A program made the position numbers and the translations under genes. From Acidobacteriota bacterium (GTDB taxonomy: Bacteria > Acidobacteriota > Terriglobia > Bryobacterales > Bryobacteraceae), in NCBI GenBank assembly GCA_029776225.1, contig JAKOTR010000011.1, forward strand, positions 124,001 through 188,000: 64,000 bases of DNA, in the 5' to 3' direction. How positions within the stretch are numbered: position 1 is the stretch's first letter; the number at the start of each line of letters is the position of its first letter. The notes under the pieces are model-generated. The model had not been told where the DNA came from. It saw nothing but the letters and a program-made list of their open reading frames with translations, and ran no database searches. Positions 1-64,000 of the stretch are shown piece by piece.

Positions 1-62
1 GTAATCCAGGAATGCCCGGATCCGGCCTTCGTATGTTGCCGCATGTAACATTGTGCCAATGA

Positions 63-68
63 TACAAT
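63..68 (+). promoter_or_regulatory. -10-like box TACAAT
   Basis: TACAAT lies in an AT-richer stretch ahead of the first gene. No clear -35 hexamer is visible. It would give the first gene a short leader. Weak evidence by itself. Confidence 0.35.
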
Positions 69-143
69 AAACCCGAATTTGTTTGGGGGAAGTTGCCGGA
101 CGGAAAGGATTTCCACCCGGCGAGCCACCCGGGAACGAGGGCC

Positions 144-614
144 TTGGCGGGTTCTACAAACAAGAAGGTCGTCATCCGGCGCTTCGAGCGCGAACCGCTA
201 CAGGGATACGTGAATCCGCAGACTTACCTGTGCCCCGGCGGGATCGAGTTGCTGAGCCAGACGGGCACCATCCTGTTCGTCCCCTACACAGAGGTAAAAG
301 TTGCTTTTTTTGTTAGGGATTTCGGGCTGTCGGAGCCGGAGCAACGGCTGTTCAACACGCGCCCGAAGATGAACGGCATCTGGGTGCGGATGCGCCTGAG
401 GGACGGCGACGTGATGGATGGCATCCTGCCTAACGATTTGATGAGCTTAGAGCCGTTCGGCTTTACCCTGGTGCCTCCCAACCCCTCCTCGAACAATCAG
501 AAGATGTTCATCCCGCGGGCGGCTATCACCGAGGCTCGAGTGCTTGGCGTGGTGGGAAGTCCGCTACGCAAGCCGAAGCCCAAACCCAAGGAGCAGATCG
601 AACTCTTCGAATAG
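144..614 (+). CDS. conserved hypothetical protein
   Basis: About 156 residues, soluble, with no signal peptide or membrane segment. The sequence is beta-rich in its centre (VRMRLRDGDVMDGIL) and ends in a basic, proline-lysine tail (KPKPKPKEQIELFE). The centre is reminiscent of small beta-barrel proteins such as PilZ-like or DUF6982-type domains, but I cannot assign a function. The start is uncertain: a TTG at 144 sits directly before the conserved-looking NKKVVIRRF stretch, and a TTG at 93 would add 17 unconvincing residues. It converges on the 2H phosphoesterase gene with a 2-base gap. Confidence 0.7.
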   Translation: MAGSTNKKVVIRRFEREPLQGYVNPQTYLCPGGIELLSQTGTILFVPYTEVKVAFFVRDFGLSEPEQRLFNTRPKMNGIWVRMRLRDGDVMDGILPNDLMSLEPFGFTLVPPNPSSNNQKMFIPRAAITEARVLGVVGSPLRKPKPKPKEQIELFE

Positions 615-616
615 CG

Positions 617-1210
617 TTACCGGATCGAGGGGACGCCCAGGTGGCAGTGAACCAGATCCAGCCACCTATTGTGGGTAGTGTTCTGGACGAAAGTGACCGT
701 ATCTGCCGAGAACAGGCGCTCTCCCCGGTATTCGGCCCACCGTCGCTTGGCGATCTCGTAAATCTCTGGAACCTGTTCCGGCTGAAGTTCCTGAGCAAGT
801 GTGATGTGGGGGTGGTACGGATACGGTTCCGCGAAAGCGGCGGGGCCGCGGTTCAGCAAATCGTGCATCCGAGTGAGTTCGTTCCGGCCCTCGCCCACGC
901 CAACGAAGATCACCGACGTGGAATCGAAAATCTGAACGTCAGTGGCATGGATTTCGAAGGCGGGGAGATCCTTGAGAATGGGGTACATGAAGTCCCAGGC
1001 CTCCTGGGGATCCACCGAGAGAGGGCGGGGCGGGAGAATGGTCACATGGGCGCGCGGCACACAAGCCGGCACCAAGTCAAGCCGCAACCGGTCTAAAAAC
1101 TCACCGAGTTGGTTGGGAATATAGGTGACCAGGGCGAAACTGTTGATGGGTTCGGCCCCTTCGCCGCACTGGTCAAGAGCATTCCGTCCCGGAACAAGCG
1201 AGTTGCCCAT
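617..1210 (-). CDS. 2'-5' RNA ligase / 2H phosphoesterase family protein
   Basis: A 197-residue protein of the 2H phosphoesterase superfamily (2'-5' RNA ligase, cyclic phosphodiesterase). The two catalytic H-x-T motifs are visible: HVT near residue 55 and HIT in YHPHITLA near residue 138. Family members act on 2'-5' or cyclic nucleotide phosphodiester bonds in the cytoplasm; the substrate here is unknown. The about 22 residues before SFALVTYIPN look non-conserved, so the true start may lie downstream of the only ATG, at 1210. It is followed upstream on the same strand by a small hypothetical gene and the patatin gene, 14 bases away. Confidence 0.8.
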   Translation of the reverse strand: MGNSLVPGRNALDQCGEGAEPINSFALVTYIPNQLGEFLDRLRLDLVPACVPRAHVTILPPRPLSVDPQEAWDFMYPILKDLPAFEIHATDVQIFDSTSVIFVGVGEGRNELTRMHDLLNRGPAAFAEPYPYHPHITLAQELQPEQVPEIYEIAKRRWAEYRGERLFSADTVTFVQNTTHNRWLDLVHCHLGVPSIR

Positions 1211-1224
1211 AATGTGCTTCAGTT

Positions 1225-1575
1225 CTACGCTGCCGGAGCACTGTCACCGGCAGGCGGATTGCCCGGCACAGCGCCGGGGGTCACCGCCTCCTGCTGGGCT
1301 GGCTTAACCTCCGGAACTAGCCACTGAGCTTCCTCAAAGCCCACGTACTTGCAGATGCGTAGACTGCCGTCCTCAAATTCTAGCAAATCCCCGACGCGGA
1401 GGGCCTCCCCTCTGTTTCTCAGCTCGGACCAAGCGGCGTAGACGCTCGGGGCCTCGATCTCTCCCGCGGGTTGGTAGTCCTTTGGTTTGACTTGGGCCGC
1501 ACCTGCTGTATGGGGCGCCCACCGGAACTGCTGGTAGTGGGATTCTTTTATGCGGTGAATCTTGAACACCGGCAT
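1225..1575 (-). CDS. small conserved hypothetical protein
   Basis: A 116-residue protein beginning MPVFKIHRIKESHYQQFRWA and ending in a proline/alanine-rich tail. The body (VGDLLEFEDGSLRICKYVGF) looks like a compact beta domain; no family is recognised. The open frame continues upstream antisense to nothing and inside the patatin gene, but the ATG at 1573-1575 is preceded by TACAAT seven bases away, so this start is preferred and the mRNA may be leaderless. It lies in line with patatin upstream and the 2H phosphoesterase downstream. Confidence 0.65.
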   Translation of the reverse strand: MPVFKIHRIKESHYQQFRWAPHTAGAAQVKPKDYQPAGEIEAPSVYAAWSELRNRGEALRVGDLLEFEDGSLRICKYVGFEEAQWLVPEVKPAQQEAVTPGAVPGNPPAGDSAPAA

Positions 1576-1580
1576 AGTGA

Positions 1581-2432
1581 TTATTGTATGCCATCGTTGG
1601 GCGGCGAGGCGTAAACTCCGCCATCCCGCGGTGAAAGATAAAAGTGTTGCGCTGCTTGCCGCTCTCCCAGCAAAATCCAGCGTTCGACGGCATCGCGCCG
1701 CCAGAAGAGTGCATCGCGCATACGGCCCAGAGGACCACCGGGTTGGATCACGCTGAGCTGCAGGCCGGAAGGGCTCGCCGGCGGGCGTGGAGCGAGGGCG
1801 CGGAAGGCGCGGACCGCCCACCCGGCCAGGCGGGAGGGCGGGTAAGCCAGCACGTTGATCGCGACGATCCGCGTAGCGCCCATGCGCGCCGCGGCCCAAA
1901 TCGGCAGAGCCTCCAGCAGCCCGCCATCGGCATACAGTTTTCCGCCGATCCGCACAGGCCGGAAGACAAACGGGATGGCGGCCGAGGCGGCCATGCTGCG
2001 CCAGTCGATCTCATCGTTTTGGAACAGGCGCATCCGCAGCCGGGGGATTTGAGTCGCAACGATCCCGATCTCGATCCGCGGGCGGTATCTCTCGCACAGT
2101 TCCCGGAGGAAAGCATCGATAGGGCGGCAATCCACAATGCCTCGCCAGGGAGGCTGAAAGGGACGGTAAGCCACCAGGCTGCGGCAGGTGGGATCGAGCC
2201 AGAGGGAGATGAGTTCGTCGGGAGAAACGCCGGCGGCAATCACCCAGGCGTTGATCGCCCCCGCGGACGCCCCGACGACGATGTCCGCGCGGAGGCGCGA
2301 GGCCAGCGCTTTCCACGCTCCGGCCTGGTAAGCGGCGAACATGCCTCCCGCCGAGAGCACAAGAGCGGTTTTGCCTTGAGCTGAAATATCTTTTTCAGTA
2401 TCCCATCTGGGAAAATGAAAATTCAGTCCCAT
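1581..2432 (-). CDS. patatin-like phospholipase family protein
   Basis: A patatin-family serine lipid acyl hydrolase of about 283 residues. It carries the oxyanion/nucleophile elbow GASAG (after ADIVV) and the second dyad residue in YADGGLLEAL, the Ser-Asp pair typical of the family. No signal peptide is visible, so it probably acts on membrane lipids from the cytoplasm. The start is unclear: the ATG at 2430-2432 overlaps, on the opposite strand, the ATG of the adaptor gene at 2431; an ATG at 2472-2474 with a GAGGG upstream would give 297 residues and a 44-base head overlap. Confidence 0.85.
   Translation of the reverse strand: MGLNFHFPRWDTEKDISAQGKTALVLSAGGMFAAYQAGAWKALASRLRADIVVGASAGAINAWVIAAGVSPDELISLWLDPTCRSLVAYRPFQPPWRGIVDCRPIDAFLRELCERYRPRIEIGIVATQIPRLRMRLFQNDEIDWRSMAASAAIPFVFRPVRIGGKLYADGGLLEALPIWAAARMGATRIVAINVLAYPPSRLAGWAVRAFRALAPRPPASPSGLQLSVIQPGGPLGRMRDALFWRRDAVERWILLGERQAAQHFYLSPRDGGVYASPPNDGIQ
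1583..1588 (-). promoter_or_regulatory. -10-like box TACAAT, leaderless-type
   Basis: TACAAT on the minus strand ends seven bases before the ATG at 1575 and overlaps the patatin stop codon, so the small gene downstream can be transcribed on its own from within the end of the patatin gene. Confidence 0.45.
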
Positions 2433-3648
2433 GTCGCGTGCAAGAGTTGCGCTGATCGTGATAGCGGTTCCCATCGTCGCCCTCGCGTGGTGGATTCACC
2501 GCCGGAATACCAGCCCGAGGGAGGTCCCGTTTACGAAGGTCAAAAGGGAGTCGCTGGTCAGCATGCTGTCGACGAATGGGAAGGTGGAGCCGGCGGAGTG
2601 GGTGTTTGTGAAAGCGGAGCGCCCCGGCGTAGTCTTGCGCGTGCTGGTGGAGAAAGGGCAGCGGGTTGAAAAGGGCGCGCTGCTGGTGGAGCTGGATCCC
2701 CGCGACGCCCGCGCGGAAGTCGCCTCGGCTGAAGCCGCGGTCGCCGGCGCGCGCGCACAGCTCCAGGTGATGATGGAGGGCGGCCGCTCGGCGGAGAAGG
2801 TGGAGATTGAAAATGCGCTTGAGCGCAACCGCCGAGAACTGCGGATCGCTGAGAGAGATTACGAGTCGCTGAAGCGCCTTTTGGAAAAGCATGCAGCCAC
2901 GAAGATGGAGGTGGCGGAAGCGCTGCAGAAAGTGCAGCAGCTTCAGGCCGACATAGAGGCCCTGGAGCGGAAGCGGGCGGCGCTGGTGGAATCGGCCGAC
3001 CGGGCTTCGGCTGAAGCCAAGCTGCGCGAAGCGGAAGCGGCGCTCGAGCAGGCCCGCACCCGCCTGGCGCGGAGCCGGATTGTGGCGCCGATTTCCGGCA
3101 CCGTTTACGAGCTCTCCGCACGCAGGGGCAGCTACGTGAACACAGGAGACACGGTGGCGGAAATCGGCGAACTCGGCACACTGCGCGTGCGGGTCTACGT
3201 CGATGAACCGGAGCTGGGCCGCGTGGCCGAGGGGATGCCGGCGGTGATTACCTGGGACGCCATGCCGGAGCGGCAATGGAAAGGGACGGTGGAGAAGATG
3301 CCGACCCAGATTGTGGCGCTCGGCACACGCCAGGTGGGCGAGGTGATTGTCACCATCGAGAATGCCGATCAGAGCCTTCTCCCAGGCACCAACATCAACG
3401 CCGAGATCATTTCCCAGGTGGTGGACAACGGGCTCACCATCCCGAAGGAGGCTATCCGGAGGGAGAACGACAAGATGGGGGTTTACGTGCTGCGCGGCGA
3501 CCATGTGGAATGGCAGGACGTGGAGCTTGGCGCCTCCAGCGTTACCCGCGCGGTGGTGACCCAGGGCCTTTCCGAAGGCGACTTGGTGGCCCTGACAACG
3601 GATCAGCCGCTCAGCAGAGGCGAGCGCGTGAAGCCGGTGATGCGGTAA
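2431..3648 (+). CDS. efflux RND/MacA-type periplasmic adaptor subunit (HlyD family)
   Basis: A 405-residue membrane-fusion protein. An N-terminal transmembrane anchor (residues about 6-22, VALIVIAVPIVALAWW) is followed by a lipoyl/barrel half (KAERPGVVLRVLVEKGQ), a long alpha-helical coiled-coil hairpin rich in Glu/Arg/Ala (residues about 85-200), the second lipoyl half (VAPISGTVYELSARRG) and beta-barrel domains. It would link an inner-membrane pump to an outer-membrane channel. No pump or outer-membrane partner lies in the window next to it, so its partner is encoded elsewhere. It is divergent from patatin. Confidence 0.9.
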   Translation: MSRARVALIVIAVPIVALAWWIHRRNTSPREVPFTKVKRESLVSMLSTNGKVEPAEWVFVKAERPGVVLRVLVEKGQRVEKGALLVELDPRDARAEVASAEAAVAGARAQLQVMMEGGRSAEKVEIENALERNRRELRIAERDYESLKRLLEKHAATKMEVAEALQKVQQLQADIEALERKRAALVESADRASAEAKLREAEAALEQARTRLARSRIVAPISGTVYELSARRGSYVNTGDTVAEIGELGTLRVRVYVDEPELGRVAEGMPAVITWDAMPERQWKGTVEKMPTQIVALGTRQVGEVIVTIENADQSLLPGTNINAEIISQVVDNGLTIPKEAIRRENDKMGVYVLRGDHVEWQDVELGASSVTRAVVTQGLSEGDLVALTTDQPLSRGERVKPVMR

Positions 3649-3735
3649 TTCAGGCTTTTTGCGGCGAGGTGATGACCGCACCCCCAAGGCATCTGCCGCG
3701 AGAACGAAGCCGGTGATGCCGTTCAGGGTTTTGCG
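3630..3735. repeat. imperfect direct repeat of about 30 bp
   Basis: The segment at 3630-3665, covering the stop of the adaptor gene, is repeated imperfectly at 3706-3735, which covers the stop of the convergent methyltransferase. Both share GAAGCCGGTGATGC exactly and then TTCAGG and TTTTGCG. It looks like a small local duplication between two convergent gene ends. Confidence 0.6.
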
Positions 3736-4496
3736 ACAGCCAGAACGATCTGCTCGGTGGACCCTTCGCCGAACGGATCGCGAGCGAAAGAGCCCCAGTA
3801 ACCGGTAATCTCGAAGCCCTCCAGTTCGAGGAGATTTTCCAGTTCGCCGCGCGTGAACCAGCGCAGCCGGAGATTGCCGCCGGTTTCGGTTGTGCCGCTC
3901 TCCTCTTCCACGATCCAGCGAAACTCGATATCGATCACCTGCAACTCGTTGCGCGGCGTGATGCGGGCGATGCGGCGCGTGCGGCGTCCGGAGCCGGGGT
4001 CGACGCGATCGGCTTCCACCTCAGGCCCGCGCGGCGCCGCGAGGTAAGAGAAATTCGGCTGGAAGACATCGAAGCAGAGCGCTCCTCCGGCGGTCAGGTG
4101 CCGGCGGACGTTGCGGAGCCAGGCGCGCTGGTCGTCGCGCGTCAGCAGCAACTGCGCCACTCGGAACGGCGCGGTAACGAGGGCGAATTTGCTGCCCGCG
4201 TCAGCGGTGCGGATATCGCCCACCGAATAAGTGACGCGTTCCCGGACTTCGGCGGGTTCGTCGGCCAGCTTCGACGCAAGCTGGGCGAGCATGTCCGGCG
4301 AGAAATCGATGCCGTGGATGCGGATCCCCTCACGCGCGGTGGGCAGCAGAATGCGTCCGGTGCCGCAGCCCATTTCCAGAACCGGGCCGCCCGATTCTTT
4401 GGCTAGGTTCACGTAGAACGAAACGTCTGCGTCTCCGCGGAGCGAGGCATAATCCGCGTCATAGAAAGGAGCGGCAATGCGGTAGAAATCCTTCAC
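3723..4496 (-). CDS. class I SAM-dependent methyltransferase
   Basis: A 257-residue methyltransferase with a Rossmann-type SAM-binding domain. Motif I is clear (VLEMGCGTGRILLP, residues about 39-52), followed by the acidic loop GIDFSP and the motif around YSVGDIRT. The C-terminal half (residues 150-250) is beta-rich, as in glycine N-methyltransferase-like and ubiquinone/menaquinone-type methyltransferases, but the substrate cannot be told. Its ATG directly abuts the stop codon of the UroD-family gene upstream, so both are probably co-translated. Confidence 0.85.
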   Translation of the reverse strand: MKDFYRIAAPFYDADYASLRGDADVSFYVNLAKESGGPVLEMGCGTGRILLPTAREGIRIHGIDFSPDMLAQLASKLADEPAEVRERVTYSVGDIRTADAGSKFALVTAPFRVAQLLLTRDDQRAWLRNVRRHLTAGGALCFDVFQPNFSYLAAPRGPEVEADRVDPGSGRRTRRIARITPRNELQVIDIEFRWIVEEESGTTETGGNLRLRWFTRGELENLLELEGFEITGYWGSFARDPFGEGSTEQIVLAVAKP

Positions 4497-5396
4497 TCAG
4501 GCTCCGATGGCGCGCGCCAGCCGGGAAAGCTCCTCATCGGTGCTCTCGTCGGGAACGGAGCATCCGGGCGCGAGCAAGAACCGCTTGCCGGCGGCCTCCT
4601 GCGCTTCGCGCCATTGCCGGCGGATTTCCTCTTCCGTCAGGCTGCGATAGTTGAGCTCGTTGATGCCGCCCATGATCAGCCCGGAGTAGCGGCTGCGCAC
4701 TTCGGCGATGCTCACGCCGGTTGCGTGCGTTGAATAGCTGATTCCGGCGGCGGGCCAGCCCTGGTAGAAGAGGTCGAGGTAAACCTTATCGCCGTGCAGG
4801 TGGAGCACGTTGAGCGGCGCGCCGGCCGCCGCTTCGAGCACCATGCGGTCGAACGGTTCACTGAACTTCGCGTACTCCTCGCGCGTGAGCACTCCCTCGA
4901 TCGCGTTATCAATGGCCAGGAAGATGCCGGAAGCGCCGGCCTCGAGGGCGCGGCGGGCGTGGTTGGCCTCGGATTTTGCGATGACCTCAAGCGCGTCGAG
5001 CAGAGTCTGCGGGTTCTCGCGCCGCATCCGCGCCACTTCGTCTTTTGAAAAAACCTTTTGCGCCTGGTTGTAGGGGTTAAAGATGGTTTCGATGAAGTAC
5101 ATCGAACCGGCCAGCCCGTCGCGGATGATTTCGAGCGCCCGTATCTGCTCCGGAAACGGGTTTGCCTCGACTTTCAACGAGCCCCAGCCATCCGGCTTCG
5201 GGTACGGGAAATCGCTCATCACCTTGACGAGGTCGGTGCGGTAACGGCGATGGAAGTCGAGCGTGGCTTGCGCGTGGCGCTCGCCGGGAAATTTCTCCAG
5301 TCCGAAATGATTCCAGAGCGTGAAAGGCGGGCGGTCGACGTCCTCGCCGCGGAGGGCACGGTCGATGCGTTCTTTGCTCGTGAGTGTAGCAGGCAT
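4497..5396 (-). CDS. uroporphyrinogen decarboxylase (UroD) family protein
   Basis: A 299-residue protein of the UroD/methyltransferase superfamily (MtbA/CmuA-like TIM barrels). The N-terminus (SKERIDRALRGEDVDRPPF) is typical. It is shorter than HemE and lacks the clear HemE N-terminal arginine/aspartate signature, so it is probably a UroD-like corrinoid or other C1 methyltransferase-type protein rather than HemE. It is followed without a gap by a SAM methyltransferase, which suggests a shared pathway. An AT-rich stretch precedes the ATG (TAACATTATTAGAA). Confidence 0.8.
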   Translation of the reverse strand: MPATLTSKERIDRALRGEDVDRPPFTLWNHFGLEKFPGERHAQATLDFHRRYRTDLVKVMSDFPYPKPDGWGSLKVEANPFPEQIRALEIIRDGLAGSMYFIETIFNPYNQAQKVFSKDEVARMRRENPQTLLDALEVIAKSEANHARRALEAGASGIFLAIDNAIEGVLTREEYAKFSEPFDRMVLEAAAGAPLNVLHLHGDKVYLDLFYQGWPAAGISYSTHATGVSIAEVRSRYSGLIMGGINELNYRSLTEEEIRRQWREAQEAAGKRFLLAPGCSVPDESTDEELSRLARAIGA

Positions 5397-5432
5397 TTCT
5401 AATAATGTTACGCTACGCGCCGCCGGACAGCG

Positions 5433-6854
5433 CTAGGCGGGGGCGGGAGCGGAGCGGGGAATCTCAACGCAGCCGCGGCCGGTCGGCAGCAGCTTGCCGG
5501 GATTGAAGCGGCAGGCGGGATCGAACAGCAGCTTGAGCGCGCGGAGCAGGTCGATCGTTTCGGCACTGAACAGCTCGGGCGTGAGGTCCTTCTTTTCCAG
5601 GCCGACGCCATGCTCGCCCGTAATGGTGCCGCCCGCGGCAATGCAGCGGCGCAGGATGTCCGCGCCGGCCGCGCGCGCTTTTTCCAGATCGCCCGGGCGG
5701 CGCGGATCGAACAGGATGATGGGGTGCATGTTGCCGTCGCCCGCATGGAAGATGTTGCTGATCGTGAGGCCGTACTTTTCCGAAACCTCACGGATGTAGC
5801 GCAGCGTGGGCGCGATCTCGGTGCGGGGCACCACGCCGTCCTGAACATAGTAGGTGGGACTCACGCGCCCGACGGCGCCAAAGGCGTTCTTGCGCCCTTT
5901 CCAAAGGAGCTCGCGCTCTTCGGCCGTTTGCGCGACGCGGACTTCGCGGGCGCGGCAGGCCAGGCAAGCTTCGCGCACCTGCTCCACCTGCTCCTCGACG
6001 GCCTCGTGCAACCCCTCCAGTTCAATGAGCAGCACGGCGGCCGCATCAAGCGGGTAGCCGGCATGGGTGGCTTCCTCGACCATCCGCAGCATCACGCCGT
6101 CCAGCATTTCCACCGCGACGGGCGTTATGGCGCGCGCAGTAATTTCGGCGACGGTTTCGCCGGCGTCCTCAGCCGAGTTGTAGATGGCCAGCAGTGTCTT
6201 GACGTGCTCCGATTTGCGCATGAGGCGCAGCACGATCTTGGTTACCAGCGCGAGAGTGCCTTCCGAGCCGGTGAAGAAGCCGGTCAGGTCGTAGCCCGGA
6301 AGGTCAGGTTCCATGCCGCCGGCGGTGAACACGGTCCCGTCGGGAAGAACGGCTTCGAGGCCGAGCACGTGATTTGTGGTTACGCCGTAGGCCAGCGTGT
6401 GGGGCCCGCCGGCGTTTTCCGCCACGTTGCCGCCGATGGTGCAGGCCTTCTGGCTGGAGGGGTCGGGCGCGAAGAAGTAGTTGCGGTCCTGGACCGCCAG
6501 GGTGACGTCCAGGTTGACCACGCCCGGTTCCACCACGGCGCGCTCATTCTCCAGATCTATGGCCAGGATGCGGTTCATGCGCGCGAAGGCCAGCATCAGG
6601 CCGCCTTCGACGGGGATGGCGCCGCCGCTGAGGCCGGTTCCGGCGCCGCGGCCGATCACGGGAATGCCGTAGCGGTTCGCGATCCGGACAAAATTGACGA
6701 CGTCGGTGGTGCTGCGCGGAAAGACCACGAGGTCGGGGCGGCCGCGATCGACGCTGCCGTCATACTCGTAAAGCATGAGGTCTTCCGGTTGGTCCAGGTA
6801 ATTGTGCGGGCCGGCCGCGGCGATGAGTTCCTGTCTGGCAGGTTCCGGGATCAT
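5433..6854 (-). CDS. glcD: FAD-binding oxidase, glycolate oxidase subunit GlcD type
   Basis: A 473-residue flavoprotein of the vanillyl-alcohol-oxidase/PCMH family. The FAD-binding domain is seen at residues about 40-215 (GRGAGTGLSGGAIP, IGGNVAENAGGPH), and the C-terminal cap contains FHAGDGNMHP and TGEHGVGLEKK, typical of GlcD and D-lactate dehydrogenases. It likely oxidises a 2-hydroxy acid such as glycolate or D-lactate. GlcE and GlcF subunits are not next to it. Its ATG overlaps the stop of the TlpA-like gene upstream by 4 bases. Confidence 0.9.
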   Translation of the reverse strand: MIPEPARQELIAAAGPHNYLDQPEDLMLYEYDGSVDRGRPDLVVFPRSTTDVVNFVRIANRYGIPVIGRGAGTGLSGGAIPVEGGLMLAFARMNRILAIDLENERAVVEPGVVNLDVTLAVQDRNYFFAPDPSSQKACTIGGNVAENAGGPHTLAYGVTTNHVLGLEAVLPDGTVFTAGGMEPDLPGYDLTGFFTGSEGTLALVTKIVLRLMRKSEHVKTLLAIYNSAEDAGETVAEITARAITPVAVEMLDGVMLRMVEEATHAGYPLDAAAVLLIELEGLHEAVEEQVEQVREACLACRAREVRVAQTAEERELLWKGRKNAFGAVGRVSPTYYVQDGVVPRTEIAPTLRYIREVSEKYGLTISNIFHAGDGNMHPIILFDPRRPGDLEKARAAGADILRRCIAAGGTITGEHGVGLEKKDLTPELFSAETIDLLRALKLLFDPACRFNPGKLLPTGRGCVEIPRSAPAPA

Positions 6855-7378
6855 GAGGCAAGCAGCGCTTTCACGCGGGTCATCATGGCTTCATCAGTCC
6901 AGTTGGTGGCCCCGATGATCTTTTCCACCACGCGCCCGTCGCGGTTGATGATGTAGGTTTCCGGGTACTTGAAGGTGCCGTACTCGGTGCTGATTTTGGC
7001 TTCGGGATCGCGTGCGGTCAGGAAGGCCACGTTCACTCTCGAAAGAAAGTTCTGGTAGGCGCGCGGGTTTTGGTCCACGCTGACGCCGAGCACGACAACG
7101 CCATCCGCGGCGAACCGCTTCTGGAACTCGTTCAGCGATGGGATTTCCTCGATGCAGGGCGGGCACCATGTGGCCCAGAAATTCAGGACGAGCAGCTTGC
7201 CGCCGAAGTTGGAGCGCGTGATGGTGTGCCCGGAGTCGGTGACGATGGAAAAGTCGGGCGCTTTGTCGCCGGCAACCACGACTCTCTCGCGGAACGTGCC
7301 GGCCACAACCCAGACGAGAACCGCGAGGCAAATCACGATTAAGCCCCGGAGTACGTTTTCCGTTTTGACTGAAGCCAT
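6851..7378 (-). CDS. TlpA-family membrane-anchored thioredoxin
   Basis: A 175-residue thiol-disulfide protein. An N-terminal hydrophobic segment (residues about 10-27, LRGLIVICLAVLVWVVAG) anchors or exports it, and the thioredoxin fold contains the active site WATWCPPC near residue 70 and the cis-proline region KYPETYIINRDG. It should work in the periplasm in cytochrome c maturation or redox maintenance. An AGGATC element eight bases before the ATG acts as ribosome binding site. It forms a two-gene unit with the GlcD-type gene downstream, overlapping by 4 bases. Confidence 0.9.
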   Translation of the reverse strand: MASVKTENVLRGLIVICLAVLVWVVAGTFRERVVVAGDKAPDFSIVTDSGHTITRSNFGGKLLVLNFWATWCPPCIEEIPSLNEFQKRFAADGVVVLGVSVDQNPRAYQNFLSRVNVAFLTARDPEAKISTEYGTFKYPETYIINRDGRVVEKIIGATNWTDEAMMTRVKALLAS

Positions 7379-7531
7379 CGGAAGATCCTATGATCTTAGT
7401 GTATCCGGCCCAAGGTGAACTCGTTAGCGGCCCGGCTGCTCTTGCGCGGCGCGATTCTTGCACCCCTTTCGGATCTGCTGTCATCATAATTATTTAGGCC
7501 GTCCCTCCGGACGCGCGGGGGTACTGGGTCC

Positions 7532-7948
7532 ATGTTGATAACACGAAGGGTTGAGTTCTCCGCATCTCACGTGTGCCGCCTTCCCGGACTGTCGGATGAG
7601 GAAAACCGCGCGCTTTACGGGGAAGCCGCCAATCCTCACGGGCACGGCCACAACTACGTGGTCGAGGTGACGCTGGACGGGACGCCTGACCCGGTGACCG
7701 GCATCGTGTTCGACCTGAAAAAGCTGAAAGAGGTGCTTAACCGGGAAATCGTCGAACCGATGGACCACAGGTTTCTGAATGAAGAAGTTCCGCCCTTCGA
7801 CCGCGTGGTGCCCACGAGCGAGAACCTCGCCATCGAGATCTGGCGGCGCGTGCAGCCGCGATTGGAGGAGGCCGGAGCGCGGCTTCACTCGGTGCGCGTG
7901 TGGGAGTCCGAGGACTTCTGCGCCGAGTTTCAGGGAGAATCCAGTTGA
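7532..7948 (+). CDS. 6-pyruvoyl-tetrahydropterin synthase family protein lacking the catalytic Cys
   Basis: A 138-residue member of the PTPS/QueD family (COG0720). The zinc ligands are present: SASH near residue 11 and HGHGH near residue 39. At the place where PTPS and QueD carry the catalytic cysteine this protein has alanine (GEAANPHGHGHNY), whereas its neighbour has [13 protein letters not shown]. It is therefore unlikely to be a classical PTPS or QueD and may be a partner or a variant activity. First gene of a three-gene pterin operon; the stop TGA overlaps the TTG start of the paralog. Confidence 0.85.
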   Translation: MLITRRVEFSASHVCRLPGLSDEENRALYGEAANPHGHGHNYVVEVTLDGTPDPVTGIVFDLKKLKEVLNREIVEPMDHRFLNEEVPPFDRVVPTSENLAIEIWRRVQPRLEEAGARLHSVRVWESEDFCAEFQGESS

Positions 7949-8367
7949 TCAGGCTGACCCGCCGCTACCGTTTTTCCGCGTCGCACCGGCTGCATTCCCC
8001 CCGGCTCTCCGACGAAGAAAACCGTGCGATCTACGGAAAGTGCAACAACCAGCACGGGCACGGGCACAACTACGTGCTCGAAGTCAGCGTGCGCGGCCCC
8101 GTGGAGCCGGAGACCGGGCGGGCGGCTGACATCGCGGCTCTCGATTCGCTGGTGCACCGGGAGATCATCAGCGCTTTCGATCACCGCAATTTGAACGCCG
8201 ACGTTCCCGACTTCGCGGACGCCGTCCCGACTACGGAGAATTTGGTGGCGGCGATCGAACGGCGGTTGCGGCGGGTATGGAGTACGGTGTTCCCCGGAGA
8301 GTGGCCGGAGTTGGACAGAATCAGAGTCCAGGAGACGAGGCGGAACACGATTGAGGCAAGACTATGA
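7945..8367 (+). CDS. 6-pyruvoyl-tetrahydropterin synthase / 6-carboxytetrahydropterin synthase
   Basis: A 140-residue PTPS/QueD-family enzyme that would convert 7,8-dihydroneopterin triphosphate. The zinc-binding SASH and HGHGH motifs, the catalytic Cys ([11 protein letters not shown]) and the downstream FDHRNLN motif with its catalytic Asp/His are present. I chose the TTG at 7945, which overlaps the upstream stop (TTGA) and has AGGGAG seven bases before it; a GTG at 7900 would add 15 residues inside the previous gene. Substrate choice between BH4, folate or queuosine pathways cannot be read from the sequence. The folE start overlaps its stop. Confidence 0.88.
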
Positions 8368-9002
8368 GTGCGGCTGACCAGAAGAACTCGATACTAAAAA
8401 CCGAGACGATTGTGAAGGTGATCACACCGAAGGAGGAGGGGCTGATCGCGTCGCGCGTGCGGGACCTGCTGCGCGAGCTCGGAGAGAACCCGGAGCGCGA
8501 GGGCCTGTTGAAAACGCCCGACCGCGTGGAGAAGGCGCTGCGCTACCTCACCAGCGGCTATAAGAAGGATCTGAAACAGATCATCAACGGCGCGTTGTTC
8601 TCGGTGAAGTACGATGAGATGGTCATCGTTAAGGACATCGAGTTCTTCAGCCTCTGCGAGCACCACCTTTTGCCGTTCTTTGGAAAGATTCACGTCGCCT
8701 ACCTGCCCAAAGACAAAGTGGTGGGGCTAAGCAAGATCCCGCGCATCGTCGATATGTTCGCGCGGCGGCTGCAACTTCAGGAGAGGTTGACGCAGGAGAT
8801 CGCGCAATCGCTCCAGGATGTGCTCGACCCGCTCGGCGTGGGAGTGGTGTGCGAGGCGCGGCATTTCTGCATGATGATGCGGGGCGTGGAAAAGCAGCAC
8901 TCGGGAACGGTGACCAGCGCCATGCTCGGGGCGTTCCGCACGCGCAAGAAGACGCGCGACGAATTCCTGGCGCTGGTGAAACAGAATTCCATTTCGGTCT
9001 GA
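8364..9002 (+). CDS. folE: GTP cyclohydrolase I, type IA
   Basis: A 212-residue enzyme that converts GTP to 7,8-dihydroneopterin triphosphate, the entry step to folate, BH4 and queuosine. The zinc-binding site is visible as [10 protein letters not shown] (residues about 96-105) and the later [13 protein letters not shown] motif, with the conserved [12 protein letters not shown] and [12 protein letters not shown] segments. The length is normal. The ATG overlaps the stop of the PTPS gene by 4 bases, which ties the first pterin step to two PTPS-family proteins in one transcript. Confidence 0.97.
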
Positions 9003-9035
9003 AACGCGCGCGCCGCGTGGTAGCATTTGCATAAG

Positions 9036-9401
9036 ATGATCAAGGATTTCCGCCGGTTTGAAGTGACCGATCCGTTTGGCCGGACCTGGGAAGTGGAGTT
9101 CCTCTGGCAGCAAAACGCCATCTCCATCCGGCACAGCGACACGGTGGACGTGAAATTCGCGCTTCGCTGCGGCGCTGAGCGCCTGGAAAAGGTCATCGCG
9201 CTGCGCCATCCGGATTTGCTTGAGATCAGCCGGAAGGCGGGGCGCCCGATTACGGATCCCTGGTGTGCGCGGCTGGCCGCGCTCCACCTTGCCCGGATCA
9301 TGGAAGCGGGCGAGGACATGGAGAAAAGCCTTGTCACGGTCGGGGCGGAAGACCTGGAGGAGTACGCCGCCCAGCTCCGGCAGCGCGCGACCGCAGCCTG
9401 A
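9036..9401 (+). CDS. conserved hypothetical protein
   Basis: A 121-residue soluble protein of unknown function (start ATG at 9036; an in-frame TTG lies nine bases upstream). An N-terminal beta-rich part (FEVTDPFGRTWEVEFLWQ) is followed by an alpha-helical C-terminal half ending in EEYAAQLRQRATAA. No signal peptide, membrane segment or metal motif is seen. It stands between folE and the GH57 gene, all on the same strand, with gaps of 33 and 90 bases. Confidence 0.7.
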   Translation: MIKDFRRFEVTDPFGRTWEVEFLWQQNAISIRHSDTVDVKFALRCGAERLEKVIALRHPDLLEISRKAGRPITDPWCARLAALHLARIMEAGEDMEKSLVTVGAEDLEEYAAQLRQRATAA

Positions 9402-9491
9402 AGCACGGCTGCCACAGCTTTCCAGTTCCGTTCAGAAACTAACCGGATCGGGGCGGAGTTTCCCGCGCGGCAGTGCGGAAATCGTTCAATA

Positions 9492-11936
9492 ATGAGTGGA
9501 AGGGGCTTGGGATTGGGGCGATACATCTGCATTCACGGGCACTTTTACCAGCCGCCGCGCGAAAATCCCTGGCTGGAAGCCATCGAGCTTCAGGATTCGG
9601 CGTATCCCTACCACGACTGGAACGAGCGGATCGATGCCGAATGCTACGCTCCGAACTCGGCCTCGCGAATTCTCGATGAAAACGGGCGCATAGCAAACAT
9701 CGTCAACAACTATGCGCGGATCAGCTACAACTTCGGGCCGACGCTGCTGGCGTGGCTGCAGGACCAGGCGCCGGAAACTTACCAGTTGGTGATCGATGCC
9801 GACCGGCTGAGCGCGGAGCGCTTTTCCGGGCATGGTTCCGCACTGGCGCAGCCCTATAACCACATGATCATGCCGCTGGCGAACCACCGGGACAAGCGAA
9901 CGCAGGTGCGCTGGGGCATACGCGATTTCGAGCGCCGGTTCGGCCGGTATCCGGAGGGGATGTGGCTGCCGGAAACGGCGGTGGACTTGGAAACGCTCCA
10001 AGTCCTGGCCGACAGCGGCATCAAGTTCACGGTGCTCTCGCCCTATCAGGCGCGCCGCGTGCGGCAGAAGCGGCGGTCCTGGCACGACGTCTCGGGTGGG
10101 CGGATCGATCCGACTATGGCCTACTGGGTGCGCCTGCCTTCCCGGGGAAAGATCTCCCTATTCTTCTATGACGGGCCCACCTCGCGGGCGGTGGCGTTTG
10201 AGGGACTGCTGAACAGCGGCGAGCAACTAGCAGATAAGCTGGCCGGCATATTTTCTGATGAGCGGCCCTGGGGGCAATTGGCCCATATCGCCACGGACGG
10301 CGAAACTTACGGTCATCACCACCAGCGCGGCGAAATGGCGCTCTCGTACGCGCTGAAGTACATCGAGGAGAACGGGCTCGCCGCGCTGACCAATTACGGG
10401 GAATATCTCGAGCGGCACCCGCCGGCGCACGAAGTTCAGATTTACGAGAACTCCTCCTGGAGCTGCGCGCACGGTGTCGAGCGCTGGCGCAGCAATTGCG
10501 GCTGCAACACCGGGGGCCGTCCGGGCTGGACACAGGAATGGCGGGCGCCTCTGAGGGAAGCGTTCGACTGGCTGCGGGACTGCGTCGCGCCGTATTTCGA
10601 AACTAAGGGAAGCGAGTATCTGAAGGACCCCTGGGCGGCGCGCGACGACTACATCGACGTGATCCTCGACCGCAGCCCTGAAAGCCGCGAGCGCTTCTTC
10701 GCGAAGCATGCGTTGCGCCCGCTCTCCGGCGCCGGCGAGATTGCCGCGCTGAAGCTGCTGGAATTGCAGCGGCACGCGATGTTGATGTACACGAGCTGCG
10801 GGTGGTTCTTCGACGAGCTCTCGGGCATAGAAACGGTTCAGGTGATTCAGTATGCGGGAAGAGTGCTGCAACTGGCGAAGGAACTCGGCGGCCCCGACCT
10901 CGAAGCCCCGTTTCTCGAGCGGCTCGAGCGCGCGCGCAGCAACATCCCCGAGCACCAGAACGGGCGCGTGATCTTTGAGAAGTTTGTCCGGCCGGCGATG
11001 GTGGATTTGCAGAAGGTGGGCGCGCACTACGCCATTGCCTCCATTTTCAAGAACAGGCCGCAACAGGACCGCATCTACTCGTACTCGGTGGAGTGCAAGG
11101 ACTCGCGGCTGCTGAAGGCCGGCAGGGCGCAGTTTTCGATCGGCAAGCTGAAGATAACGTCCGAGGTGACGCGGGAATCGGCGCTGGTGACCTACGGGGT
11201 GGCGCACCTCGGCGATCATACGGTGGCGGGCGGAGTGCGGGCCTACCTCGGAGAGACGCAGTATCGGGAAACGATCGACCGGATGGCCGCAGTATTCCGC
11301 CAGGGCGATTTTCCGGAGCTGATCCGTGCCGTGGACCGCGAATTCGGTCCCGGCACGTACTCGCTCAAGCTGCTGTTTCGAGACGAGCAGCGGAAGATCC
11401 TGCGGCAAATCCTGGCGGCGAGCCTGGAGGAAGCCGAGAGCGCCTACAGGCACATTTACGAGAGTCATGGCGGGCTGGCGCGCCTGCTGGCGAGCATCGG
11501 GATGCCGGCGCCGAAGAGCCTGGAAGTCGCAGCCGAGGTCACGCTGAACAACGACCTGCGCCGCGCATTCGAGCAGGAGGAGCTCGACCTGGGCCGCATC
11601 GCCGCGCTGGTTGAGGAGACCAAGATCGCCAACGTACCGTTCGATTCCGCCACGCTGGAATTCTCACTGCGGCGCACGCTCGAGCGAATGGCCGAGCAGT
11701 TCGCCGCCCATCCAGAGAATACGGCCATGCTGGAGAGGCTCGATGCCGCCGCGGGTATGATCCACACCTTGCCGTTCGGCGTGGTGCTGTGGAGGGTGCA
11801 GAACATCTACTACAACATGATGCTGACCGTGTTCCCCGAGTTCGCCGCCAAGGCCGCCTCCGGGGACCCCGCCGCGGACAAGTGGGCGCGGCTGTTCCGT
11901 AGCCTGGGCGATCGGCTCGGAGTGCGGGTGGAGTGA
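9492..11936 (+). CDS. glycoside hydrolase family 57 protein (with DUF3536-type C-terminus)
   Basis: An 814-residue GH57 enzyme acting on alpha-glucans. The family motifs are visible: HGHFYQPPRE at residues about 15-24, the nucleophile motif GMWLPETAVD near residue 160, and the acid motif ATDGETYGHHH near residue 269. The long C-terminal half matches what I know of DUF3536 extensions. It probably hydrolyses or transfers alpha-1,4 or 1,6 glucosidic bonds in cytoplasmic glycogen metabolism. Only one base separates its stop from the treY start, so the two are translationally coupled. Confidence 0.9.
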   Translation: MSGRGLGLGRYICIHGHFYQPPRENPWLEAIELQDSAYPYHDWNERIDAECYAPNSASRILDENGRIANIVNNYARISYNFGPTLLAWLQDQAPETYQLVIDADRLSAERFSGHGSALAQPYNHMIMPLANHRDKRTQVRWGIRDFERRFGRYPEGMWLPETAVDLETLQVLADSGIKFTVLSPYQARRVRQKRRSWHDVSGGRIDPTMAYWVRLPSRGKISLFFYDGPTSRAVAFEGLLNSGEQLADKLAGIFSDERPWGQLAHIATDGETYGHHHQRGEMALSYALKYIEENGLAALTNYGEYLERHPPAHEVQIYENSSWSCAHGVERWRSNCGCNTGGRPGWTQEWRAPLREAFDWLRDCVAPYFETKGSEYLKDPWAARDDYIDVILDRSPESRERFFAKHALRPLSGAGEIAALKLLELQRHAMLMYTSCGWFFDELSGIETVQVIQYAGRVLQLAKELGGPDLEAPFLERLERARSNIPEHQNGRVIFEKFVRPAMVDLQKVGAHYAIASIFKNRPQQDRIYSYSVECKDSRLLKAGRAQFSIGKLKITSEVTRESALVTYGVAHLGDHTVAGGVRAYLGETQYRETIDRMAAVFRQGDFPELIRAVDREFGPGTYSLKLLFRDEQRKILRQILAASLEEAESAYRHIYESHGGLARLLASIGMPAPKSLEVAAEVTLNNDLRRAFEQEELDLGRIAALVEETKIANVPFDSATLEFSLRRTLERMAEQFAAHPENTAMLERLDAAAGMIHTLPFGVVLWRVQNIYYNMMLTVFPEFAAKAASGDPAADKWARLFRSLGDRLGVRVE

Positions 11937-11937
11937 C

Positions 11938-14733
11938 GTGGGCGCGCTGCGCATTCCGGTTTCCACATATCGCATTCAGTTCAACATCAACTTCAGGTTT
12001 GTGGACGGCCGCGACCTGGTGCCCTACCTTCAACTGCTAGGCATCACGGACCTCTATTCGTCGCCGCGCTTCAAGGCGCGCCGCGGCAGCCCGCACGCCT
12101 ATGACGTCGAGAACCCCCTGCGAATCAATTCCGAACTCGGCACCGAGGAGGAGTTCGAGGAACTCGCTCTCAAGCTGAAGAATTACGGGATGGGCCTGCT
12201 GCTCGACATCGTGCCGAACCACATGGCCGCCAGTTCTGGAAACCCTTGGTGGATGGACCTGCTGGAGCACGGCAAGGACTCGCTCTACGCACATCACTTC
12301 GCGGTGGACTGGGCCCGCCCCGGACCGAAATCGCGCCGGCCTGGCAGGATCGTGCTGCCGATTCTCGGGGACCTGTACGGGGCGGTGCTGGAAAGCAGGC
12401 AGTTCAGCCTGCGGCTGGACGAGAACGGTTTTTTTGTCAGCTATTACGATCACCGGCTGCCGCTTGATCCCAAAACCTATCCGCTGGTGCTCGAACAATG
12501 CGCGGCGGCGGAGCCGGAGCTGAAAGCGCTGCTCGATGCGATCGAGGCGCTGCCCGCCGGAGATCCTTCCAGAGCGGCCGAGCGGCGCCGCAAGACCGAG
12601 GAAATCAAGCGCGACCTCTGGCGCCTCTACAACACCAGCGAGGCGTTCCGGGCGGCGCTGGACGATTGTTTGATCGCGATCGGCGGAACGGAAGGCGACC
12701 CCAAGAGCCTCGATGTGCTCGACCGCATCCTCGACCGGCAGCACTACCGTGTCGGGTACTGGCGGATCGCTTCCGAAGAGCTGAATTACCGGCGTTTTTT
12801 CGACATCACGGACCTGGTCGGCGTGCGTGTCGAGCACCCCGATGTTTTCCATTCGCGGCACATGGAAATTCTCGGCCTGGTCAAGACGGGCCGCGTGACC
12901 GGGCTGCGCGTTGATCACATCGACGGGCTGCGCGATCCGGCCGCCTATCTGCGGCGCCTGCGGGCCAGCGTGGCGGGTGGCTCCGCGTTCTACGTGATCG
13001 TCGAAAAAATTCTCGGTAGCGACGAGGAGCTGCCGGAGGACTGGGAGCAGTTCGGCACGACCGGATACGACTTCCTCAATTACGTGAACGGTCTCTTCGT
13101 CAACCCGGAGAGCATGAAGGCTTTGGGCGATGTCTATCGCCGCTTCACCGGGTTCGAGGAGGATTTCGCCCGGGTGCGGTACACCCGGATGAAGCAGGTG
13201 ATGAACGAACTGTTCGCCGGCGAAGTGCGGGCGCTCGGTTCTATGCTGGGGCAGCTTGCGGCGCAGGACCGCTATGCGCGGGACCTGCCGTTCGAGTCGC
13301 TGCTTCACGCCTTGGTGGAGGTGACAGCCTGCTTTTCCGTTTACCGCACGTATGTTCGGGAGTGCCGGGTTTCGCCGCGGGACAGGCGCTATCTGGAACA
13401 GGCCCTGGACGCCGCCGAGCACACGTCGGGCGAGTCCGGCTCTCAGGCGTTCGCATTTCTCAGGCGTGTGCTGCTGCTGGATGTCCCGCACTATGTGGAG
13501 AACCGCCAGGAGTGGCTTGATTTCGTGATGGCGTGGCAGCAGTTCACCGGGCCGGTGATGGCCAAGGGTTTCGAGGACACGGCGTGCTACGTCTACAACC
13601 GCCTCATCTCGCAAAATGAGGTGGGCTGCGATCCGGTGACGGCGGACCTGCCGCCCGGTCCCGAGGAATTTCACCGCCGGAACGCGGCGCGATTGGAGCG
13701 CAGGCCGCATACGCTGAACGCCACATCCACGCACGACACCAAGCGCAGCGAGGACGTGCGCGCCCGCATCAACGTGCTCTCCGACATTCCGCGGCTGTGG
13801 GCCCGGCACGTCACCCGCTGGGGCGAATGGAACGCAGCGAAGAAGCGGATGGTGAACGGGCAGCCGGCGCCGGACCGCAACGACGAGTACATGCTGTACC
13901 AGACCCTGATCGGCGCCTGGCCGCTGGATGAGGAGGAAGTGCCCGGCTTCATTGAGCGCCTCAAGGGCTACGTCCAGAAGGCAGCCCGCGAAGCGAAGGT
14001 GCACACCAACTGGCTCTATCCGAACGAGGCGTATGAGAAGGCGTTCCAAGCGTTCGTCGACGCCATCCTCGAAGCCGCTGAGGACAACGTGTTTCTCAAG
14101 GATTTTCTGGCGTTTCAAAAGCGGATTGCGCCCGCCGGGGCGGTGAATTCGCTGGCGCAGACGCTGCTCAAGATCGCCTCGCCCGGAGTGCCCGATTTCT
14201 ACCAGGGAACGGAGTTGTGGGACTTCAGCCTGGTCGATCCGGATAACCGGCGGCCGGTGGACTTCGCGCGCCGCAGCGCGCTGCTCGACGAATTGAGGCG
14301 GCGCGAGGCACAGGACGCGGCCGCGCTGGTCAAAGACCTGTGCGCGAACTGGCAGGATGGCAGGATCAAGCTTTACCTGACCTACAAGGCTCTGAATTTC
14401 CGGCGCGCGCACGCGGAGCTGTTTCAGCAGGGGGAGTATCTGGGGTTGAGTGGGGACAGCCATACCTGCGGGTTCGCGCGGCGGCTTGGGGACGAGTGGG
14501 TGATCGCCGCGGTGCCGCGGAACACCGCGCGTCTGGCGCCCTCGCGCAAGCGGCTGCTGCAGCCGAACATCTGGGGGAACGCCGCGCTCGAGCTGCCGGA
14601 GGACGCGCCCCGTCGGTGGCACGACGTGCTTACCGGCGCGGAAATCCGCGTGCGCGGCAACGCGCTGAAGCTGGCCGAGGCGTTCGCTTCGTTCCCAGTC
14701 GCCCTGCTGGCGGGGGACGCCCTCACGCCTTGA
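11938..14733 (+). CDS. treY: malto-oligosyltrehalose synthase
   Basis: A 931-residue GH13-family isomerase that turns the reducing end of malto-oligosaccharides into a trehalosyl unit. Seen: the N-terminal STYRIQF and SSPRFKARRGSPHAYD signature, the catalytic Asp in GLRVDHIDGL (near residue 325), the catalytic Glu in VIVEKIL (near 355) and TSTHDTKRSEDVRAR (near 598). The start is GTG one base after the GH57 stop. TreZ, the usual partner that releases trehalose, is not in the window. The 3' end overlaps etfA tail-to-tail by 11 bases. Confidence 0.96.
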   Translation: MGALRIPVSTYRIQFNINFRFVDGRDLVPYLQLLGITDLYSSPRFKARRGSPHAYDVENPLRINSELGTEEEFEELALKLKNYGMGLLLDIVPNHMAASSGNPWWMDLLEHGKDSLYAHHFAVDWARPGPKSRRPGRIVLPILGDLYGAVLESRQFSLRLDENGFFVSYYDHRLPLDPKTYPLVLEQCAAAEPELKALLDAIEALPAGDPSRAAERRRKTEEIKRDLWRLYNTSEAFRAALDDCLIAIGGTEGDPKSLDVLDRILDRQHYRVGYWRIASEELNYRRFFDITDLVGVRVEHPDVFHSRHMEILGLVKTGRVTGLRVDHIDGLRDPAAYLRRLRASVAGGSAFYVIVEKILGSDEELPEDWEQFGTTGYDFLNYVNGLFVNPESMKALGDVYRRFTGFEEDFARVRYTRMKQVMNELFAGEVRALGSMLGQLAAQDRYARDLPFESLLHALVEVTACFSVYRTYVRECRVSPRDRRYLEQALDAAEHTSGESGSQAFAFLRRVLLLDVPHYVENRQEWLDFVMAWQQFTGPVMAKGFEDTACYVYNRLISQNEVGCDPVTADLPPGPEEFHRRNAARLERRPHTLNATSTHDTKRSEDVRARINVLSDIPRLWARHVTRWGEWNAAKKRMVNGQPAPDRNDEYMLYQTLIGAWPLDEEEVPGFIERLKGYVQKAAREAKVHTNWLYPNEAYEKAFQAFVDAILEAAEDNVFLKDFLAFQKRIAPAGAVNSLAQTLLKIASPGVPDFYQGTELWDFSLVDPDNRRPVDFARRSALLDELRRREAQDAAALVKDLCANWQDGRIKLYLTYKALNFRRAHAELFQQGEYLGLSGDSHTCGFARRLGDEWVIAAVPRNTARLAPSRKRLLQPNIWGNAALELPEDAPRRWHDVLTGAEIRVRGNALKLAEAFASFPVALLAGDALTP

Positions 14734-15700
14734 TTTTGCGGATTTCCTCGGTCAGGGCCGGCACCACTTCAAACAGGTCACCCACGATTCCGTAATCGGC
14801 GACCTCGAAGATTGGAGCGCCGGCGTCCTTGTTGATCGCCACGATGGTTCGCGAGCCTTTCATCCCCACGAGATGCTGGATCGCCCCGGATATGCCGATT
14901 GCGAGATACAGCTTGGGCGCGACCGTCTGCCCGGAGCTGCCTACCTGCCGTTCCATCGGAAGCCAGCCGTTGTCGCAGATCGGCCGCGATGCCGCGAGTT
15001 CCGCGCCGAGCGCTTCGGCAAGCTTTTCCACGATGGCGAGGTTCTCTTTTTCCTTGATGCCGCGGCCGACGGACACGATGATCGAGGCCGAGGAGAGGTC
15101 GACGCCGGCTTGCGTTTCGCGGAAAGGCTCGCTCGGGCGGGTGCGCACCGCTGCGGGATCCAGCGGCGGCGTGAAGGTCTCCACCCGGGCCTTCCCCTGC
15201 TCGATTTCGTCCGCTCGGTACGCGCCGGCCTGGACGGAAACAAAGTTCGGCGGCTCGGTGGCGAACCTGACGTCGGCGTTGAGCTTGCCCTGGAAAAGCT
15301 GGCGGACAAGGACAAGTTTGCCGTCTTCCACGCGATGCGAAACCGCATCGCTAAGAAGGGCGCGGCGGAACCGGGCGGCAAGCCTCGGCGCATAATCGCG
15401 GACCTGGTAGGTGTGCGGAAACACGACGAGCTCAGGGCCGGCGTGCCGGATCAGTGCCTCGAGCGCCGCCGTGTACGCATCCGGCGTGTACTGCTTGAGG
15501 AGCGGGTGATCCACAGCCCAAACCGTTTCGAGGTCCCGGCCGGCGGCTTTTTGCGCCAGGCCGGCGACGCCTTCTCCCAGGACGGCGGCCGAGACCGGGG
15601 CGTTCAAGTCGCGCGCCATCTGCCGCGCCGCTGCCAGTGTCTCCCAGGCCATGCGGCTCCAGGCCCCGTTGCGCTGTTCGAGAATTGCGAGAACGCTCAT
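14723..15700 (-). CDS. etfA: electron transfer flavoprotein subunit alpha
   Basis: A 325-residue ETF alpha subunit that binds FAD and passes electrons from acyl-CoA dehydrogenases to the quinone pool. The FAD-binding C-terminal domain shows the family signature RQVGSSGQTVAPKLYLAIGI followed by SGAIQHLVGMKGS and VAINKD. It follows etfB after nine bases and is the last gene of an acpP-fabF-etfB-etfA run on the minus strand. Its end overlaps the end of treY. Confidence 0.96.
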   Translation of the reverse strand: MSVLAILEQRNGAWSRMAWETLAAARQMARDLNAPVSAAVLGEGVAGLAQKAAGRDLETVWAVDHPLLKQYTPDAYTAALEALIRHAGPELVVFPHTYQVRDYAPRLAARFRRALLSDAVSHRVEDGKLVLVRQLFQGKLNADVRFATEPPNFVSVQAGAYRADEIEQGKARVETFTPPLDPAAVRTRPSEPFRETQAGVDLSSASIIVSVGRGIKEKENLAIVEKLAEALGAELAASRPICDNGWLPMERQVGSSGQTVAPKLYLAIGISGAIQHLVGMKGSRTIVAINKDAGAPIFEVADYGIVGDLFEVVPALTEEIRKIKA

Positions 15701-15709
15701 GGCATCACC

Positions 15710-16480
15710 TCACAAGACGCGAGCCGAGAACCTCAGGCGCTCGACGAGCTTTTGCGCCGCCTGTTTCGCGTCGCCGTCGAGAATTTCCGTCTGCTTGGTC
15801 TTCTGCGGCGGGTAGACGCGCGCAATCTCAAGCGCGGGCGCCGGGGTGAAGCCAAGTTGCTCCGGCGTCACGCGGCGGATCTCCTTCGTCCTGGCGCGCT
15901 TGATGCCCATCAGTGTGGCGTAGCGCAATTTGCTGATGCCGGACTGGATGGTAAGCAGGGCGGGCAGCGGCATCTCGATGTGTTGAAACCAGCCCTCTTC
16001 CAGTTCGCGCTTGACGCGGATGGAGCCGTCGAGCACCTCGACCTGCATGATGATCGTGGCGTGCGGCAGGCCGAGCAACTCCGCCAGGATGACGCCCGTC
16101 TGGCCGTAGCCCAGATCCTCGGATTGCAAGCCGGTGAGAATGAGGTCCGGCTTCTCGCTCTCGACGGCGCGCGCCAGAAGCATCGCTGTGTTGAGCGAAT
16201 CCCAGGTATCGAGGCCGTCCGCTTCGATGTGGATGGCGCGGTCGGCGCCCTTGGCCAGGGCTTCGCGGATGGATTGCGCGGCCCGCGCCGGACCGGCGCT
16301 TACCACTATTACTTCGCCGCCGTGTTTCTCTTTGAGCTGAAGCGCCTCTTCGAGGGCGTAAGCGTCAGGCTCGTTGATTTCGTAGTTGAGATCGGCGTCC
16401 TCGATCCAGCGCTGGTCCGGACCTGGGCGCAGAGACGAATCGCGGGCAGGGACCTGCTTGAGCGCAGTCAGGATTTTCAT
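15710..16480 (-). CDS. etfB: electron transfer flavoprotein subunit beta
   Basis: A 256-residue ETF beta subunit (binds AMP, forms the heterodimer with EtfA). The N-terminus MKILTALKQVPARD and the motif around DLILTGLQSEDLGYGQTG are typical. GGAGGG lies thirteen bases upstream of the ATG, inside a nested inverted repeat that also covers the fabF stop codon. The 28-base gap to fabF suggests one transcript joining fatty acid synthesis and ETF genes. Confidence 0.95.
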   Translation of the reverse strand: MKILTALKQVPARDSSLRPGPDQRWIEDADLNYEINEPDAYALEEALQLKEKHGGEVIVVSAGPARAAQSIREALAKGADRAIHIEADGLDTWDSLNTAMLLARAVESEKPDLILTGLQSEDLGYGQTGVILAELLGLPHATIIMQVEVLDGSIRVKRELEEGWFQHIEMPLPALLTIQSGISKLRYATLMGIKRARTKEIRRVTPEQLGFTPAPALEIARVYPPQKTKQTEILDGDAKQAAQKLVERLRFSARVL

Positions 16481-16486
16481 CTAAGA

Positions 16487-16525
16487 AGCGCTACCCTCCG
16501 GATAGTTGCTATCCAGTATAGCGCT
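16487..16525 (-). promoter_or_regulatory. nested inverted repeat at fabF-etfB junction
   Basis: An outer 7-bp inverted repeat (AGCGCTA at 16487-16493, TAGCGCT at 16519-16525) encloses a perfect inner hairpin (GGATAG at 16500-16505, CTATCC at 16509-16514, loop of 3). The structure covers the fabF stop codon and the GGAGGG that could serve as etfB ribosome binding site. It also contains TATACT on the minus strand. It may be an attenuator, an mRNA-processing site or an operator. Confidence 0.5.
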
Positions 16526-17750
16526 TGAAAATCAGGCAGCCGTTGGTGCCGCCGAAGCCGAAGGAATTTGAGAGGGCGTACTCGATGCGGGCGGGGCGCG
16601 CCACGTTCGGCACGTAGTCGAGATCGCAGCCTTCGTCCGGGCACTCGAGGTTGATGGTGGGCGGCAGGATCTGGTCCCGGATGGCGAGGACGGTAAGGCC
16701 GGCTTCCAGCCCGCCGGCGGCGCCGAGCAGGTGGCCGGTCATGGATTTGGTTGAACTTACGGCCAGCTTGTAGGCATGCTCGCCGAAGCAGCGCTTGATC
16801 GCGAGGGTTTCTACGCGGTCGCCTACGTCGGTCGATGTGCCGTGAGCGTTGATGTAATCGATGGACTCCGGCGGGATCCCGGCATCGCGGAGCGCGTTGC
16901 GCATGACGCGGTATGCCCCGTCGCCGTCCTCCGGAGGCGCGCTGATATGGAAGGCGTCACCGCTCATTCCATACCCGACGATTTCGGCGAGGATGGGAGC
17001 GCCGCGGCGCAGGGCCGATTGCAATTCTTCGAGGATCAGAATGCCCGCTCCTTCGCCCACCACGAAGCCGTCGCGGTCCTTGTCCCACGGGCGGCTGGCC
17101 CGTTCCGGTTCGTCGTTGCGGGTGGAGAGGGCGCGCATAGCGGCGAAACCGCCGATTCCCATGCGGCAGATGGCGCCTTCCGCGCCACCGCAGATCATCG
17201 CGTCGGCATCGCCGTGCTGGATCAGCCGGAAGGCATCTCCGATGGCGTGTGCGCTGGTCGTGCAGGCGGTAGCCGTGGCGGAGTTGGGCCCCTTGGCGCC
17301 GGTCCGTATGGAAACGTATCCGGAGGCGAGGTTGACGATCGTCGCAGGGATGAAGAACGGTGAGATGCGCTTGGGACCGTGATTCAGCAACTGCTCGAAC
17401 TCGCGCTCGATCACTTCAAACCCGCCGATACCGCTGCCGATGTAAACGCCGACCTGCTCGGCGTTCTCTTCCGTAATCTTGAGTCCCGAAGCGGAGAGGG
17501 CGAATTCCGACGCCGCGATGGCGAACTGGATGAATCGCCCCATTTTCTTGAGCTCCTTGCGCTCCACCCACTTCTCGGGCTGGAACCCCTTGACCTCCCC
17601 GGCGATCCGGCAGGGAAACGCCGAAGCGTCAAAAGCCGTGATGGGGGCGATGCCGCTGCGCGAGTTGCGGATGGCTTCCCACGTCTCTTCCGTCCCGATG
17701 CCGACCGGGGAAACCAATCCGACACCTGTAACAACGACCCTACGCGACAA
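16509..17750 (-). CDS. fabF: beta-ketoacyl-ACP synthase II
   Basis: A 413-residue condensing enzyme of fatty acid elongation. The Cys-His-His triad is visible: Cys in ATACTTSAHAIGDA (near residue 165), His in NAHGTSTDVGD (near 303) and His in STKSMTGHLLGAAGG (near 340). The glycine-rich SFGFGGTNG lies at the C-terminus. It follows acpP after 43 bases, the usual acpP-fabF order, and precedes etfB. Confidence 0.97.
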   Translation of the reverse strand: MSRRVVVTGVGLVSPVGIGTEETWEAIRNSRSGIAPITAFDASAFPCRIAGEVKGFQPEKWVERKELKKMGRFIQFAIAASEFALSASGLKITEENAEQVGVYIGSGIGGFEVIEREFEQLLNHGPKRISPFFIPATIVNLASGYVSIRTGAKGPNSATATACTTSAHAIGDAFRLIQHGDADAMICGGAEGAICRMGIGGFAAMRALSTRNDEPERASRPWDKDRDGFVVGEGAGILILEELQSALRRGAPILAEIVGYGMSGDAFHISAPPEDGDGAYRVMRNALRDAGIPPESIDYINAHGTSTDVGDRVETLAIKRCFGEHAYKLAVSSTKSMTGHLLGAAGGLEAGLTVLAIRDQILPPTINLECPDEGCDLDYVPNVARPARIEYALSNSFGFGGTNGCLIFKRYTG

Positions 17751-17793
17751 AGCTCCGACTCCTCTTCTGGGAAACCGAATACGGCTGGCTGGT

Positions 17794-18033
17794 TTATTTC
17801 TTCGCCATCTTGGCTTCGATGTAGTCGATGGCGTCCTTCACTGTGGCGATTTTCTCGGCGTCCTCGTCCGGGATGTCGAGGTCGAAGGCCTCCTCAAAAG
17901 CCATGATGAGCTCGACGATATCCAGCGAGTCCGCGCCCAAGTCGTCTACAAACGACGCCGTCGAGTCAACCTGGGCCTCATCAACCCCAAGTTGCTCGAC
18001 AATAATCTGCTTCACCTTCTGCTCAACCGACAT
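17794..18033 (-). CDS. acpP: acyl carrier protein
   Basis: A 79-residue acidic ACP. The phosphopantetheine attachment serine sits in [16 protein letters not shown], and the family helix [14 protein letters not shown]-like region follows. GGAGGT is placed seven bases before the ATG. It carries the acyl chains for FabF, which is encoded next on the same strand. Confidence 0.97.
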
Positions 18034-18120
18034 GAAACCTCCAGATCTACAAACTGATTGATTCTAGCGACGTTCACGCTCGCACGCAACTGGCGTGTTT
18101 TCCGTTTTGCGCCAGGAGTT

Positions 18121-18126
18121 TACAAT
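18121..18126 (+). promoter_or_regulatory. -10-like box TACAAT, leaderless-type
   Basis: TACAAT ends six bases before the ATG at 18133, which places the expected transcription start on or next to the start codon. No Shine-Dalgarno sequence is seen between them. Confidence 0.5.
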
Positions 18127-18132
18127 CGAGCT

Positions 18133-19008
18133 ATGTGGCGGAGCGCTATCGTCTTCGCAGCGCTGGCCCCCGGTTGCCTATCAGCACAGCAGGACCCCGC
18201 TGACGGGATCCGGGCTATTCTCGCCCGGGTATCCGAGGAAGCCGAAGTCTTCCGCGCCCACGCCCCCAGTATGCTGGCCGAGGAGACCCTGGTGCAGCGA
18301 GCGCTGAAGATCCCGCGGCGTTTTCTGCCGCGCATCGGCCACCCAAAACCTGAGTATCGCACGCGCGAGATCATCTCCGAATACGGCTTTTCCAGTTTCC
18401 GGGAGTCCCCGAACGTCCTTCACGAGTTCAGGCAGGTGGTGATGGTGGACGGCAAGCCGGTTTCCAGCCGGGAGGAAGCGCGGCACACCCTGGCCCTCGG
18501 TATGCGCTCCGAAGACGACAGGGTGAAGAAGCGCATGCTGGAGCGCTTTGAAAAATATGGGCTTACCGGCGCGGCGACCGATTTCGGGCAGGTGCTGTTG
18601 TTGTTCGGGCGGCGGCAGTTGGACAACTACGATTTCCGGCTGGATGGCGAGAGCCGCATCGGCGCGGACGAGGCGATCATCCTGGCCTTCAAGCAGCGCG
18701 GCGGGCAGGGATCGGTGTTGATTTTCGAAGGGCGCAAGGCGATGCACCTGCCGCTGGAAGGCCGGCTCTGGGTGCGCCGCCCGGACTTCCGGCCGCTTCG
18801 CGTGGAGCTCATCAGTGTCCGCAAGGAAGGAGAAACCGAAATCCGCGACGAAGCGGGCGTGGATTACACCGTCAACGCTCAAGGCGTTCCCGCGCCGGCT
18901 TCGGTTGTTCATCGCCAGTTTGCCGGGTCCACCCTGGTAGTGGAAAACGTGTTCCGCTACTCGCCGTTTCGAGTCTTCTCGGTGGACGCCGAGATCAAGT
19001 TCCAATGA
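18133..19008 (+). CDS. exported protein of unknown function
   Basis: A 291-residue protein with an N-terminal signal peptide (MWRSAIVFAALAPGCLSAQQ, likely cut after LSA). The mature part alternates helices and beta strands (VLIFEGRKAMHLPLEGRLWV, VENVFRYSPFRVFSVD) and resembles the secreted or outer-membrane-associated hypothetical proteins common in Acidobacteria. It may bind lipids or sit at the outer membrane, but no family is recognised. The frame is open from 18058 but the ATG at 18133 is chosen because the signal peptide starts there and TACAAT lies six bases before it. Confidence 0.78.
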   Translation: MWRSAIVFAALAPGCLSAQQDPADGIRAILARVSEEAEVFRAHAPSMLAEETLVQRALKIPRRFLPRIGHPKPEYRTREIISEYGFSSFRESPNVLHEFRQVVMVDGKPVSSREEARHTLALGMRSEDDRVKKRMLERFEKYGLTGAATDFGQVLLLFGRRQLDNYDFRLDGESRIGADEAIILAFKQRGGQGSVLIFEGRKAMHLPLEGRLWVRRPDFRPLRVELISVRKEGETEIRDEAGVDYTVNAQGVPAPASVVHRQFAGSTLVVENVFRYSPFRVFSVDAEIKFQ

Positions 19009-19034
19009 TCATTTACGGCTGCGCCGTTGCCGGT

Positions 19035-19052
19035 TCACCGGGGGTTCGGTGA
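19035..19052 (+). terminator. terminator-like hairpin
   Basis: TCACCG (19035-19040) and CGGTGA (19047-19052) form a perfect 6-bp stem with a 6-base loop, 27 bases after the exported-protein gene. Only a short run of T (CTTTTG) follows, so it is a weak intrinsic terminator candidate. Confidence 0.35.
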
Positions 19053-19244
19053 GTTCTGCTTTTGTGCCGCAAGTTGCTGTAGCGTTTCGAGGAAAGCCGC
19101 TTCGTCCATGCCCGCGTACTGCGATATGCCCCTCATCGCACGCACTACGTCTTCATGAAAGAACGGCGCCACCTTGCCATCCACGAGCTCCCAGGCTTTC
19201 GAAACGCTGAAGAAATCGCCCTTGGGAGAGTATTGCAGAAACAA
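19035..19244 (-). CDS. possible small hypothetical protein
   Basis: A 69-residue frame starting from TTG. The composition looks protein-like (AWELVDGKVAPFFHEDVVRA, then EAAFLETLQQLAAQ), but there is no good ribosome binding site and an in-frame stop lies three codons upstream. It may be a genuine small gene or the C-terminal remnant of a broken one. Confidence 0.3.
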   Translation of the reverse strand: MFLQYSPKGDFFSVSKAWELVDGKVAPFFHEDVVRAMRGISQYAGMDEAAFLETLQQLAAQKQNSPNPR

Positions 19245-19531
19245 ACGTACCTATGGTGTGGCTGGATGACGTTTCGACGAGGAGCGACTTCGTACTGGCT
19301 GGCCGGGCAGGGGAGTCTGAGCAAGAAGAACCGGGAAAATATGCGATGCAAATCGCGGAAATTAGCTTCGTCATGCAGTCCTCCCGGAGCGCGATGTTCG
19401 CTCGCTTCTTGAGAACTACTGCTCATTTCACGAAAAGTCAACAGAATTCGGCACTTCGCGCCGCCGGCAGGAAAGGCGAGTCTCGGGCCTGCTGATCCGT
19501 GATATGTCTTTCCATAGGTGTTTACATTCCA
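19245..19531. other. stretch without a confident gene
   Basis: Together with the small frame before it, this part of a 523-base gap holds only short open frames on both strands, none with a recognisable domain or ribosome binding site. The base composition is lower in GC than in the neighbouring genes, consistent with a decayed gene. Confidence 0.4.
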
Positions 19532-20152
19532 ATGATCATCTACCTTCACGGCTTCGCCTCCGGACCGGGTTCCAAGAAAGCGCAGTTCCTTCACGAACGG
19601 TTCCGCAGCCATAGAATCGAACTGTTGGTTCCCGATCTCTCGGAGGGCGATTTTGAAAATCTCACGCTGACAAAGCAGCTTCGCGTAATCGAACGTCTGG
19701 CGGACGGCAGGCCGGTGTCGCTGATCGGCTCGAGCATGGGCGGGTACCTGGCGGCGCTGTATGCGGCGCGGCATCGCGAAGTGGAGCGGCTTCTGCTGCT
19801 CGCGCCGGCGTTTGGGCTTTCGCGCCGCTGGGCGGAGTGGCTTGGCGAGGACCAAATGAGCGCCTGGAAGCAGCTTGGGTACCATTCGTTTTTCCACTAC
19901 GGCGAGGGGCGCGAGCGCCGGCTCAGCTACGGCATCGTCGAGGATGCCGCGCACTACGAGGATTTTCCAGATGTGACTCAACCGGTACTCCTCTTCCACG
20001 GCAGGGCGGACACCGCGGTGCCGTGCGCGCTCTCGGAGGAGTTCGCCCGGTGGCGCCCCAATGTCCAACTCACGCTTCTCGAAGACGGTCACGAGCTTAC
20101 AGGGTCGCTTGAGACCATTTGGACGGCCGCCCGCGGCTTCTTCGGCCTGTGA
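19532..20152 (+). CDS. YqiA/YcfP-type alpha/beta hydrolase
   Basis: A 206-residue alpha/beta hydrolase of the UPF0227/YqiA group. It begins MIIYLHGFASGPGSKKAQF, which is the family signature; the nucleophile serine is in GSSMGGYLA near residue 69, the acid is probably in LFHGRADTAVP, and the histidine is in DGHELTGS. YqiA-type proteins are esterases of unclear physiological role. The ATG at 19532 is preferred over an in-frame codon at 19499 because the strand beta-1 begins there. Confidence 0.88.
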   Translation: MIIYLHGFASGPGSKKAQFLHERFRSHRIELLVPDLSEGDFENLTLTKQLRVIERLADGRPVSLIGSSMGGYLAALYAARHREVERLLLLAPAFGLSRRWAEWLGEDQMSAWKQLGYHSFFHYGEGRERRLSYGIVEDAAHYEDFPDVTQPVLLFHGRADTAVPCALSEEFARWRPNVQLTLLEDGHELTGSLETIWTAARGFFGL

Positions 20153-20184
20153 GCGCGTGGTATAACCATTCGGGGCAAACGATT

Positions 20185-21378
20185 ATGCAGAAGAGACGCA
20201 ATTTCCTGAAGGCCGCGGCGGGCGGTGTCCTCATCCTCAAGCCGCAGACCGTGTTTGGCAGCCAGGCGAACTCGGCCGTGGAGGTCGGCATAGTGGGATG
20301 CGGCGGCCGTGGAAACTGGATCGGGAAATTTTTCCCGGAGTTCACCGGGGCGCGTGTCGTGGCGCTAGCCGAGGTGATCCGCGAGCGCCTGGATAGCACA
20401 CGCGAAGCCTTCCAGGTGGCTCCGGAGCGCGCCTATTACGGTCCCGAAGCTTACCGCGAGCTGGCGGAATCGAAGCTCGACGCCGTAATCATCGAGACGC
20501 CGCCGTACTTCCATCCCGAGCAGGTGCGCGCCGCCGTGGATGCCGGAAAGCACGTCTTTTTGGCCAAGCCCGCGGCGGTGGATGTCCCCGGCTGCAAGAG
20601 TATTCTCGAGAGCGGCAAGAAAGCAGCCGCGAAAAATCTCAGTTTCCTGATCGATTTTCAGACGCGTGCGCAGCCGGTGTTCCAGGAGGCCGCGCGGCGT
20701 GTGCATCGCGGGGACATCGGCAAGCCCGTCTTCGCGCAGGTGTTTTACTACGCAGGCCGTCCGTCGAAAGACAAATCTAAGCCAGGCATGGATCCCGGGC
20801 AGGCGCGCGTGATGAATTTCTACATGGACCGCGTGCTCGGAGGCGACATCATCGTCGAGCAAAACATCCACGTCATCGATGTGGCGAACTGGTTCCTGCA
20901 AGGCCATCCGCTGCGGGCGTTCGGAACGGGCGGGCGCACCGACTGGCGGGGCACCGGCTATGACGCCGGAGACGCGTGGGACCACTTCCTGGTGACCTTC
21001 TGGTATCCCAACGACGTGCACGCGGATTTCAGCTCGAACCAGCTTACCAACAGCTTTTCGGACCTCTGCGTGCGCGTGTTCGGTATCCGGGGCGCGGTGG
21101 ATTCGCACTACGGCGGGTTGGTGCGCATCACCGGCGAGAACGCATGGCTTGGAGCGGAGAAGGACGACACCTTCCGCCAGGGCGCCGTGAACAACGTCAA
21201 GGCGTTCGTCGAAAGCATACGCACGGGCAAGCCGCTCAACAACGTAGAGCAGGGAGTGGAAAGCAACCTGACCGCCATCCTCGGCCGCATGGCCGCCTAC
21301 CAGAACCGCGTGGTGACCTGGGACGAGATGATGAACTCGACCGAGCGCTACGAAGCCAACCTCAAGCTGCGCTGGTAA
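20185..21378 (+). CDS. Tat-exported Gfo/Idh/MocA family oxidoreductase
   Basis: A 397-residue oxidoreductase with a Tat-like signal (KRRNFLKAAAGG). The Rossmann motif is seen in VGIVGCGGRGNWIG (residues about 36-49) and the family AKP motif in HVFLAKPAAVD near residue 128, followed by the GFO/IDH C-terminal domain. Such exported members act on sugars or glycans in the periplasm; the substrate is unknown. The start at 20185 is chosen because the signal peptide begins there. A TATAAC box lies about 20 bases upstream. Confidence 0.88.
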   Translation: MQKRRNFLKAAAGGVLILKPQTVFGSQANSAVEVGIVGCGGRGNWIGKFFPEFTGARVVALAEVIRERLDSTREAFQVAPERAYYGPEAYRELAESKLDAVIIETPPYFHPEQVRAAVDAGKHVFLAKPAAVDVPGCKSILESGKKAAAKNLSFLIDFQTRAQPVFQEAARRVHRGDIGKPVFAQVFYYAGRPSKDKSKPGMDPGQARVMNFYMDRVLGGDIIVEQNIHVIDVANWFLQGHPLRAFGTGGRTDWRGTGYDAGDAWDHFLVTFWYPNDVHADFSSNQLTNSFSDLCVRVFGIRGAVDSHYGGLVRITGENAWLGAEKDDTFRQGAVNNVKAFVESIRTGKPLNNVEQGVESNLTAILGRMAAYQNRVVTWDEMMNSTERYEANLKLRW

Positions 21379-21455
21379 GCGGCGGGCGTGACCGCCGCCT
21401 CTCAATGCGCGACGCTCGTGGCGCCGCGCCCACGCCAGACTGGTTGCTCCCTTTT

Positions 21456-21461
21456 TATACT
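21456..21461 (+). promoter_or_regulatory. -10-like box TATACT, leaderless-type
   Basis: TATACT ends six bases before the GTG at 21468. This supports the GTG as the glpD start and a leaderless or very short-leader transcript. Confidence 0.45.
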
Positions 21462-21467
21462 GGGGGC

Positions 21468-22916
21468 GTGACGGAGGACGCGCGGGAACGGCAGCTGGAG
21501 CGGCTGCGCCGGGAGCGGCTGGACGTGCTGATCCTGGGCGGGGGAATTAACGGCGCCGGGATTGCCCGCGACCTCGCTTTGCGCGCCAGGGAGACGGGCA
21601 CGCCGCTCAGTATCGGACTTGTCGAGCAGGCTCATTTCGCCTCCGGCGCCAGCAGCCGCAACTCGCAATTGATTCACGGCGGCCTGCGTTACCTGAAAAA
21701 CCTCGAATTCCGGCTGGTGCGCGAGGCATTGCGGGAGCGCGCGCTTCTGCTGCGCCTGGCGCCAGATTACGTCCGGCCCCTCCGCTTTTTCATGCCAATT
21801 TCCGGTTGGTTCGAGCGCCATTACTACCATGCGGGGCTCGCACTCTACGACCTGCTTGCGGGAAAGGCACGGATTGAACGCCACCGCATGCTGTCCCGGG
21901 AGGAAGCCGCGCAACTCGAACCGGAACTTTCCGGCGGGCGTCTGCGCGGCGCCGCGTTGTTTTTCGATGCCCGGGTGAACTCGGCGCGCTTCACGCTCGC
22001 CAACATCTCTGACGCCATCGACAACGGCGCGGCGGCGGTTAACTACGTGCGCGCGGAGGCCTGGGAGCGCGACGCTGAAGGCTGGCGCGTCCACCTGCGC
22101 GATACGCTCTCGGGCGAGGTGTTCGAGACGCGCGCGCGCAAACTGGTGGACACAACCGGCCCCTGGAGCCGCGCCGGCGGGCTGCGTCTCGTGCGCGGGT
22201 CGCACCTCGTCTTTCCGCGCCTGAATCGGAGCGACAACGCCATTGCCTGGTTCGAAGAATCGGGCCGGATCATCTTTGTCATCCCTTGGGGCGAGGACAA
22301 TCAACTGAGCCTGGTGGGGACTACGGATGTCGACCACAAGGAGAGTCCGGACCACGTCCGCATCTCACGCGAGGAGACGGCTTACCTGTTGGGAATCGTC
22401 AAGGAACTTTTCCCCGGGGCGCAGGCCCGTCCGCTGGCTGCCTTCAGCGCGCTCCGCCCGCTGCTGCGCGACGAGGCGGCGTCGCCCACGCGCACCAGCC
22501 GCGAGCACCGCATCTGGAACGACGCCGCCGGTGTGCTGCACGTCGCCGGCGGCAAGTATACGACCTACCGGCTGATGAGCGAAGAGGCCGCGGACCTCGC
22601 CGCGCGCGAGATCGCCCCGGCCCTAGCCGGCGTCCACCCGACGTCGCGCACTCCGTTCCGCGCGGCGTGCCTTCCGCAGTCTCCCTCCGAGCGCATCGCA
22701 TTTGCCGTGCGGCATGAGATGGCTCGCCGCCTTTCCGATCTGATGTTTGTCTCGACTTATTGGGGTTACGAGCAGCCGTGGGACCGCGAGCGCCTGGAGC
22801 CATACGCCCGCGAAATGGGCGCCATCCTTGGCTGGGACCGCGAGCGTATGGAACAGGAAATCGAAGCGGTGCTCTCGCTGCGGGCGGTCCCCGATCTTAC
22901 ACCACTTCCTCTTTGA
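21468..22916 (+). CDS. glpD: glycerol-3-phosphate dehydrogenase (FAD)
   Basis: About 482 residues. The FAD-binding GGGINGAGIARDLAL motif lies near the N-terminus, with SRNSQLIHGGLRYL (family signature) and VAGGKYTTYRLMSEEAA at the C-terminal end of the FAD domain. It oxidises glycerol 3-phosphate to dihydroxyacetone phosphate at the inner membrane and feeds quinones. The GTG at 21468 is chosen over an ATG at 21405 because of the TATACT six bases upstream. It is at the short end for the family. Its 3' end overlaps the convergent Gfo/Idh gene by 20 bases. Confidence 0.92.
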   Translation: MTEDARERQLERLRRERLDVLILGGGINGAGIARDLALRARETGTPLSIGLVEQAHFASGASSRNSQLIHGGLRYLKNLEFRLVREALRERALLLRLAPDYVRPLRFFMPISGWFERHYYHAGLALYDLLAGKARIERHRMLSREEAAQLEPELSGGRLRGAALFFDARVNSARFTLANISDAIDNGAAAVNYVRAEAWERDAEGWRVHLRDTLSGEVFETRARKLVDTTGPWSRAGGLRLVRGSHLVFPRLNRSDNAIAWFEESGRIIFVIPWGEDNQLSLVGTTDVDHKESPDHVRISREETAYLLGIVKELFPGAQARPLAAFSALRPLLRDEAASPTRTSREHRIWNDAAGVLHVAGGKYTTYRLMSEEAADLAAREIAPALAGVHPTSRTPFRAACLPQSPSERIAFAVRHEMARRLSDLMFVSTYWGYEQPWDRERLEPYAREMGAILGWDRERMEQEIEAVLSLRAVPDLTPLPL

Positions 22917-24189
22917 CCGGGTCCCAGCGGACTTTGCGCTCCTGGCGGTATGCCTCGACCGACATGACGACCGCGGCCATCTCCTCGAAGGCGCGGTCCA
23001 CGCCGCACCGCGGTGTCTCCCTGGAGCGGGCGCAGGCAACGAAGTTCTCCATGTGGTTGTCCACTTCGACCTCGCCCCGCTTCATGGTGTATTCCGGCGG
23101 AACGGTCGCGTTCTCGGGCGGCAAACCGGCCCGAGTGGCCTGCCAGCGTGCGGCGGCAGCCTTCTTTGCGTACTCGGGCTTCCACTCGGCCTCGAAGGTG
23201 CGGCAGAACGACGGCGAGACTTCCAGCGTCTTTTCGCGCCCGAGGAACTGTATGATTTCGCCGACGTGCCGGTTGTGGAACGTGCAGTTGAAGGTGACGG
23301 CCATCTCCTTCTTCGGGTAGTCGTACAGCACGTGCCACATGTCGGGCACTTCGCGGTCTTCCTTCCAGAAGTACTTGTTGCCCTGGGTGAGGGCGGTTTC
23401 CGGGATGCCGATTCCCGAAATCATGTTCACGGCGTCCCACAGATGGCTCAACAGGTCGCCCGCGATGCCGGTGCCGTATTCCCACCAGCAGCGCCAGCGG
23501 AAAAACCTCTCGGCGTCGAAGGGGCGCTTGGACGCGTTGGCGATGAAGCGCTCCCAATCGATGTTCTCCGGGGTGGCGTCCGCGGGCAGTTGGTTCAGAT
23601 CGTACCGGGTATAGAATTGCCACTCCGGCCAGGCATTCGTGCGGTCGATGTACATGCGGACGAGCGTCACCTTCCCGAGTTCACCGGCTTGGAAGATCTG
23701 CCGGGCCCGGTGGAACGTAGGCATGCTGTTGTAGTTGTGGCCAAGCTGCATCACCACCTTGTTGTCTTTCACGGCCTTGCGCATCTGCTTGGCCTCCTGC
23801 AAGGTGCGGCACCAGGCCTTCTCAACGTAAATATCCTTTTTGGCTTCAGCGGCCCGCACCACCATCGGCGCGTGCCAGAAGTCCGGTGTGGCGATCAGGA
23901 CGAGGTCGACGTCCTTATCCGTCACCGCGCTTTCCCAATCGCGCACGATGCGAACCCGCTCGTTCTTGCAGCTTTCCTTTGCGCGCTTGACATTGCCCTG
24001 GTAGAGGTCGCAGATGATGCGGACCTCCGTATTGGGGCAGTCCTGAACCTCTTGCATGAGTTGGTAGCCCCGGGTGCCGAGGCCCACGCAGGCCACCCCG
24101 AGCCGGTCGTTAGCATTGCGCTGTGCGAGCAAGGCCGGAGCGCCCGCAACCGCCGCTGTCATGCTTTTCAAGAACTTGCGCCTTTCCAT
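22897..24189 (-). CDS. Tat-exported Gfo/Idh/MocA family oxidoreductase
   Basis: A 430-residue oxidoreductase with a twin-arginine signal (MERRKFLKSMTAAVAGAPA). The NAD(P)-binding motif is ACVGLGTRGYQL, and the family EK(P) motif appears as IYVEKAWCRTL with Trp-Cys instead of Pro, an unusual variant. The C-terminal part contains the dehydratase-like RWRCWWEYGTGIAGDLLSH motif known from bacterial exported members. Start at 24189 chosen because the Tat signal begins there and AGGATC lies upstream. Confidence 0.88.
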   Translation of the reverse strand: MERRKFLKSMTAAVAGAPALLAQRNANDRLGVACVGLGTRGYQLMQEVQDCPNTEVRIICDLYQGNVKRAKESCKNERVRIVRDWESAVTDKDVDLVLIATPDFWHAPMVVRAAEAKKDIYVEKAWCRTLQEAKQMRKAVKDNKVVMQLGHNYNSMPTFHRARQIFQAGELGKVTLVRMYIDRTNAWPEWQFYTRYDLNQLPADATPENIDWERFIANASKRPFDAERFFRWRCWWEYGTGIAGDLLSHLWDAVNMISGIGIPETALTQGNKYFWKEDREVPDMWHVLYDYPKKEMAVTFNCTFHNRHVGEIIQFLGREKTLEVSPSFCRTFEAEWKPEYAKKAAAARWQATRAGLPPENATVPPEYTMKRGEVEVDNHMENFVACARSRETPRCGVDRAFEEMAAVVMSVEAYRQERKVRWDPVKEEVV

Positions 24190-24202
24190 GTTCCAGATCC
24201 TA

Positions 24203-24227
24203 CCCAAAAAATATAGTACTTTTTGGG
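24203..24227. repeat. inverted repeat CCCAAAAA...TTTTTGGG
   Basis: Arms CCCAAAAA (24203-24210) and TTTTTGGG (24220-24227) are perfect inverted repeats around ATATAGTAC, fourteen bases upstream of the Gfo/Idh start. It contains TATATT on the minus strand, so it may combine a promoter with an operator. Confidence 0.5.
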
Positions 24228-24270
24228 CCTTTCCCAGAACGATTTTTTCCCGGCGTGCGTCTTACTAGGT

Positions 24271-24344
24271 AAGATGCCTGGTTCATCCAATCCTCGTTTG
24301 CAAAACCGCTTACGGGAGAAGATGCGTGGCTCATCCAATCCTCG
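24271..24344. repeat. 26-bp direct repeat pair, period 48
   Basis: AAGATGCCTGGTTCATCCAA plus TCCTCG at 24271-24296 is repeated with two changes at 24319-24344. The 22 bases between are not shared. No gene covers them with confidence. They could be binding sites or leftovers of a repeat element. Confidence 0.6.
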
Positions 24345-24570
24345 GCGGAACCGCGGCGTCCGCGTCCGGCATAGGGCCGACCGGCGTCCCTTCGTTCGGC
24401 CGGAGGATGATATCCACCGGCTGCTGAACACGCTGGCGGACCAGTTCGAACGCGGAGTTGCCCCTCCTGGTTCTGCCCACGGCGTCTTCGGGCCCGACGA
24501 CGACGTCTGCGAATAGCGGCCGGATTTCCAACGATTTCCCAAAACACACCCCAAGGCAATTTCGGTGCAT
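24331..24570 (-). CDS. possible small hypothetical protein
   Basis: A 79-residue frame from an ATG at 24570. The segment ADVVVGPEDAVGRT and VDIILRPNEGTPVGPMPDAD look protein-like and vaguely recall the C-terminus of LacI-type regulators, but no ribosome binding site or conserved domain is seen. It may be the tail of a decayed gene. It covers most of the 430-base gap between the Gfo/Idh gene and the alcohol dehydrogenase. Confidence 0.25.
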   Translation of the reverse strand: MHRNCLGVCFGKSLEIRPLFADVVVGPEDAVGRTRRGNSAFELVRQRVQQPVDIILRPNEGTPVGPMPDADAAVPPRIG

Positions 24571-24619
24571 CTCAGGGCGCCGTTCGCAGTATCGTGGATG
24601 GTAAGGGGGGATGCATTCC

Positions 24620-25843
24620 ATGAAAGCTGTCGTTTTCCGGGGGGTAGGCGATATCCGGCTCGAGGACGTCCGCGAGCCGAAAATCAAGGAACCGACCGAC
24701 GCCGTGGTCAGGCTGACCGCTTCGGCAATCTGCGGAACCGACCTGCACATGGTGCGCGGGACTATGGGCGAGATGAACCCCGGCACGATCCTGGGGCATG
24801 AGGGGGTCGGCATCGTCGAGGAACTCGGCTCGGAAGTGCGCGATTTCAAGATCGGCGACCGGGTTGTCATCCCGTCCACGATTGCGTGCGGATACTGCAA
24901 CTACTGCCGTGCGGGCTATTTCTCGCAATGCGACAACGCCAATCCGCACGGGCGGACGGTGGGCACGGCCTTTTTCGGCGGCCCTGCATCAACGGGCTCC
25001 TTCGACGGGTTGCAGGCGGAGAAGGCCCGCATCCCGTTCGCGAATGTGGGGATGATCAAGCTTCCCAAGGAAGTTACCGACGATCAGGCCATCATGCTTT
25101 CGGATATTTTCCCGACCGGCTACTTCGGGGCCAAGCTAGCGGAAATCAAGAAAGGCGACGTGGTGGCGGTCTTCGGATGCGGCCCGGTGGGTCAGTTCGC
25201 CATCGCAAGCGCGCAGATGCTGGGCGCCGCGCGAGTCCTGGCGGTGGACGCCATCCCGTCGCGCCTCGAAATGGCCCGGGAGCAGGGCGCGGAAATCATC
25301 AATTTCGAGGAAGAAGACCCTGTGGAGGCCATTCGCGCGCTCACGGGCGGGATTGGTCCGGACCGCGTGATCGACGCGGTCGGCGTGGACGCCAACCGCC
25401 CGCACCGCGGCCCGGCAGCCAGGGAGGCCGACCAGCGGGCGCAGGAGTGGGACAGGCTTAAGGAGCAAATAGCCCCGAAGGCCGCGCCCAAGGGCTCGAA
25501 CTGGCATCCGGGGGACGCGCCCGGCCAGGCGCTGGAATGGGGAATCAAGTCGATTGCGAAGGCCGGTACGCTGGCCATTATCGGCGTCTACCCGGATTCG
25601 ATGAACACGTTCCCGATCGGCGCCGCCATGGCGAAAAACCTGACGGTGCAGATGGGCAACTGCAACCACCGGAAATATATTCCGCCGCTGATCGAAATGG
25701 TTCGCACCGGCACAGTCGATCCCCTGAGAATCCTCACGAACCGCGAGGCGTTCACCTCGGCGATCGATGCGTACAAGGCGTTCGACGAGCGCCAGCCCGG
25801 CTGGGTCAAAGTGGAGCTGAAGCCGGCGCAGATGCACGCCTGA
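24620..25843 (+). CDS. zinc-dependent alcohol dehydrogenase, formaldehyde-dismutase/FdhA-like
   Basis: A 407-residue medium-chain dehydrogenase. The catalytic zinc ligands are Cys in SAICGTDLH (near residue 38) and His/Glu in ILGHEGVG (near 60); the structural zinc site is CGYCNYCRAGYFSQC. The cofactor motif is VAVFGCGPVGQFA. The insertion VDANRPHRGPAAREADQRAQ resembles glutathione-independent formaldehyde dehydrogenases. The exact alcohol is unknown. Start ATG at 24620, about ten bases after a run of six G; an ATG at 24611 would be too close to it. Confidence 0.9.
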   Translation: MKAVVFRGVGDIRLEDVREPKIKEPTDAVVRLTASAICGTDLHMVRGTMGEMNPGTILGHEGVGIVEELGSEVRDFKIGDRVVIPSTIACGYCNYCRAGYFSQCDNANPHGRTVGTAFFGGPASTGSFDGLQAEKARIPFANVGMIKLPKEVTDDQAIMLSDIFPTGYFGAKLAEIKKGDVVAVFGCGPVGQFAIASAQMLGAARVLAVDAIPSRLEMAREQGAEIINFEEEDPVEAIRALTGGIGPDRVIDAVGVDANRPHRGPAAREADQRAQEWDRLKEQIAPKAAPKGSNWHPGDAPGQALEWGIKSIAKAGTLAIIGVYPDSMNTFPIGAAMAKNLTVQMGNCNHRKYIPPLIEMVRTGTVDPLRILTNREAFTSAIDAYKAFDERQPGWVKVELKPAQMHA

Positions 25844-25858
25844 GCAGCGGCAAAGCGG

Positions 25859-27115
25859 CTACGTCTGCGCGAAATAGAGGGCCACCGCGCGCTCCAGGTC
25901 GGCCTTGGTCATGCGCACGGGCCGGCCCTCGTAATTCGCGATCGCAACCAGGATGTCGCAGATGTCGGCCGGATAGCAGGCGCGCAGCTCCATGCCGCCT
26001 TCGCGGAAGCACAGCTTGCGCAGGTAGTCGGCGCTGTCCGGTTCGAAGGGGATATTGCGCGCCGTCGCCACGCGGCGGAAAATCTCGTCGAAGAGTTGAG
26101 GCTCCACCGCCTCCACGTAGACCTTGTTGTGCAGGCGGCGCAGGAAGGCCTCATCGGCGAGTTCGCGCGGGTCCAGGTTGGTCGCGAAGACCACCAGCAT
26201 TTCAAACGGTATCTGGAACTTCACGCCGTAGCGCAGGGCGAGGTAGTCCACCCGCCGGTCGAGCGGGACGATCCAGCGGTTCAGCAGCTCGCGGGGAGAC
26301 ATGAGCTGCCGGCCGAAATCGTCGATCACCAGCACGCCGTTGTTCGCTTTCATTTGCAGCGGCGCCGCATAGATGCCGCTGGACTCGTCCAGCCTCAGTT
26401 CGAGCATGCTTGGCGCAAGCTCGCCGCCCGTAATCACGCACGGCCGCCGGCAGAGCACCCAGCGCGGGTCGAATTCCTGATCGGTGGTTTCAATGGCCTC
26501 GTGCACCACCGGGTCGTATAGCTGGATGATCTGCCCGTCCACCTCCACGGCGTAGGGGACCAGTATGGCGTCCTGGTAGACCCGCAGTAAGCGCTCGGCA
26601 AGGCTGGTCTTGCCGCTGCCGGTCGGTCCGTAAAGGAAGATGGAACTCTGGGAAATGATGGCGGGGCCAAGCTGGTCGAGCAGCCGGTCGGGGAGCACCA
26701 GGTCGGAAAGGGCTTGCCGCAGGCTGCGGCGGTCCACCCGCACCTTGGCCGCCTGCATCTTCGTCGCTTTGTGGTACTGCTTGATTGAAACCGGGCACGG
26801 GCCCGCGTAGTGGCAGATCTGGTATCGCTCGCTGGCAAGCGAACGGCCGGCTTGCGTCAGCACGAAGCTGTAATCGTTGCCCACCATGCCCTTCACTTCG
26901 ATGAGCTGCTGCTGCCGCAGCTCGCGGAATATCGCCTCAATGACCAGCGGCGAAAGCTTGAGGGCCTGGCTTAGATCCTGGAGCGTGGTCTGGCCGGCGG
27001 TGAAGGTGCGGCGCAGCACCAGATCGACGAGCAGGCCGTGTGGAACATCCAAATCCGCCAGCGTGTCAGGCTGCGGAGGACAGTACGCGGATCGCGTTGA
27101 AGCAAAGGTGACCAT
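25859..27115 (-). CDS. AAA+ ATPase with N-terminal winged-helix domain
   Basis: A 418-residue ATPase. Residues about 25-90 look like a winged helix (LQDLSQALKLSPLVIEAIFR), then a Cys-rich bit CHYAGPCPVS, and the AAA+ core carries Walker A GPTGSGKTSLAERLL (near 166), Walker B VLVIDDFGRQ (near 250), a sensor-1 Asn in VVFATNLDP and an arginine-finger-like FLRRLHNKVY. It resembles predicted ATPases found in acidobacteria, but the function is unknown. The start at 27115 is chosen because the frame upstream is poorly conserved-looking. It is divergent from a secretin gene, which suggests a shared role in secretion or pili. Confidence 0.8.
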   Translation of the reverse strand: MVTFASTRSAYCPPQPDTLADLDVPHGLLVDLVLRRTFTAGQTTLQDLSQALKLSPLVIEAIFRELRQQQLIEVKGMVGNDYSFVLTQAGRSLASERYQICHYAGPCPVSIKQYHKATKMQAAKVRVDRRSLRQALSDLVLPDRLLDQLGPAIISQSSIFLYGPTGSGKTSLAERLLRVYQDAILVPYAVEVDGQIIQLYDPVVHEAIETTDQEFDPRWVLCRRPCVITGGELAPSMLELRLDESSGIYAAPLQMKANNGVLVIDDFGRQLMSPRELLNRWIVPLDRRVDYLALRYGVKFQIPFEMLVVFATNLDPRELADEAFLRRLHNKVYVEAVEPQLFDEIFRRVATARNIPFEPDSADYLRKLCFREGGMELRACYPADICDILVAIANYEGRPVRMTKADLERAVALYFAQT

Positions 27116-27148
27116 AGCGGTTTCGGTTCTTAATAGCGGTTTCTTAAT
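27116..27148. repeat. imperfect tandem repeat in divergent promoter region
   Basis: AGCGGTTTCGGTTCTTAAT (27116-27134) is followed by AGCGGTTTCTTAAT (27135-27148), the same unit without five bases. It lies between the ATPase start and the secretin start and could be a pair of operator sites or part of the ATPase promoter. Confidence 0.5.
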
Positions 27149-27241
27149 GATGCTATTCCATTTTCGCCGCGCCGTCCATGTAAAATTCCCTTGCATCGCA
27201 CTCTGCACGTTTGAGCCTCGCCGGCCGTCAAGCCTATTCTG

Positions 27242-28813
27242 GTGCACTGGTCACGAGCAGTATTGGTCTGTCTGGCGATTGCCACCGGCCTTGCGGCGGG
27301 CGAGCCGAGTGCGGCCAAGTTGTTTAAGGAAGGCCAGAAAGCGGAACGCGAGGGCGACATCGTCCGCGCCTACCTGCTTTACACGGAAGCCGCCGTCAAG
27401 GATCCGAAACGCAAGGAGTACTGGGCCCGGAGCCAGGCCCTGCGGACGCGCGCGGCGCTGAAGGCCCGCGTGATGCCCAAGATCACCCCGGAGGGGAAAA
27501 CCGTCCTGGAACCCCTCAAGCCGCTTCCCGGCCTTTCCGGCACGATCACCGAGGACGATCTGGCGGAACTGCGCCGCCTCAAGCCGCCTCCCGACCTTCA
27601 GCCCACGCCGGGCAGGAAAAACATTGACCTTCGCGGCAACGCCAGGGCGCTTTTCGAGCAGACGGCGAAAATTTTCGGGTTGGAAGTGGTTTTCGACGGC
27701 GATTACCAGCCGGGCGCCGCGTTCCGGTTCCGCCTGGAGGACGCCGATTTCCGCGAGGCGATCCAGGCGCTGGAAGCGGCCACCGCGTCTTTCGTCGTGC
27801 CGCTCGGAGAGCGCCTGTTCATGGTGGTCAAGGACACGCCCCAGAAGCGGGCGGAAGTCGAACCGGTAATTGCGATCACGATCCCGATTCCCGATCCTGT
27901 AACGCCGGAGGAGGCACAGGAACTTGCGCGCGCCGTCCAGCAGACGATGGATCTCACCAAGCTCTCCATCGACACCACCCGCAGGATGGTGCTCATCAAG
28001 GACCGGATCTCGAAGGTCCGCCCCGCCCAGGCGCTTTTCCAGCAACTGGCGCGCGGGCGCACCCAGGTTGCCATCCAACTGCAATTTCTCGAAGTGGACA
28101 GAAGCAGCCTCCTCACCTACGGCTTGCTGCTCCCCAGGAACCTGCCGATTCTTTACGTCGGCAGCAGCGGCGTGGTGGGCGCGCTCACCGCTCTCGCCAA
28201 CCTGAAGCTCTCGACCAACATGTTCGGCGTGGGAATCGGCGATGCGCAGGCGTTTGCCAGCATGGCGAAAGCGACCGGACGGAACCTTCTCGATGCCGAA
28301 GTGCGCACAGCCCACGGCTCCACGGCCACCTTCCACATCGGCGATCAATTCCCGATCGCGACCGCCACGTTCATCGGCGGAGACTTCCTCGTGCCCCCCA
28401 CGTTCACCTTCGAGGACCTCGGCCTGGTGATGAAGGTAACCCCGCACGTGAACGGGATGGAGGAAATCTCGCTCGACGTGAACGCGGAGTTCAAGGTGCT
28501 GGCCGGGCAGAGCATCAACGGCGTGCCGGTCATCTCCACCCGGCGCCTTGAATCCAAGGTGCGCCTGCGGGCGGGCGAGTGGGCGATCGTTGCCGGACTC
28601 ATGAGCAGCAGTGAGGCGAAGGCGTTTACCGGACTCCCGGGCGTTTCCCAACTGCCGCTGATCGGACCGCTCCTCAGAAAGAACGACGACGAGAAGCTGT
28701 CCACCGAAGTGCTCCTCCTGCTCAGGCCCTATGTGCTCAGCCTGCCGCCGTCGGAACTGCCCACGCGCGCTTACTCGGTCGGCTCGGAGGGCAGGCTCAG
28801 GATCCCGCTTTAG
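27242..28813 (+). CDS. orphan secretin (type II/III secretion or type IV pilus family)
   Basis: A 523-residue outer-membrane secretin. A Sec signal peptide (RAVLVCLAIATGLAAG) is followed by a helical repeat-like stretch (LFKEGQKAEREGDIVRAYL, tetratricopeptide-like, residues about 25-55), a secretin/TonB short N-terminal domain (LRGNARALFEQTAKIFGLEV), NolW-like region and the C-terminal secretin core (VQLQFLEVDRS-type, GLPGVSQLPLIGPLLR, TEVLLLLRPYV). No other secretion gene is adjacent. Start is GTG. The stop overlaps the convergent DUF421 gene by 4 bases. Confidence 0.88.
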   Translation: MHWSRAVLVCLAIATGLAAGEPSAAKLFKEGQKAEREGDIVRAYLLYTEAAVKDPKRKEYWARSQALRTRAALKARVMPKITPEGKTVLEPLKPLPGLSGTITEDDLAELRRLKPPPDLQPTPGRKNIDLRGNARALFEQTAKIFGLEVVFDGDYQPGAAFRFRLEDADFREAIQALEAATASFVVPLGERLFMVVKDTPQKRAEVEPVIAITIPIPDPVTPEEAQELARAVQQTMDLTKLSIDTTRRMVLIKDRISKVRPAQALFQQLARGRTQVAIQLQFLEVDRSSLLTYGLLLPRNLPILYVGSSGVVGALTALANLKLSTNMFGVGIGDAQAFASMAKATGRNLLDAEVRTAHGSTATFHIGDQFPIATATFIGGDFLVPPTFTFEDLGLVMKVTPHVNGMEEISLDVNAEFKVLAGQSINGVPVISTRRLESKVRLRAGEWAIVAGLMSSSEAKAFTGLPGVSQLPLIGPLLRKNDDEKLSTEVLLLLRPYVLSLPPSELPTRAYSVGSEGRLRIPL

Positions 28814-29259
28814 GAGCGTGAACGCGGGACGATGCTGATCCCCCCGCTTTGCTCCAGCACCGCGTATTTGATCTGCTCCATCCGCTCCAGCCCCTGAAGC
28901 CGCCTTGCCGCTTCCAGGATGTCCGCTTCGTCCACGCGCGCTTGCCGCATTCGATCTTCCAGCGGACGCCCGTTCTCGACAATGATGATCGGCTGCCCGT
29001 CCATAACCTTGTCGAAGCGCGGAAAACGGCGCTTGACCAGCGATAAGGCTACGTCAATGCCGATCAGCGTGGTGACAAGCAGAAAGGCATTGGTGATCGA
29101 ATAGTCCTCTCCCAAGAGCGCCTGCTGCGTCGTTTCGGCGATGATCAGCAGCAGGACGAAATCGAAAGTTGTGGCTTCGGACAGCGTTCGTTTTCCGGAA
29201 ACCCGGAACAGCGCCCAAACCAGGCCATACACGACGATAGCTCGCACGACGGAATCCAT
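28810..29259 (-). CDS. DUF421/YetF-family membrane protein
   Basis: A 149-residue protein: two or three N-terminal transmembrane helices (residues about 5-75) and a C-terminal soluble domain with the family motif DGQPIIIVENGRPLEDRMRQ and the following DEADILEAARRLQGLE. YetF-type proteins are membrane-bound and of unclear biochemical role. The upstream gene on the same strand, 28 bases away, encodes a membrane protein that may be its partner. Confidence 0.85.
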   Translation of the reverse strand: MDSVVRAIVVYGLVWALFRVSGKRTLSEATTFDFVLLLIIAETTQQALLGEDYSITNAFLLVTTLIGIDVALSLVKRRFPRFDKVMDGQPIIIVENGRPLEDRMRQARVDEADILEAARRLQGLERMEQIKYAVLEQSGGISIVPRSRS

Positions 29260-29287
29260 ATGCTTCTCCTGCCGCTGGAGTGAACCG

Positions 29288-29788
29288 CTACGGCCACACG
29301 AACTGCCAGAAATTCGCTTCGCCGCCGGAGATGATACCTATTCTCGCCGTCAGAAACCCCATTGTTCCCTCGGCGAAGCGCCCCTGAAAGACAATGTTTG
29401 CCGGCACGCCCGGCTTCGCCCGGAAAGCGTAGACAACACGGTCCTCCGTGCTGGTGCCGGACTCTGGAGGGGGGATCGCGGAAGTGATCTCAAGAGACAC
29501 CGCGTACTCCCGCGGGAGCCATACCTGGACAACCCCGTCTTTCACCAACGCGGGCGCGACTGTCACCTCAAGCGCCGTGGGGCTGCTCACGCGGCCAAAA
29601 CGCGGGTAGCGCACCTTGATGCCTTCGCCATATGCCTCTGACCGGTTCAGCACCCCTGAGCCGAAAAGCCCGAGAATGGCCGCCAGGATAATCAGCGACA
29701 TCAAAGCCCAGGCCGCTCGCTCCGCCCGCCATTCGGCATTCTCGAATCGCAAGTCCTGATCGATTTCGAGATCCCCCACACGCTGCAT
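29288..29788 (-). CDS. membrane protein of unknown function, DUF421 partner
   Basis: A 166-residue protein with a cytoplasmic N-terminus, one transmembrane helix (residues about 29-46, ALMSLIILAAILGLFGSG) and an extracytoplasmic beta-rich domain rich in Val/Pro (SSPTALEVTVAPALVKDGVV). No family is recognised. The start at 29788 is chosen; an ATG at 29833 with AGGG three bases ahead would add 15 residues. It forms an operon with the YetF-family gene. The SIS gene is divergent. Confidence 0.7.
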   Translation of the reverse strand: MQRVGDLEIDQDLRFENAEWRAERAAWALMSLIILAAILGLFGSGVLNRSEAYGEGIKVRYPRFGRVSSPTALEVTVAPALVKDGVVQVWLPREYAVSLEITSAIPPPESGTSTEDRVVYAFRAKPGVPANIVFQGRFAEGTMGFLTARIGIISGGEANFWQFVWP

Positions 29789-29856
29789 GGCGAGCCGGCT
29801 GTCGAGATGATAGCACGTGTTCGGCGCGGGCATCACCCTGCTATGCTCAATAGTCT

Positions 29857-30918
29857 ATGTCCAAGATGTTAGAGGAGATCCGGCAGCAGCCAGAGGCGCT
29901 TGAGCGGACGCTGGCTGCCGGGTTGAAGGCCATCGAACGCTTCCGCCGCAAAGTCGAGGGGCAGCGGCCGCGGCTGGTTGTTCTGGCCGCTCGCGGGACC
30001 TCGGATAACGCCGCGCAGTTCGGCCGCTACCTGCTGGAGATCACCACCGGCATTCCGGTGTCCTTGTCCGCCCCTTCCGTATTCACCTTGTACGGCGGCG
30101 GCGTGGACTTGCGCGGCGTCCTCGTGGTGGCGATTTCGCAATCGGGAGAATCCACCGACATCAACCTCGTGATGGAGCACGGGCGCCAGCAGGGCGCGCT
30201 GACCGTGGGCATCACCAACGAACCGCGCAGCACGCTGGCCGGACTGGCTGAATTCACGCTTCTGGTCCGCGCGGGGAAAGAGAAGAGCGTCGCCGCGACG
30301 AAAACCTATACCGGCCAGATCCTGATGTTTTATTTGCTCGCGTACGCGCTCGGCGCCCGCATCCGGCTGGACGATCTGCGGCGCATCCCGGAATGGACCG
30401 CCGCGGGGCTGGAGCTGGATCCCCACATCGCCGCGATCTGCCAGCGGTACCGTTTCATGGAGCATGCGGTGGTGGTCGGACGTGGCATCAACTACTCCAA
30501 CGCGCTCGAGTTCAGCCTCAAGCTGAAGGAGACCTGCTATGTGGTTGCCGAAGGGTTTTCGTCGGCCGACTTCATGCACGGCCCTATCGCGATGGTGGAG
30601 CCCTCGTTTCCCATCTTTGCGTTCGCTCCGCCGGGCGTCACCTGGAAGTCCACGCGGGAGATTTTGGACCGCCTCCGCCAGCTCAAGGCGGAGACGCTTA
30701 TCATCACCGACCGCGGCAACCGTGAAGCCGCCAGCCTGCCCGGACCCGGCATCTGCCTGCCGGTGAATCTGAGAAAGCGCGGCGGCAGGCCGGAAGAGCT
30801 GTTCACGCCGATTCCTTACATCGTGCCAGCGCAACTGTTCGCCGCCAGACTGGCTGAGGAGAAGGGCCTGAACCCGGACCAGCCGCGCACCCTCAGCAAA
30901 GTCACGCGGACGATCTGA
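29857..30918 (+). CDS. SIS-domain sugar-phosphate isomerase/deaminase (GlmS-like, no glutaminase)
   Basis: A 353-residue protein with two SIS domains, matching the isomerase half of GlmS (ARGTSDNAAQFGRYLL; ISQSGESTDINLV; SVAATKTYTGQ; VVVGRGINYSNALEFSLKLK; FMHGPIAMVE). It has no N-terminal glutamine amidotransferase domain, so it is more likely a glucosamine-6-phosphate deaminase (NagB-II type) or an AgaS/FrlB-like isomerase than a GlmS. A true glmS with the full domain set lies at 59.6 kb. TATGCT lies nine bases before the ATG. Confidence 0.88.
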   Translation: MSKMLEEIRQQPEALERTLAAGLKAIERFRRKVEGQRPRLVVLAARGTSDNAAQFGRYLLEITTGIPVSLSAPSVFTLYGGGVDLRGVLVVAISQSGESTDINLVMEHGRQQGALTVGITNEPRSTLAGLAEFTLLVRAGKEKSVAATKTYTGQILMFYLLAYALGARIRLDDLRRIPEWTAAGLELDPHIAAICQRYRFMEHAVVVGRGINYSNALEFSLKLKETCYVVAEGFSSADFMHGPIAMVEPSFPIFAFAPPGVTWKSTREILDRLRQLKAETLIITDRGNREAASLPGPGICLPVNLRKRGGRPEELFTPIPYIVPAQLFAARLAEEKGLNPDQPRTLSKVTRTI

Positions 30919-30948
30919 AGCGGGACGGACGCCGTCGCGGTTTCGGCG

Positions 30949-32493
<1,545 letters not shown>

Positions 32494-32505
<12 letters not shown>

Positions 32506-32562
32506 ACACTCCTCGCGGCCGCCGTGCGCGGCCAGTTGTGGGGGTCGGAGGTGTCTTTACTG
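32494..32562 (-). promoter_or_regulatory. leader stem sequestering the ABC-F start codon
   Basis: GTCTTTACTG at 32553-32562 and CAGTAAAGAC at 32494-32503 form a perfect 10-bp inverted repeat. In the mRNA, the upstream arm would pair with the G of the start codon and codons 2-4. ACCUCC just inside the upstream arm could pair with GAGGAG, the ribosome binding site. A second hairpin, GGCCGC (32517-32522) with GCGGCC (32528-32533), fills the loop. The arrangement resembles attenuator leaders of ABC-F and erm genes. Confidence 0.6.
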
Positions 32563-32595
32563 TCTCATAGGTGCAGGCCGGAAGCCCGCAAACTC

Positions 32596-32601
32596 ATTAT
32601 A
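32596..32601 (-). promoter_or_regulatory. consensus -10 box TATAAT for the ABC-F gene
   Basis: A perfect TATAAT on the minus strand, about 90 bases upstream of the ABC-F ATG. No good -35 hexamer is at 17 bases. It would give a leader of about 85 nt that contains the inverted repeats described for this gene. Confidence 0.5.
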
Positions 32602-32612
32602 CAGGTATCCGC

Positions 32613-32816
32613 CTAGCGGATCCTTTGCATGCTGCCTGCCCAGCGGAGAAAGCGCATCAGCTCGCCCCGGTGGGTCCAAGTAAAGCGGGTGAACTCGCGA
32701 AAGCTGATCCGCTCGGCGGGAATTCCCCAGTAAGTCTCGATGCGCCAGCGCAGATAGGGGCTGCGCCACGGCCGCAGGCGGTAGCCGCGGGTGGCCCGCC
32801 ACAGGAAACGCAGCAT
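32613..32816 (-). CDS. small basic hypothetical protein
   Basis: A 67-residue, strongly basic, tryptophan-rich protein (RWRIETYWGIPAERISF, FTRFTWTHRGELMRFLRWAG). No known domain is recognised. Its ATG overlaps the stop of the VWFA gene upstream (ATGA), so it is translationally coupled, which makes it a likely real gene. It is the last member of the VWFA run. Confidence 0.65.
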   Translation of the reverse strand: MLRFLWRATRGYRLRPWRSPYLRWRIETYWGIPAERISFREFTRFTWTHRGELMRFLRWAGSMQRIR

Positions 32817-33736
32817 CAGCGCTTGCGTTCGGCCCGCGGAGCGGGCGTGGCGTAATAGCCCGTGCGGGTCCGGGCAACCGGCCGGTTGGGCCCTTTGACC
32901 TCGAGCCGGATGCGGCGGTAGCTGCCGTCGAGCGCAGGATTGGAAGGCGAGTAGGCGATGATGTACTGGTTGCGTATCTCGTGCGCTACCTGCAGCGCGA
33001 CCTTGCCCACCTCGTCCACTTTTTCGGGATAGTAAGCCAGCCCTCCGGTGGCCTTCGTCAGTTCGTCGATGGCACGCTTCGCTTTCTTGGCCTCGCCCCG
33101 GTCCTCATCCGAGAACAGGCCGATGACGTAAACGACCACCTCCTGCTGCTGCGCCTCGCGAATCAAGCGGTCCAGATCGACCTCGCTCATGTTGTCGTTG
33201 CCGTCGGTGATCGCGACGATCACCTTCTTATCGTGCCGGCCTTTGGACTTCGCGTAGTTGATGGAAGCGAGGATGGCGTCGCGCATGGCGGTGCCGCCGC
33301 TGGAGTCGATGCGCGCGATGCCCTCTTCCATCCGCTTCAAATCGCTGGTGAAGGGCACGTCCTGATACGGCTGGTCATTGAAGTTGACGATGAAAACCTC
33401 GTCCTGCGGGTTGGAGGCTTTCACCAGGCCCAAAGCGGCCGCCTCAACCTTGGAACGTTTTGCGCGCATGCTGCCGCTGTTGTCGATCACCAGGCCCATC
33501 GACACGGGCACGTCCTCGCGGCGGAAAATCCTGATCTGCTGCTCCACGCCGTCTTCAAAGGCGTGGAACGCGGACCGGGGGAGTGTAGTGACGTGCTTGC
33601 CGTTCTTGTCGATAACGGTCGCGTGGAGCACTACGAGCCGGGTGTCGGTGCGGAAGACGGCCCCCGCTTCCTCTTGGGCGCGGCTGATCCCGGCGGCCAG
33701 CAGGCAGACGGCGATGGCGCTGAGAACGGGCTTCAC
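32816..33736 (-). CDS. secreted VWFA-related protein (acidobacterial type)
   Basis: A 306-residue protein with a signal peptide (VLSAIAVCLLAAGISRAQ) and a von Willebrand A domain of the acidobacterial VWFA-related group (TIGR03436 type). MIDAS metal-binding elements are DNSGSMRAK (near residue 88), a Thr in SSGGTAMRDAI and ITDGND. The start of the mature part (VFRTDTRLVVLHATVID) is a shared family motif. The start is GTG, with TAAGAT six bases ahead. It may bind extracellular partners through Mg2+. Confidence 0.88.
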   Translation of the reverse strand: MKPVLSAIAVCLLAAGISRAQEEAGAVFRTDTRLVVLHATVIDKNGKHVTTLPRSAFHAFEDGVEQQIRIFRREDVPVSMGLVIDNSGSMRAKRSKVEAAALGLVKASNPQDEVFIVNFNDQPYQDVPFTSDLKRMEEGIARIDSSGGTAMRDAILASINYAKSKGRHDKKVIVAITDGNDNMSEVDLDRLIREAQQQEVVVYVIGLFSDEDRGEAKKAKRAIDELTKATGGLAYYPEKVDEVGKVALQVAHEIRNQYIIAYSPSNPALDGSYRRIRLEVKGPNRPVARTRTGYYATPAPRAERKR

Positions 33737-33742
33737 CGGACC

Positions 33743-33748
33743 ATCTTA
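33743..33748 (-). promoter_or_regulatory. -10-like box TAAGAT, leaderless-type
   Basis: TAAGAT lies six bases before the GTG of the VWFA gene ending at 33736, inside the 14-base sequence CCCTGCTAAGATGG, which recurs exactly before the histidine kinase GTG at 45501. Confidence 0.5.
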
Positions 33749-33773
33749 GCAGGGGTGGACGAGGCCACGGGGC

Positions 33774-34709
33774 TCAGGAACCCGGGGCGCCCGCCCCAGT
33801 CCTGGCGAGTTCGGGAATGGCATAGTAGCCGCTACGCGTCCTGACCCGGGGGTTGCCCTTGGCTTTCACCGTGACCTTGACCTGGCGGAAGGTGCCGTCG
33901 AGGTTTGCATTCAAAGGGCTATAGGCCAGCGTGTACTGGTTCCGGATCTCGTGCGCCACTTCCAGGGTGAATTTCCCCACATCATCGACGTTCTTCGGGT
34001 AGTAGGCCTGGCCGCCGGTGGCTTCCGCGAGCGCATCCAGCGCCCGCTTGGCGCGCCTCGCCTCCCGGCGCTCCTCCTCGTCCAGAAGCCCGATGGTGTA
34101 GATGGCCACCTCTCTCTGCTGGGTTCGCTGGATCAGGCGTTCGAGCGAAATCTCGCTGGCATTGTCGTTGCCGTCGGTGATCACCACCAGAACCTTCTTG
34201 TCGCGCTTGGCCTTCTTCAGCAGGTGGTCCATGGCGAGGTCGATGGCGTCCCGCATGGCGGTGCCGCCGCGCGAATCGATCCGGGCGACTCCCTCTTCCA
34301 GCTTCTTCGGGTCGGAAGTGAAATCCACGTCGAGATAGGCCTCGTCGTTGAAATTGACCACGAAGATCTCGTCATACGGGTTCGACGCCTTGACGAGCGC
34401 CATGGCGGCATCTTCCACCTTGCGCCGTTTGTCGCGCATGCTGCCGCTGTTGTCCACCAGGATGCCCATCGATACGGGCACGTCCTCGCGCCGGAAAATC
34501 TTGATTGGCTGCTCGACGCCGTCCTCGAAGACCTGGAAGGCGTTTCGGTCCAGATTGGTGATGAGTTTGCCGTGCTTGTCCACGACGGTGGCGTGAAGCA
34601 CCACAAGGCGGGTATCGGCGCGAAACACGGCCGCGCCTTCCTGTCCCCACACCGGAACTGCCAGGGCGATCGCCGCCAGCAGGGCGGGAATGTTATTGCG
34701 TTGGCGCAT
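33774..34709 (-). CDS. secreted VWFA-related protein (acidobacterial type)
   Basis: A 311-residue paralog of the previous gene, with a signal peptide (MRQRNNIPALLAAIALAVPV) and the same family start VFRADTRLVVLHATVVD. MIDAS elements: DNSGSMRDKRRK, GGTAMRDAIDLA and VVITDGNDNA. It starts at the ATG at 34709, inside the last 17 bases of the upstream VWFA gene. It ends in a poorly conserved tail with Gly-Ala. Confidence 0.87.
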   Translation of the reverse strand: MRQRNNIPALLAAIALAVPVWGQEGAAVFRADTRLVVLHATVVDKHGKLITNLDRNAFQVFEDGVEQPIKIFRREDVPVSMGILVDNSGSMRDKRRKVEDAAMALVKASNPYDEIFVVNFNDEAYLDVDFTSDPKKLEEGVARIDSRGGTAMRDAIDLAMDHLLKKAKRDKKVLVVITDGNDNASEISLERLIQRTQQREVAIYTIGLLDEEERREARRAKRALDALAEATGGQAYYPKNVDDVGKFTLEVAHEIRNQYTLAYSPLNANLDGTFRQVKVTVKAKGNPRVRTRSGYYAIPELARTGAGAPGS

Positions 34710-35730
34710 AATATCCGAGCCGCCAGAACGCACGCAGCGGTGGCAGCCCGCGCGGCTGCACGAGCTTCACCTGAACTCGCCTGTATTTACCATCCTTTTC
34801 TCGATTGGTGGGGGCATAGCCCAGCACGTACTGGTTATGCAGTTCTATGCCGATCTTGGCCGCCACATCGGGGAGTTCGTTCAGATTATCGACTGCAAAG
34901 CTTCGTCCGCCTGTCTGCTCGGCCAGTTCGGACAGCAGGCTCGGTCCGGCCAGTTCCTCGGGGGTCCGGCCGCGGGCGCCGATGGGCTCAAAAATCCCGA
35001 TCGCGTAAATCTGAACATCCGCCTCCCGCACGAGGTTCCTGATCTCGCTTTCCGTGTAGCGGCTGCTGTTGTCGCCGCCATCGGAAATCACGCACAGGGC
35101 CTTGCGCGGGTTCTTCGCATTCTTCATGTGGTGGATGGCCAGGTAGATGCTGTCCAGCAGCGCGGTCCGGCCTTTCGATTGGGCGAAAGTGAGGCGGTTC
35201 TGAATCTCCTCGGCGTCCCTGGTGAAACTCACGACGACCTCGGGACGGTCACTGAACTGCACGAGGAAAAACTCGTCTTCCGGGTTGGCCGTTTTCATCA
35301 ACTGAGCGACCGCCTGGCGCGATTTTTGCAGCTTCGAGCCCATGCTGCCGCTGGTGTCGAAAACAATTCCAATGGAAACCGGCGCATCTTCGCTGGAAAA
35401 ATACGTGACTTTTTGCTCGACTTTATCTTCGAAAAGCCGGAAATGCTCTTTTTCCAAGCCGGTGACGAACCGGTTCATCGGGTCGGTGACGGTAACCGGA
35501 ATCTGTACGATCGTGGTGTCCACCCGCAGGCTGCGCGATCTGGGAATGCCCTCGTCGGTGCTGTCCGGGGCGGGAGGCTTCGGGCGCGGAGTGATCGATA
35601 CTCGCGGGGGCGGTGCGGAGGTTTGCGGATTCTGCTGCTCTTTCTGAGCCTGGCCTGAAAGCACCGAACTGGCCACCAGAAAGGCGCAGGTGAGACTTAA
35701 GACACCGGGCTTCAAACACTGCGCAACCAT
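34693..35730 (-). CDS. secreted VWFA-related protein (acidobacterial type), first of three
   Basis: A 345-residue protein with a signal peptide (residues about 1-29) and a proline-rich linker (PRPKPPAPDSTDEG). The VWFA domain has MIDAS elements DTSGSMGSK, GRTALLDSIYLA and VISDGGDNSS. It is the most divergent of the three. The start is the ATG at 35730, with GGAGAGC upstream; a GTG lies one codon further. A TATACT box lies about 40 bases before the start. Confidence 0.87.
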   Translation of the reverse strand: MVAQCLKPGVLSLTCAFLVASSVLSGQAQKEQQNPQTSAPPPRVSITPRPKPPAPDSTDEGIPRSRSLRVDTTIVQIPVTVTDPMNRFVTGLEKEHFRLFEDKVEQKVTYFSSEDAPVSIGIVFDTSGSMGSKLQKSRQAVAQLMKTANPEDEFFLVQFSDRPEVVVSFTRDAEEIQNRLTFAQSKGRTALLDSIYLAIHHMKNAKNPRKALCVISDGGDNSSRYTESEIRNLVREADVQIYAIGIFEPIGARGRTPEELAGPSLLSELAEQTGGRSFAVDNLNELPDVAAKIGIELHNQYVLGYAPTNREKDGKYRRVQVKLVQPRGLPPLRAFWRLGYYAPTQ

Positions 35731-35901
35731 CACTTGCTCTCCACCATGTGGTTACGGCTGCGACGATCCCAGTATATCACGCCGGAGCCGGACGCCTACC
35801 CCGCGAATCGTGGAATTCACTTTGCTTTCTTAGCGTTCAGCCGGCTCCGGGGGGGTGCCCCTTCGCACACCTGCCGGAAACGCGGGCCGGGCCGGTTGTG
35901 A

Positions 35902-35907
35902 TATCAT
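35902..35907 (+). promoter_or_regulatory. -10-like box TATCAT, leaderless-type
   Basis: TATCAT ends five bases before the GTG at 35913 of kdsB. No Shine-Dalgarno sequence lies between, consistent with a leaderless mRNA. Confidence 0.4.
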
Positions 35908-35912
35908 CGAAC

Positions 35913-39158
<3,246 letters not shown>

Positions 39159-39202
39159 CATATGGGGTGTATTCTGCCATGATGAAATACCCGGAGGCTG
39201 TC

Positions 39203-39676
39203 ATGAATAAGAGAAGAAAATACGGGAGCCGTCGCGGGTTCACGTTGATCGAGATGCTGATTGTGGTCGCGATCGTGCTGATCATTGCGGCCGTCGCGAT
39301 TCCCCGGCTGGACAAGGCGCGCATGCAGACGCAGGAAACAGCCGCCATCCGGCAGATTCAAACGCTCCACACCGCCCAGGCGCAATACTATTCCCAATTC
39401 GGGAGATACGCCACAAAGCTCGAGGAACTTGGGCCGCCCACCAGCGGGCAGGAAGGTCCCGGCGGCGCGGGCCTCATTTCGGAGGACCTTGCCAAGGGCA
39501 GGAAAAGCGGGTACGTGTTCACCATGCAGGGCGGACCCGGAGGCTACACCATCAACGCCAATCCGGAAACGTATAACGGCACGGGACGCCGCACGTTCTA
39601 CTCCGATCAGACCATGGTGATCCGCGAGAACTGGGGCGCCGAGCCCGCCACGGCCAATAGCCCAGAGATCAAGTAA
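39203..39676 (+). CDS. type IV pilin / pseudopilin-like protein
   Basis: A 157-residue prepilin-like protein. The prepilin peptidase site is GFTLIEMLIVVAIVLIIAA, with a short basic leader (MNKRRKYGSRRG) and cleavage after the Gly; the hydrophobic alpha-helix follows. The rest contains a Gly/Pro-rich loop. GGAGG lies about five bases before the ATG at 39203, so this start is chosen over codons at 39167. No other pilus gene is adjacent, although an orphan secretin lies at 27 kb. Confidence 0.88.
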   Translation: MNKRRKYGSRRGFTLIEMLIVVAIVLIIAAVAIPRLDKARMQTQETAAIRQIQTLHTAQAQYYSQFGRYATKLEELGPPTSGQEGPGGAGLISEDLAKGRKSGYVFTMQGGPGGYTINANPETYNGTGRRTFYSDQTMVIRENWGAEPATANSPEIK

Positions 39677-39685
39677 CCGAAAGAC

Positions 39686-40315
39686 TTAGAAGCTGAAACC
39701 GACCTGGCCCATGATGTTCACCCAGTGGTCCCTGGTGCGGACCCCGGGGAGGGCGGCCAGCGGTTCGCCATTGGTGTGCCCGCGGTAAACCTTCGACACG
39801 ACGCCCACGCGAAAGTGCTGCGAGTTGTCTACAAAAGTGCTGATGTCTACCAGCGCGTAGTACCCCCACCCGCTGCGTGAAGTGCAAACCGGACAGGCGA
39901 TTCTGAAAAAGTCGCTCGGCTGGCGCAGGCGTTCGGAATAGCGCATGTAAGCGCCTCCGCCGCCGCCGGAAAACAACAACCGGCCGCCGATCAAGGGCAG
40001 GATGGCGCGGCCCCCCAGAGGCACGAAGTACTGATAATCCTTGATGAGCACGGGGCCGAACTCGGTGTTGAGGAAATCCCGCACGTCGGCCGCGCCGAAT
40101 ACGGTCTCGAATCCGGCATCCGCCTGAAAATTACGGGCAAACCTGTATCCGTAGCTGAAGGAGATGCCCGGCGAGTTTTTGAACAGCCCGTTGAGATCCG
40201 CCCGCGGCTGCGCCGCCCCTACCCCGAAGGTGAAGTTATGCCGCGGATAATAGTCCTGGGCCGCGGCAACGCCGGCCACCGCCGCCAAGGCGAGGCTGAA
40301 AATGATTGGTTTCAC
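39686..40315 (-). CDS. outer membrane beta-barrel protein
   Basis: A 209-residue protein with a signal peptide (residues 1-19, IIFSLALAAVAGVAAA). The mature part is made of alternating strands (NFTFGVGAAQPRA, ISFSYGYRFARNFQ, GGGAYMRYSERLR) and ends in GQVGFSF with a C-terminal Phe, as in outer-membrane beta-barrels inserted by BamA. A CPVC motif near residue 141 is unusual. Function unknown. Confidence 0.82.
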   Translation of the reverse strand: MKPIIFSLALAAVAGVAAAQDYYPRHNFTFGVGAAQPRADLNGLFKNSPGISFSYGYRFARNFQADAGFETVFGAADVRDFLNTEFGPVLIKDYQYFVPLGGRAILPLIGGRLLFSGGGGGAYMRYSERLRQPSDFFRIACPVCTSRSGWGYYALVDISTFVDNSQHFRVGVVSKVYRGHTNGEPLAALPGVRTRDHWVNIMGQVGFSF

Positions 40316-40371
40316 GACACCTAAACAGACGCGCTGGTTCGGATTCCAGTTTCTGGCAGGGCTGCCCGTTC

Positions 40372-40797
40372 TTAAACCAGCGCCGCCGCCTTACGCCGGG
40401 CCGCGACGCCTGCCGGACGCCGCATATGCACCCAGCTTCCCACCGCCGCCACTACGGCGCCCAGTATGAAGAGAAGAGCCGTCAGCAGGTCGCTTCCGGA
40501 AGTGAAACCGTAGGAGCTGAAGAAGTAGCCGCGCACCAGCATGATCACGACAGCCACGTTCCACAGCAGGAATAACACCGGAACAATCCGCTTCAGCGCC
40601 AAAATCGTAACCGTTGCGCCCGCCAACGCGGAGACAAACGTCCACGTGGTCAGCGCCTCCCCCGTCCACGGCAAAAGATCAATCGACAGCAAGCTGCCGC
40701 TGGACCAGGCGAGAACTGACGCCGCCAGCAGAAAAACTATGAGCAAACCCTGAAAGCAAAAGCTGAAGACGCGCAGAAGCAAGTAAATGACGTGCAT
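40372..40797 (-). CDS. hypothetical membrane protein
   Basis: A 141-residue protein with four hydrophobic segments (residues about 5-30, 45-65, 70-90, 100-125), no known domain. The ATG at 40797 is preferred because GGGAGAG lies 7 bases upstream. The C-terminal tail is basic (MRRPAGVAARRKAAALV). It stands alone between the beta-barrel and the Clp-like gene. Confidence 0.72.
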   Translation of the reverse strand: MHVIYLLLRVFSFCFQGLLIVFLLAASVLAWSSGSLLSIDLLPWTGEALTTWTFVSALAGATVTILALKRIVPVLFLLWNVAVVIMLVRGYFFSSYGFTSGSDLLTALLFILGAVVAAVGSWVHMRRPAGVAARRKAAALV

Positions 40798-40962
40798 TAA
40801 ACTCTCCCTCAGCGGGTTGACAGCCGTGCCCACCGATAGAACATGCCATTGTAGCAGGCTGCAAGTCGCCGCGCGGGCCGCTGGATGTGATCCGATCCCG
40901 GCTTTTCGCCGAACCGCGATGTGAGCGAACCGGATGACCGGCGAGAGTGAAGTGCAGGAACC

Positions 40963-42054
40963 CTACGCGGCCGCCGCTCTGGAAGGGACGAGTTTCGCCA
41001 TTTCCGCCAGCGTGTAGGCGGGCACGCCCTCGGCTTCGACGACGAACAGCAGGCGCCCTTTCGCCGCGTCGAAATCCACGCGCAGAACGTCGCCCTCACG
41101 CACCTGTCCGCTGGCGATCAGGTTCGCCATGGGCTCCACCAAGAGGCGCTCTACCGCGCGTTTCAGGTGCCGGGCGCCGTACTTTTCGTTGGTGCCTTCG
41201 CGCAGCAGGTATTCTTTTGCGCGGCGGGTGACCTTGAACAGGAAAGGTCCGGCGCTGGGGGACTGGAAGACCCGCTTCTGCACCATGCGCAGCTCGATCT
41301 CCAGGATTTCGCGGAGCTGCGGCTCTCCCAGCGGACGGAAGACCACGATCCTATCCAGACGGTTGATGAACTCGGGGGTGAACTTCCGGCGTGCGGCCTC
41401 CAGTCCGGCCTTCTCGATTTTTTGATCGTGAGGTCCGTGCGCCATGGCGGGAGCAAAGCCGAGCCTCGGCCGGAGGAGCTCCTCCATGGCGGCCGCGCCA
41501 AGATTGCTGGTCAGAAAAATCATCGCGTGGGAGAAATTGACGCGGCGGCCATCGCCCAGCGTCAGGGTGGCTTTGTCCAGAATGCCGAGCAACAGGTTCC
41601 ATAGCGCATCACTGGCCTTTTCGATCTCATCGAAAAGCACAAAGCTCAGCTTCACCTTCTCCGTGTGAAACTCGTCGAGCGCTTCCTGGCTGAGCATCGG
41701 GCGGGTCTCCCGGTGGCCGAGGTAGCCCGGCGGCGAGCCGATCAGCTTCGCGATTTCGTGGCTGTGCTGAAATTCGCCGCAATCGATCTTGATCGCCGCG
41801 CGGGCCGTGCCCGCGAGCAGTTCCGCCGTCGCTTCCACGATGCGCGTCTTGCCCGTGCCTGTAGGGCCGAGAAACAGGAAGCTTCCGGCCGGCCGGCCCG
41901 GCTCCTGCAATCCGGTGAGGTATCTCTGGTAGACGCTGACGATTTGTTCGATTGCCTCGTCCTGGCCGGCGATCAGCTCGCGCAGGCCGGCGCCGAAGGC
42001 CTTCGCTTCGCGGCCTGTCGCGGTGGCGTCCAGCGGTTTGCTGAGCCGGGCCAT
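40963..42054 (-). CDS. single-domain Clp/ClpB-like AAA+ ATPase
   Basis: A 363-residue protein resembling the second AAA+ module (D2 plus C-terminal domain) of ClpB/ClpC but without the N-domain, D1 or coiled-coil. Walker A FLGPTGTGKTRIVEATAEL, Walker B VLFDEIEKASDAL, sensor 1 IFLTSNLGAAA, sensor 2 region KYGARHLKRAVERLLVEPMA. Probably a stand-alone unfoldase or remodeling ATPase with unknown partner. Three ATG codons in a row follow GGAGGAG; the third (42054) has the best spacing. Confidence 0.85.
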   Translation of the reverse strand: MARLSKPLDATATGREAKAFGAGLRELIAGQDEAIEQIVSVYQRYLTGLQEPGRPAGSFLFLGPTGTGKTRIVEATAELLAGTARAAIKIDCGEFQHSHEIAKLIGSPPGYLGHRETRPMLSQEALDEFHTEKVKLSFVLFDEIEKASDALWNLLLGILDKATLTLGDGRRVNFSHAMIFLTSNLGAAAMEELLRPRLGFAPAMAHGPHDQKIEKAGLEAARRKFTPEFINRLDRIVVFRPLGEPQLREILEIELRMVQKRVFQSPSAGPFLFKVTRRAKEYLLREGTNEKYGARHLKRAVERLLVEPMANLIASGQVREGDVLRVDFDAAKGRLLFVVEAEGVPAYTLAEMAKLVPSRAAAA

Positions 42055-42213
42055 CATCATCTCCTCCCATCAGATTGGATGCTCAAATCAGGGTGGCCCG
42101 TTACCGCCCGAAGGCGAAACCGCAGCGGCAAATGTGAATTCTGGTCCGTATACTCCTGTTGACCGCCGCGACGTTTCCGTGCGCTGATTTCTTCCCCGCG
42201 GCCCGGCTCGCGT

Positions 42214-42219
42214 TAAGCT
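42214..42219 (+). promoter_or_regulatory. -10-like box TAAGCT, leaderless-type
   Basis: TAAGCT ends six bases before the ATG at 42226. AAAGA between the box and the start is a weak ribosome binding site. Confidence 0.35.
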
Positions 42220-42225
42220 GAAAGA

Positions 42226-42894
42226 ATGCGAAGACTGGCTCGTTATATGTCCCTTGTTGCGCTGGCGGCGCTCGTGTATCTCGGCTGGACCATGGCGAGC
42301 CGCTACTTCGCGAACCGCAAGTTTACGTCTCAAGCCGTTAAGCCCGCTCCGCCCCCTCCCCCCGATCACGGCACGAACGTAAAGATTCTGCACTTTTACG
42401 CGAGCCAGGGGGAACTCGTGGAAGGCGGCAAGGCGATTCTCTGCTATGGGGTGGCTAACGCTGAGGCCGTGCGCCTGGATCCGCCGGTCGAAGACTTGAG
42501 GCCTTCGATGAACCGGTGCCTGGAGATCGCGCCGCAGCGCGACACGCGGTACACGTTGACGGCGGAGGGGCCCGGCGGCCCCGTCACCGAATCGTTTCTT
42601 GTGCGCGTGAAGCCCGATCCGGAGAGTCTGCCGCGAATTACGTATTTTCGGGTCCAGCAGAAGAAGCCCGCCGCGGACGTGGTCGGCGCTCCGGGGGCCA
42701 AGTGGGCCTATTCGCTGTGCTTCAGTACCGTAAACGCGGTGCGGATCACGGTGGACCCGCCGGCTATGCCGCCGAGCGGGGTAATGCAGGGCTGTTTCTA
42801 CGCCGCCCCGGAAACCACCACCACTTACACTCTCACCGCCACGGACAGCAAGGGCCACAGCACGCAGAAGAAACTCACTGTGGAAGTGGAATAG
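42226..42894 (+). CDS. membrane-anchored protein with two Ig-like repeats
   Basis: A 222-residue protein with one N-terminal transmembrane helix (YMSLVALAALVYLGWTMA), a proline-rich linker (KPAPPPPPDHG) and two similar beta-rich domains. Each holds the pattern C-Y/F-x-V-N-A-x-R-x-PP, a second Cys, and a TYTLTA-like strand (CYGVANAEAVRLDPP ... RYTLTAEGPGG; CFSTVNAVRITVDPP ... TYTLTATDSKG). Each repeat has a Cys pair that could form a disulfide. Exported; function unknown. Confidence 0.75.
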   Translation: MRRLARYMSLVALAALVYLGWTMASRYFANRKFTSQAVKPAPPPPPDHGTNVKILHFYASQGELVEGGKAILCYGVANAEAVRLDPPVEDLRPSMNRCLEIAPQRDTRYTLTAEGPGGPVTESFLVRVKPDPESLPRITYFRVQQKKPAADVVGAPGAKWAYSLCFSTVNAVRITVDPPAMPPSGVMQGCFYAAPETTTTYTLTATDSKGHSTQKKLTVEVE

Positions 42895-42909
42895 CCGCGT
42901 GCGGGCGCT

Positions 42910-44277
42910 TCACTCTGCGTTTCCTGCGTCCTTTTCCAGCCCCATTTGCGAAAGGCGGTAGCGGAGCGCGTTGCGGGTCAGCCCGAGCAACCGCGCCGCC
43001 TGGCTCTTGTTGCCCTCGGCCCGGCGCAGCGCCTCGCGGATGAGGGCGCGCTCGTACTCATCCAGCGTCATTCCTTCGGGCAAGAAATGGTCCGCCGTCC
43101 GGCGCACTGCCCGCGGCGCGGTGTCGAGCCGGATATCGTCGGCGTCGAGGCGGTCCCCCGAGCAGAGCACGATGCTTCTCTCGATGACGTTCTCCAGTTC
43201 GCGCACATTGCCCGGCCAGTGATAGCTGAGCAGCTTTTGAATCGCCGCGTCGGTTATGGATTCCACGCGGCTGCCGTTCGCCTTGGCGAGCTTCTTCACG
43301 AAGTGCTCGGCCAGGAACGGAATGTCCTCCGGCCGGTCGCGGAGAGGCGGCAGGTTGATGGGCACTACATTGAGGCGGTAATAAAGGTCCTCGCGGAAGG
43401 TGCCCTGCTCGAGCGCGGCGCGCAGATCCTGGTTGGTGGCCGCGATGATGCGCACGTCGATGTGCCTTGTTTTGTTGCTCCCCAGCCGCTCGAACTCCCG
43501 CTCCTGGAGCACGCGGAGCAGCTTCACCTGAATGTTGGCTGGCACGTCTCCGATTTCGTCCAAAAACGCGGTGCCCGTGTCGGCCTGCTCGAACTTGCCG
43601 GGCTTGGAGGTGTTGGCGCCGGTGAAGGCGCCCTTCTCATAGCCGAACAGCTCGCTTTCCATCAGGTTTTCGGGAATGGCGGTGCAGTTGATCTTGACGA
43701 ACGGCCGGTCGCGCCGCGGCGAGTGGTAGTGGATGGCGCGCGCGATAAGGTCCTTGCCCACGCCGCTTTCTCCCGCCAGCAGTACCGTGGCGCGCGTTGG
43801 CGCCACCCGCTCGACCGTGGCGAGAATCTCCTGCATCGCGGGGCTGCGCCCGATGATGTTGTCGAACTCGTAGCGGTAGCCGAGTTCCTCGCGCAGCTTG
43901 CGGTTTTCGTCCTGCAAGGCCCGGACGTCGAGCGCCTTGCGGATCACCGTCATGAGGTGGTCAAGCGAGAAAGGTTTGAGCAAAAAGTCCGCCGCGCCCG
44001 CCTTCATCGCTTCCACCGCCGTCTCGACGGTGCCGAACGCGGTCATGACGATGATGGGGGTGGTCATGTTCTGGCGGCGGATGGCGGCAAGCAGTTCCAG
44101 GCCGCTCATCCCGGGCAGGCGCACATCCGTGAGCACCAGATCGGCGCGGTCGGCCAGCCGGAGCGCTTCCTCCGCCGTGCCGGCCTTCTCCACCTCAAAG
44201 CCCGCCGAGCGCAACTGAAGTTCCAGCACGCGGCGAAGCTTCTCTTCGTCCTCGACAACCAGAATGCGGGTCTTCAT
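42910..44277 (-). CDS. sigma-54-dependent response regulator (NtrC/AtoC family)
   Basis: A 455-residue regulator: receiver domain (phospho-acceptor Asp in LVLTDVRLPGMSG), AAA+ domain with Walker A GESGVGKDLIARAIHY, sigma-54 contact loop GAFTGA (in GYEKGAFTGANTS), Walker B FLDEIGDV, and a C-terminal Fis-type helix-turn-helix (NKSQAARLLGLTRNALRYRL). It activates sigma-54 RNA polymerase when phosphorylated. Three bases separate it from the histidine kinase gene upstream, so they form a two-component pair. Confidence 0.96.
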   Translation of the reverse strand: MKTRILVVEDEEKLRRVLELQLRSAGFEVEKAGTAEEALRLADRADLVLTDVRLPGMSGLELLAAIRRQNMTTPIIVMTAFGTVETAVEAMKAGAADFLLKPFSLDHLMTVIRKALDVRALQDENRKLREELGYRYEFDNIIGRSPAMQEILATVERVAPTRATVLLAGESGVGKDLIARAIHYHSPRRDRPFVKINCTAIPENLMESELFGYEKGAFTGANTSKPGKFEQADTGTAFLDEIGDVPANIQVKLLRVLQEREFERLGSNKTRHIDVRIIAATNQDLRAALEQGTFREDLYYRLNVVPINLPPLRDRPEDIPFLAEHFVKKLAKANGSRVESITDAAIQKLLSYHWPGNVRELENVIERSIVLCSGDRLDADDIRLDTAPRAVRRTADHFLPEGMTLDEYERALIREALRRAEGNKSQAARLLGLTRNALRYRLSQMGLEKDAGNAE

Positions 44278-44280
44278 CTC

Positions 44281-45501
44281 CTAAACCAGTGGAAGGAACA
44301 CGCGGAAAACGCTGCCCTTCCCGGGGTCACTTTCGACAGTTATCTTACCCCCGTGCAGATCCACGATCTTGGAAACGATAGCCAGTCCGAGACCGACGCC
44401 ATCCTTCTTCGTGGTGAAGAACGGGTTGAATATGTTTTCGATTTGGGCGGGATCGATCCCTTGCCCGCGGTCGATCACCGAGATCTCCACCATGTCGTCC
44501 ACGACGCGCGTTTTGATGGTGACAGCGCCGCCGGGCGGCGTCGCCTGCGCGGCATTCAGAAGCAGGTTGTAGATGACGCGCTCCATCAGTTCGGGATCGA
44601 ACTCGAACGGGCGCACGTCGGGTGAGTAGTTCTTGTAGATGGTTACCTCGTGGTTCCCGCGATCGCGCTCCACTTGGGCGATGGCCCGGTCGCACACCTC
44701 GCTCAGTTCGGCTTGCTGCAACTTCAGCTCCAGCGGCCGTGCGAATTCCAGGAAACGCGTGACCAGGGAATTGATGCGGTCCACCTCGCTGGAGATGAAC
44801 CCGGCCAGTTCGGCCGCGATCTCGTTGCCTTCCGGAAGGTTTTTGATCAGCATCTCGGCGGAGGCGCGCATCGTGCCGAGCGGATTGCGCAGCTCATGCG
44901 CCAGTCCCGCCGACAACTGGCCCAGCGCGGCCAGCCGCTCGGAGCGCCGCACCGCGGCTTCAGCCTCCTGGAGGTTGCGATTCGCTTCGGCAAGCTGTTC
45001 GGCGGCGGCCTGCGCGCGCCTGGCCTCCAGGCGGTTGGCCTCGGCCAGCCGCTGGGTAAGATAGCCGATCACGGTGAAGAAGAAGAGGCGCAGGATGAGT
45101 TCCGCCACCTGGTCTTCGGGGAGCGTGTACCGCGTCCAGTCCACGTGGAGCAGGGTGAGCAGATAGGCGGCGCACGCCAGCACGGTAAACAGGACGGTGC
45201 CGCCAACGCCCAGCGTAGTGGCCGCCGACACCACCGGGATCAGCAGAATCCAGTAATAGCTGCTGGTGATGTCGCCGGAATCGTGGACGATCAGGTAGCC
45301 CACGGCCAGCTTGAGCAGGTTCGCCAGGATGCTGCCGCGCTGCGTCGCCAGCGAAGCGATCTTCGGTTCCACAACCTGGAATCCCGCCAGCAGGAACAGC
45401 GCGAACACAAACCGCGGGTGCCGCTCCGGCCCGGCAATGGCGATGACTACAAACAGCGCCAGCCACACCAGGTCCTGAATTCTGATTTTCCACCCTGCCA
45501 C
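44281..45501 (-). CDS. membrane sensor histidine kinase
   Basis: A 406-residue kinase with five or six N-terminal transmembrane helices (residues about 10-150), a coiled-coil-like linker (residues 155-200), the phosphorylated His in LSAGLAHELRNPLG (near 205) and the HATPase_c domain with N-box NLLLNAAQA, G1 DRGQGID and G2 GVGLGLAIV. It phosphorylates the NtrC-type regulator encoded 3 bases downstream. Start is GTG with TAAGAT six bases upstream. Confidence 0.93.
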   Translation of the reverse strand: MAGWKIRIQDLVWLALFVVIAIAGPERHPRFVFALFLLAGFQVVEPKIASLATQRGSILANLLKLAVGYLIVHDSGDITSSYYWILLIPVVSAATTLGVGGTVLFTVLACAAYLLTLLHVDWTRYTLPEDQVAELILRLFFFTVIGYLTQRLAEANRLEARRAQAAAEQLAEANRNLQEAEAAVRRSERLAALGQLSAGLAHELRNPLGTMRASAEMLIKNLPEGNEIAAELAGFISSEVDRINSLVTRFLEFARPLELKLQQAELSEVCDRAIAQVERDRGNHEVTIYKNYSPDVRPFEFDPELMERVIYNLLLNAAQATPPGGAVTIKTRVVDDMVEISVIDRGQGIDPAQIENIFNPFFTTKKDGVGLGLAIVSKIVDLHGGKITVESDPGKGSVFRVFLPLV

Positions 45502-45507
45502 GGTGCC

Positions 45508-45513
45508 ATCTTA
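45508..45513 (-). promoter_or_regulatory. -10-like box TAAGAT, leaderless-type
   Basis: TAAGAT lies six bases before the GTG at 45501 in the sequence CCCTGCTAAGATGG, identical to the 14 bases before the VWFA gene at 33736. Confidence 0.5.
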
Positions 45514-45577
45514 GCAGGGATGCCGCGAAATGCTTAAATTACGGCTTTCCGAAGCACTGCCCGCGCAGGCGGCGGAG

Positions 45578-45967
45578 CTACTGGAATTCCTTGTCGATTT
45601 CGACTCTGTAGCCCGCCGCGAGCCGGTTGTTCTGGTTCGCCAGGCCGATAACGGCCATCAGTTCGGCGAACATGGCATCGCTCATGCCGGCTTTGCGCGC
45701 CGCGGCCGTGTGGGAAGCGATGCAGTAGGCGCACTGGTTCGTCACGCTGACTGCGAGGTAGATCATTTCCTTGATCAGCGGGGAGAGCTCGCCTGGAGCC
45801 ATGATCTCCTTGACGGCGCGCCACGTGCGCTCGAGCGTGGGCGGGTCGTTGGCGAGAGCTTTCCAGAAATTGTTGACCCGGCCGGTCTGGCGGGTGGCCA
45901 TGATGTCGTCGTACACCGCGCGAACCTCCGGGGACGCGTCTTGATACTCGATGAGCGGGATCGGCAT
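45578..45967 (-). CDS. carboxymuconolactone decarboxylase/AhpD-family protein
   Basis: A 129-residue protein of the AhpD-like fold. The redox CxxC-H motif is seen as NQCAYCIASHTAAARKAGMS. The family includes alkylhydroperoxidase-type and decarboxylase-type proteins; a peroxidase-related role is the more likely one with CxxC present. It stands alone between the histidine kinase and a methyltransferase gene. Confidence 0.87.
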   Translation of the reverse strand: MPIPLIEYQDASPEVRAVYDDIMATRQTGRVNNFWKALANDPPTLERTWRAVKEIMAPGELSPLIKEMIYLAVSVTNQCAYCIASHTAAARKAGMSDAMFAELMAVIGLANQNNRLAAGYRVEIDKEFQ

Positions 45968-46032
45968 GCATTCCTCCTTGAGCCAAATCTAATTGGATCA
46001 GACAAGCGGCCGGGAAGTTGCGGGATGGCGCC

Positions 46033-46743
46033 TCACGGTTCGGCTGGTTGTTCGCCCGGCAGAGGCTTACGCAGCCAGAGGTAGCAATGGTTGCCGATGC
46101 GATGCGCCGTCGCCGACCGCAACAGGAGCAGATCCAAATAGCGAAGCGGAAAGAGCAGCCAGCCGCATACAAAGTGTGCTGCTGCGCGCCAGATTCGGAA
46201 CGGGAGCAGCAGCTTCACGTACTCGAGGAGGAAGACCAGGATGGTAGCGGTCGGGCCGGTCCGCCAGCCTTCGGCGACAACCTCGAGGCCGCCGGCCAGC
46301 TCCTTGAGGCCATCGATGGTGAACCGCCGGAAGTCCGCCGGGTAGGCATGAAAGGGATGGCAAAACGGGGTCACGAGATGGAGGTATCCGCCGGGCGCCA
46401 AAACGCGCCGGAGTTCACACATGGCCTGCCGCGGGTTGCGCACGTGCTCAAGGACCGCATCGCACTCGATGCGCTGGAAGAGGTCGGAAGGAAAGGGTAG
46501 CCGCTCAACGTCCGCGGCGACATCGACGCCGGGCATGGCGAACAAGTCGATATTGACGTATCCGGGGACGGAACGGCCCGCGCCGCCAACGTACAGGTTC
46601 CACCGCCCAAGCGGCCAGTTCTTTGGCTCGGCGGGGTTCATGACAAACGGCGCCGGAGGCTGGAGCATCCGGTACAAGCGATGGCGCCAATGACGTGAAC
46701 CGCGGGTCTTGTATTCCCGTTCGAGATCGCAGCCAGTCCGCAT
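46033..46743 (-). CDS. class I SAM-dependent methyltransferase, membrane-associated type
   Basis: A 236-residue Methyltransf_11-like protein. The GxGxG glycine loop is atypical (YVGGAGRSVPGYVNIDL), followed by VERLPFPSDLFQRIECDAVL, EHVRNP and RRVLAPGGYLHLVTPF. A hydrophobic helix pair (ILVFLLEYVKLLLPF, HFVCGWLLFPLRYLDLLLL) near the C-terminus suggests membrane association, as in methyltransferases of glycan synthesis. No neighbour gives a substrate. Confidence 0.8.
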   Translation of the reverse strand: MRTGCDLEREYKTRGSRHWRHRLYRMLQPPAPFVMNPAEPKNWPLGRWNLYVGGAGRSVPGYVNIDLFAMPGVDVAADVERLPFPSDLFQRIECDAVLEHVRNPRQAMCELRRVLAPGGYLHLVTPFCHPFHAYPADFRRFTIDGLKELAGGLEVVAEGWRTGPTATILVFLLEYVKLLLPFRIWRAAAHFVCGWLLFPLRYLDLLLLRSATAHRIGNHCYLWLRKPLPGEQPAEP

Positions 46744-46864
46744 CAGAATCGACCAGCCAGTATAGCTTGCGGGGTGGCGGCTCTGACGGCTAAGTAAGTT
46801 GCTGGTATCGGCATTTACGGCTCCCCACTAAATCGGGCATAGCGTCTCAGGCTATTGCTCAGGC

Positions 46865-46870
46865 TATACT
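46865..46870 (+). promoter_or_regulatory. -10-like box TATACT
   Basis: TATACT follows a directly repeated CTCAGGCTAT (46846-46855 and 46858-46867). The same ten bases precede the glmS -10 box at 59304. It would drive the exported protein at 46921 with a leader of about 50 nt. Confidence 0.4.
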
Positions 46871-46920
46871 GAACCTTGCCGCGGCAGTCTCCGTATGACC
46901 GCTCAAAGGAGTTCCAAATC

Positions 46921-47361
46921 ATGAGAAAGCGTCTCTTCATCGCATCGGCCCTCGCAGCATTGGTCTTCCTGGCGGCCGCGCAGCAGAGCAAAGCCGACCG
47001 CTCGCTCAAAGTCAAACTGAACTACACCGGATCGGGGAATGTGGACGAGAAGCACAAGATGTTTGTCTTCCTGTTCGATTCGCCGGAATTCGTGCATGGC
47101 GACGCACCGCCTCTCGCCGCTGAGACCGCCACGGCAAAGGACCAGACGGTAACGTTTTCCAGCCTCTCCGTCCCCACAGTATACGTAGTAGTGGCATTCG
47201 ATCCGAACGGCACCTATGACGGCGTCTCCGGCCCGCCCCCCTCGGGTTCCTCCGTGGCCATGTACAGCAAGGAGGCAGGCAAGCCCGCCCCGGTGAATCT
47301 TGAGGCAGGCAAGACGGCCCAAATCGAGCTGGCCTTCGACGATTCCTACAAAATGCCGTAA
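46921..47361 (+). CDS. small exported hypothetical protein
   Basis: A 146-residue protein with a signal peptide (FIASALAALVFLAAAQQSKA) and a beta-rich mature part (SLKVKLNYTGSGNVDEKHK, then VYVVVAFDPNGTYDG, and a closing AQIELAFDDSYKMP). AAAGGAG lies about ten bases before the ATG. The mature part looks like a small carbohydrate-binding or carboxypeptidase-regulatory-like beta sandwich, but this is a guess. Confidence 0.75.
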   Translation: MRKRLFIASALAALVFLAAAQQSKADRSLKVKLNYTGSGNVDEKHKMFVFLFDSPEFVHGDAPPLAAETATAKDQTVTFSSLSVPTVYVVVAFDPNGTYDGVSGPPPSGSSVAMYSKEAGKPAPVNLEAGKTAQIELAFDDSYKMP

Positions 47362-47569
47362 CAAAGAGTCAACGCCATGTCCACCTCAGCCGGACGACTT
47401 AGCGATCACCTCGGCTCGCGCGGCATCTGACAATGTTCCGGCACGAGTAGGACTACCTCGCATTTGGCAGTTGGCGAATCGCCGCCGGAAGCCGCACCCG
47501 GTGGTTCCGGTTCACGTGGGACGGCAAGGACGGCGCCTGGATATCGAAGCCCGCTCAGTCTTTCAAATC

Positions 47570-47579
47570 TGGCGTCCCC
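47570..47579. repeat. putative att-like 10-bp repeat of the tRNA-Glu 3' end
   Basis: TGGCGTCCCC here is identical, in the same orientation, to the last ten bases of the tRNA-Glu gene with its CCA (48808-48817). The pair brackets hicBA and the integrase remnant. Ten bases is short, so the att interpretation is tentative. Confidence 0.35.
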
Positions 47580-47597
47580 TCAAGATTGAGAGTTGGC

Positions 47598-47614
47598 GCC
47601 CTCTGCTAGAGGGC
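47598..47614. terminator. bidirectional terminator-like hairpin
   Basis: GCCCTC (47598-47603) and GAGGGC (47609-47614) form a perfect 6-bp stem with loop TGCTA between convergent genes (exported protein and hicA). No T-run follows. Confidence 0.35.
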
Positions 47615-47640
47615 CTCAGGAGACTGGTTGCGCTCCGGGA

Positions 47641-47886
47641 TCAATCGATGTAGAACCGGGACCGCAGTTCGTCCTCGGGGATGAAACGCAGCGCTTGACG
47701 GTAGATCGCCAGAAGCGTGCCGCGGTCCATTTCACGGTGAAGAGGAACCGTCAGGCTCTGACGCGAGCCGTTTGGCAACTTTCGTTGGAGTTTTATATGG
47801 CTTCCGCGTCGCGACACAGGTGCGAACCCGAAAGAGTGCAAGATCCGCACCACCTCATCGCCGGACAGGACTCTGAGCTTCGGCAT
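47641..47886 (-). CDS. hicA: HicA-family toxin
   Basis: An 81-residue HicA mRNA interferase-like toxin with the family core HSFGFAPVSRRGSHIKLQR, in which the catalytic His follows Gly-Ser, and a C-terminal region LLAIYRQALRF. It should cleave translated mRNA and be bound by HicB. The ATG overlaps the stop of hicB by one base (antitoxin first). Confidence 0.88.
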   Translation of the reverse strand: MPKLRVLSGDEVVRILHSFGFAPVSRRGSHIKLQRKLPNGSRQSLTVPLHREMDRGTLLAIYRQALRFIPEDELRSRFYID

Positions 47887-48107
47887 CAGGCGACGGCTTC
47901 GAGTTCGAGACTAGCCAGTATAGTGGGATTGGCCGCAAGGCCGAGTTCGGCGAGGTCCTCCCCTTCGAGATGCAGGCCGATAGCCTCTTTGATATTCACC
48001 GCCAACTGGTCAAGCGTTGGAGCTTGCGTTACAACAGGCAAGTCGAGGCACTCCGCCACGTACTGCTTCTCCCCTGGGAAGATCCGCACATGGATGATTC
48101 GCTTCAC
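47886..48107 (-). CDS. hicB: HicB-family antitoxin
   Basis: A 73-residue HicB-like partial-RNaseH-fold protein (FPGEKQYVAECLDLPVVTQA, then LDQLAVNIKEAIGLHLEGED). It starts at GTG with AGGTG upstream. It lacks a C-terminal DNA-binding helix, so autoregulation would need another factor. Antitoxin-first order is a known variant. The pair lies in the accessory patch next to tRNA-Glu. Confidence 0.85.
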   Translation of the reverse strand: MKRIIHVRIFPGEKQYVAECLDLPVVTQAPTLDQLAVNIKEAIGLHLEGEDLAELGLAANPTILASLELEAVA

Positions 48108-48560
48108 GGGCGCACCTAAGACCCCACTCTAGCCGAACGGGAACAGGGAATCAAGGAATCGGAAGTAGAACGAGCAGCTCTGCGGCAACACCACTGGCCG
48201 TAGCGCGTCTGCTCAGGGAAATTCGGCGGCCCATATCGGATGCAGTATACCTAAATGCCTGTAATCGCTGGCCGTATCACTATCTCTCGCCAATAACGAC
48301 AACCGATTGTGAACCGCCTGCAGGTCCTCGATCCCGACCTCACCCAACACACACACATTTCCCACATTTCGAAAGCACGCTGATCTTACTCCCGCAAACG
48401 AAAAACGGCGAGAGCCGAATCGTGTACCTGAACGAATTGGCTCTGGCTGCCCTGTGATCTGCGCCGGTTGCCTCCGACGCGAAGCCGACTGACAGGCTGT
48501 TCGCGAACGTTAAATCACCGAATCAGCATTCGCACGTGCCTGCCGCAGGGTTGGAATTGA
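48108..48560. other. stretch without a gene, before the integrase remnant
   Basis: About 450 bases with no supported gene. Base composition is lower in GC than the surrounding chromosome (for example CACACACACATTTCCC near 48350). No long frame or hairpin stands out. Likely decayed DNA of the accessory patch. Confidence 0.5.
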
Positions 48561-48800
48561 GAATTCCGATTCCACGACCTCCGCCACACGGCGGCAAGCT
48601 GGTTGAGGATGTCGGGGGCTGACATCCACACGGTAGCTCAGTTGCTCGGGCACAACGACCTTCGAATGGCAATAAGACACCCGCACCTTTCGCCATCATT
48701 CCTTGGGGAAGCAGTGGGCCGCCTGGATGGCGTTCTTGGCGAATTGCGTTACCCTGGCGTTACTCAGCCGCTAATCGAGGGAAAGGCCGTAAATGCTTGA
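48561..48800 (+). pseudogene. C-terminal remnant of a tyrosine recombinase/integrase
   Basis: The frame begins after an in-frame TGA and reads EFRFHDLRHTAASWL, then ADIHTVAQLLGHNDL and HPHLSPSFLGEAVGRLD. This is the conserved HDLRHT plus LGH part of a phage-type integrase. The catalytic Tyr that normally follows Arg (RYAHLS) is replaced by His (RHPHLS), so the protein would be inactive. The rest of the gene is not found upstream. It ends 8 bases before the tRNA-Glu 3' end. Confidence 0.8.
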
Positions 48801-48807
48801 ATTAAAG

Positions 48808-48885
48808 TGGCGTCCCCAGGGGGATTCGAACCCCCGTTGCCGCCGTGAAAGGGCGGTGTCCTAGGCCGGGCTAGACGATGGGGAC
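48808..48885 (-). tRNA. tRNA-Glu(TTC)
   Basis: On the minus strand the sequence starts GTCCCCATCG, has anticodon loop CTTTCAC (anticodon TTC) flanked by CCGCC/GGCGG, a T-arm GGTTCGAATCC with 5-bp stem, acceptor pairing with TGGGGAC, and an encoded CCA. The discriminator base is G. It is the probable integration site for the element whose integrase remnant lies next to its 3' end. Confidence 0.96.
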
Positions 48886-48952
48886 CTCGGTTGAACTACA
48901 GATACTTCTTTACTTTAGCGGTGTTGAAGGAGGTTCGTCAACCTGACCCGCC

Positions 48953-49534
48953 TCACTTGGGATACTTTGGGTCGGCCTTCACCTCTTCGATTTGCGCCAC
49001 GTGCCGCTGGACGTGCCCGGCGAGCATCAGGATCCTCTGGTAGGCATCGTAGGCGTTCTCGCCCGAGCCGGCCACGTGGCTGCGCAGCGGATCGCGGGTC
49101 GTCTCCACGTAGCGGATAATCCGGTCATACCGCTGCCGGAACTCGGCCGCCGTGGCTTCCGGCGTCTTCCAGCGCCCCTGGGGCAGCATCGGGGCCGGCG
49201 CCTTCGCCTTATGTGTGCGATCGGCCATCTTTTCCAGCCATCTCGCGTCCTGCTTCGAGTCCACTTTGCCGCGCTCGACCGCGGGCGACTTCAACATGTC
49301 CTGCACGGGCTTGAGATCGCCGGCCAGCACTACATGCTCGGCGATCTCGGCAATCGACCACCGGTCCGGCGCCGGCTTGAACTTCCATTGCGCCTCGGAA
49401 AGTCCCGAGATCGCGTCCAAAAACATTTTGCGGCTCGCATGTAAGCTGCTCATGGCGAAGTCGCGCTCCCCTTGCGAGAGCGTTTGAGCCCAGAGCGGCG
49501 CCGCGGCGAGAGCCAATATCAATTGAATTCTCAT
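48953..49534 (-). CDS. exported DinB-family protein
   Basis: A 193-residue protein with a short signal peptide (MRIQLILALAAAPLWAQ) and a DinB-like four-helix bundle. The metal-binding His positions are probably in EIAEHVVLAGDL and in HVQRHVAQIEEV. Its function is unknown; DinB-fold enzymes include metal-dependent thiol S-transferases. The signal peptide, not the upstream open frame (which is antisense to the HD-GYP gene), fixes the start at 49534. It is divergent from the HD-GYP regulator. Confidence 0.82.
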   Translation of the reverse strand: MRIQLILALAAAPLWAQTLSQGERDFAMSSLHASRKMFLDAISGLSEAQWKFKPAPDRWSIAEIAEHVVLAGDLKPVQDMLKSPAVERGKVDSKQDARWLEKMADRTHKAKAPAPMLPQGRWKTPEATAAEFRQRYDRIIRYVETTRDPLRSHVAGSGENAYDAYQRILMLAGHVQRHVAQIEEVKADPKYPK

Positions 49535-49600
49535 TGGGGTCAGCTCTAAATTCTCCACCATCTCCCGCCGATAGATCAAGGTACGGAAAAGGGCAGCCAC

Positions 49601-50671
49601 GTGCCGCGAACCCAGACGCTCGAGACGATTCACCGCAACCCGGAAGCGCCGTCGCAGGCATTTCCCGAACGGGCGCCCGTCATCCTGGTTCTCGAACAAA
49701 GCGGGAGCAATCGGAACTTCCTTCGCGGCGCCCTGAGGAACGAGCGCTGCCGTATCGTCAGCGCGACCACCGCCGCGAGAGCCCGGGAAGTGCTGGGGCG
49801 CGAGACGGTGGACCTGGTGATTCTGGATCTGACCCTGCCGGGTTCCAACTGCCTGGATTTCTGCCGGGAGCTCAAGTCGGACCGCTGCACCCGGCTGATT
49901 CCCGTTCTCATTCTCACCAGCGCAGAGGGGGCCAAGAACGAGATCGCCGGCATCTCCTCGGGCGCCGACGAGTTCCTTGTCCGCCCGCTGAGTCCGGCCG
50001 TCGTCCGCGCGCGGATCCACGCCCTGCTGCGCCACAAGGCCGCGATCGATTCGCTCGAAGAGGCCGAGTCGATCCTGTTTGCGCTCGCCCGGGCGGTCGA
50101 GCAGCGCGACAAGGCCATCGGCGGGCACTGTGAGCGCCTGGCCGCCATCAGCCTGATGGTCGGAACCGAGCTCGGACTGCCGCGCCCGCAACTGCTGGCC
50201 CTGTACCGCGGCGGATTCCTGCACGATATCGGCAAAATCGCGATCCCGGATGCGATTCTGTTCAAGCCCGGCCCGCTGGACGACGCCGAATGGGCCGTAA
50301 TGCGCACGCACACGATCAAGGGCGAGGAAATATGCCGCCACACGCGCACGCTCGAGGCCGTGCTGCCGATCATCCGGAGCCATCATGAGCGATGGGACGG
50401 CAGCGGCTACCCCGACGGGTTGCGCGGCGAGCAGATTCCACTTCTCGCACGCATTCTGCAGGTGGCGGACGTCTACGACGCGCTCACCTCGACGCGCCCC
50501 TACAAGCGCGCATTCTCCCCGAAGGAAGCATTCGCGGTGCTCGAGGCCGAAGCCCGGCGCGGCTGGCGCGACCGGCGGCTGGTCGCCGTGCTGCGCAAGG
50601 TGATGGAGGCCGCCGGGGCCGATGCGATGACCCGCTCGCTGGAAAACATGCGCCGCGCCCTTCTGACATAG
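49601..50671 (+). CDS. response regulator with HD-GYP domain
   Basis: A 356-residue protein with a receiver domain (phospho-Asp in LVILDLTLPGSNCLDF, Lys/Arg-like region TSAEGAKNEIAG) and an HD-GYP domain (HDIGKIAIPD, HHERWDGSGYPDGL, ARILQVADVYDALTS). HD-GYP proteins break down cyclic-di-GMP. Here the key residues HD, GYP and the second HD-type ADVYDAL are present, so it is probably active. Start GTG. No sensor kinase is next to it. Confidence 0.93.
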   Translation: MPRTQTLETIHRNPEAPSQAFPERAPVILVLEQSGSNRNFLRGALRNERCRIVSATTAARAREVLGRETVDLVILDLTLPGSNCLDFCRELKSDRCTRLIPVLILTSAEGAKNEIAGISSGADEFLVRPLSPAVVRARIHALLRHKAAIDSLEEAESILFALARAVEQRDKAIGGHCERLAAISLMVGTELGLPRPQLLALYRGGFLHDIGKIAIPDAILFKPGPLDDAEWAVMRTHTIKGEEICRHTRTLEAVLPIIRSHHERWDGSGYPDGLRGEQIPLLARILQVADVYDALTSTRPYKRAFSPKEAFAVLEAEARRGWRDRRLVAVLRKVMEAAGADAMTRSLENMRRALLT

Positions 50672-50719
50672 GCGCCCTTCCTCTCAAACAAGCGCGTCTT
50701 TCGGCGACAATAAAAAAGA

Positions 50720-51427
50720 ATGCCCCTTTCCCTGGACACCCTGGAGTGTGTTGCGCGTGAGGTAGTGGCCTGCAAGCGCTGCCCGCGGTTGATCGCCTAC
50801 TGCACTCAGGTTGCAAAGACGAAAAAGAAAGCCTATCGGGACTGGGATTACTGGGGCAAGCCCGTCCCGGGGTTTGGCGATCCCCGGGCGCGGCTGCTGG
50901 TGATCGGCCTGGCCCCCGCGGCGCACGGCGGAAATCGAACGGGCCGCATTTTCACGGGGGACCGCTCGGGCGACTACCTGTTCCGCGCCCTCTACGCTGC
51001 CGGTTTTGCCTCCCAGCCGGTGAGCCGCTCCCGCGACGACGGCCTCACGCTTCGCGATGCTTACATCACGGCCGTCAATCGCTGCGCGCCGCCGGGCAAC
51101 CGCCCCACTCCTGAGGAGATCCTCAACTGCCGCGAGTACCTGGAGAGGGAGTTGAACCTGCTGCCGGACTTGCGGGCCGTGGTGGCGCTGGGCCGCATCG
51201 CGTTCGATCAGTATTTAACTATCCTGCGGAACCGGGGCATCATAGAGAGTAAGGCTGGTTTCGTTTTCGCGCATGACCGGGAGCATGTTATCGCTCGCGG
51301 CCAGCCGGTTCTTATCAGCTCGTACCATCCCAGCCAGCAGAACACCTCCACGGGTCTGCTGACGGACGAGATGCTGAAGGCTGTTTTCATGCGCGCCCGC
51401 CGCCTCATAGAGAAACGCAATGACTGA
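50720..51427 (+). CDS. udgB: uracil-DNA glycosylase, family 5 (UdgB type)
   Basis: A 235-residue iron-sulfur uracil-DNA glycosylase. Motif I GLAPAAHGGNRTGR (near residue 62) lacks the polar catalytic residue found in other families and identifies the UdgB type; the second motif is HPSQQNTSTG (near 210). Cys pair CKRCPRL and further Cys at positions near 110 and 125 fit a 4Fe-4S cluster. It removes uracil and other deaminated bases. It overlaps the FNR gene by 8 bases. Confidence 0.9.
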   Translation: MPLSLDTLECVAREVVACKRCPRLIAYCTQVAKTKKKAYRDWDYWGKPVPGFGDPRARLLVIGLAPAAHGGNRTGRIFTGDRSGDYLFRALYAAGFASQPVSRSRDDGLTLRDAYITAVNRCAPPGNRPTPEEILNCREYLERELNLLPDLRAVVALGRIAFDQYLTILRNRGIIESKAGFVFAHDREHVIARGQPVLISSYHPSQQNTSTGLLTDEMLKAVFMRARRLIEKRND

Positions 51428-52166
51428 CTCTAAACACATAGCCGCCGTGATCACATCGCGGCGGGACGTTACCCCAGAGCTCTGGATCGTTCGTGTTCGT
51501 CCCGAGGAGCCGATACAGTTTGTGCCGGGCCAGTACGTCACTATCGGGCTGCCGGGCGAGGGCCGGCTGATCGAGCGGCCCTATTCGGTTGTGTCGTCGC
51601 CGCGCGAACCGGAGCTGGAGTTTTTCGTCGAGCTGGTTCCCGGCGGCCATCTCACGCCGCACCTCTACAATGTGCCGGTGGGGGCCTCGGGGCTTACCAT
51701 CCGCCGGGCGGCAAAAGGCAGGTTCCTTTTTGACGACAGAAGCGGCCGCACGTGCCACTTCATGGTGGCCACCGTCACGGGCGTGGCGCCGTTTGTGAGC
51801 ATGATGCGCGAATTCGCGGCGCGCGTGGAGGAAGGCGAACCGTGGCCACACCGCATCGCGCTGGTTCACGGCGCGAGCGTGTCGCGCGAGCTCGCCTACT
51901 GCGAGGAGCTTTCCGAATACGACCGCCGCTTCGAATGGTTCCGCTACATCCCCACGATCAGCCGGACCTGGCTAGACCCCGGCTGGAGGGGCGAGCTGGG
52001 CCGCGCCGAGGACATCGTCCGCAAGCACCTGGACGCGCTCGGGTTCACCCCGTCCGGAACCACCGCGTACGCCTGCGGCAACCCCAACATGATTGAAAAC
52101 GTGAAGGGAGTCTTCCAGCGCGCCGGCTACCCCAAGGAGTCCTTCAAACAGGAAGTCTATTGGTGA
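51420..52166 (+). CDS. fpr: ferredoxin-NADP reductase
   Basis: A 248-residue flavoprotein reductase. FAD-binding RPYSVVSSPREPELEFF, NAD(P)-binding VATVTGVAPFVSMMREF, and the C-terminal YACGNPNMIENVKGVF, with terminal Tyr-Trp (VYW). It moves electrons between ferredoxin/flavodoxin and NADP. It is co-transcribed with the UdgB gene and overlaps the convergent M28 gene by 10 bases. Confidence 0.92.
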   Translation: MTDSKHIAAVITSRRDVTPELWIVRVRPEEPIQFVPGQYVTIGLPGEGRLIERPYSVVSSPREPELEFFVELVPGGHLTPHLYNVPVGASGLTIRRAAKGRFLFDDRSGRTCHFMVATVTGVAPFVSMMREFAARVEEGEPWPHRIALVHGASVSRELAYCEELSEYDRRFEWFRYIPTISRTWLDPGWRGELGRAEDIVRKHLDALGFTPSGTTAYACGNPNMIENVKGVFQRAGYPKESFKQEVYW

Positions 52167-53770
52167 TTCCGGGCGGCGCGCTTCTTACTGAACTCGTCGC
52201 CCTCGTTCCAGGCGGGGAGCGTGTCCAGGTTAGCCGCGTTCAGCCCGATCAGCGCGCCGAAGCGTGCGATTGCTTCCAGCCCCGAAAAATCCCAGTCCTC
52301 CTGAAACTCGTCCGAAGGCGCGTGATAGTGCTTTTCGTTGAATTCCTGGAACAGCTTGTTGCCGAAGTCCGCCGGTTTGCCCAGAAACTCCGAACCCATT
52401 TTGATTGAAAACGAGGGGATGCCTACGCGCGCGAAAGAAAAATGATCCGAGCGGTAGAACAGCCCCTGCTCGGGATGCGCTTCGGGCTTGATTTCAAACC
52501 CGTAGCGGCGCGCTGCTTCCTGGACCACCGGCCAGAGCGTGGTCCGCTCGGCGCCTGTCACCACCACGTCCCGGGTCCGGCCGTAGGGGTAAAAGCCATC
52601 AAAGTTTAGCGCGACGGCCGTCCTATCGGCCGGCACCACCGGGTTCCGGGCGTAATAATCGGAGCCCCGCAGCCCGGCCTCCTCGGCGGTCACCGCCACG
52701 AAGATGGCCGAGCGCCGCGGCTTCTGCTCCAGCCCCGCCCAGGCACGCGCGATTTCGAGCAGGATGGCGCAGCCGGTGGCGTTGTCCACCGCGCCGTTGT
52801 AGATGGCGTCTCCGTTCACTGGTGTGCCGATTCCCAGGTGGTCCCAGTGCGCGCTGAATACCACGGCTTCCGACTTCTTCTCCGGGTCGCTTCCCGGAAT
52901 CCGCGCGACGACGTTGTGCGTCTCCAGCTCCCGCATTTTCGAAACCAGCTTGCCGCGAAACCGTATGCCGAGCGGGATGGGCCGGAAGTTGCGTGAGTTG
53001 GACGCCTTCAGCAGTTCATTCACGGTGCGCCCGGCCAGCGCCAGAATGCGGTTGCCCGCGTCGGTTGTCACCCACCCGGCCAGCGCCAGGGCAGGAGCGC
53101 CCGGCTCCAGGCGCACGTACGCTTCCTCCCGTCCCCACGAGTTTCTCACCACTTCCCAGCCGTAGCCGGCCGTAGGGGTGGTGTGGATGATGATCGCGCC
53201 CAGCGCGCCGCGGCGCAGCGCTTCCTCGAACTTGTACGTCCAGCGCCCGTAGTAGGTCAGCGCGCGGCCGCCGAAGAATGTCGGCTCGGTGGATTCCGGC
53301 TCGTTCGTGAACAGCACGAGGATTTTGCCGCGCACATCCACGCCCTTGAAGTCGTCCCACCCGTATTCCGGGGCCGTAATTCCGTGGCCAACGAAAATCG
53401 CTTCGGCGTCGATTGTCTCCTCGGTCCGCTGGCGCTCGTTGGCTCCGACGAAATCGTCCAGCCATTTCAGGGTCACGGTCTTGCCGTTTCCGATGGCCGC
53501 CAGTTGCGACGTGGGCTGCGTTTCGAGGCCCACGAGCGGCACTTTCTGGAAATAGGTGCCGTTGTCGCCTGCGGGCTCCGCCCCCATGAGCTCGAATTGC
53601 GCGGCGAGGTATTCGGTGGCGAGCCGGCCGCCCCGCGTGCCGACGCCGCGGCCTTCCAGCAGGTCGCTCGAGAGGAATTTCGTGTCCGCTCGAATCCGCC
53701 GGCCGGAAATGGTATCGATCTGCGCAGCGGCGAGCGCCGCGATGCCCGTTAACAGCAGCATTTTCTTCAT
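52157..53770 (-). CDS. secreted M28-family aminopeptidase with PA domain
   Basis: A 537-residue exported zinc peptidase with a signal peptide (LLLTGIAALAAAQ). A PA-type domain insertion is in residues about 125-240. The M28 zinc site is HWDHLG (near 313), GAVDNATGCA, TAEEAGLRGSDYYA and FYRSDHFSFARVGIPSF. Such enzymes release amino acids from peptides outside the cytoplasm. The stop overlaps the FNR gene on the other strand. Confidence 0.93.
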   Translation of the reverse strand: MKKMLLLTGIAALAAAQIDTISGRRIRADTKFLSSDLLEGRGVGTRGGRLATEYLAAQFELMGAEPAGDNGTYFQKVPLVGLETQPTSQLAAIGNGKTVTLKWLDDFVGANERQRTEETIDAEAIFVGHGITAPEYGWDDFKGVDVRGKILVLFTNEPESTEPTFFGGRALTYYGRWTYKFEEALRRGALGAIIIHTTPTAGYGWEVVRNSWGREEAYVRLEPGAPALALAGWVTTDAGNRILALAGRTVNELLKASNSRNFRPIPLGIRFRGKLVSKMRELETHNVVARIPGSDPEKKSEAVVFSAHWDHLGIGTPVNGDAIYNGAVDNATGCAILLEIARAWAGLEQKPRRSAIFVAVTAEEAGLRGSDYYARNPVVPADRTAVALNFDGFYPYGRTRDVVVTGAERTTLWPVVQEAARRYGFEIKPEAHPEQGLFYRSDHFSFARVGIPSFSIKMGSEFLGKPADFGNKLFQEFNEKHYHAPSDEFQEDWDFSGLEAIARFGALIGLNAANLDTLPAWNEGDEFSKKRAARNHQ

Positions 53771-53986
53771 GACGCTAACTTTCAGCCTACCGCAAGCGGG
53801 GGAGGGAACCGGGGGCCGCGGCCTGAATTCCGGGCGTCACCCCCGGTTTTTTACACTCGATTTCGGATGTCCATGGTATACTGAATAAACGGAATCTGGT
53901 TCTTAAAATCTTGTTAAGCGTATATAAGTCACTCAAATAGAGCACCTTAGCAATTAAAACCATTCTGACGGAGGTTCCTGTTCGTT

Positions 53987-54526
53987 TTGCGGAGATTCGT
54001 TTTGTGGGCTGGAATTTTCAGTGCTGCTACTGTTTCCAATCCTGCCCACGAACCCCCAGCTTCCGTATATCGCGACGACCCGCGGCTCGCGCGCCTGAAC
54101 GAGTTTTTTGAGAGGTTCGGGCCGGCTTCTCTTCCTCTCGCCCCTGATTTCCTGGCGGCGGCCGATCGCAACCACCTCGACTGGCGGCTGCTGCCCAGCA
54201 TCTGCGTGGTCGAAACCGGCGGCGGCAAGACGGCGCTCGGGAATAACCTGTTCGGCTGGGACTCCGGGCGGCGGGAGTTTGCGACCCTGAAGGATGGAAT
54301 TTACTTCGTGGCGTCGCGGCTTGCACACTCCAGGCTTTATAAAGGCAAAGACTTAGACGAGCTTCTGGCTACTTACAACTCTCTGGAGGGCTATGCCGCC
54401 CGGGTAAAATCCGTCATGCGGCTGGTTGACTCAACCACACCCCTTAGCGCCAGAAGCGGTGTGAGCCGGCCAACTACTCCACCATACGGACTGCCACGTA
54501 CAGCCCGCCTAGCACCAGCACCGTAA
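53987..54526 (+). CDS. exported glucosaminidase/lytic-transglycosylase-like protein
   Basis: A 179-residue protein with an N-terminal hydrophobic signal (MRRFVLWAGIFSAATVS) and a domain like mannosyl-glycoprotein endo-beta-N-acetylglucosaminidase or lysozyme-type peptidoglycan hydrolases: LDWRLLPSICVVETGGGKTA with its catalytic-position Glu, NLFGWDSGRREF, and LLATYNSLEGYAARVKSVM. It would cut peptidoglycan. Start TTG with GGAGG 12 bases ahead. The 3' end overlaps an antisense small gene by 53 bases. Confidence 0.75.
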   Translation: MRRFVLWAGIFSAATVSNPAHEPPASVYRDDPRLARLNEFFERFGPASLPLAPDFLAAADRNHLDWRLLPSICVVETGGGKTALGNNLFGWDSGRREFATLKDGIYFVASRLAHSRLYKGKDLDELLATYNSLEGYAARVKSVMRLVDSTTPLSARSGVSRPTTPPYGLPRTARLAPAP

Positions 54527-54620
54527 CTACCAGAGCCAGCACCACTTTCAGGAGCCGCTCGAGGGGGGACGACGTGTCCATCTCGGTGCGCTTGATCCGG
54601 TCGTCCAGGCTTTCAAACAT
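54474..54620 (-). CDS. 48-residue single-span membrane protein
   Basis: A small gene below usual ORF cutoffs. It encodes MFESLDDRIKRTEMDTSSPL, then a transmembrane helix near residues 23-43 (KVVLALVVTVLVLGGLYVAV) and ends RMVE. GGAGGTGAG lies five to ten bases before the ATG at 54620, which is an excellent ribosome binding site. It overlaps the 3' end of the glucosaminidase-like gene tail-to-tail by 53 bases. Function unknown. Confidence 0.75.
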   Translation of the reverse strand: MFESLDDRIKRTEMDTSSPLERLLKVVLALVVTVLVLGGLYVAVRMVE

Positions 54621-54752
54621 TAGTCTCACCTCCTGCCGGAATATTCCGTACTATGAGACCGCTGTTATGAATGCCGCTGTTATGAATGCCCCCTTATTCT
54701 AGACCTTAAAGCTACAAAAGGAAATACTTATCTTTCGTGAGTAATCAGCGGG

Positions 54753-56066
54753 TTACAGCCCCATCCGCTCGAGCTTGCGGTAGAGGGTTTTGCGCTCGAT
54801 GCCCAGAAGTTTGGCGGCCCGGCTCTTGTTGCCCCCGGTGGCGGCCAGCACCTTGCGGATCTGTTCGGCCTCGGTTTCGGCCAGAGATTCGCCCGGCTGC
54901 TCCTGGCCTTGCATCATCTTCAGCCCCTCGCACACGGCTGCCTCGTCGATGCGACCGTTGGGCGCGAGGATCGCCAGCCGCTCTATGAGATGCTGCAACT
55001 GCCGTACGTTGCCGGGCCAGGTATGGTTCATCAGCGCTTTCAGCCCGGAATTCGTGAGTTTGGTCTGCGTCTGGTAGCGCTCGTTGTACTTCTTCAGAAA
55101 ATGCTGCACCAGTAGCGGGACGTCCCCGCGGCGCTCGCGCAGCGGGGGAACAACGATGCGGACAACGTTCAGGCGGAACCACAGGTCTTCCCGGAATTTG
55201 CCCTCGTCGACTGCCTTACGCAGGTCGCGGTTGGTGGCGGCGATCACCCGCACGTCCACCACCTTAGAGCGAGGCGAGCCCACAGGCTTAATTTCCCGGT
55301 CCTGGAGAAACCGCAGCAGCTTCAATTGGAAACTGAGGTCGACGTCGCCGATTTCGTCCAGGAAAACGGTCCCACGGCCGGCCGCTTCCAACATTCCGAT
55401 GCGGTCGCGGTCCGCCCCGGTGTAGGCGCCTCGCATGACGCCGAACAACTCGCTTTCGAGCAGGCTGGGCGCAATGGACCCGCAGTCCACCGTCACGAAG
55501 GGCTCCTTCGCGCGCGCGCTGTTGCGGTGGATCATGCGCGCGATCAACTCCTTGCCGGTGCCGGTTTCGCCTTCCAGCAGCACGGTGGCGTCGGTGGGCG
55601 CCACTTTGGAGATGATCTTGTAGATCTCCACCATGCCGGGCGAGCTGCCGATCATTTCCGATTCGGGCAGCTCCTCGGCCTCGGCCTCGTCGCGGTCCGC
55701 CGCCGAAAGGGACGCCTCGGCGCGCTTCACCGCCTCGAGCATCTGGTCGAGCTCGAACGGCTTGGCGATGTAGTCGAACGCCCCGCCGCGCGTTGCCGCC
55801 ATCACCGTCTCCATGCTCCCGCGCGCGGTCATCAGGATCACGGCGCAGCGCGGATCTTTCGCGCGCGCGGCTTCCAGCACGTCGAGCCCGGTCCGCTCGT
55901 CCAGGTAGATATCGGAAATGACGATTGGATAGGAGTGCGTGGCCAGCCGTTCGATGGCCTCCTGCGTCGAAGACACCGCGTCCACCTCGTAGCCTTCGCA
56001 TTCCAGGAAGGTTACGATCGTGGTTCGCACACCCAAGTCATCTTCAACTACCAGCAGCCGTGCCAA
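54753..56066 (-). CDS. sigma-54-dependent response regulator (NtrC family, GAYTGA variant)
   Basis: A 437-residue regulator: receiver (Asp in PIVISDIYLDERTGLDV), AAA+ domain with Walker A GETGTGKELIARMIHR, sigma-54 contact loop as GAYTGA rather than GAFTGA (MRGAYTGADRD), Walker B FLDEIGDVD, and a Fis-type HTH (NKSRAAKLLGIERKTLYRKL). The Tyr variant is known in some enhancers. Start TTG, with GAGG about 9 bases upstream. It is downstream of the CHASE2 kinase by 87 bases. Confidence 0.94.
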   Translation of the reverse strand: MARLLVVEDDLGVRTTIVTFLECEGYEVDAVSSTQEAIERLATHSYPIVISDIYLDERTGLDVLEAARAKDPRCAVILMTARGSMETVMAATRGGAFDYIAKPFELDQMLEAVKRAEASLSAADRDEAEAEELPESEMIGSSPGMVEIYKIISKVAPTDATVLLEGETGTGKELIARMIHRNSARAKEPFVTVDCGSIAPSLLESELFGVMRGAYTGADRDRIGMLEAAGRGTVFLDEIGDVDLSFQLKLLRFLQDREIKPVGSPRSKVVDVRVIAATNRDLRKAVDEGKFREDLWFRLNVVRIVVPPLRERRGDVPLLVQHFLKKYNERYQTQTKLTNSGLKALMNHTWPGNVRQLQHLIERLAILAPNGRIDEAAVCEGLKMMQGQEQPGESLAETEAEQIRKVLAATGGNKSRAAKLLGIERKTLYRKLERMGL

Positions 56067-56153
56067 AAAAAGACCTCAATTCACATACAGTTTAGTCCAA
56101 AATTCGCCGGTAATAGCCCCGGCGCGGCGGCGGGAGCGCCTGCGGCGCGCGTT

Positions 56154-57983
56154 TCACGCCGGCTCGACCCGTGTGCCTGCCTGTGCCGGAAGCACCAGGG
56201 TGAAACACGAGCCCTTGCCCGGCGCGCTGGTCACCTCGATCCGCCCGCCGTGGTGCGTCACGATTTGCTCCACAATCGACAAGCCGATCCCGGTTCCCAC
56301 TATGCCTGACTTCTCCGCCCGGCTGGTGCGGTAGAACTTCTGGAAAATCTTTCGCAGCTCGTGCTGCTCCATGCCGATGCCCTGGTCCTTCACCGACAGC
56401 CGCAAGTGGTCTCCTTCCGTGCGCGCCGATACGGTGACCACGGTCTCCGCGGGCGAGTATTTCACGGCATTGGTCAGCAAATTATAAACCGCATATTCCA
56501 TTAATTCGCGGTCGCCGGTAAGAATTGCCTCGGCTACCTCTTCCAAATTGAGGCGAATTTGTTTGCGCTCCGCCAGAGGCCGGGCCCGCGCCAGGCATGC
56601 ATCGAGCACGTCCCGCACGGGGAAGGCTTCTTTTTTCAACTGCATCTGGCCGGCCGAGAGGCGCTCGACGCTGAGGAACGTTTCGATCATCCGCGCCAGC
56701 CGCTTCGATTCCGAATTGATCAGTTCGGCTATCTGCTTGCGCTTTTCTTCGCTCAAGTTGTAGCGCGACATCAGCTCGCTCGACCCTTGAATGGCCGTGA
56801 GCGGCGTGCGCATCTCATGGGTGACGAAATGCATCGCGTGCTGATAGCGGACTTTTTCGGCTTCGGTTCTCCGCAACTGCCGGCGCACCGTCACAAATTG
56901 GAGCGCGCCCGCACCCACAACCGACAGCCAGGCCGCCGAAACCGGCGCGAAGAACGGATATACGATGCCGCGCGTGAACATCCAATAAGGGACCAGGTGC
57001 GCCAAGCCTAATACCACGGCCGCCGCCGCGTACGCCAGCCAGCCGGTGCGGAATGCGAACGCCGCCACCCCCGCCGCGGCCAGCGCCAGGCTCAGGGCGG
57101 CCGCAGCCACGTTCGAAGCGCTCACCAGAAAGCGCCCTCCCGCCAGCGTCTCAAACGCGTTCGCGTGGATCTCGACTCCGGCCATCGTCTGTGCGCCGGA
57201 AACGGGTGTCATGAAGCGGTCCGCCGCCGCCGATTGCGCCACCATCCCGACAAAGACGACGCGGTCTCGAAACCGCTCGGCAAGCGCGGGGTTGTTCTTC
57301 AGCTCCCAAAACGAAATCTGCTCGACGGGTTCGGAGGCGTAGCGGATCCGCATCATCCTCGATTCGCGCCACGGCGCGGGAATTCTCACGCCGCCCACCT
57401 CGAGATCTTCGGGGGACTCGACGATGTGCGCGGCGCCCCGGCTCAGGCGAAACGCCTCAAGCGCCAGCGCCCATCTTCTCTCCCGTCCCGCGACTTTCAC
57501 GAGCGGCAGTTGCCGGCACACGCCCCCCGTTGGTTCGGCGTGCACATGCCCGACGGCCGCCGCGCGCCGCTTAAACCGCGGCAGCGGATGCTCCCAGCGC
57601 CGCCCCTCGTCCACCATGTCGCAGCTCAATACCAGGCCCGGCAGTTTCGCCAGCGCGGCGTCGAGGGCGGCGTCTTGCTCCGGGTCGTCCTCATCCGCAA
57701 GGATCAGATCGATCACCACGGCCTTGGGCCGTGCAGCGGCCACGCGCTCCAGGCCTTCGGCCATGAACGCGCGCAGCCTGCGCATGCCGCCGAGGCGGGC
57801 GAGCGACTCCTCGTCGATCGATAGAAGGATTGACTGCGTCTTGGCGGGCCCGGGGCGGGCGAGGCGGAACATCCAGTCATAGGCGCCGTTGTCAATGGGT
57901 TCTCCGAGCCAGCCGGCCACCATGGCGAGCGTGAAACTCGCCGCGAGCACCGCAAGGTAACCTGCTGCCCGTTTCCGGCTCAT
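56154..57983 (-). CDS. CHASE2-domain sensor histidine kinase
   Basis: A 609-residue kinase. A signal-anchor helix (AGYLAVLAASFTLAMVAGWL), a CHASE2-type extracytoplasmic sensor (residues about 30-290, with VVIDLILADEDDPEQ), two or three transmembrane helices (290-375), His-kinase dimerisation with phospho-His in HFVTHEMRTPLTAIQG, and HATPase_c with NLLTNAVKYS, DQGIGM and GTGIGLSIV. It overlaps the aminopeptidase gene by 4 bases (ATGA) and probably pairs with the NtrC-type regulator downstream. Confidence 0.93.
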   Translation of the reverse strand: MSRKRAAGYLAVLAASFTLAMVAGWLGEPIDNGAYDWMFRLARPGPAKTQSILLSIDEESLARLGGMRRLRAFMAEGLERVAAARPKAVVIDLILADEDDPEQDAALDAALAKLPGLVLSCDMVDEGRRWEHPLPRFKRRAAAVGHVHAEPTGGVCRQLPLVKVAGRERRWALALEAFRLSRGAAHIVESPEDLEVGGVRIPAPWRESRMMRIRYASEPVEQISFWELKNNPALAERFRDRVVFVGMVAQSAAADRFMTPVSGAQTMAGVEIHANAFETLAGGRFLVSASNVAAAALSLALAAAGVAAFAFRTGWLAYAAAAVVLGLAHLVPYWMFTRGIVYPFFAPVSAAWLSVVGAGALQFVTVRRQLRRTEAEKVRYQHAMHFVTHEMRTPLTAIQGSSELMSRYNLSEEKRKQIAELINSESKRLARMIETFLSVERLSAGQMQLKKEAFPVRDVLDACLARARPLAERKQIRLNLEEVAEAILTGDRELMEYAVYNLLTNAVKYSPAETVVTVSARTEGDHLRLSVKDQGIGMEQHELRKIFQKFYRTSRAEKSGIVGTGIGLSIVEQIVTHHGGRIEVTSAPGKGSCFTLVLPAQAGTRVEPA

Positions 57984-59242
57984 CGCGCCGCCATGGCCTT
58001 TTCGATCTCGCCGGGCTCCTTGGGCAGGGCCGCGCTCAGCACTTCCGCTCCGTCCGGGGTGACGAGCACCGTGTCTTCGATGCGGATGCCGATCGACTCT
58101 TCGGGAATGTAGATGCCGGGCTCCACCGTGATCACCATGCCCGCTTCCAGCGGCTGGGAATAGGAAGCCGAAGGAGCGTCGTGCACCTGCAGCCCGACAT
58201 GATGGGAGACGCCGTGCGTCAGGTACTTGCCGAGCGGCTTACCTCCGGCATTCTTTCCGTGCTCGTTGAGATAGTCGTAGGCGACCTTGTACAGGCTGTT
58301 CGGCGCCGTCCGGCTGGCGCCCATGATGACGCCGGGCTTGACGGCGGCCAGGACCGCCTTCTGCGCCCCGAGCACGGCCTCGTAGAGTTCCCTCTGCCGC
58401 GGCGTGAACCTCCCGCTTACGGGAACGGTGCGGGTCACGTCCGCGGCGTAGGCGGAGCACTCCGCCCCGACGTCCATGAGGACTAGTTCCCCGGCCTCCA
58501 TCTTCCGGGAGTTCTGCGAGTAATGCAGAACGAGCGCGTTGGGGCCGGAGGCGACGATCGGCGCGTAGGCGTTCCGCTCGCATCCGCCATCCTGCATGGC
58601 GAAGGTCATCGCCGCCGCCACCTGGTATTCGTAGAGGCCGGGCGCGATCCGCCGCCACGCCGCGCGGTGCGCCTCCACGGTGGCGTCGACGCTTCGGCGG
58701 ATCATTTCGATTTCGCGTGGCGATTTCACCGCGCGGTAGCGTGAAAGCACTGCCAGCGCATCGCGAAACTCGCGCAGGGGCGCCAGGCTTTTCAGCTTCT
58801 CCGCGCCGGGAGTGCCCGGCAGCGTGTACACGCTCGCCCGGGATTGGAGCGCTCGCTGGAATTGCGCTTCGAACTGCGCTGCCGGCAGCACTTTTGCAAA
58901 GCCCGTCGCCGCCGTGGCGTTCTTGTCGTCGGGAGTGGTTTTCCGGCCCGTGTAGCGCTCCGCGGCGGGGTCGCGCGGGGGAAGGAAGAGCGTTTCCGCA
59001 TCGGGGGTCAACAGGAGGATGGCGCCCGGTTCGAGCCAGCCGGTGAGGTAATAGAAGTTCGGCTCCTGCACGAACGCGTGGCGCAGGCCGGCAACATCGC
59101 GTTCGGTGTTGCCGAACAGAACAAGCACGGCATTGCCCAGCTCGCTCCGCACCCTCTGCCGCCGCGCCCGGTATTCCTCGTTCGGAATCCCGGCCGCAAA
59201 CGCGCATATTGCGACTAGTGCGGCCGCCCATGCCTTCCGCAT
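57980..59242 (-). CDS. exported Xaa-Pro aminopeptidase (M24 family)
   Basis: A 420-residue M24B peptidase that removes N-terminal residues before proline. A signal peptide (AAALVAICAFAAG) is present. Metal ligands are in MDVGAECSAYAADVTRTVPV (Asp pair), GVSHHVGLQVHD (His), ITVEPGIYIPEE (Glu) and GIRIEDTVLVT (Glu). N-terminal creatinase-like domain precedes. First gene of a three-gene run with the CHASE2 kinase and a response regulator. Confidence 0.94.
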   Translation of the reverse strand: MRKAWAAALVAICAFAAGIPNEEYRARRQRVRSELGNAVLVLFGNTERDVAGLRHAFVQEPNFYYLTGWLEPGAILLLTPDAETLFLPPRDPAAERYTGRKTTPDDKNATAATGFAKVLPAAQFEAQFQRALQSRASVYTLPGTPGAEKLKSLAPLREFRDALAVLSRYRAVKSPREIEMIRRSVDATVEAHRAAWRRIAPGLYEYQVAAAMTFAMQDGGCERNAYAPIVASGPNALVLHYSQNSRKMEAGELVLMDVGAECSAYAADVTRTVPVSGRFTPRQRELYEAVLGAQKAVLAAVKPGVIMGASRTAPNSLYKVAYDYLNEHGKNAGGKPLGKYLTHGVSHHVGLQVHDAPSASYSQPLEAGMVITVEPGIYIPEESIGIRIEDTVLVTPDGAEVLSAALPKEPGEIEKAMAAR

Positions 59243-59296
59243 ACGAACAGTATAGTAACCGGACGGGTCTGCCTAACGGGCATCCGTCGTGCTAAA

Positions 59297-59309
59297 CTCA
59301 GGCTATATT
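59297..59309 (+). promoter_or_regulatory. -10 region of glmS (CTCAGGCTATATT)
   Basis: CTCAGGCTATATT includes the -10 box TATATT (59304-59309). Transcription would start near 59315, about ten bases before the predicted ribozyme cleavage site. The CTCAGGCTAT also occurs twice near 46850. Confidence 0.5.
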
Positions 59310-59314
59310 GCTGG

Positions 59315-59500
59315 GAAAGGCCAAGCGCATGACCCCGCCGGCCGAGGTGTCGGGCCGGAGGCGGGGTGACGAGGCAGAGGGTTCCCGCCCACCGAGGGCG
59401 GGCTAACCGGGGTAAGCAGGCTTCAGCCCTGGGAAAATCGAGAGTTCAGCGGATGCCCTCCGGGTGATCCACCACCCGATCCTTTCCCTCCGACAAACGC
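59315..59500 (+). ncRNA. glmS ribozyme/riboswitch
   Basis: The leader matches the glmS ribozyme core: AAGCGC with predicted cleavage between A59324 and G59325, P2 stem ACCCCGCC (59332-59339) with GGCGGGGT (59360-59367), GACGAGG (59368-59374), GAGGG (59377-59381) able to pair with CCCTC (59456-59460), the segment ATCGAGAGTTCAGCGGATGC (59437-59456), and P4 hairpin CGGGTG/CACCCG (59461-59466, 59473-59478). Glucosamine-6-phosphate binding would self-cleave the RNA and lower glmS expression. A stretch of about 60 bases between GACGAGG and ATCGAG is longer than usual and contains its own hairpin (59384-59402). Confidence 0.85.
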
Positions 59501-59629
59501 TGCGGGGCAACGCCGCCCGGGCAACCGGACGGACAAAGCCGCGGCGAGTGGAGAGTGGCGGCATTGCGCCCGTGCAGGGCGTGTGCGCCGCCCGCACAGC
59601 TATGAACGACATCAGACGGAGGGAAATCC

Positions 59630-61471
59630 ATGTGCGGAATCGTGGGGTATATCGGCCCCAGAGACGCTACTCCTATCATTCTGAACGGATTGCGGAGGCT
59701 CGAGTACCGCGGCTATGATTCGGCCGGGCTTGCGGTGCTGGAAAACGGGGGTATACAGATCCGCCGCGACGCCGGCAAGCTATCCCGCCTGGCCGAGCTA
59801 GTGGACAGTTCTCCCGTGCATGGCCACTGCGGCATCGGCCACACACGCTGGGCGACCCACGGAGTGCCCAACAGCAGGAACGCCCATCCCCACACCGGCA
59901 ACACGGGGAAAGTGGTCGTGGTCCACAACGGCATCGTGGAAAACTATCTCGAACTGCGCCAGGAACTCGCCGCCGAGGGCGCGGTCTTTCAATCCGAAAC
60001 CGATACGGAAACCATCGTCCACCTCATCGAGCGCTACCTTTCGCGCGGCATGGGGCTGGCCGAGGCGGCGCGCGAGGCCTTCGGCCATTTGAAAGGCGCG
60101 CACGGCATCGTCGTGATGTCCGCTCTGGAGCCGGACAAGATCATCGCTGCGCGCATCGGCAACGCCGGCGGGGTGGTGATTGGCTGCGGCGATGGCGAGA
60201 TGTTCATCGCGTCGGACCTGCCGGCGATTCTGGACCACACGCGCCGTGTCGTATTCCTCGAATCGCGCCAGCTCGCCGTCGTGACGCGCAGCGGGTTGGA
60301 GCTGCAAACGCTGGAAGGGGAGCCGCTCCGCTTCCAGACGCACACCATCCCGTGGGACCCGGTTTCCGCCGAAAAAGGCGAGTACCGGCATTTCATGGCC
60401 AAGGAGATTCACGAGCAGGTGCGCTCGCTCACCGATACGATCTCCGGCCGCGTGGATTTCGAGCAGGGCCGCATCCGCCTGCCGGAGTTGAATCTCACGC
60501 CCGAACTGGCGCGGCGCATCAAGAAGATCGTCATCACGGGCTGCGGCACCGCGGCGCACGCGGGCATGGTGGGCCGGATTTTGATCCAACGCATCTCGCG
60601 AATTCCCGTGGAGGTCGAAATCGCCTCGGAGTTTCGCTACAGCGACCCGATCATCGACCGGGACACGGTTGTGCTCGCCATCAGCCAGTCCGGAGAGACT
60701 GTCGATACGCTGGCGGCGATGGAAGAAGCGCGCCGCAAGGGCGCAGTGCTGTGGTCCATCGTGAATGTGATCGGCTCGCAGGCCATGCGGCTTGCCGACG
60801 GGTTCATTTCCATGCAGACGGGTCCCGAGATCGGCGTTGCGTCCACGAAGGCGTTCACGGCGCCGCTGGTGGACCTGTACATGCTCGCGATTCTCCTGGC
60901 GGACCTGCGGGGCAGCCTTGCGGACGACGACCGCCGCTGTCTGGTGAACCACCTCCGCCTCGTTCCCGACCTTGTGGGCCGGTGCCTCGACCGCGATCGC
61001 CAGGTGCAAAGCGTCGCCCGCGCGCTCAAGGACATGGCGCACTGCCTGTACCTGGGCCGCGGAATCAACATGCCGATCGCCTACGAGGGCGCGCTCAAGC
61101 TGAAGGAAATCTCCTACATACACGCCGAAGGCTACCCGGCTGGGGAAATGAAGCACGGCCCCATTGCGCTCATCGACCGGACTATGCCCACGGTGGTCAT
61201 CGCGCCGCGCGACCCGTGGTACGAGAAGATGATCAGCCAGATCGAGCAGGCCAAAGCGCGCGGTGGGCCGGTGGTTGCCGTCGCCACGGAGGGCGACAAA
61301 CTCATCGGCAGCCTCGCGACGTACGTGCTGTGGGTGCCGGAAACGCCGTGGATGCTCAGCCCGGTGATCACCGTCATTCCGCTGCAGTTGCTCGCCTACC
61401 ACATCGCGGCACTGCGCGGGCTCGACGTCGACCAGCCGCGCAACCTGGCTAAGTCCGTGACGGTGGAGTAG
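59630..61471 (+). CDS. glmS: glutamine-fructose-6-phosphate aminotransferase (isomerizing)
   Basis: A 613-residue enzyme making glucosamine 6-phosphate for peptidoglycan and LPS. The Cys nucleophile follows the initiator Met (MCGIVGYIGPRDATPII), the glutaminase domain has RWATHGVPNSRNAHPH, and two SIS domains follow (TGCGTAAHAGMVG; ISQSGETVDTLAAM; VASTKAFTAP; LGRGINMPIAYEGALKLKE; AGEMKHGPIALID). GGAGGG lies 6-8 bases before the ATG. Its leader is the glmS ribozyme. Confidence 0.98.
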   Translation: MCGIVGYIGPRDATPIILNGLRRLEYRGYDSAGLAVLENGGIQIRRDAGKLSRLAELVDSSPVHGHCGIGHTRWATHGVPNSRNAHPHTGNTGKVVVVHNGIVENYLELRQELAAEGAVFQSETDTETIVHLIERYLSRGMGLAEAAREAFGHLKGAHGIVVMSALEPDKIIAARIGNAGGVVIGCGDGEMFIASDLPAILDHTRRVVFLESRQLAVVTRSGLELQTLEGEPLRFQTHTIPWDPVSAEKGEYRHFMAKEIHEQVRSLTDTISGRVDFEQGRIRLPELNLTPELARRIKKIVITGCGTAAHAGMVGRILIQRISRIPVEVEIASEFRYSDPIIDRDTVVLAISQSGETVDTLAAMEEARRKGAVLWSIVNVIGSQAMRLADGFISMQTGPEIGVASTKAFTAPLVDLYMLAILLADLRGSLADDDRRCLVNHLRLVPDLVGRCLDRDRQVQSVARALKDMAHCLYLGRGINMPIAYEGALKLKEISYIHAEGYPAGEMKHGPIALIDRTMPTVVIAPRDPWYEKMISQIEQAKARGGPVVAVATEGDKLIGSLATYVLWVPETPWMLSPVITVIPLQLLAYHIAALRGLDVDQPRNLAKSVTVE

Positions 61472-61525
61472 CAGCGGCACGGCGGAAGGGCCGCGCCGCT
61501 GAGCTTCTGCGCTTGCCGGTGCGGC

Positions 61526-62272
61526 TTACCGGGCCGAGCCTGCCGCCGCGGGCTTGCCGAGGATTTCGCGATACACACCGTCCAGGGCGCGGAGCGCTTT
61601 TTCGCCATCGCCCGCGTAGGCGGAGCCGTGCTGGGTGATGAGCAGCGACGGTTTCAGATCCGCGAGTTTGTTCAGCATAACCCCGGTATGTGCCGTGTAT
61701 GGCGTCACGCCCGCGAAGGGACCGGCTTCGAGCCCCGCGAGCGTCTCCCGCGCGCGGCCGATGACGTCATCGCGGGTCACAGGCTCGCACTTCCCGGTTT
61801 GCAGGAGCAGGTCGGAGCAGAACAGCGTGCGCTCCGTCTCTTCGTAGAGCACGCCGGCGTCCCAGCCGTGCGGCAAGTGCGGCGTGTGCTGAAAACGGAA
61901 GCGTCGCCTGCCGGTGGGGAGCACGTCGTTTTCGGTCAGAATGCGCGCGGGGCGGCTGGAGAAGTCGTTCACGGTCACCATCGCTCCCAGGAGCCCGCAA
62001 ACCGGCTCGGCGTGCCGCGCGACGGCGAGCCACTCGTTGAGCGCGCCGCACTCGTCCGATTCGAAATGGCTGAAGCCGATCCAGCGTATGCGCGCGGGAT
62101 CGATTACCGAGGCGATGCCTTCACGCACCTCTGCGAACGTGCGGCGGAATCCGGTGTGAAACAGCAGCGGCTCGTCGTCCTTGACGAGAAAGTGATGGAA
62201 TTCGAGGTTGAACTCCGGTACGAAAACCGTGACGCGGTAGATGTCCGGAGCGATTTCGGCAACGCTTCCCAT
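61526..62272 (-). CDS. metallo-beta-lactamase-fold oxygen/NO-binding-type diiron protein
   Basis: A 248-residue MBL-fold protein without a flavodoxin domain. The diiron site of the ODP/flavodiiron group is seen in SHFESDECGALNEW (HxExDE variant), FQHTPHLPHGWDAGV (second metal ligands), LFCSDLLLQ (bridging Asp) and a His in TAHTGVM or ITQHGSAY. Stand-alone ODP proteins bind oxygen or act as hydrolases. It is convergent with glmS. Confidence 0.85.
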   Translation of the reverse strand: MGSVAEIAPDIYRVTVFVPEFNLEFHHFLVKDDEPLLFHTGFRRTFAEVREGIASVIDPARIRWIGFSHFESDECGALNEWLAVARHAEPVCGLLGAMVTVNDFSSRPARILTENDVLPTGRRRFRFQHTPHLPHGWDAGVLYEETERTLFCSDLLLQTGKCEPVTRDDVIGRARETLAGLEAGPFAGVTPYTAHTGVMLNKLADLKPSLLITQHGSAYAGDGEKALRALDGVYREILGKPAAAGSAR

Positions 62273-62294
62273 AAGCCCCTCCTGAAGATCGAGT

Positions 62295-62699
62295 CTAGCA
62301 CCTTGGTTCCGGAGTCACCGTGAGTGTAAGGCCGTGAGCCGAAATCACGCGGACCGGAGCGCCCGCGCGGACCGGACGGTAGCCGGGGGCGAGTTCGGCG
62401 CGCCAGAGCTCGCCGCGGATGCGGATATAGCCGGTGGGATTCAGATCCTCGGTGGCAATGCCCGTCTTGCCCACCAGCGCTGCCGCGCCGGCGGCAACAT
62501 CCGTTTCGTACGCGCGGCGCAGGAACGGATACAGAACGAAATCCTTGGCCACGTAGGCCAGCCACAACCCGAGCGCGATGCGCCAGTCCAACCCCGCCCA
62601 GCTCGCCAGCGCGATCGCCACTACTCCCGTCAGCGCCCATCCTGGAACCTGCAGGAGAATATAACGCCGGAAAACGCTCATCCTGACCGCGACCATCAT
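62295..62699 (-). CDS. NfeD-like membrane protein
   Basis: A 134-residue protein with two hydrophobic N-terminal helices (residues about 10-60, ILLQVPGWALTGVVAIALAS) and a C-terminal OB-fold domain as in NfeD (AALVGKTGIATEDLNPTGYI, then RIRGELWRAELAPGYRP). NfeD proteins partner with stomatin or SPFH-domain proteins; none is adjacent. The Ku gene is divergent, 59 bases away. Confidence 0.8.
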   Translation of the reverse strand: MMVAVRMSVFRRYILLQVPGWALTGVVAIALASWAGLDWRIALGLWLAYVAKDFVLYPFLRRAYETDVAAGAAALVGKTGIATEDLNPTGYIRIRGELWRAELAPGYRPVRAGAPVRVISAHGLTLTVTPEPRC

Positions 62700-62758
62700 A
62701 GCGCGCCGGAAGCCGTGGGCCGGGCGTTATTCTGAAGGTAGCCGAGGGGAACCCGCCA

Positions 62759-63610
62759 ATGGCCCAAACCGTCTGGAAAGGCTATCTCACGTTTGGCTTG
62801 ATCTCCGTGCCGGTCCGGCTTTTCGCGGCCGCGCGGCGCGAGCACGTGAGTTTTCATATGCTGCACAACGTGTGCGGAACGCGGATCCGCCAGCAGCTTT
62901 ACTGCCCTCACTGCGAGCGAACGGTGGAGCGCTCGGAAATCGTCAAGGGCTATCCGGAATCCAAGGACACCTTCGTGGTGGTGACTCCGGAGGAGCTGAA
63001 AGCCATCGCGCCGCCTTCGGAGCGGAGCATGGACATTGTCCAGTTCGTGCATGTGCAGGAGATCGACCCGCTCTACTTTGACGTTTCGTACTATGCGCTG
63101 CCGGAAGAACCGGGGCGGAAGGCGTACCAGCTCCTGGTGCAAACGATGCAGAAATCCGGGTACGCCGCGATTGCCAAGGTGGCGATGCACCAGCGCGAGT
63201 ACATCGTGCTGATTCGTCCCCGGGCGAACGGGCTGACGCTGCACACCATCTACTACCCCGAGGAGTTGAACCAGCTCGCGGAGTACGGCAAACCGGGCGC
63301 GGTGGAGATCCGGCCGCAGGAGGTGGAACTGGCCGAGCGGCTGGTGGAAAACCTGGCGGCGCCATTCGAGCCGGAAAAGTTTCAGGACGAGTACCGCAAG
63401 CGGGTTCTCGAGCTGATCGAGGCAAAGCGGGAAGGCAAAGAGGTGCGCGCGGCGCCGCCCGCGAAGGTGGCGCCGGTAATCGATCTGATGGAGGCGCTCC
63501 AAAAGAGCCTTGCGGCGGCGGGCAGGAAGCCTCCGGAGCGCGCCGAGGAGCTCCAGCCCGCGAAAGCGGAGCGCAAGCGTCCCGCGAAGAAGAAGCGGCT
63601 GGCTTCGTGA
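62759..63610 (+). CDS. ku: Ku protein (non-homologous end joining)
   Basis: A 283-residue bacterial Ku: MAQTVWKGYLTFGLISVPVR, then the conserved CPHCERTVERSEIVKGYP (residues about 44-66) and DPLYFDVSYYALPEEPG, then the core barrel and a lysine-rich C-terminal tail (KAERKRPAKKKRLAS). It binds DNA ends as a homodimer and recruits LigD. GAGGGGA lies about nine bases before the ATG. LigD is not in the window. Confidence 0.95.
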   Translation: MAQTVWKGYLTFGLISVPVRLFAAARREHVSFHMLHNVCGTRIRQQLYCPHCERTVERSEIVKGYPESKDTFVVVTPEELKAIAPPSERSMDIVQFVHVQEIDPLYFDVSYYALPEEPGRKAYQLLVQTMQKSGYAAIAKVAMHQREYIVLIRPRANGLTLHTIYYPEELNQLAEYGKPGAVEIRPQEVELAERLVENLAAPFEPEKFQDEYRKRVLELIEAKREGKEVRAAPPAKVAPVIDLMEALQKSLAAAGRKPPERAEELQPAKAERKRPAKKKRLAS

Positions 63611-63622
63611 GGGTTCGGCGGC

Positions 63623-64000
63623 TCAGAAGGTTCCGGTCCGGACCCGGCGCAGCGTGTAGAGTTCCGGGTGAATGGAGGAGTGTTCCAGGCGCTGCCAGTC
63701 GTCGTTGACGTGAATGAGACGGCCGCTGATGTGGTTGGAGCGCTCCGAAGCCAGGAACAACGCGAGTTCAATCTGCTTTTCCGCCGGAGTGCCGCCGCTG
63801 AAGCGCAGTTCGAGCGCTTCCTCCTTGGCTTTCCAGCCGGCACGGTCGCCGGCGCTGAGGATCTGATCCGTCATATGGGTGTAGGTGGCGCCGGGGGCCA
63901 TGCAGTTCACCTGGATGTTGTGATCGCGCACCTCTTCGGCCAGCGTCTCCACCAGGCGCGCCACGCCGGCTTTGGCCGAGGCGTAGGCGGAGAAGTTGCG
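63623..64000 (-). CDS. short-chain dehydrogenase/reductase, C-terminal part (truncated by window edge)
   Basis: The gene runs off the window. The visible 125 residues begin at RNFSAYASAKAGVARLVETL, which contains the catalytic Tyr-x-x-x-Lys, and continue with VNCMAPGATYTHMTDQIL and LFLASERSNHISGRLIHVND. The first residues and the NAD(P)-binding Rossmann glycine motif are missing. Convergent with ku. Confidence 0.88.
   Translation of the reverse strand, partial: RNFSAYASAKAGVARLVETLAEEVRDHNIQVNCMAPGATYTHMTDQILSAGDRAGWKAKEEALELRFSGGTPAEKQIELALFLASERSNHISGRLIHVNDDWQRLEHSSIHPELYTLRRVRTGTF

What the first reader, a model, noticed from the sequence alone, without database searches (positions are those of the whole stretch)
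59297..59630. glmS ribozyme with an enlarged insertion upstream of an acidobacterial glmS
Conserved core elements of the glmS ribozyme (AAGCGC cleavage site, P2, GACGAGG, ATCGAG/GCGGATGC core, P4) occur in order directly upstream of a gene that starts MCGIVGYIG, at the expected distance. The window suggests Acidobacteriota, a lineage where I do not remember many examples (the class is best known from Firmicutes). Between GACGAGG and ATCGAG there are about 62 bases, much more than in the classical examples, with an internal 7-bp stem (59384-59402).
Basis: partly seen in the sequence, partly recalled or inferred. Interest (0 to 1): 0.75.

Follow-up and report, generated by a model that had tools for sequence, protein, structure and literature searches.

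The report
Chloroflexota-type glmS ribozyme in an acidobacterium
A self-cutting RNA switch in front of a cell-wall sugar gene (glmS) sits in an acidobacterium but, with its gene, looks transferred from Chloroflexota bacteria, and it carries extra RNA helices that may let the cut block the start of protein synthesis.

Summary
In detail: 59313-59552, upstream of glmS (59630-61471), carries the core of a glmS ribozyme with 62 nt between GACGAGG and ATCGA (9-10 nt in 23 parsed Bacillota ribozymes). Rfam scores it below its cut-off (25.8 vs 37 bits); a covariance model from 59 loci without the window's genus gives 101 bits. The insert is a covarying two-hairpin element found in 104 other loci, nearly all Chloroflexota by title. 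Among Acidobacteriota searched it was found only in the window's genus: 3 of 237 family genomes, no other credible case in a sample of 396 phylum genomes. The window's GlmS nests among Anaerolineae; the genome also has a family-typical GlmS without ribozyme hit: horizontal transfer.

Two further features: the leader 5' of the cleavage site pairs with an enlarged J3/4 (z -11.5; not seen in 23 Bacillota), and the same J3/4 can pair the glmS Shine-Dalgarno (10 bp here). I propose that cleavage frees J3/4 to mask the ribosome site (about 50%; folding support is weak). Chloroflexota relatives also precede glnA. New variant of a known kind.

The parts
59290..59298 (+). extended -10-like TGCTAAACT; transcript start probably near 59305 (inference)
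   Evidence: by eye; kept as TGCTACACTC in both same-genus relatives
59313..59320 (+). 5' leader strand GGGAAAGG of proposed helix P0, just upstream of the cleavage site
   Evidence: perfect 8-bp complement of 59481-59488; native pairing beyond permuted pairing, z -11.5, n=100
59324..59325 (+). predicted cleavage site A-1 / G1
   Evidence: alignment to RF00234 consensus
59332..59367 (+). P1 stem-loop (59332-59339 with 59360-59367)
   Evidence: perfect 8 bp; P1 of at least 4 bp in 95 of 100
59368..59374 (+). conserved core GACGAGG
59377..59460 (+). P2 (59377-59381 with 59456-59460) enclosing the insertion and part of the core
   Evidence: 100% of cells paired, 3 of 5 pairs with changes on both sides
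59384..59402 (+). insertion hairpin A
   Evidence: 99.3% of cells paired, all 6 modelled pairs with changes on both sides over 96 sequences
59407..59432 (+). insertion hairpin B (CCGGGG with CCCTGG)
   Evidence: 98.4% of cells paired, all 6 pairs with changes on both sides
59437..59456 (+). core ATCGA and GCGGATGC
59461..59478 (+). P3 stem-loop; loop 59468-59472 pairs 59548-59552 as P3.1
   Evidence: helix 4; P3.1 z 10.9, n=99
59481..59492 (+). enlarged J3/4 pyrimidine tract CCTTTCCCTCCG, partner of the leader (59481-59488) or of the Shine-Dalgarno (59483-59492)
59498..59546 (+). P4 with internal loop and GCAA tetraloop (59521-59524)
   Evidence: 8-bp P4 (59498-59505 with 59539-59546, one G-U) read from the sequence
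59548..59552 (+). 3' strand of P3.1
59617..59626 (+). Shine-Dalgarno CGGAGGGAAA, 10-nt perfect complement of J3/4
59630..61471 (+). glmS, 613 aa, Anaerolineae-like

Best explanation
A glmS self-cleaving riboswitch of the Chloroflexota long-insert type, transferred together with its glmS gene from an Anaerolineae-like donor into one Bryobacterales genus. It should bind glucosamine-6-phosphate (GlcN6P) and cut between 59324 and 59325 when GlcN6P is plentiful, lowering GlmS (inferred from family membership). In the intact RNA the 5' leader (59313-59320) pairs with J3/4 (59481-59488): the helix is supported by covariation across relatives. After cleavage the leader is held by that helix alone and can be lost; J3/4 is then free to pair with the Shine-Dalgarno (59617-59626) and block translation (complementarity shown, switching inferred, about 50%), in place of or besides RNase J decay of the cut mRNA. 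The confidence below is for identity, origin and feedback repression; the Shine-Dalgarno step alone is about 0.5.
For: R3 without the genus: 101.3 bits. P1, P2, P3, P3.1, P4 with GNRA loop, plus core motifs. Core and insert kept in the 3 genomes of the genus held, while upstream flanks differ. Insert helices: 98.7% of cells paired against 39-55% when slid; both hairpins with both-sided changes at all 12 modelled pairs (the alignment was fitted to the structure). Leader:J3/4 duplex -11.8 native vs -8.9 permuted kcal/mol, z -11.5 (n=100); z -9.6 in 62 non-redundant; shifted controls z -1.2 and -0.9; not seen in Bacillota, z +0.4 (n=23). J3/4:Shine-Dalgarno z -4.0 (n=73), control segment -0.04; 34 of 66 glmS loci have a Watson-Crick run of at least 7 downstream, 22 of these 34 at the Shine-Dalgarno. 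Transfer: GlmS 73-78% to its six nearest Chloroflexota relatives, 53% to its own second copy; nested in a 21-row clade (19 Chloroflexota), SH-aLRT 100.
Against: No cleavage data. RF00234 stays below its gathering score. Nested equilibrium folding shows only a weak effect: Shine-Dalgarno accessibility 0.324 intact, 0.283 with shuffled leader (p 0.003), 0.269 cleaved (n=70; native above shuffled in 42 of 70), and almost none in the window (0.152, 0.140, 0.130); in G027 and L118 the native leader is no better than a shuffled one. The window's lowest-energy intact fold already pairs J3/4 with the Shine-Dalgarno and not with the leader. In the window the Shine-Dalgarno duplex (-18.3) is stronger than the leader duplex (-15.9), and 7 of the 99 other J3/4 bind its leader more strongly than its own. 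44 of 66 glmS loci lack a run of 7 at the Shine-Dalgarno. RNase J is encoded (558 bits), so decay alone could suffice. The permutations do not correct for G+C or, except in the non-redundant set, for relatedness. The GlmS tree (quick method, no bootstrap) holds only ribozyme-bearing GlmS and the acidobacterial family, so a donor from an unsampled phylum is not excluded; 4 of its 56 loci (L059, L101, L129, L164) fall on the family's side of the midpoint root.
Confidence: 0.85

Rival explanations
1. A GlcN6P-dependent glmS ribozyme that works only by the known route: cleavage leaves a 5'-OH mRNA that RNase J degrades (route recalled). The leader:J3/4 helix is only a structural brace, and the J3/4:Shine-Dalgarno match is a by-product of a CU-rich tract.
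For: RNase J is present. Only 22 of 66 glmS loci carry a run of at least 7 at the Shine-Dalgarno. Folding shows little change of accessibility.
Against: Native J3/4:Shine-Dalgarno pairing exceeds permuted pairing (z -4.0; control segment -0.04), so the two strands co-vary beyond a shared CU-rich tract.
Confidence: 0.4
2. A glmS-fold RNA that has changed its ligand or lost catalysis in this host.
For: Several relatives sit before genes other than glmS and carry a changed sequence 3' of the cleavage site, GCGGCTG for GCGCATG. The host has a second GlmS.
Against: The window has the usual GCGCATG start, sits before glmS and keeps its core in three genomes of the genus.
Confidence: 0.08
3. Binning contamination: the contig stretch is really from a Chloroflexota.
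For: GlmS is Anaerolineae-like.
Against: Three genomes of the genus carry the ribozyme before glmS, with different upstream flanks; window and G090 GlmS are 86% identical over 460 residues. The window lies on a 429-kb contig; glmS GC 0.648 against 0.633 in the window.
Confidence: 0.03

Closest known systems
glmS ribozyme, canonical Bacillota type (Rfam RF00234)
   Same: core motifs GACGAGG, ATCGA, GCGGATGCC, P1-P4 and P3.1 layout, position before glmS
   Different: in 23 parsed of 30 Bacillota loci fetched, 9-10 nt lie between GACGAGG and ATCGA and leader:J3/4 pairing is not above permuted; the window has 62 nt with two hairpins and an enlarged J3/4
Chloroflexota long-insert glmS ribozymes (104 loci here besides the genus itself; some reach RF00234 threshold, e.g. 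Roseiflexus L091, 76 bits)
   Same: same two-hairpin insert, leader:J3/4 helix, enlarged J3/4
   Different: the host phylum; the window's J3/4:Shine-Dalgarno complement is among the three longest at a Shine-Dalgarno (10 nt, with L124 and L126)
Deinococcus-Thermus glmS variants with extra stems in the core (McCown, Roth and Breaker 2011; recalled, paper not held)
   Same: extra stems inside the core, as I recall the abstract
   Different: could not be compared here

Membership tests
glmS ribozyme class (RF00234) | covariance score at or above gathering threshold 37 | tested here: not met
   25.8 bits. A curated cut-off, not a biochemical feature; 12 of 18 loci with the same ribozyme type also miss it
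glmS ribozyme class (RF00234) | conserved core strands and P1, P2, P3, P4 in order | tested here: met
glmS ribozyme class (RF00234) | pseudoknots: P3.1, P2.1, P2.2 | tested here: inconclusive
   P3.1 met (5 bp; z 10.9 over 99 loci). P2.1 (CGA with UCG) and P2.2 (CGC with GCG) are present by eye with register recalled, too short to test
glmS ribozyme class (RF00234) | located in the 5' UTR of glmS | tested here: met
   glmS ATG at 59630, TIGR01135 759 bits
glmS ribozyme class (RF00234) | GlcN6P-dependent self-cleavage | not testable with these tools
   needs an in vitro assay
Chloroflexota long-insert subtype (named here) | two covarying hairpins in the P2 loop | tested here: met
   R3 (59 loci, none from this genus; 58 Chloroflexota by title or recall, L099 titled Actinomycetes) aligns the window end to end with 101.3 bits; pair counts
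Chloroflexota long-insert subtype (named here) | leader:J3/4 helix | tested here: met
   8 bp, -15.9 kcal/mol; 7 of 99 other J3/4 bind the leader more strongly

The most novel reading that the evidence does not exclude
A structural subclass of the glmS ribozyme with an expression platform of its own: the leader 5' of the cut and the downstream ribosome site compete for one J3/4 tract, so self-cleavage itself releases an anti-Shine-Dalgarno and turns translation off. In Chloroflexota the same ribozyme also controls nitrogen assimilation (glnA, a glutamate-synthase-like gene), linking amino-sugar status to glutamine supply, with a changed sequence next to the cleavage site in the glnA type that may mean another ligand.
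Probability: 0.4. Interest if true: 0.85.

Novelty: new variant of a known kind. Interest (0 to 1): 0.62.

Why it matters
Known glmS ribozymes are described as lowering expression by mRNA decay after cleavage (passages of PMC10043782, and PMC11477304). A covarying helix between the piece that is cut off and J3/4, with J3/4 also complementary to the Shine-Dalgarno, would make cleavage a direct translational switch, testable with a handful of mutants. The case also looks like a metabolite-sensing ribozyme that moved between phyla with its gene while the host keeps a second copy without it, and it shows that Rfam's model misses 12 of the 18 loci of this subtype that I tested. The glnA and glutamate-synthase-like associations would widen the class beyond glmS.

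Tried and rejected
Whole-window Rfam at gathering threshold found only a tRNA. RF00234 over 200 family genomes (15 at E up to 1, 0 over cut-off) and 396 phylum genomes (3 at E up to 0.1, 0 over cut-off); of the 15 family loci only those of the window's genus (L001, L006, L010) hold a glmS start, and the two new phylum hits L049 and L050 hold none. R1 over 396 phylum genomes: besides the window two hits of 25.0 and 23.8 bits (G358, G503) have no glmS start and, apart from GACGAGG, no core, so I call them chance. These searches of over 40 genomes ran with stricter filters that lose weak matches. Pattern scan of viral contigs gave 3 matches, dropped by the same core filter as below; GlmS relatives in viral contigs reach at most 48% identity, so no phage carrier was seen.

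Rows dropped before counts: leader:J3/4 test used 98 of 105 loci (5 without a located cleavage site, 1 too short, 1 with N) plus window and G027; the Shine-Dalgarno test 73, the accessibility test 70 and the downstream-run test 66 glmS loci (start codon found and far enough downstream; 3 over 560 nt left out of the folding). For R3 I used 59 of 105 loci and left out the nearest relatives on purpose. Bacillota control: 30 of 78 matches were fetched, 23 of these parsed. R1 found 96 of 97 sources given (L129 missed). GlmS tree: 80 of 104 proteins (at least 560 aa; L118 left out as a duplicate of G090); G027 has only 170 aa and is not in it; 21 of 28 family loci were caught by my start pattern. 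The alignment took L010 on the wrong strand and was discarded.

Considered and set aside: window-specific hairpin 59557-59594 as part of the switch (absent in both relatives); a terminator platform in the window (no T-run seen by eye after P3.1).

Literature: glmS ribozyme alone 333 papers, 40 listed and a four-term search, listings only apart from the papers named below. glmS ribozyme + Acidobacteria 0; + glutamine synthetase + Chloroflexi 0; glmS + riboswitch + Chloroflexi 2, passages of both read, nothing on this; glmS ribozyme + glnA 7, listing only except passages of PMC3766115; + Shine-Dalgarno + self-cleav 18, 15 listed, listing only except passages of PMC10043782; + Deinococcus 11, 10 listed, listing only except passages of PMC2258182 and PMC3766115; glmS + ribozyme + Anaerolineae 0. 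Passages also of PMC11602151 and PMC11477304. McCown 2011, McCown 2012 and Collins 2007 are not held and are recalled only, so I cannot say that the Chloroflexota insert is unpublished.

Full report
Observation. The RNA lies directly before a gene that NCBIfam names glmS (TIGR01135, 759 bits). The low score reflects the model: of 18 loci with the same ribozyme type that I gave to Rfam, 6 pass the threshold. Model R3, built from 59 loci (58 Chloroflexota by title or recall, L099 titled Actinomycetes) without the window, its genus or its nearest relatives, gives the window 101.3 bits (E 1.1e-21); the next best place in the 64 kb has 13.7 bits. R3's loci were picked by a pattern with the core motifs and aligned with R2, which descends from R1 built on the genus, so the test is not wholly independent.

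Anatomy. P1 59332-59339/59360-59367, P2 59377-59381/59456-59460, P3 59461-59478, P3.1 59468-59472/59548-59552, P4 59498-59505/59539-59546 with a GCAA loop, core GACGAGG, ATCGA, GCGGATGC, cleavage site 59324/59325. [quoted passage not shown] The 62 nt between GACGAGG and ATCGA hold hairpin A (59384-59402) and hairpin B (59407-59432). In Bacillota, 77 of 119 genomes have a ribozyme above threshold; of 30 loci fetched, 23 could be parsed and these have 9-10 nt there.

Relatives. On 96 aligned sequences the insert hairpins and P2, P3 are paired in 98.7% of cells against 39-55% when partners are slid, with both-sided changes in 21 of 23 pairs; the alignment was fitted to that structure and so leans towards it.

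Distribution and transfer. With R3, 3 of 237 genomes of the family match, exactly the three genomes of the window's genus that are held. With R1, 1 of 396 sampled Acidobacteriota genomes (the window's) matches credibly; I take two weak hits as chance. RF00234 passes its threshold in 0 of 396. The window's genome has two GlmS: the window copy, 73-78% identical to its six nearest Chloroflexota relatives, and a copy on contig 17, 53% identical to it, that groups with the family and has no R3 hit upstream. In a tree of 80 GlmS the window and G090 sit inside a clade with 19 Chloroflexota rows (SH-aLRT 100) and the family's GlmS form another clade (100); 4 of the 56 ribozyme-bearing rows fall on the family's side of the midpoint root, and no other phylum was put into the tree on purpose. 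The three genomes have different upstream flanks, which speaks against contamination; mobility or rearrangement after arrival is inference.

A second helix and a possible switch. The leader GGGAAAGG (59313-59320) is the exact complement of J3/4 59481-59488. Over 100 sequences the native leader:J3/4 duplex is stronger than permuted pairs (-11.8 vs -8.9 kcal/mol, z -11.5; 62 non-redundant: z -9.6); moving either strand by 24-30 nt removes the effect (z -0.9, -1.2), and shuffling J3/4 gives -8.2. Sequence changes look compensatory, e.g. CCATGACG/CGTCATGG in L134 and L150, GCAGGTG/CACCTGC in L159, GGAACGGC/GCTGTTCC (one G-U) in L133. The pairing is not universal: some loci rank low among permuted partners (e.g. 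L092, L098, L076), in L098 because my P3 parse took in the J3/4 tract. Bacillota show none (z +0.4, n=23). J3/4 is also complementary to the Shine-Dalgarno: 10 nt in the window (59483-59492/59617-59626), 7 in both relatives. Native J3/4:Shine-Dalgarno duplexes exceed permuted ones (z -4.0, n=73; control -0.04), and of 66 glmS loci 34 have a Watson-Crick run of at least 7 downstream, 22 of them at the Shine-Dalgarno. Leader and Shine-Dalgarno overlap on 59483-59488, so the two helices exclude each other in the window.

Mechanism. Shown: the sequences, the covariation of insert and leader:J3/4 helix, the complementarity to the Shine-Dalgarno. Inferred from the family: GlcN6P binding and cleavage. 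Proposed: cleavage leaves the leader held only by 8 pairs; when it leaves, J3/4 takes the Shine-Dalgarno and translation stops. Against it: nested folding gives small changes (0.324 intact, 0.283 shuffled leader, 0.269 cleaved, n=70) and next to none in the window (0.152, 0.140, 0.130), and in G027 and L118 the native leader does no better than a shuffled one; the window's lowest-energy intact fold pairs J3/4 with the Shine-Dalgarno, not with the leader; 44 of 66 glmS loci lack a run of at least 7 at the Shine-Dalgarno. Such folding cannot hold the pseudoknots or co-transcriptional order, so it neither proves nor excludes the switch. RNase J is present, leaving the known decay route open.

Beyond glmS. 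Of the 105 loci, 79 have a glmS start within 900 nt; of the other 26, 16 precede a glutamine-synthetase-like frame and 3 a glutamate-synthase-like one by motif, 1 has another frame before glmS, 6 run off or show no clear frame; for one of these six, L109, the same place in the whole genome precedes a glutamate-synthase-like frame (L177). I tested five proteins: L072 and L133 are GlnA above cut-off; L061 and L169 match glutamate synthase below cut-off; the frame before glmS in L077 weakly matches an etherase family. In a census of 251 Chloroflexota genomes, 53 have 68 matches, classed by motif: 51 before glmS, 5 glnA, 1 glutamate-synthase-like, 7 an Ada/Ogt-like frame, 4 other, of which 3 look like the Ada type (two Ada-like proteins and L201 tested). 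Of 10 Chloroflexota genomes searched singly, all picked because they carry one, 9 have two copies. The glnA type has GCGGCTG after the cleavage site in 14 of 15 loci with a located site.

Verdict. A real glmS-class ribozyme by sequence and structure, a new variant of a known kind, in an unusual host by transfer, with an extra covarying helix that I did not find described in the passages and listings seen (searches listed under Tried and rejected).

Noticed in passing
L051, L053, L072, L074, L106, L107, L111, L121, L122, L130, L133, L135, L141, L151, L153, L166: Long-insert glmS-type ribozymes before glutamine-synthetase-like genes in Chloroflexota; 14 of the 15 with a located cleavage site carry GCGGCTG instead of GCGCATG after it.
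   Followed up: partly
L061, L109 (same place as L177), L147, L169 (same place as L186), L223: The same ribozyme type before a glutamate-synthase-like gene.
   Followed up: partly
L216, L231, L235, L237, L239, L241, L242 (and probably L240, L243, L245): Ribozymes with changed core letters (8 of the 10 show GCGGCTGG or GCGGCTGGA in the stretch printed), in several followed by GGAAGGGC plus a T-run and a terminator-like hairpin, then an Ada/Ogt-like gene; J3/4 CCCTTCC could pair GGAAGGG.
   Followed up: partly
L201: Ribozyme upstream of a frame that best matches sugar aminotransferase families (below cut-offs).
   Followed up: no
G000:C17:97723-99576 (L046): Second, family-typical GlmS in the window's genome, without a ribozyme hit upstream.
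   Followed up: yes
L099: Long-insert ribozyme in a MAG titled Actinomycetes bacterium; no frame of 90 aa or more in the 741 bases downstream.
   Followed up: no
window 59557-59594: G+C-rich hairpin between P3.1 and the Shine-Dalgarno, absent in both same-genus relatives.
   Followed up: no
L106 5160-5339 (-): 6S RNA (RF00013) just upstream of the glnA-type ribozyme, 49.1 bits against a gathering score of 46.4.
   Followed up: no
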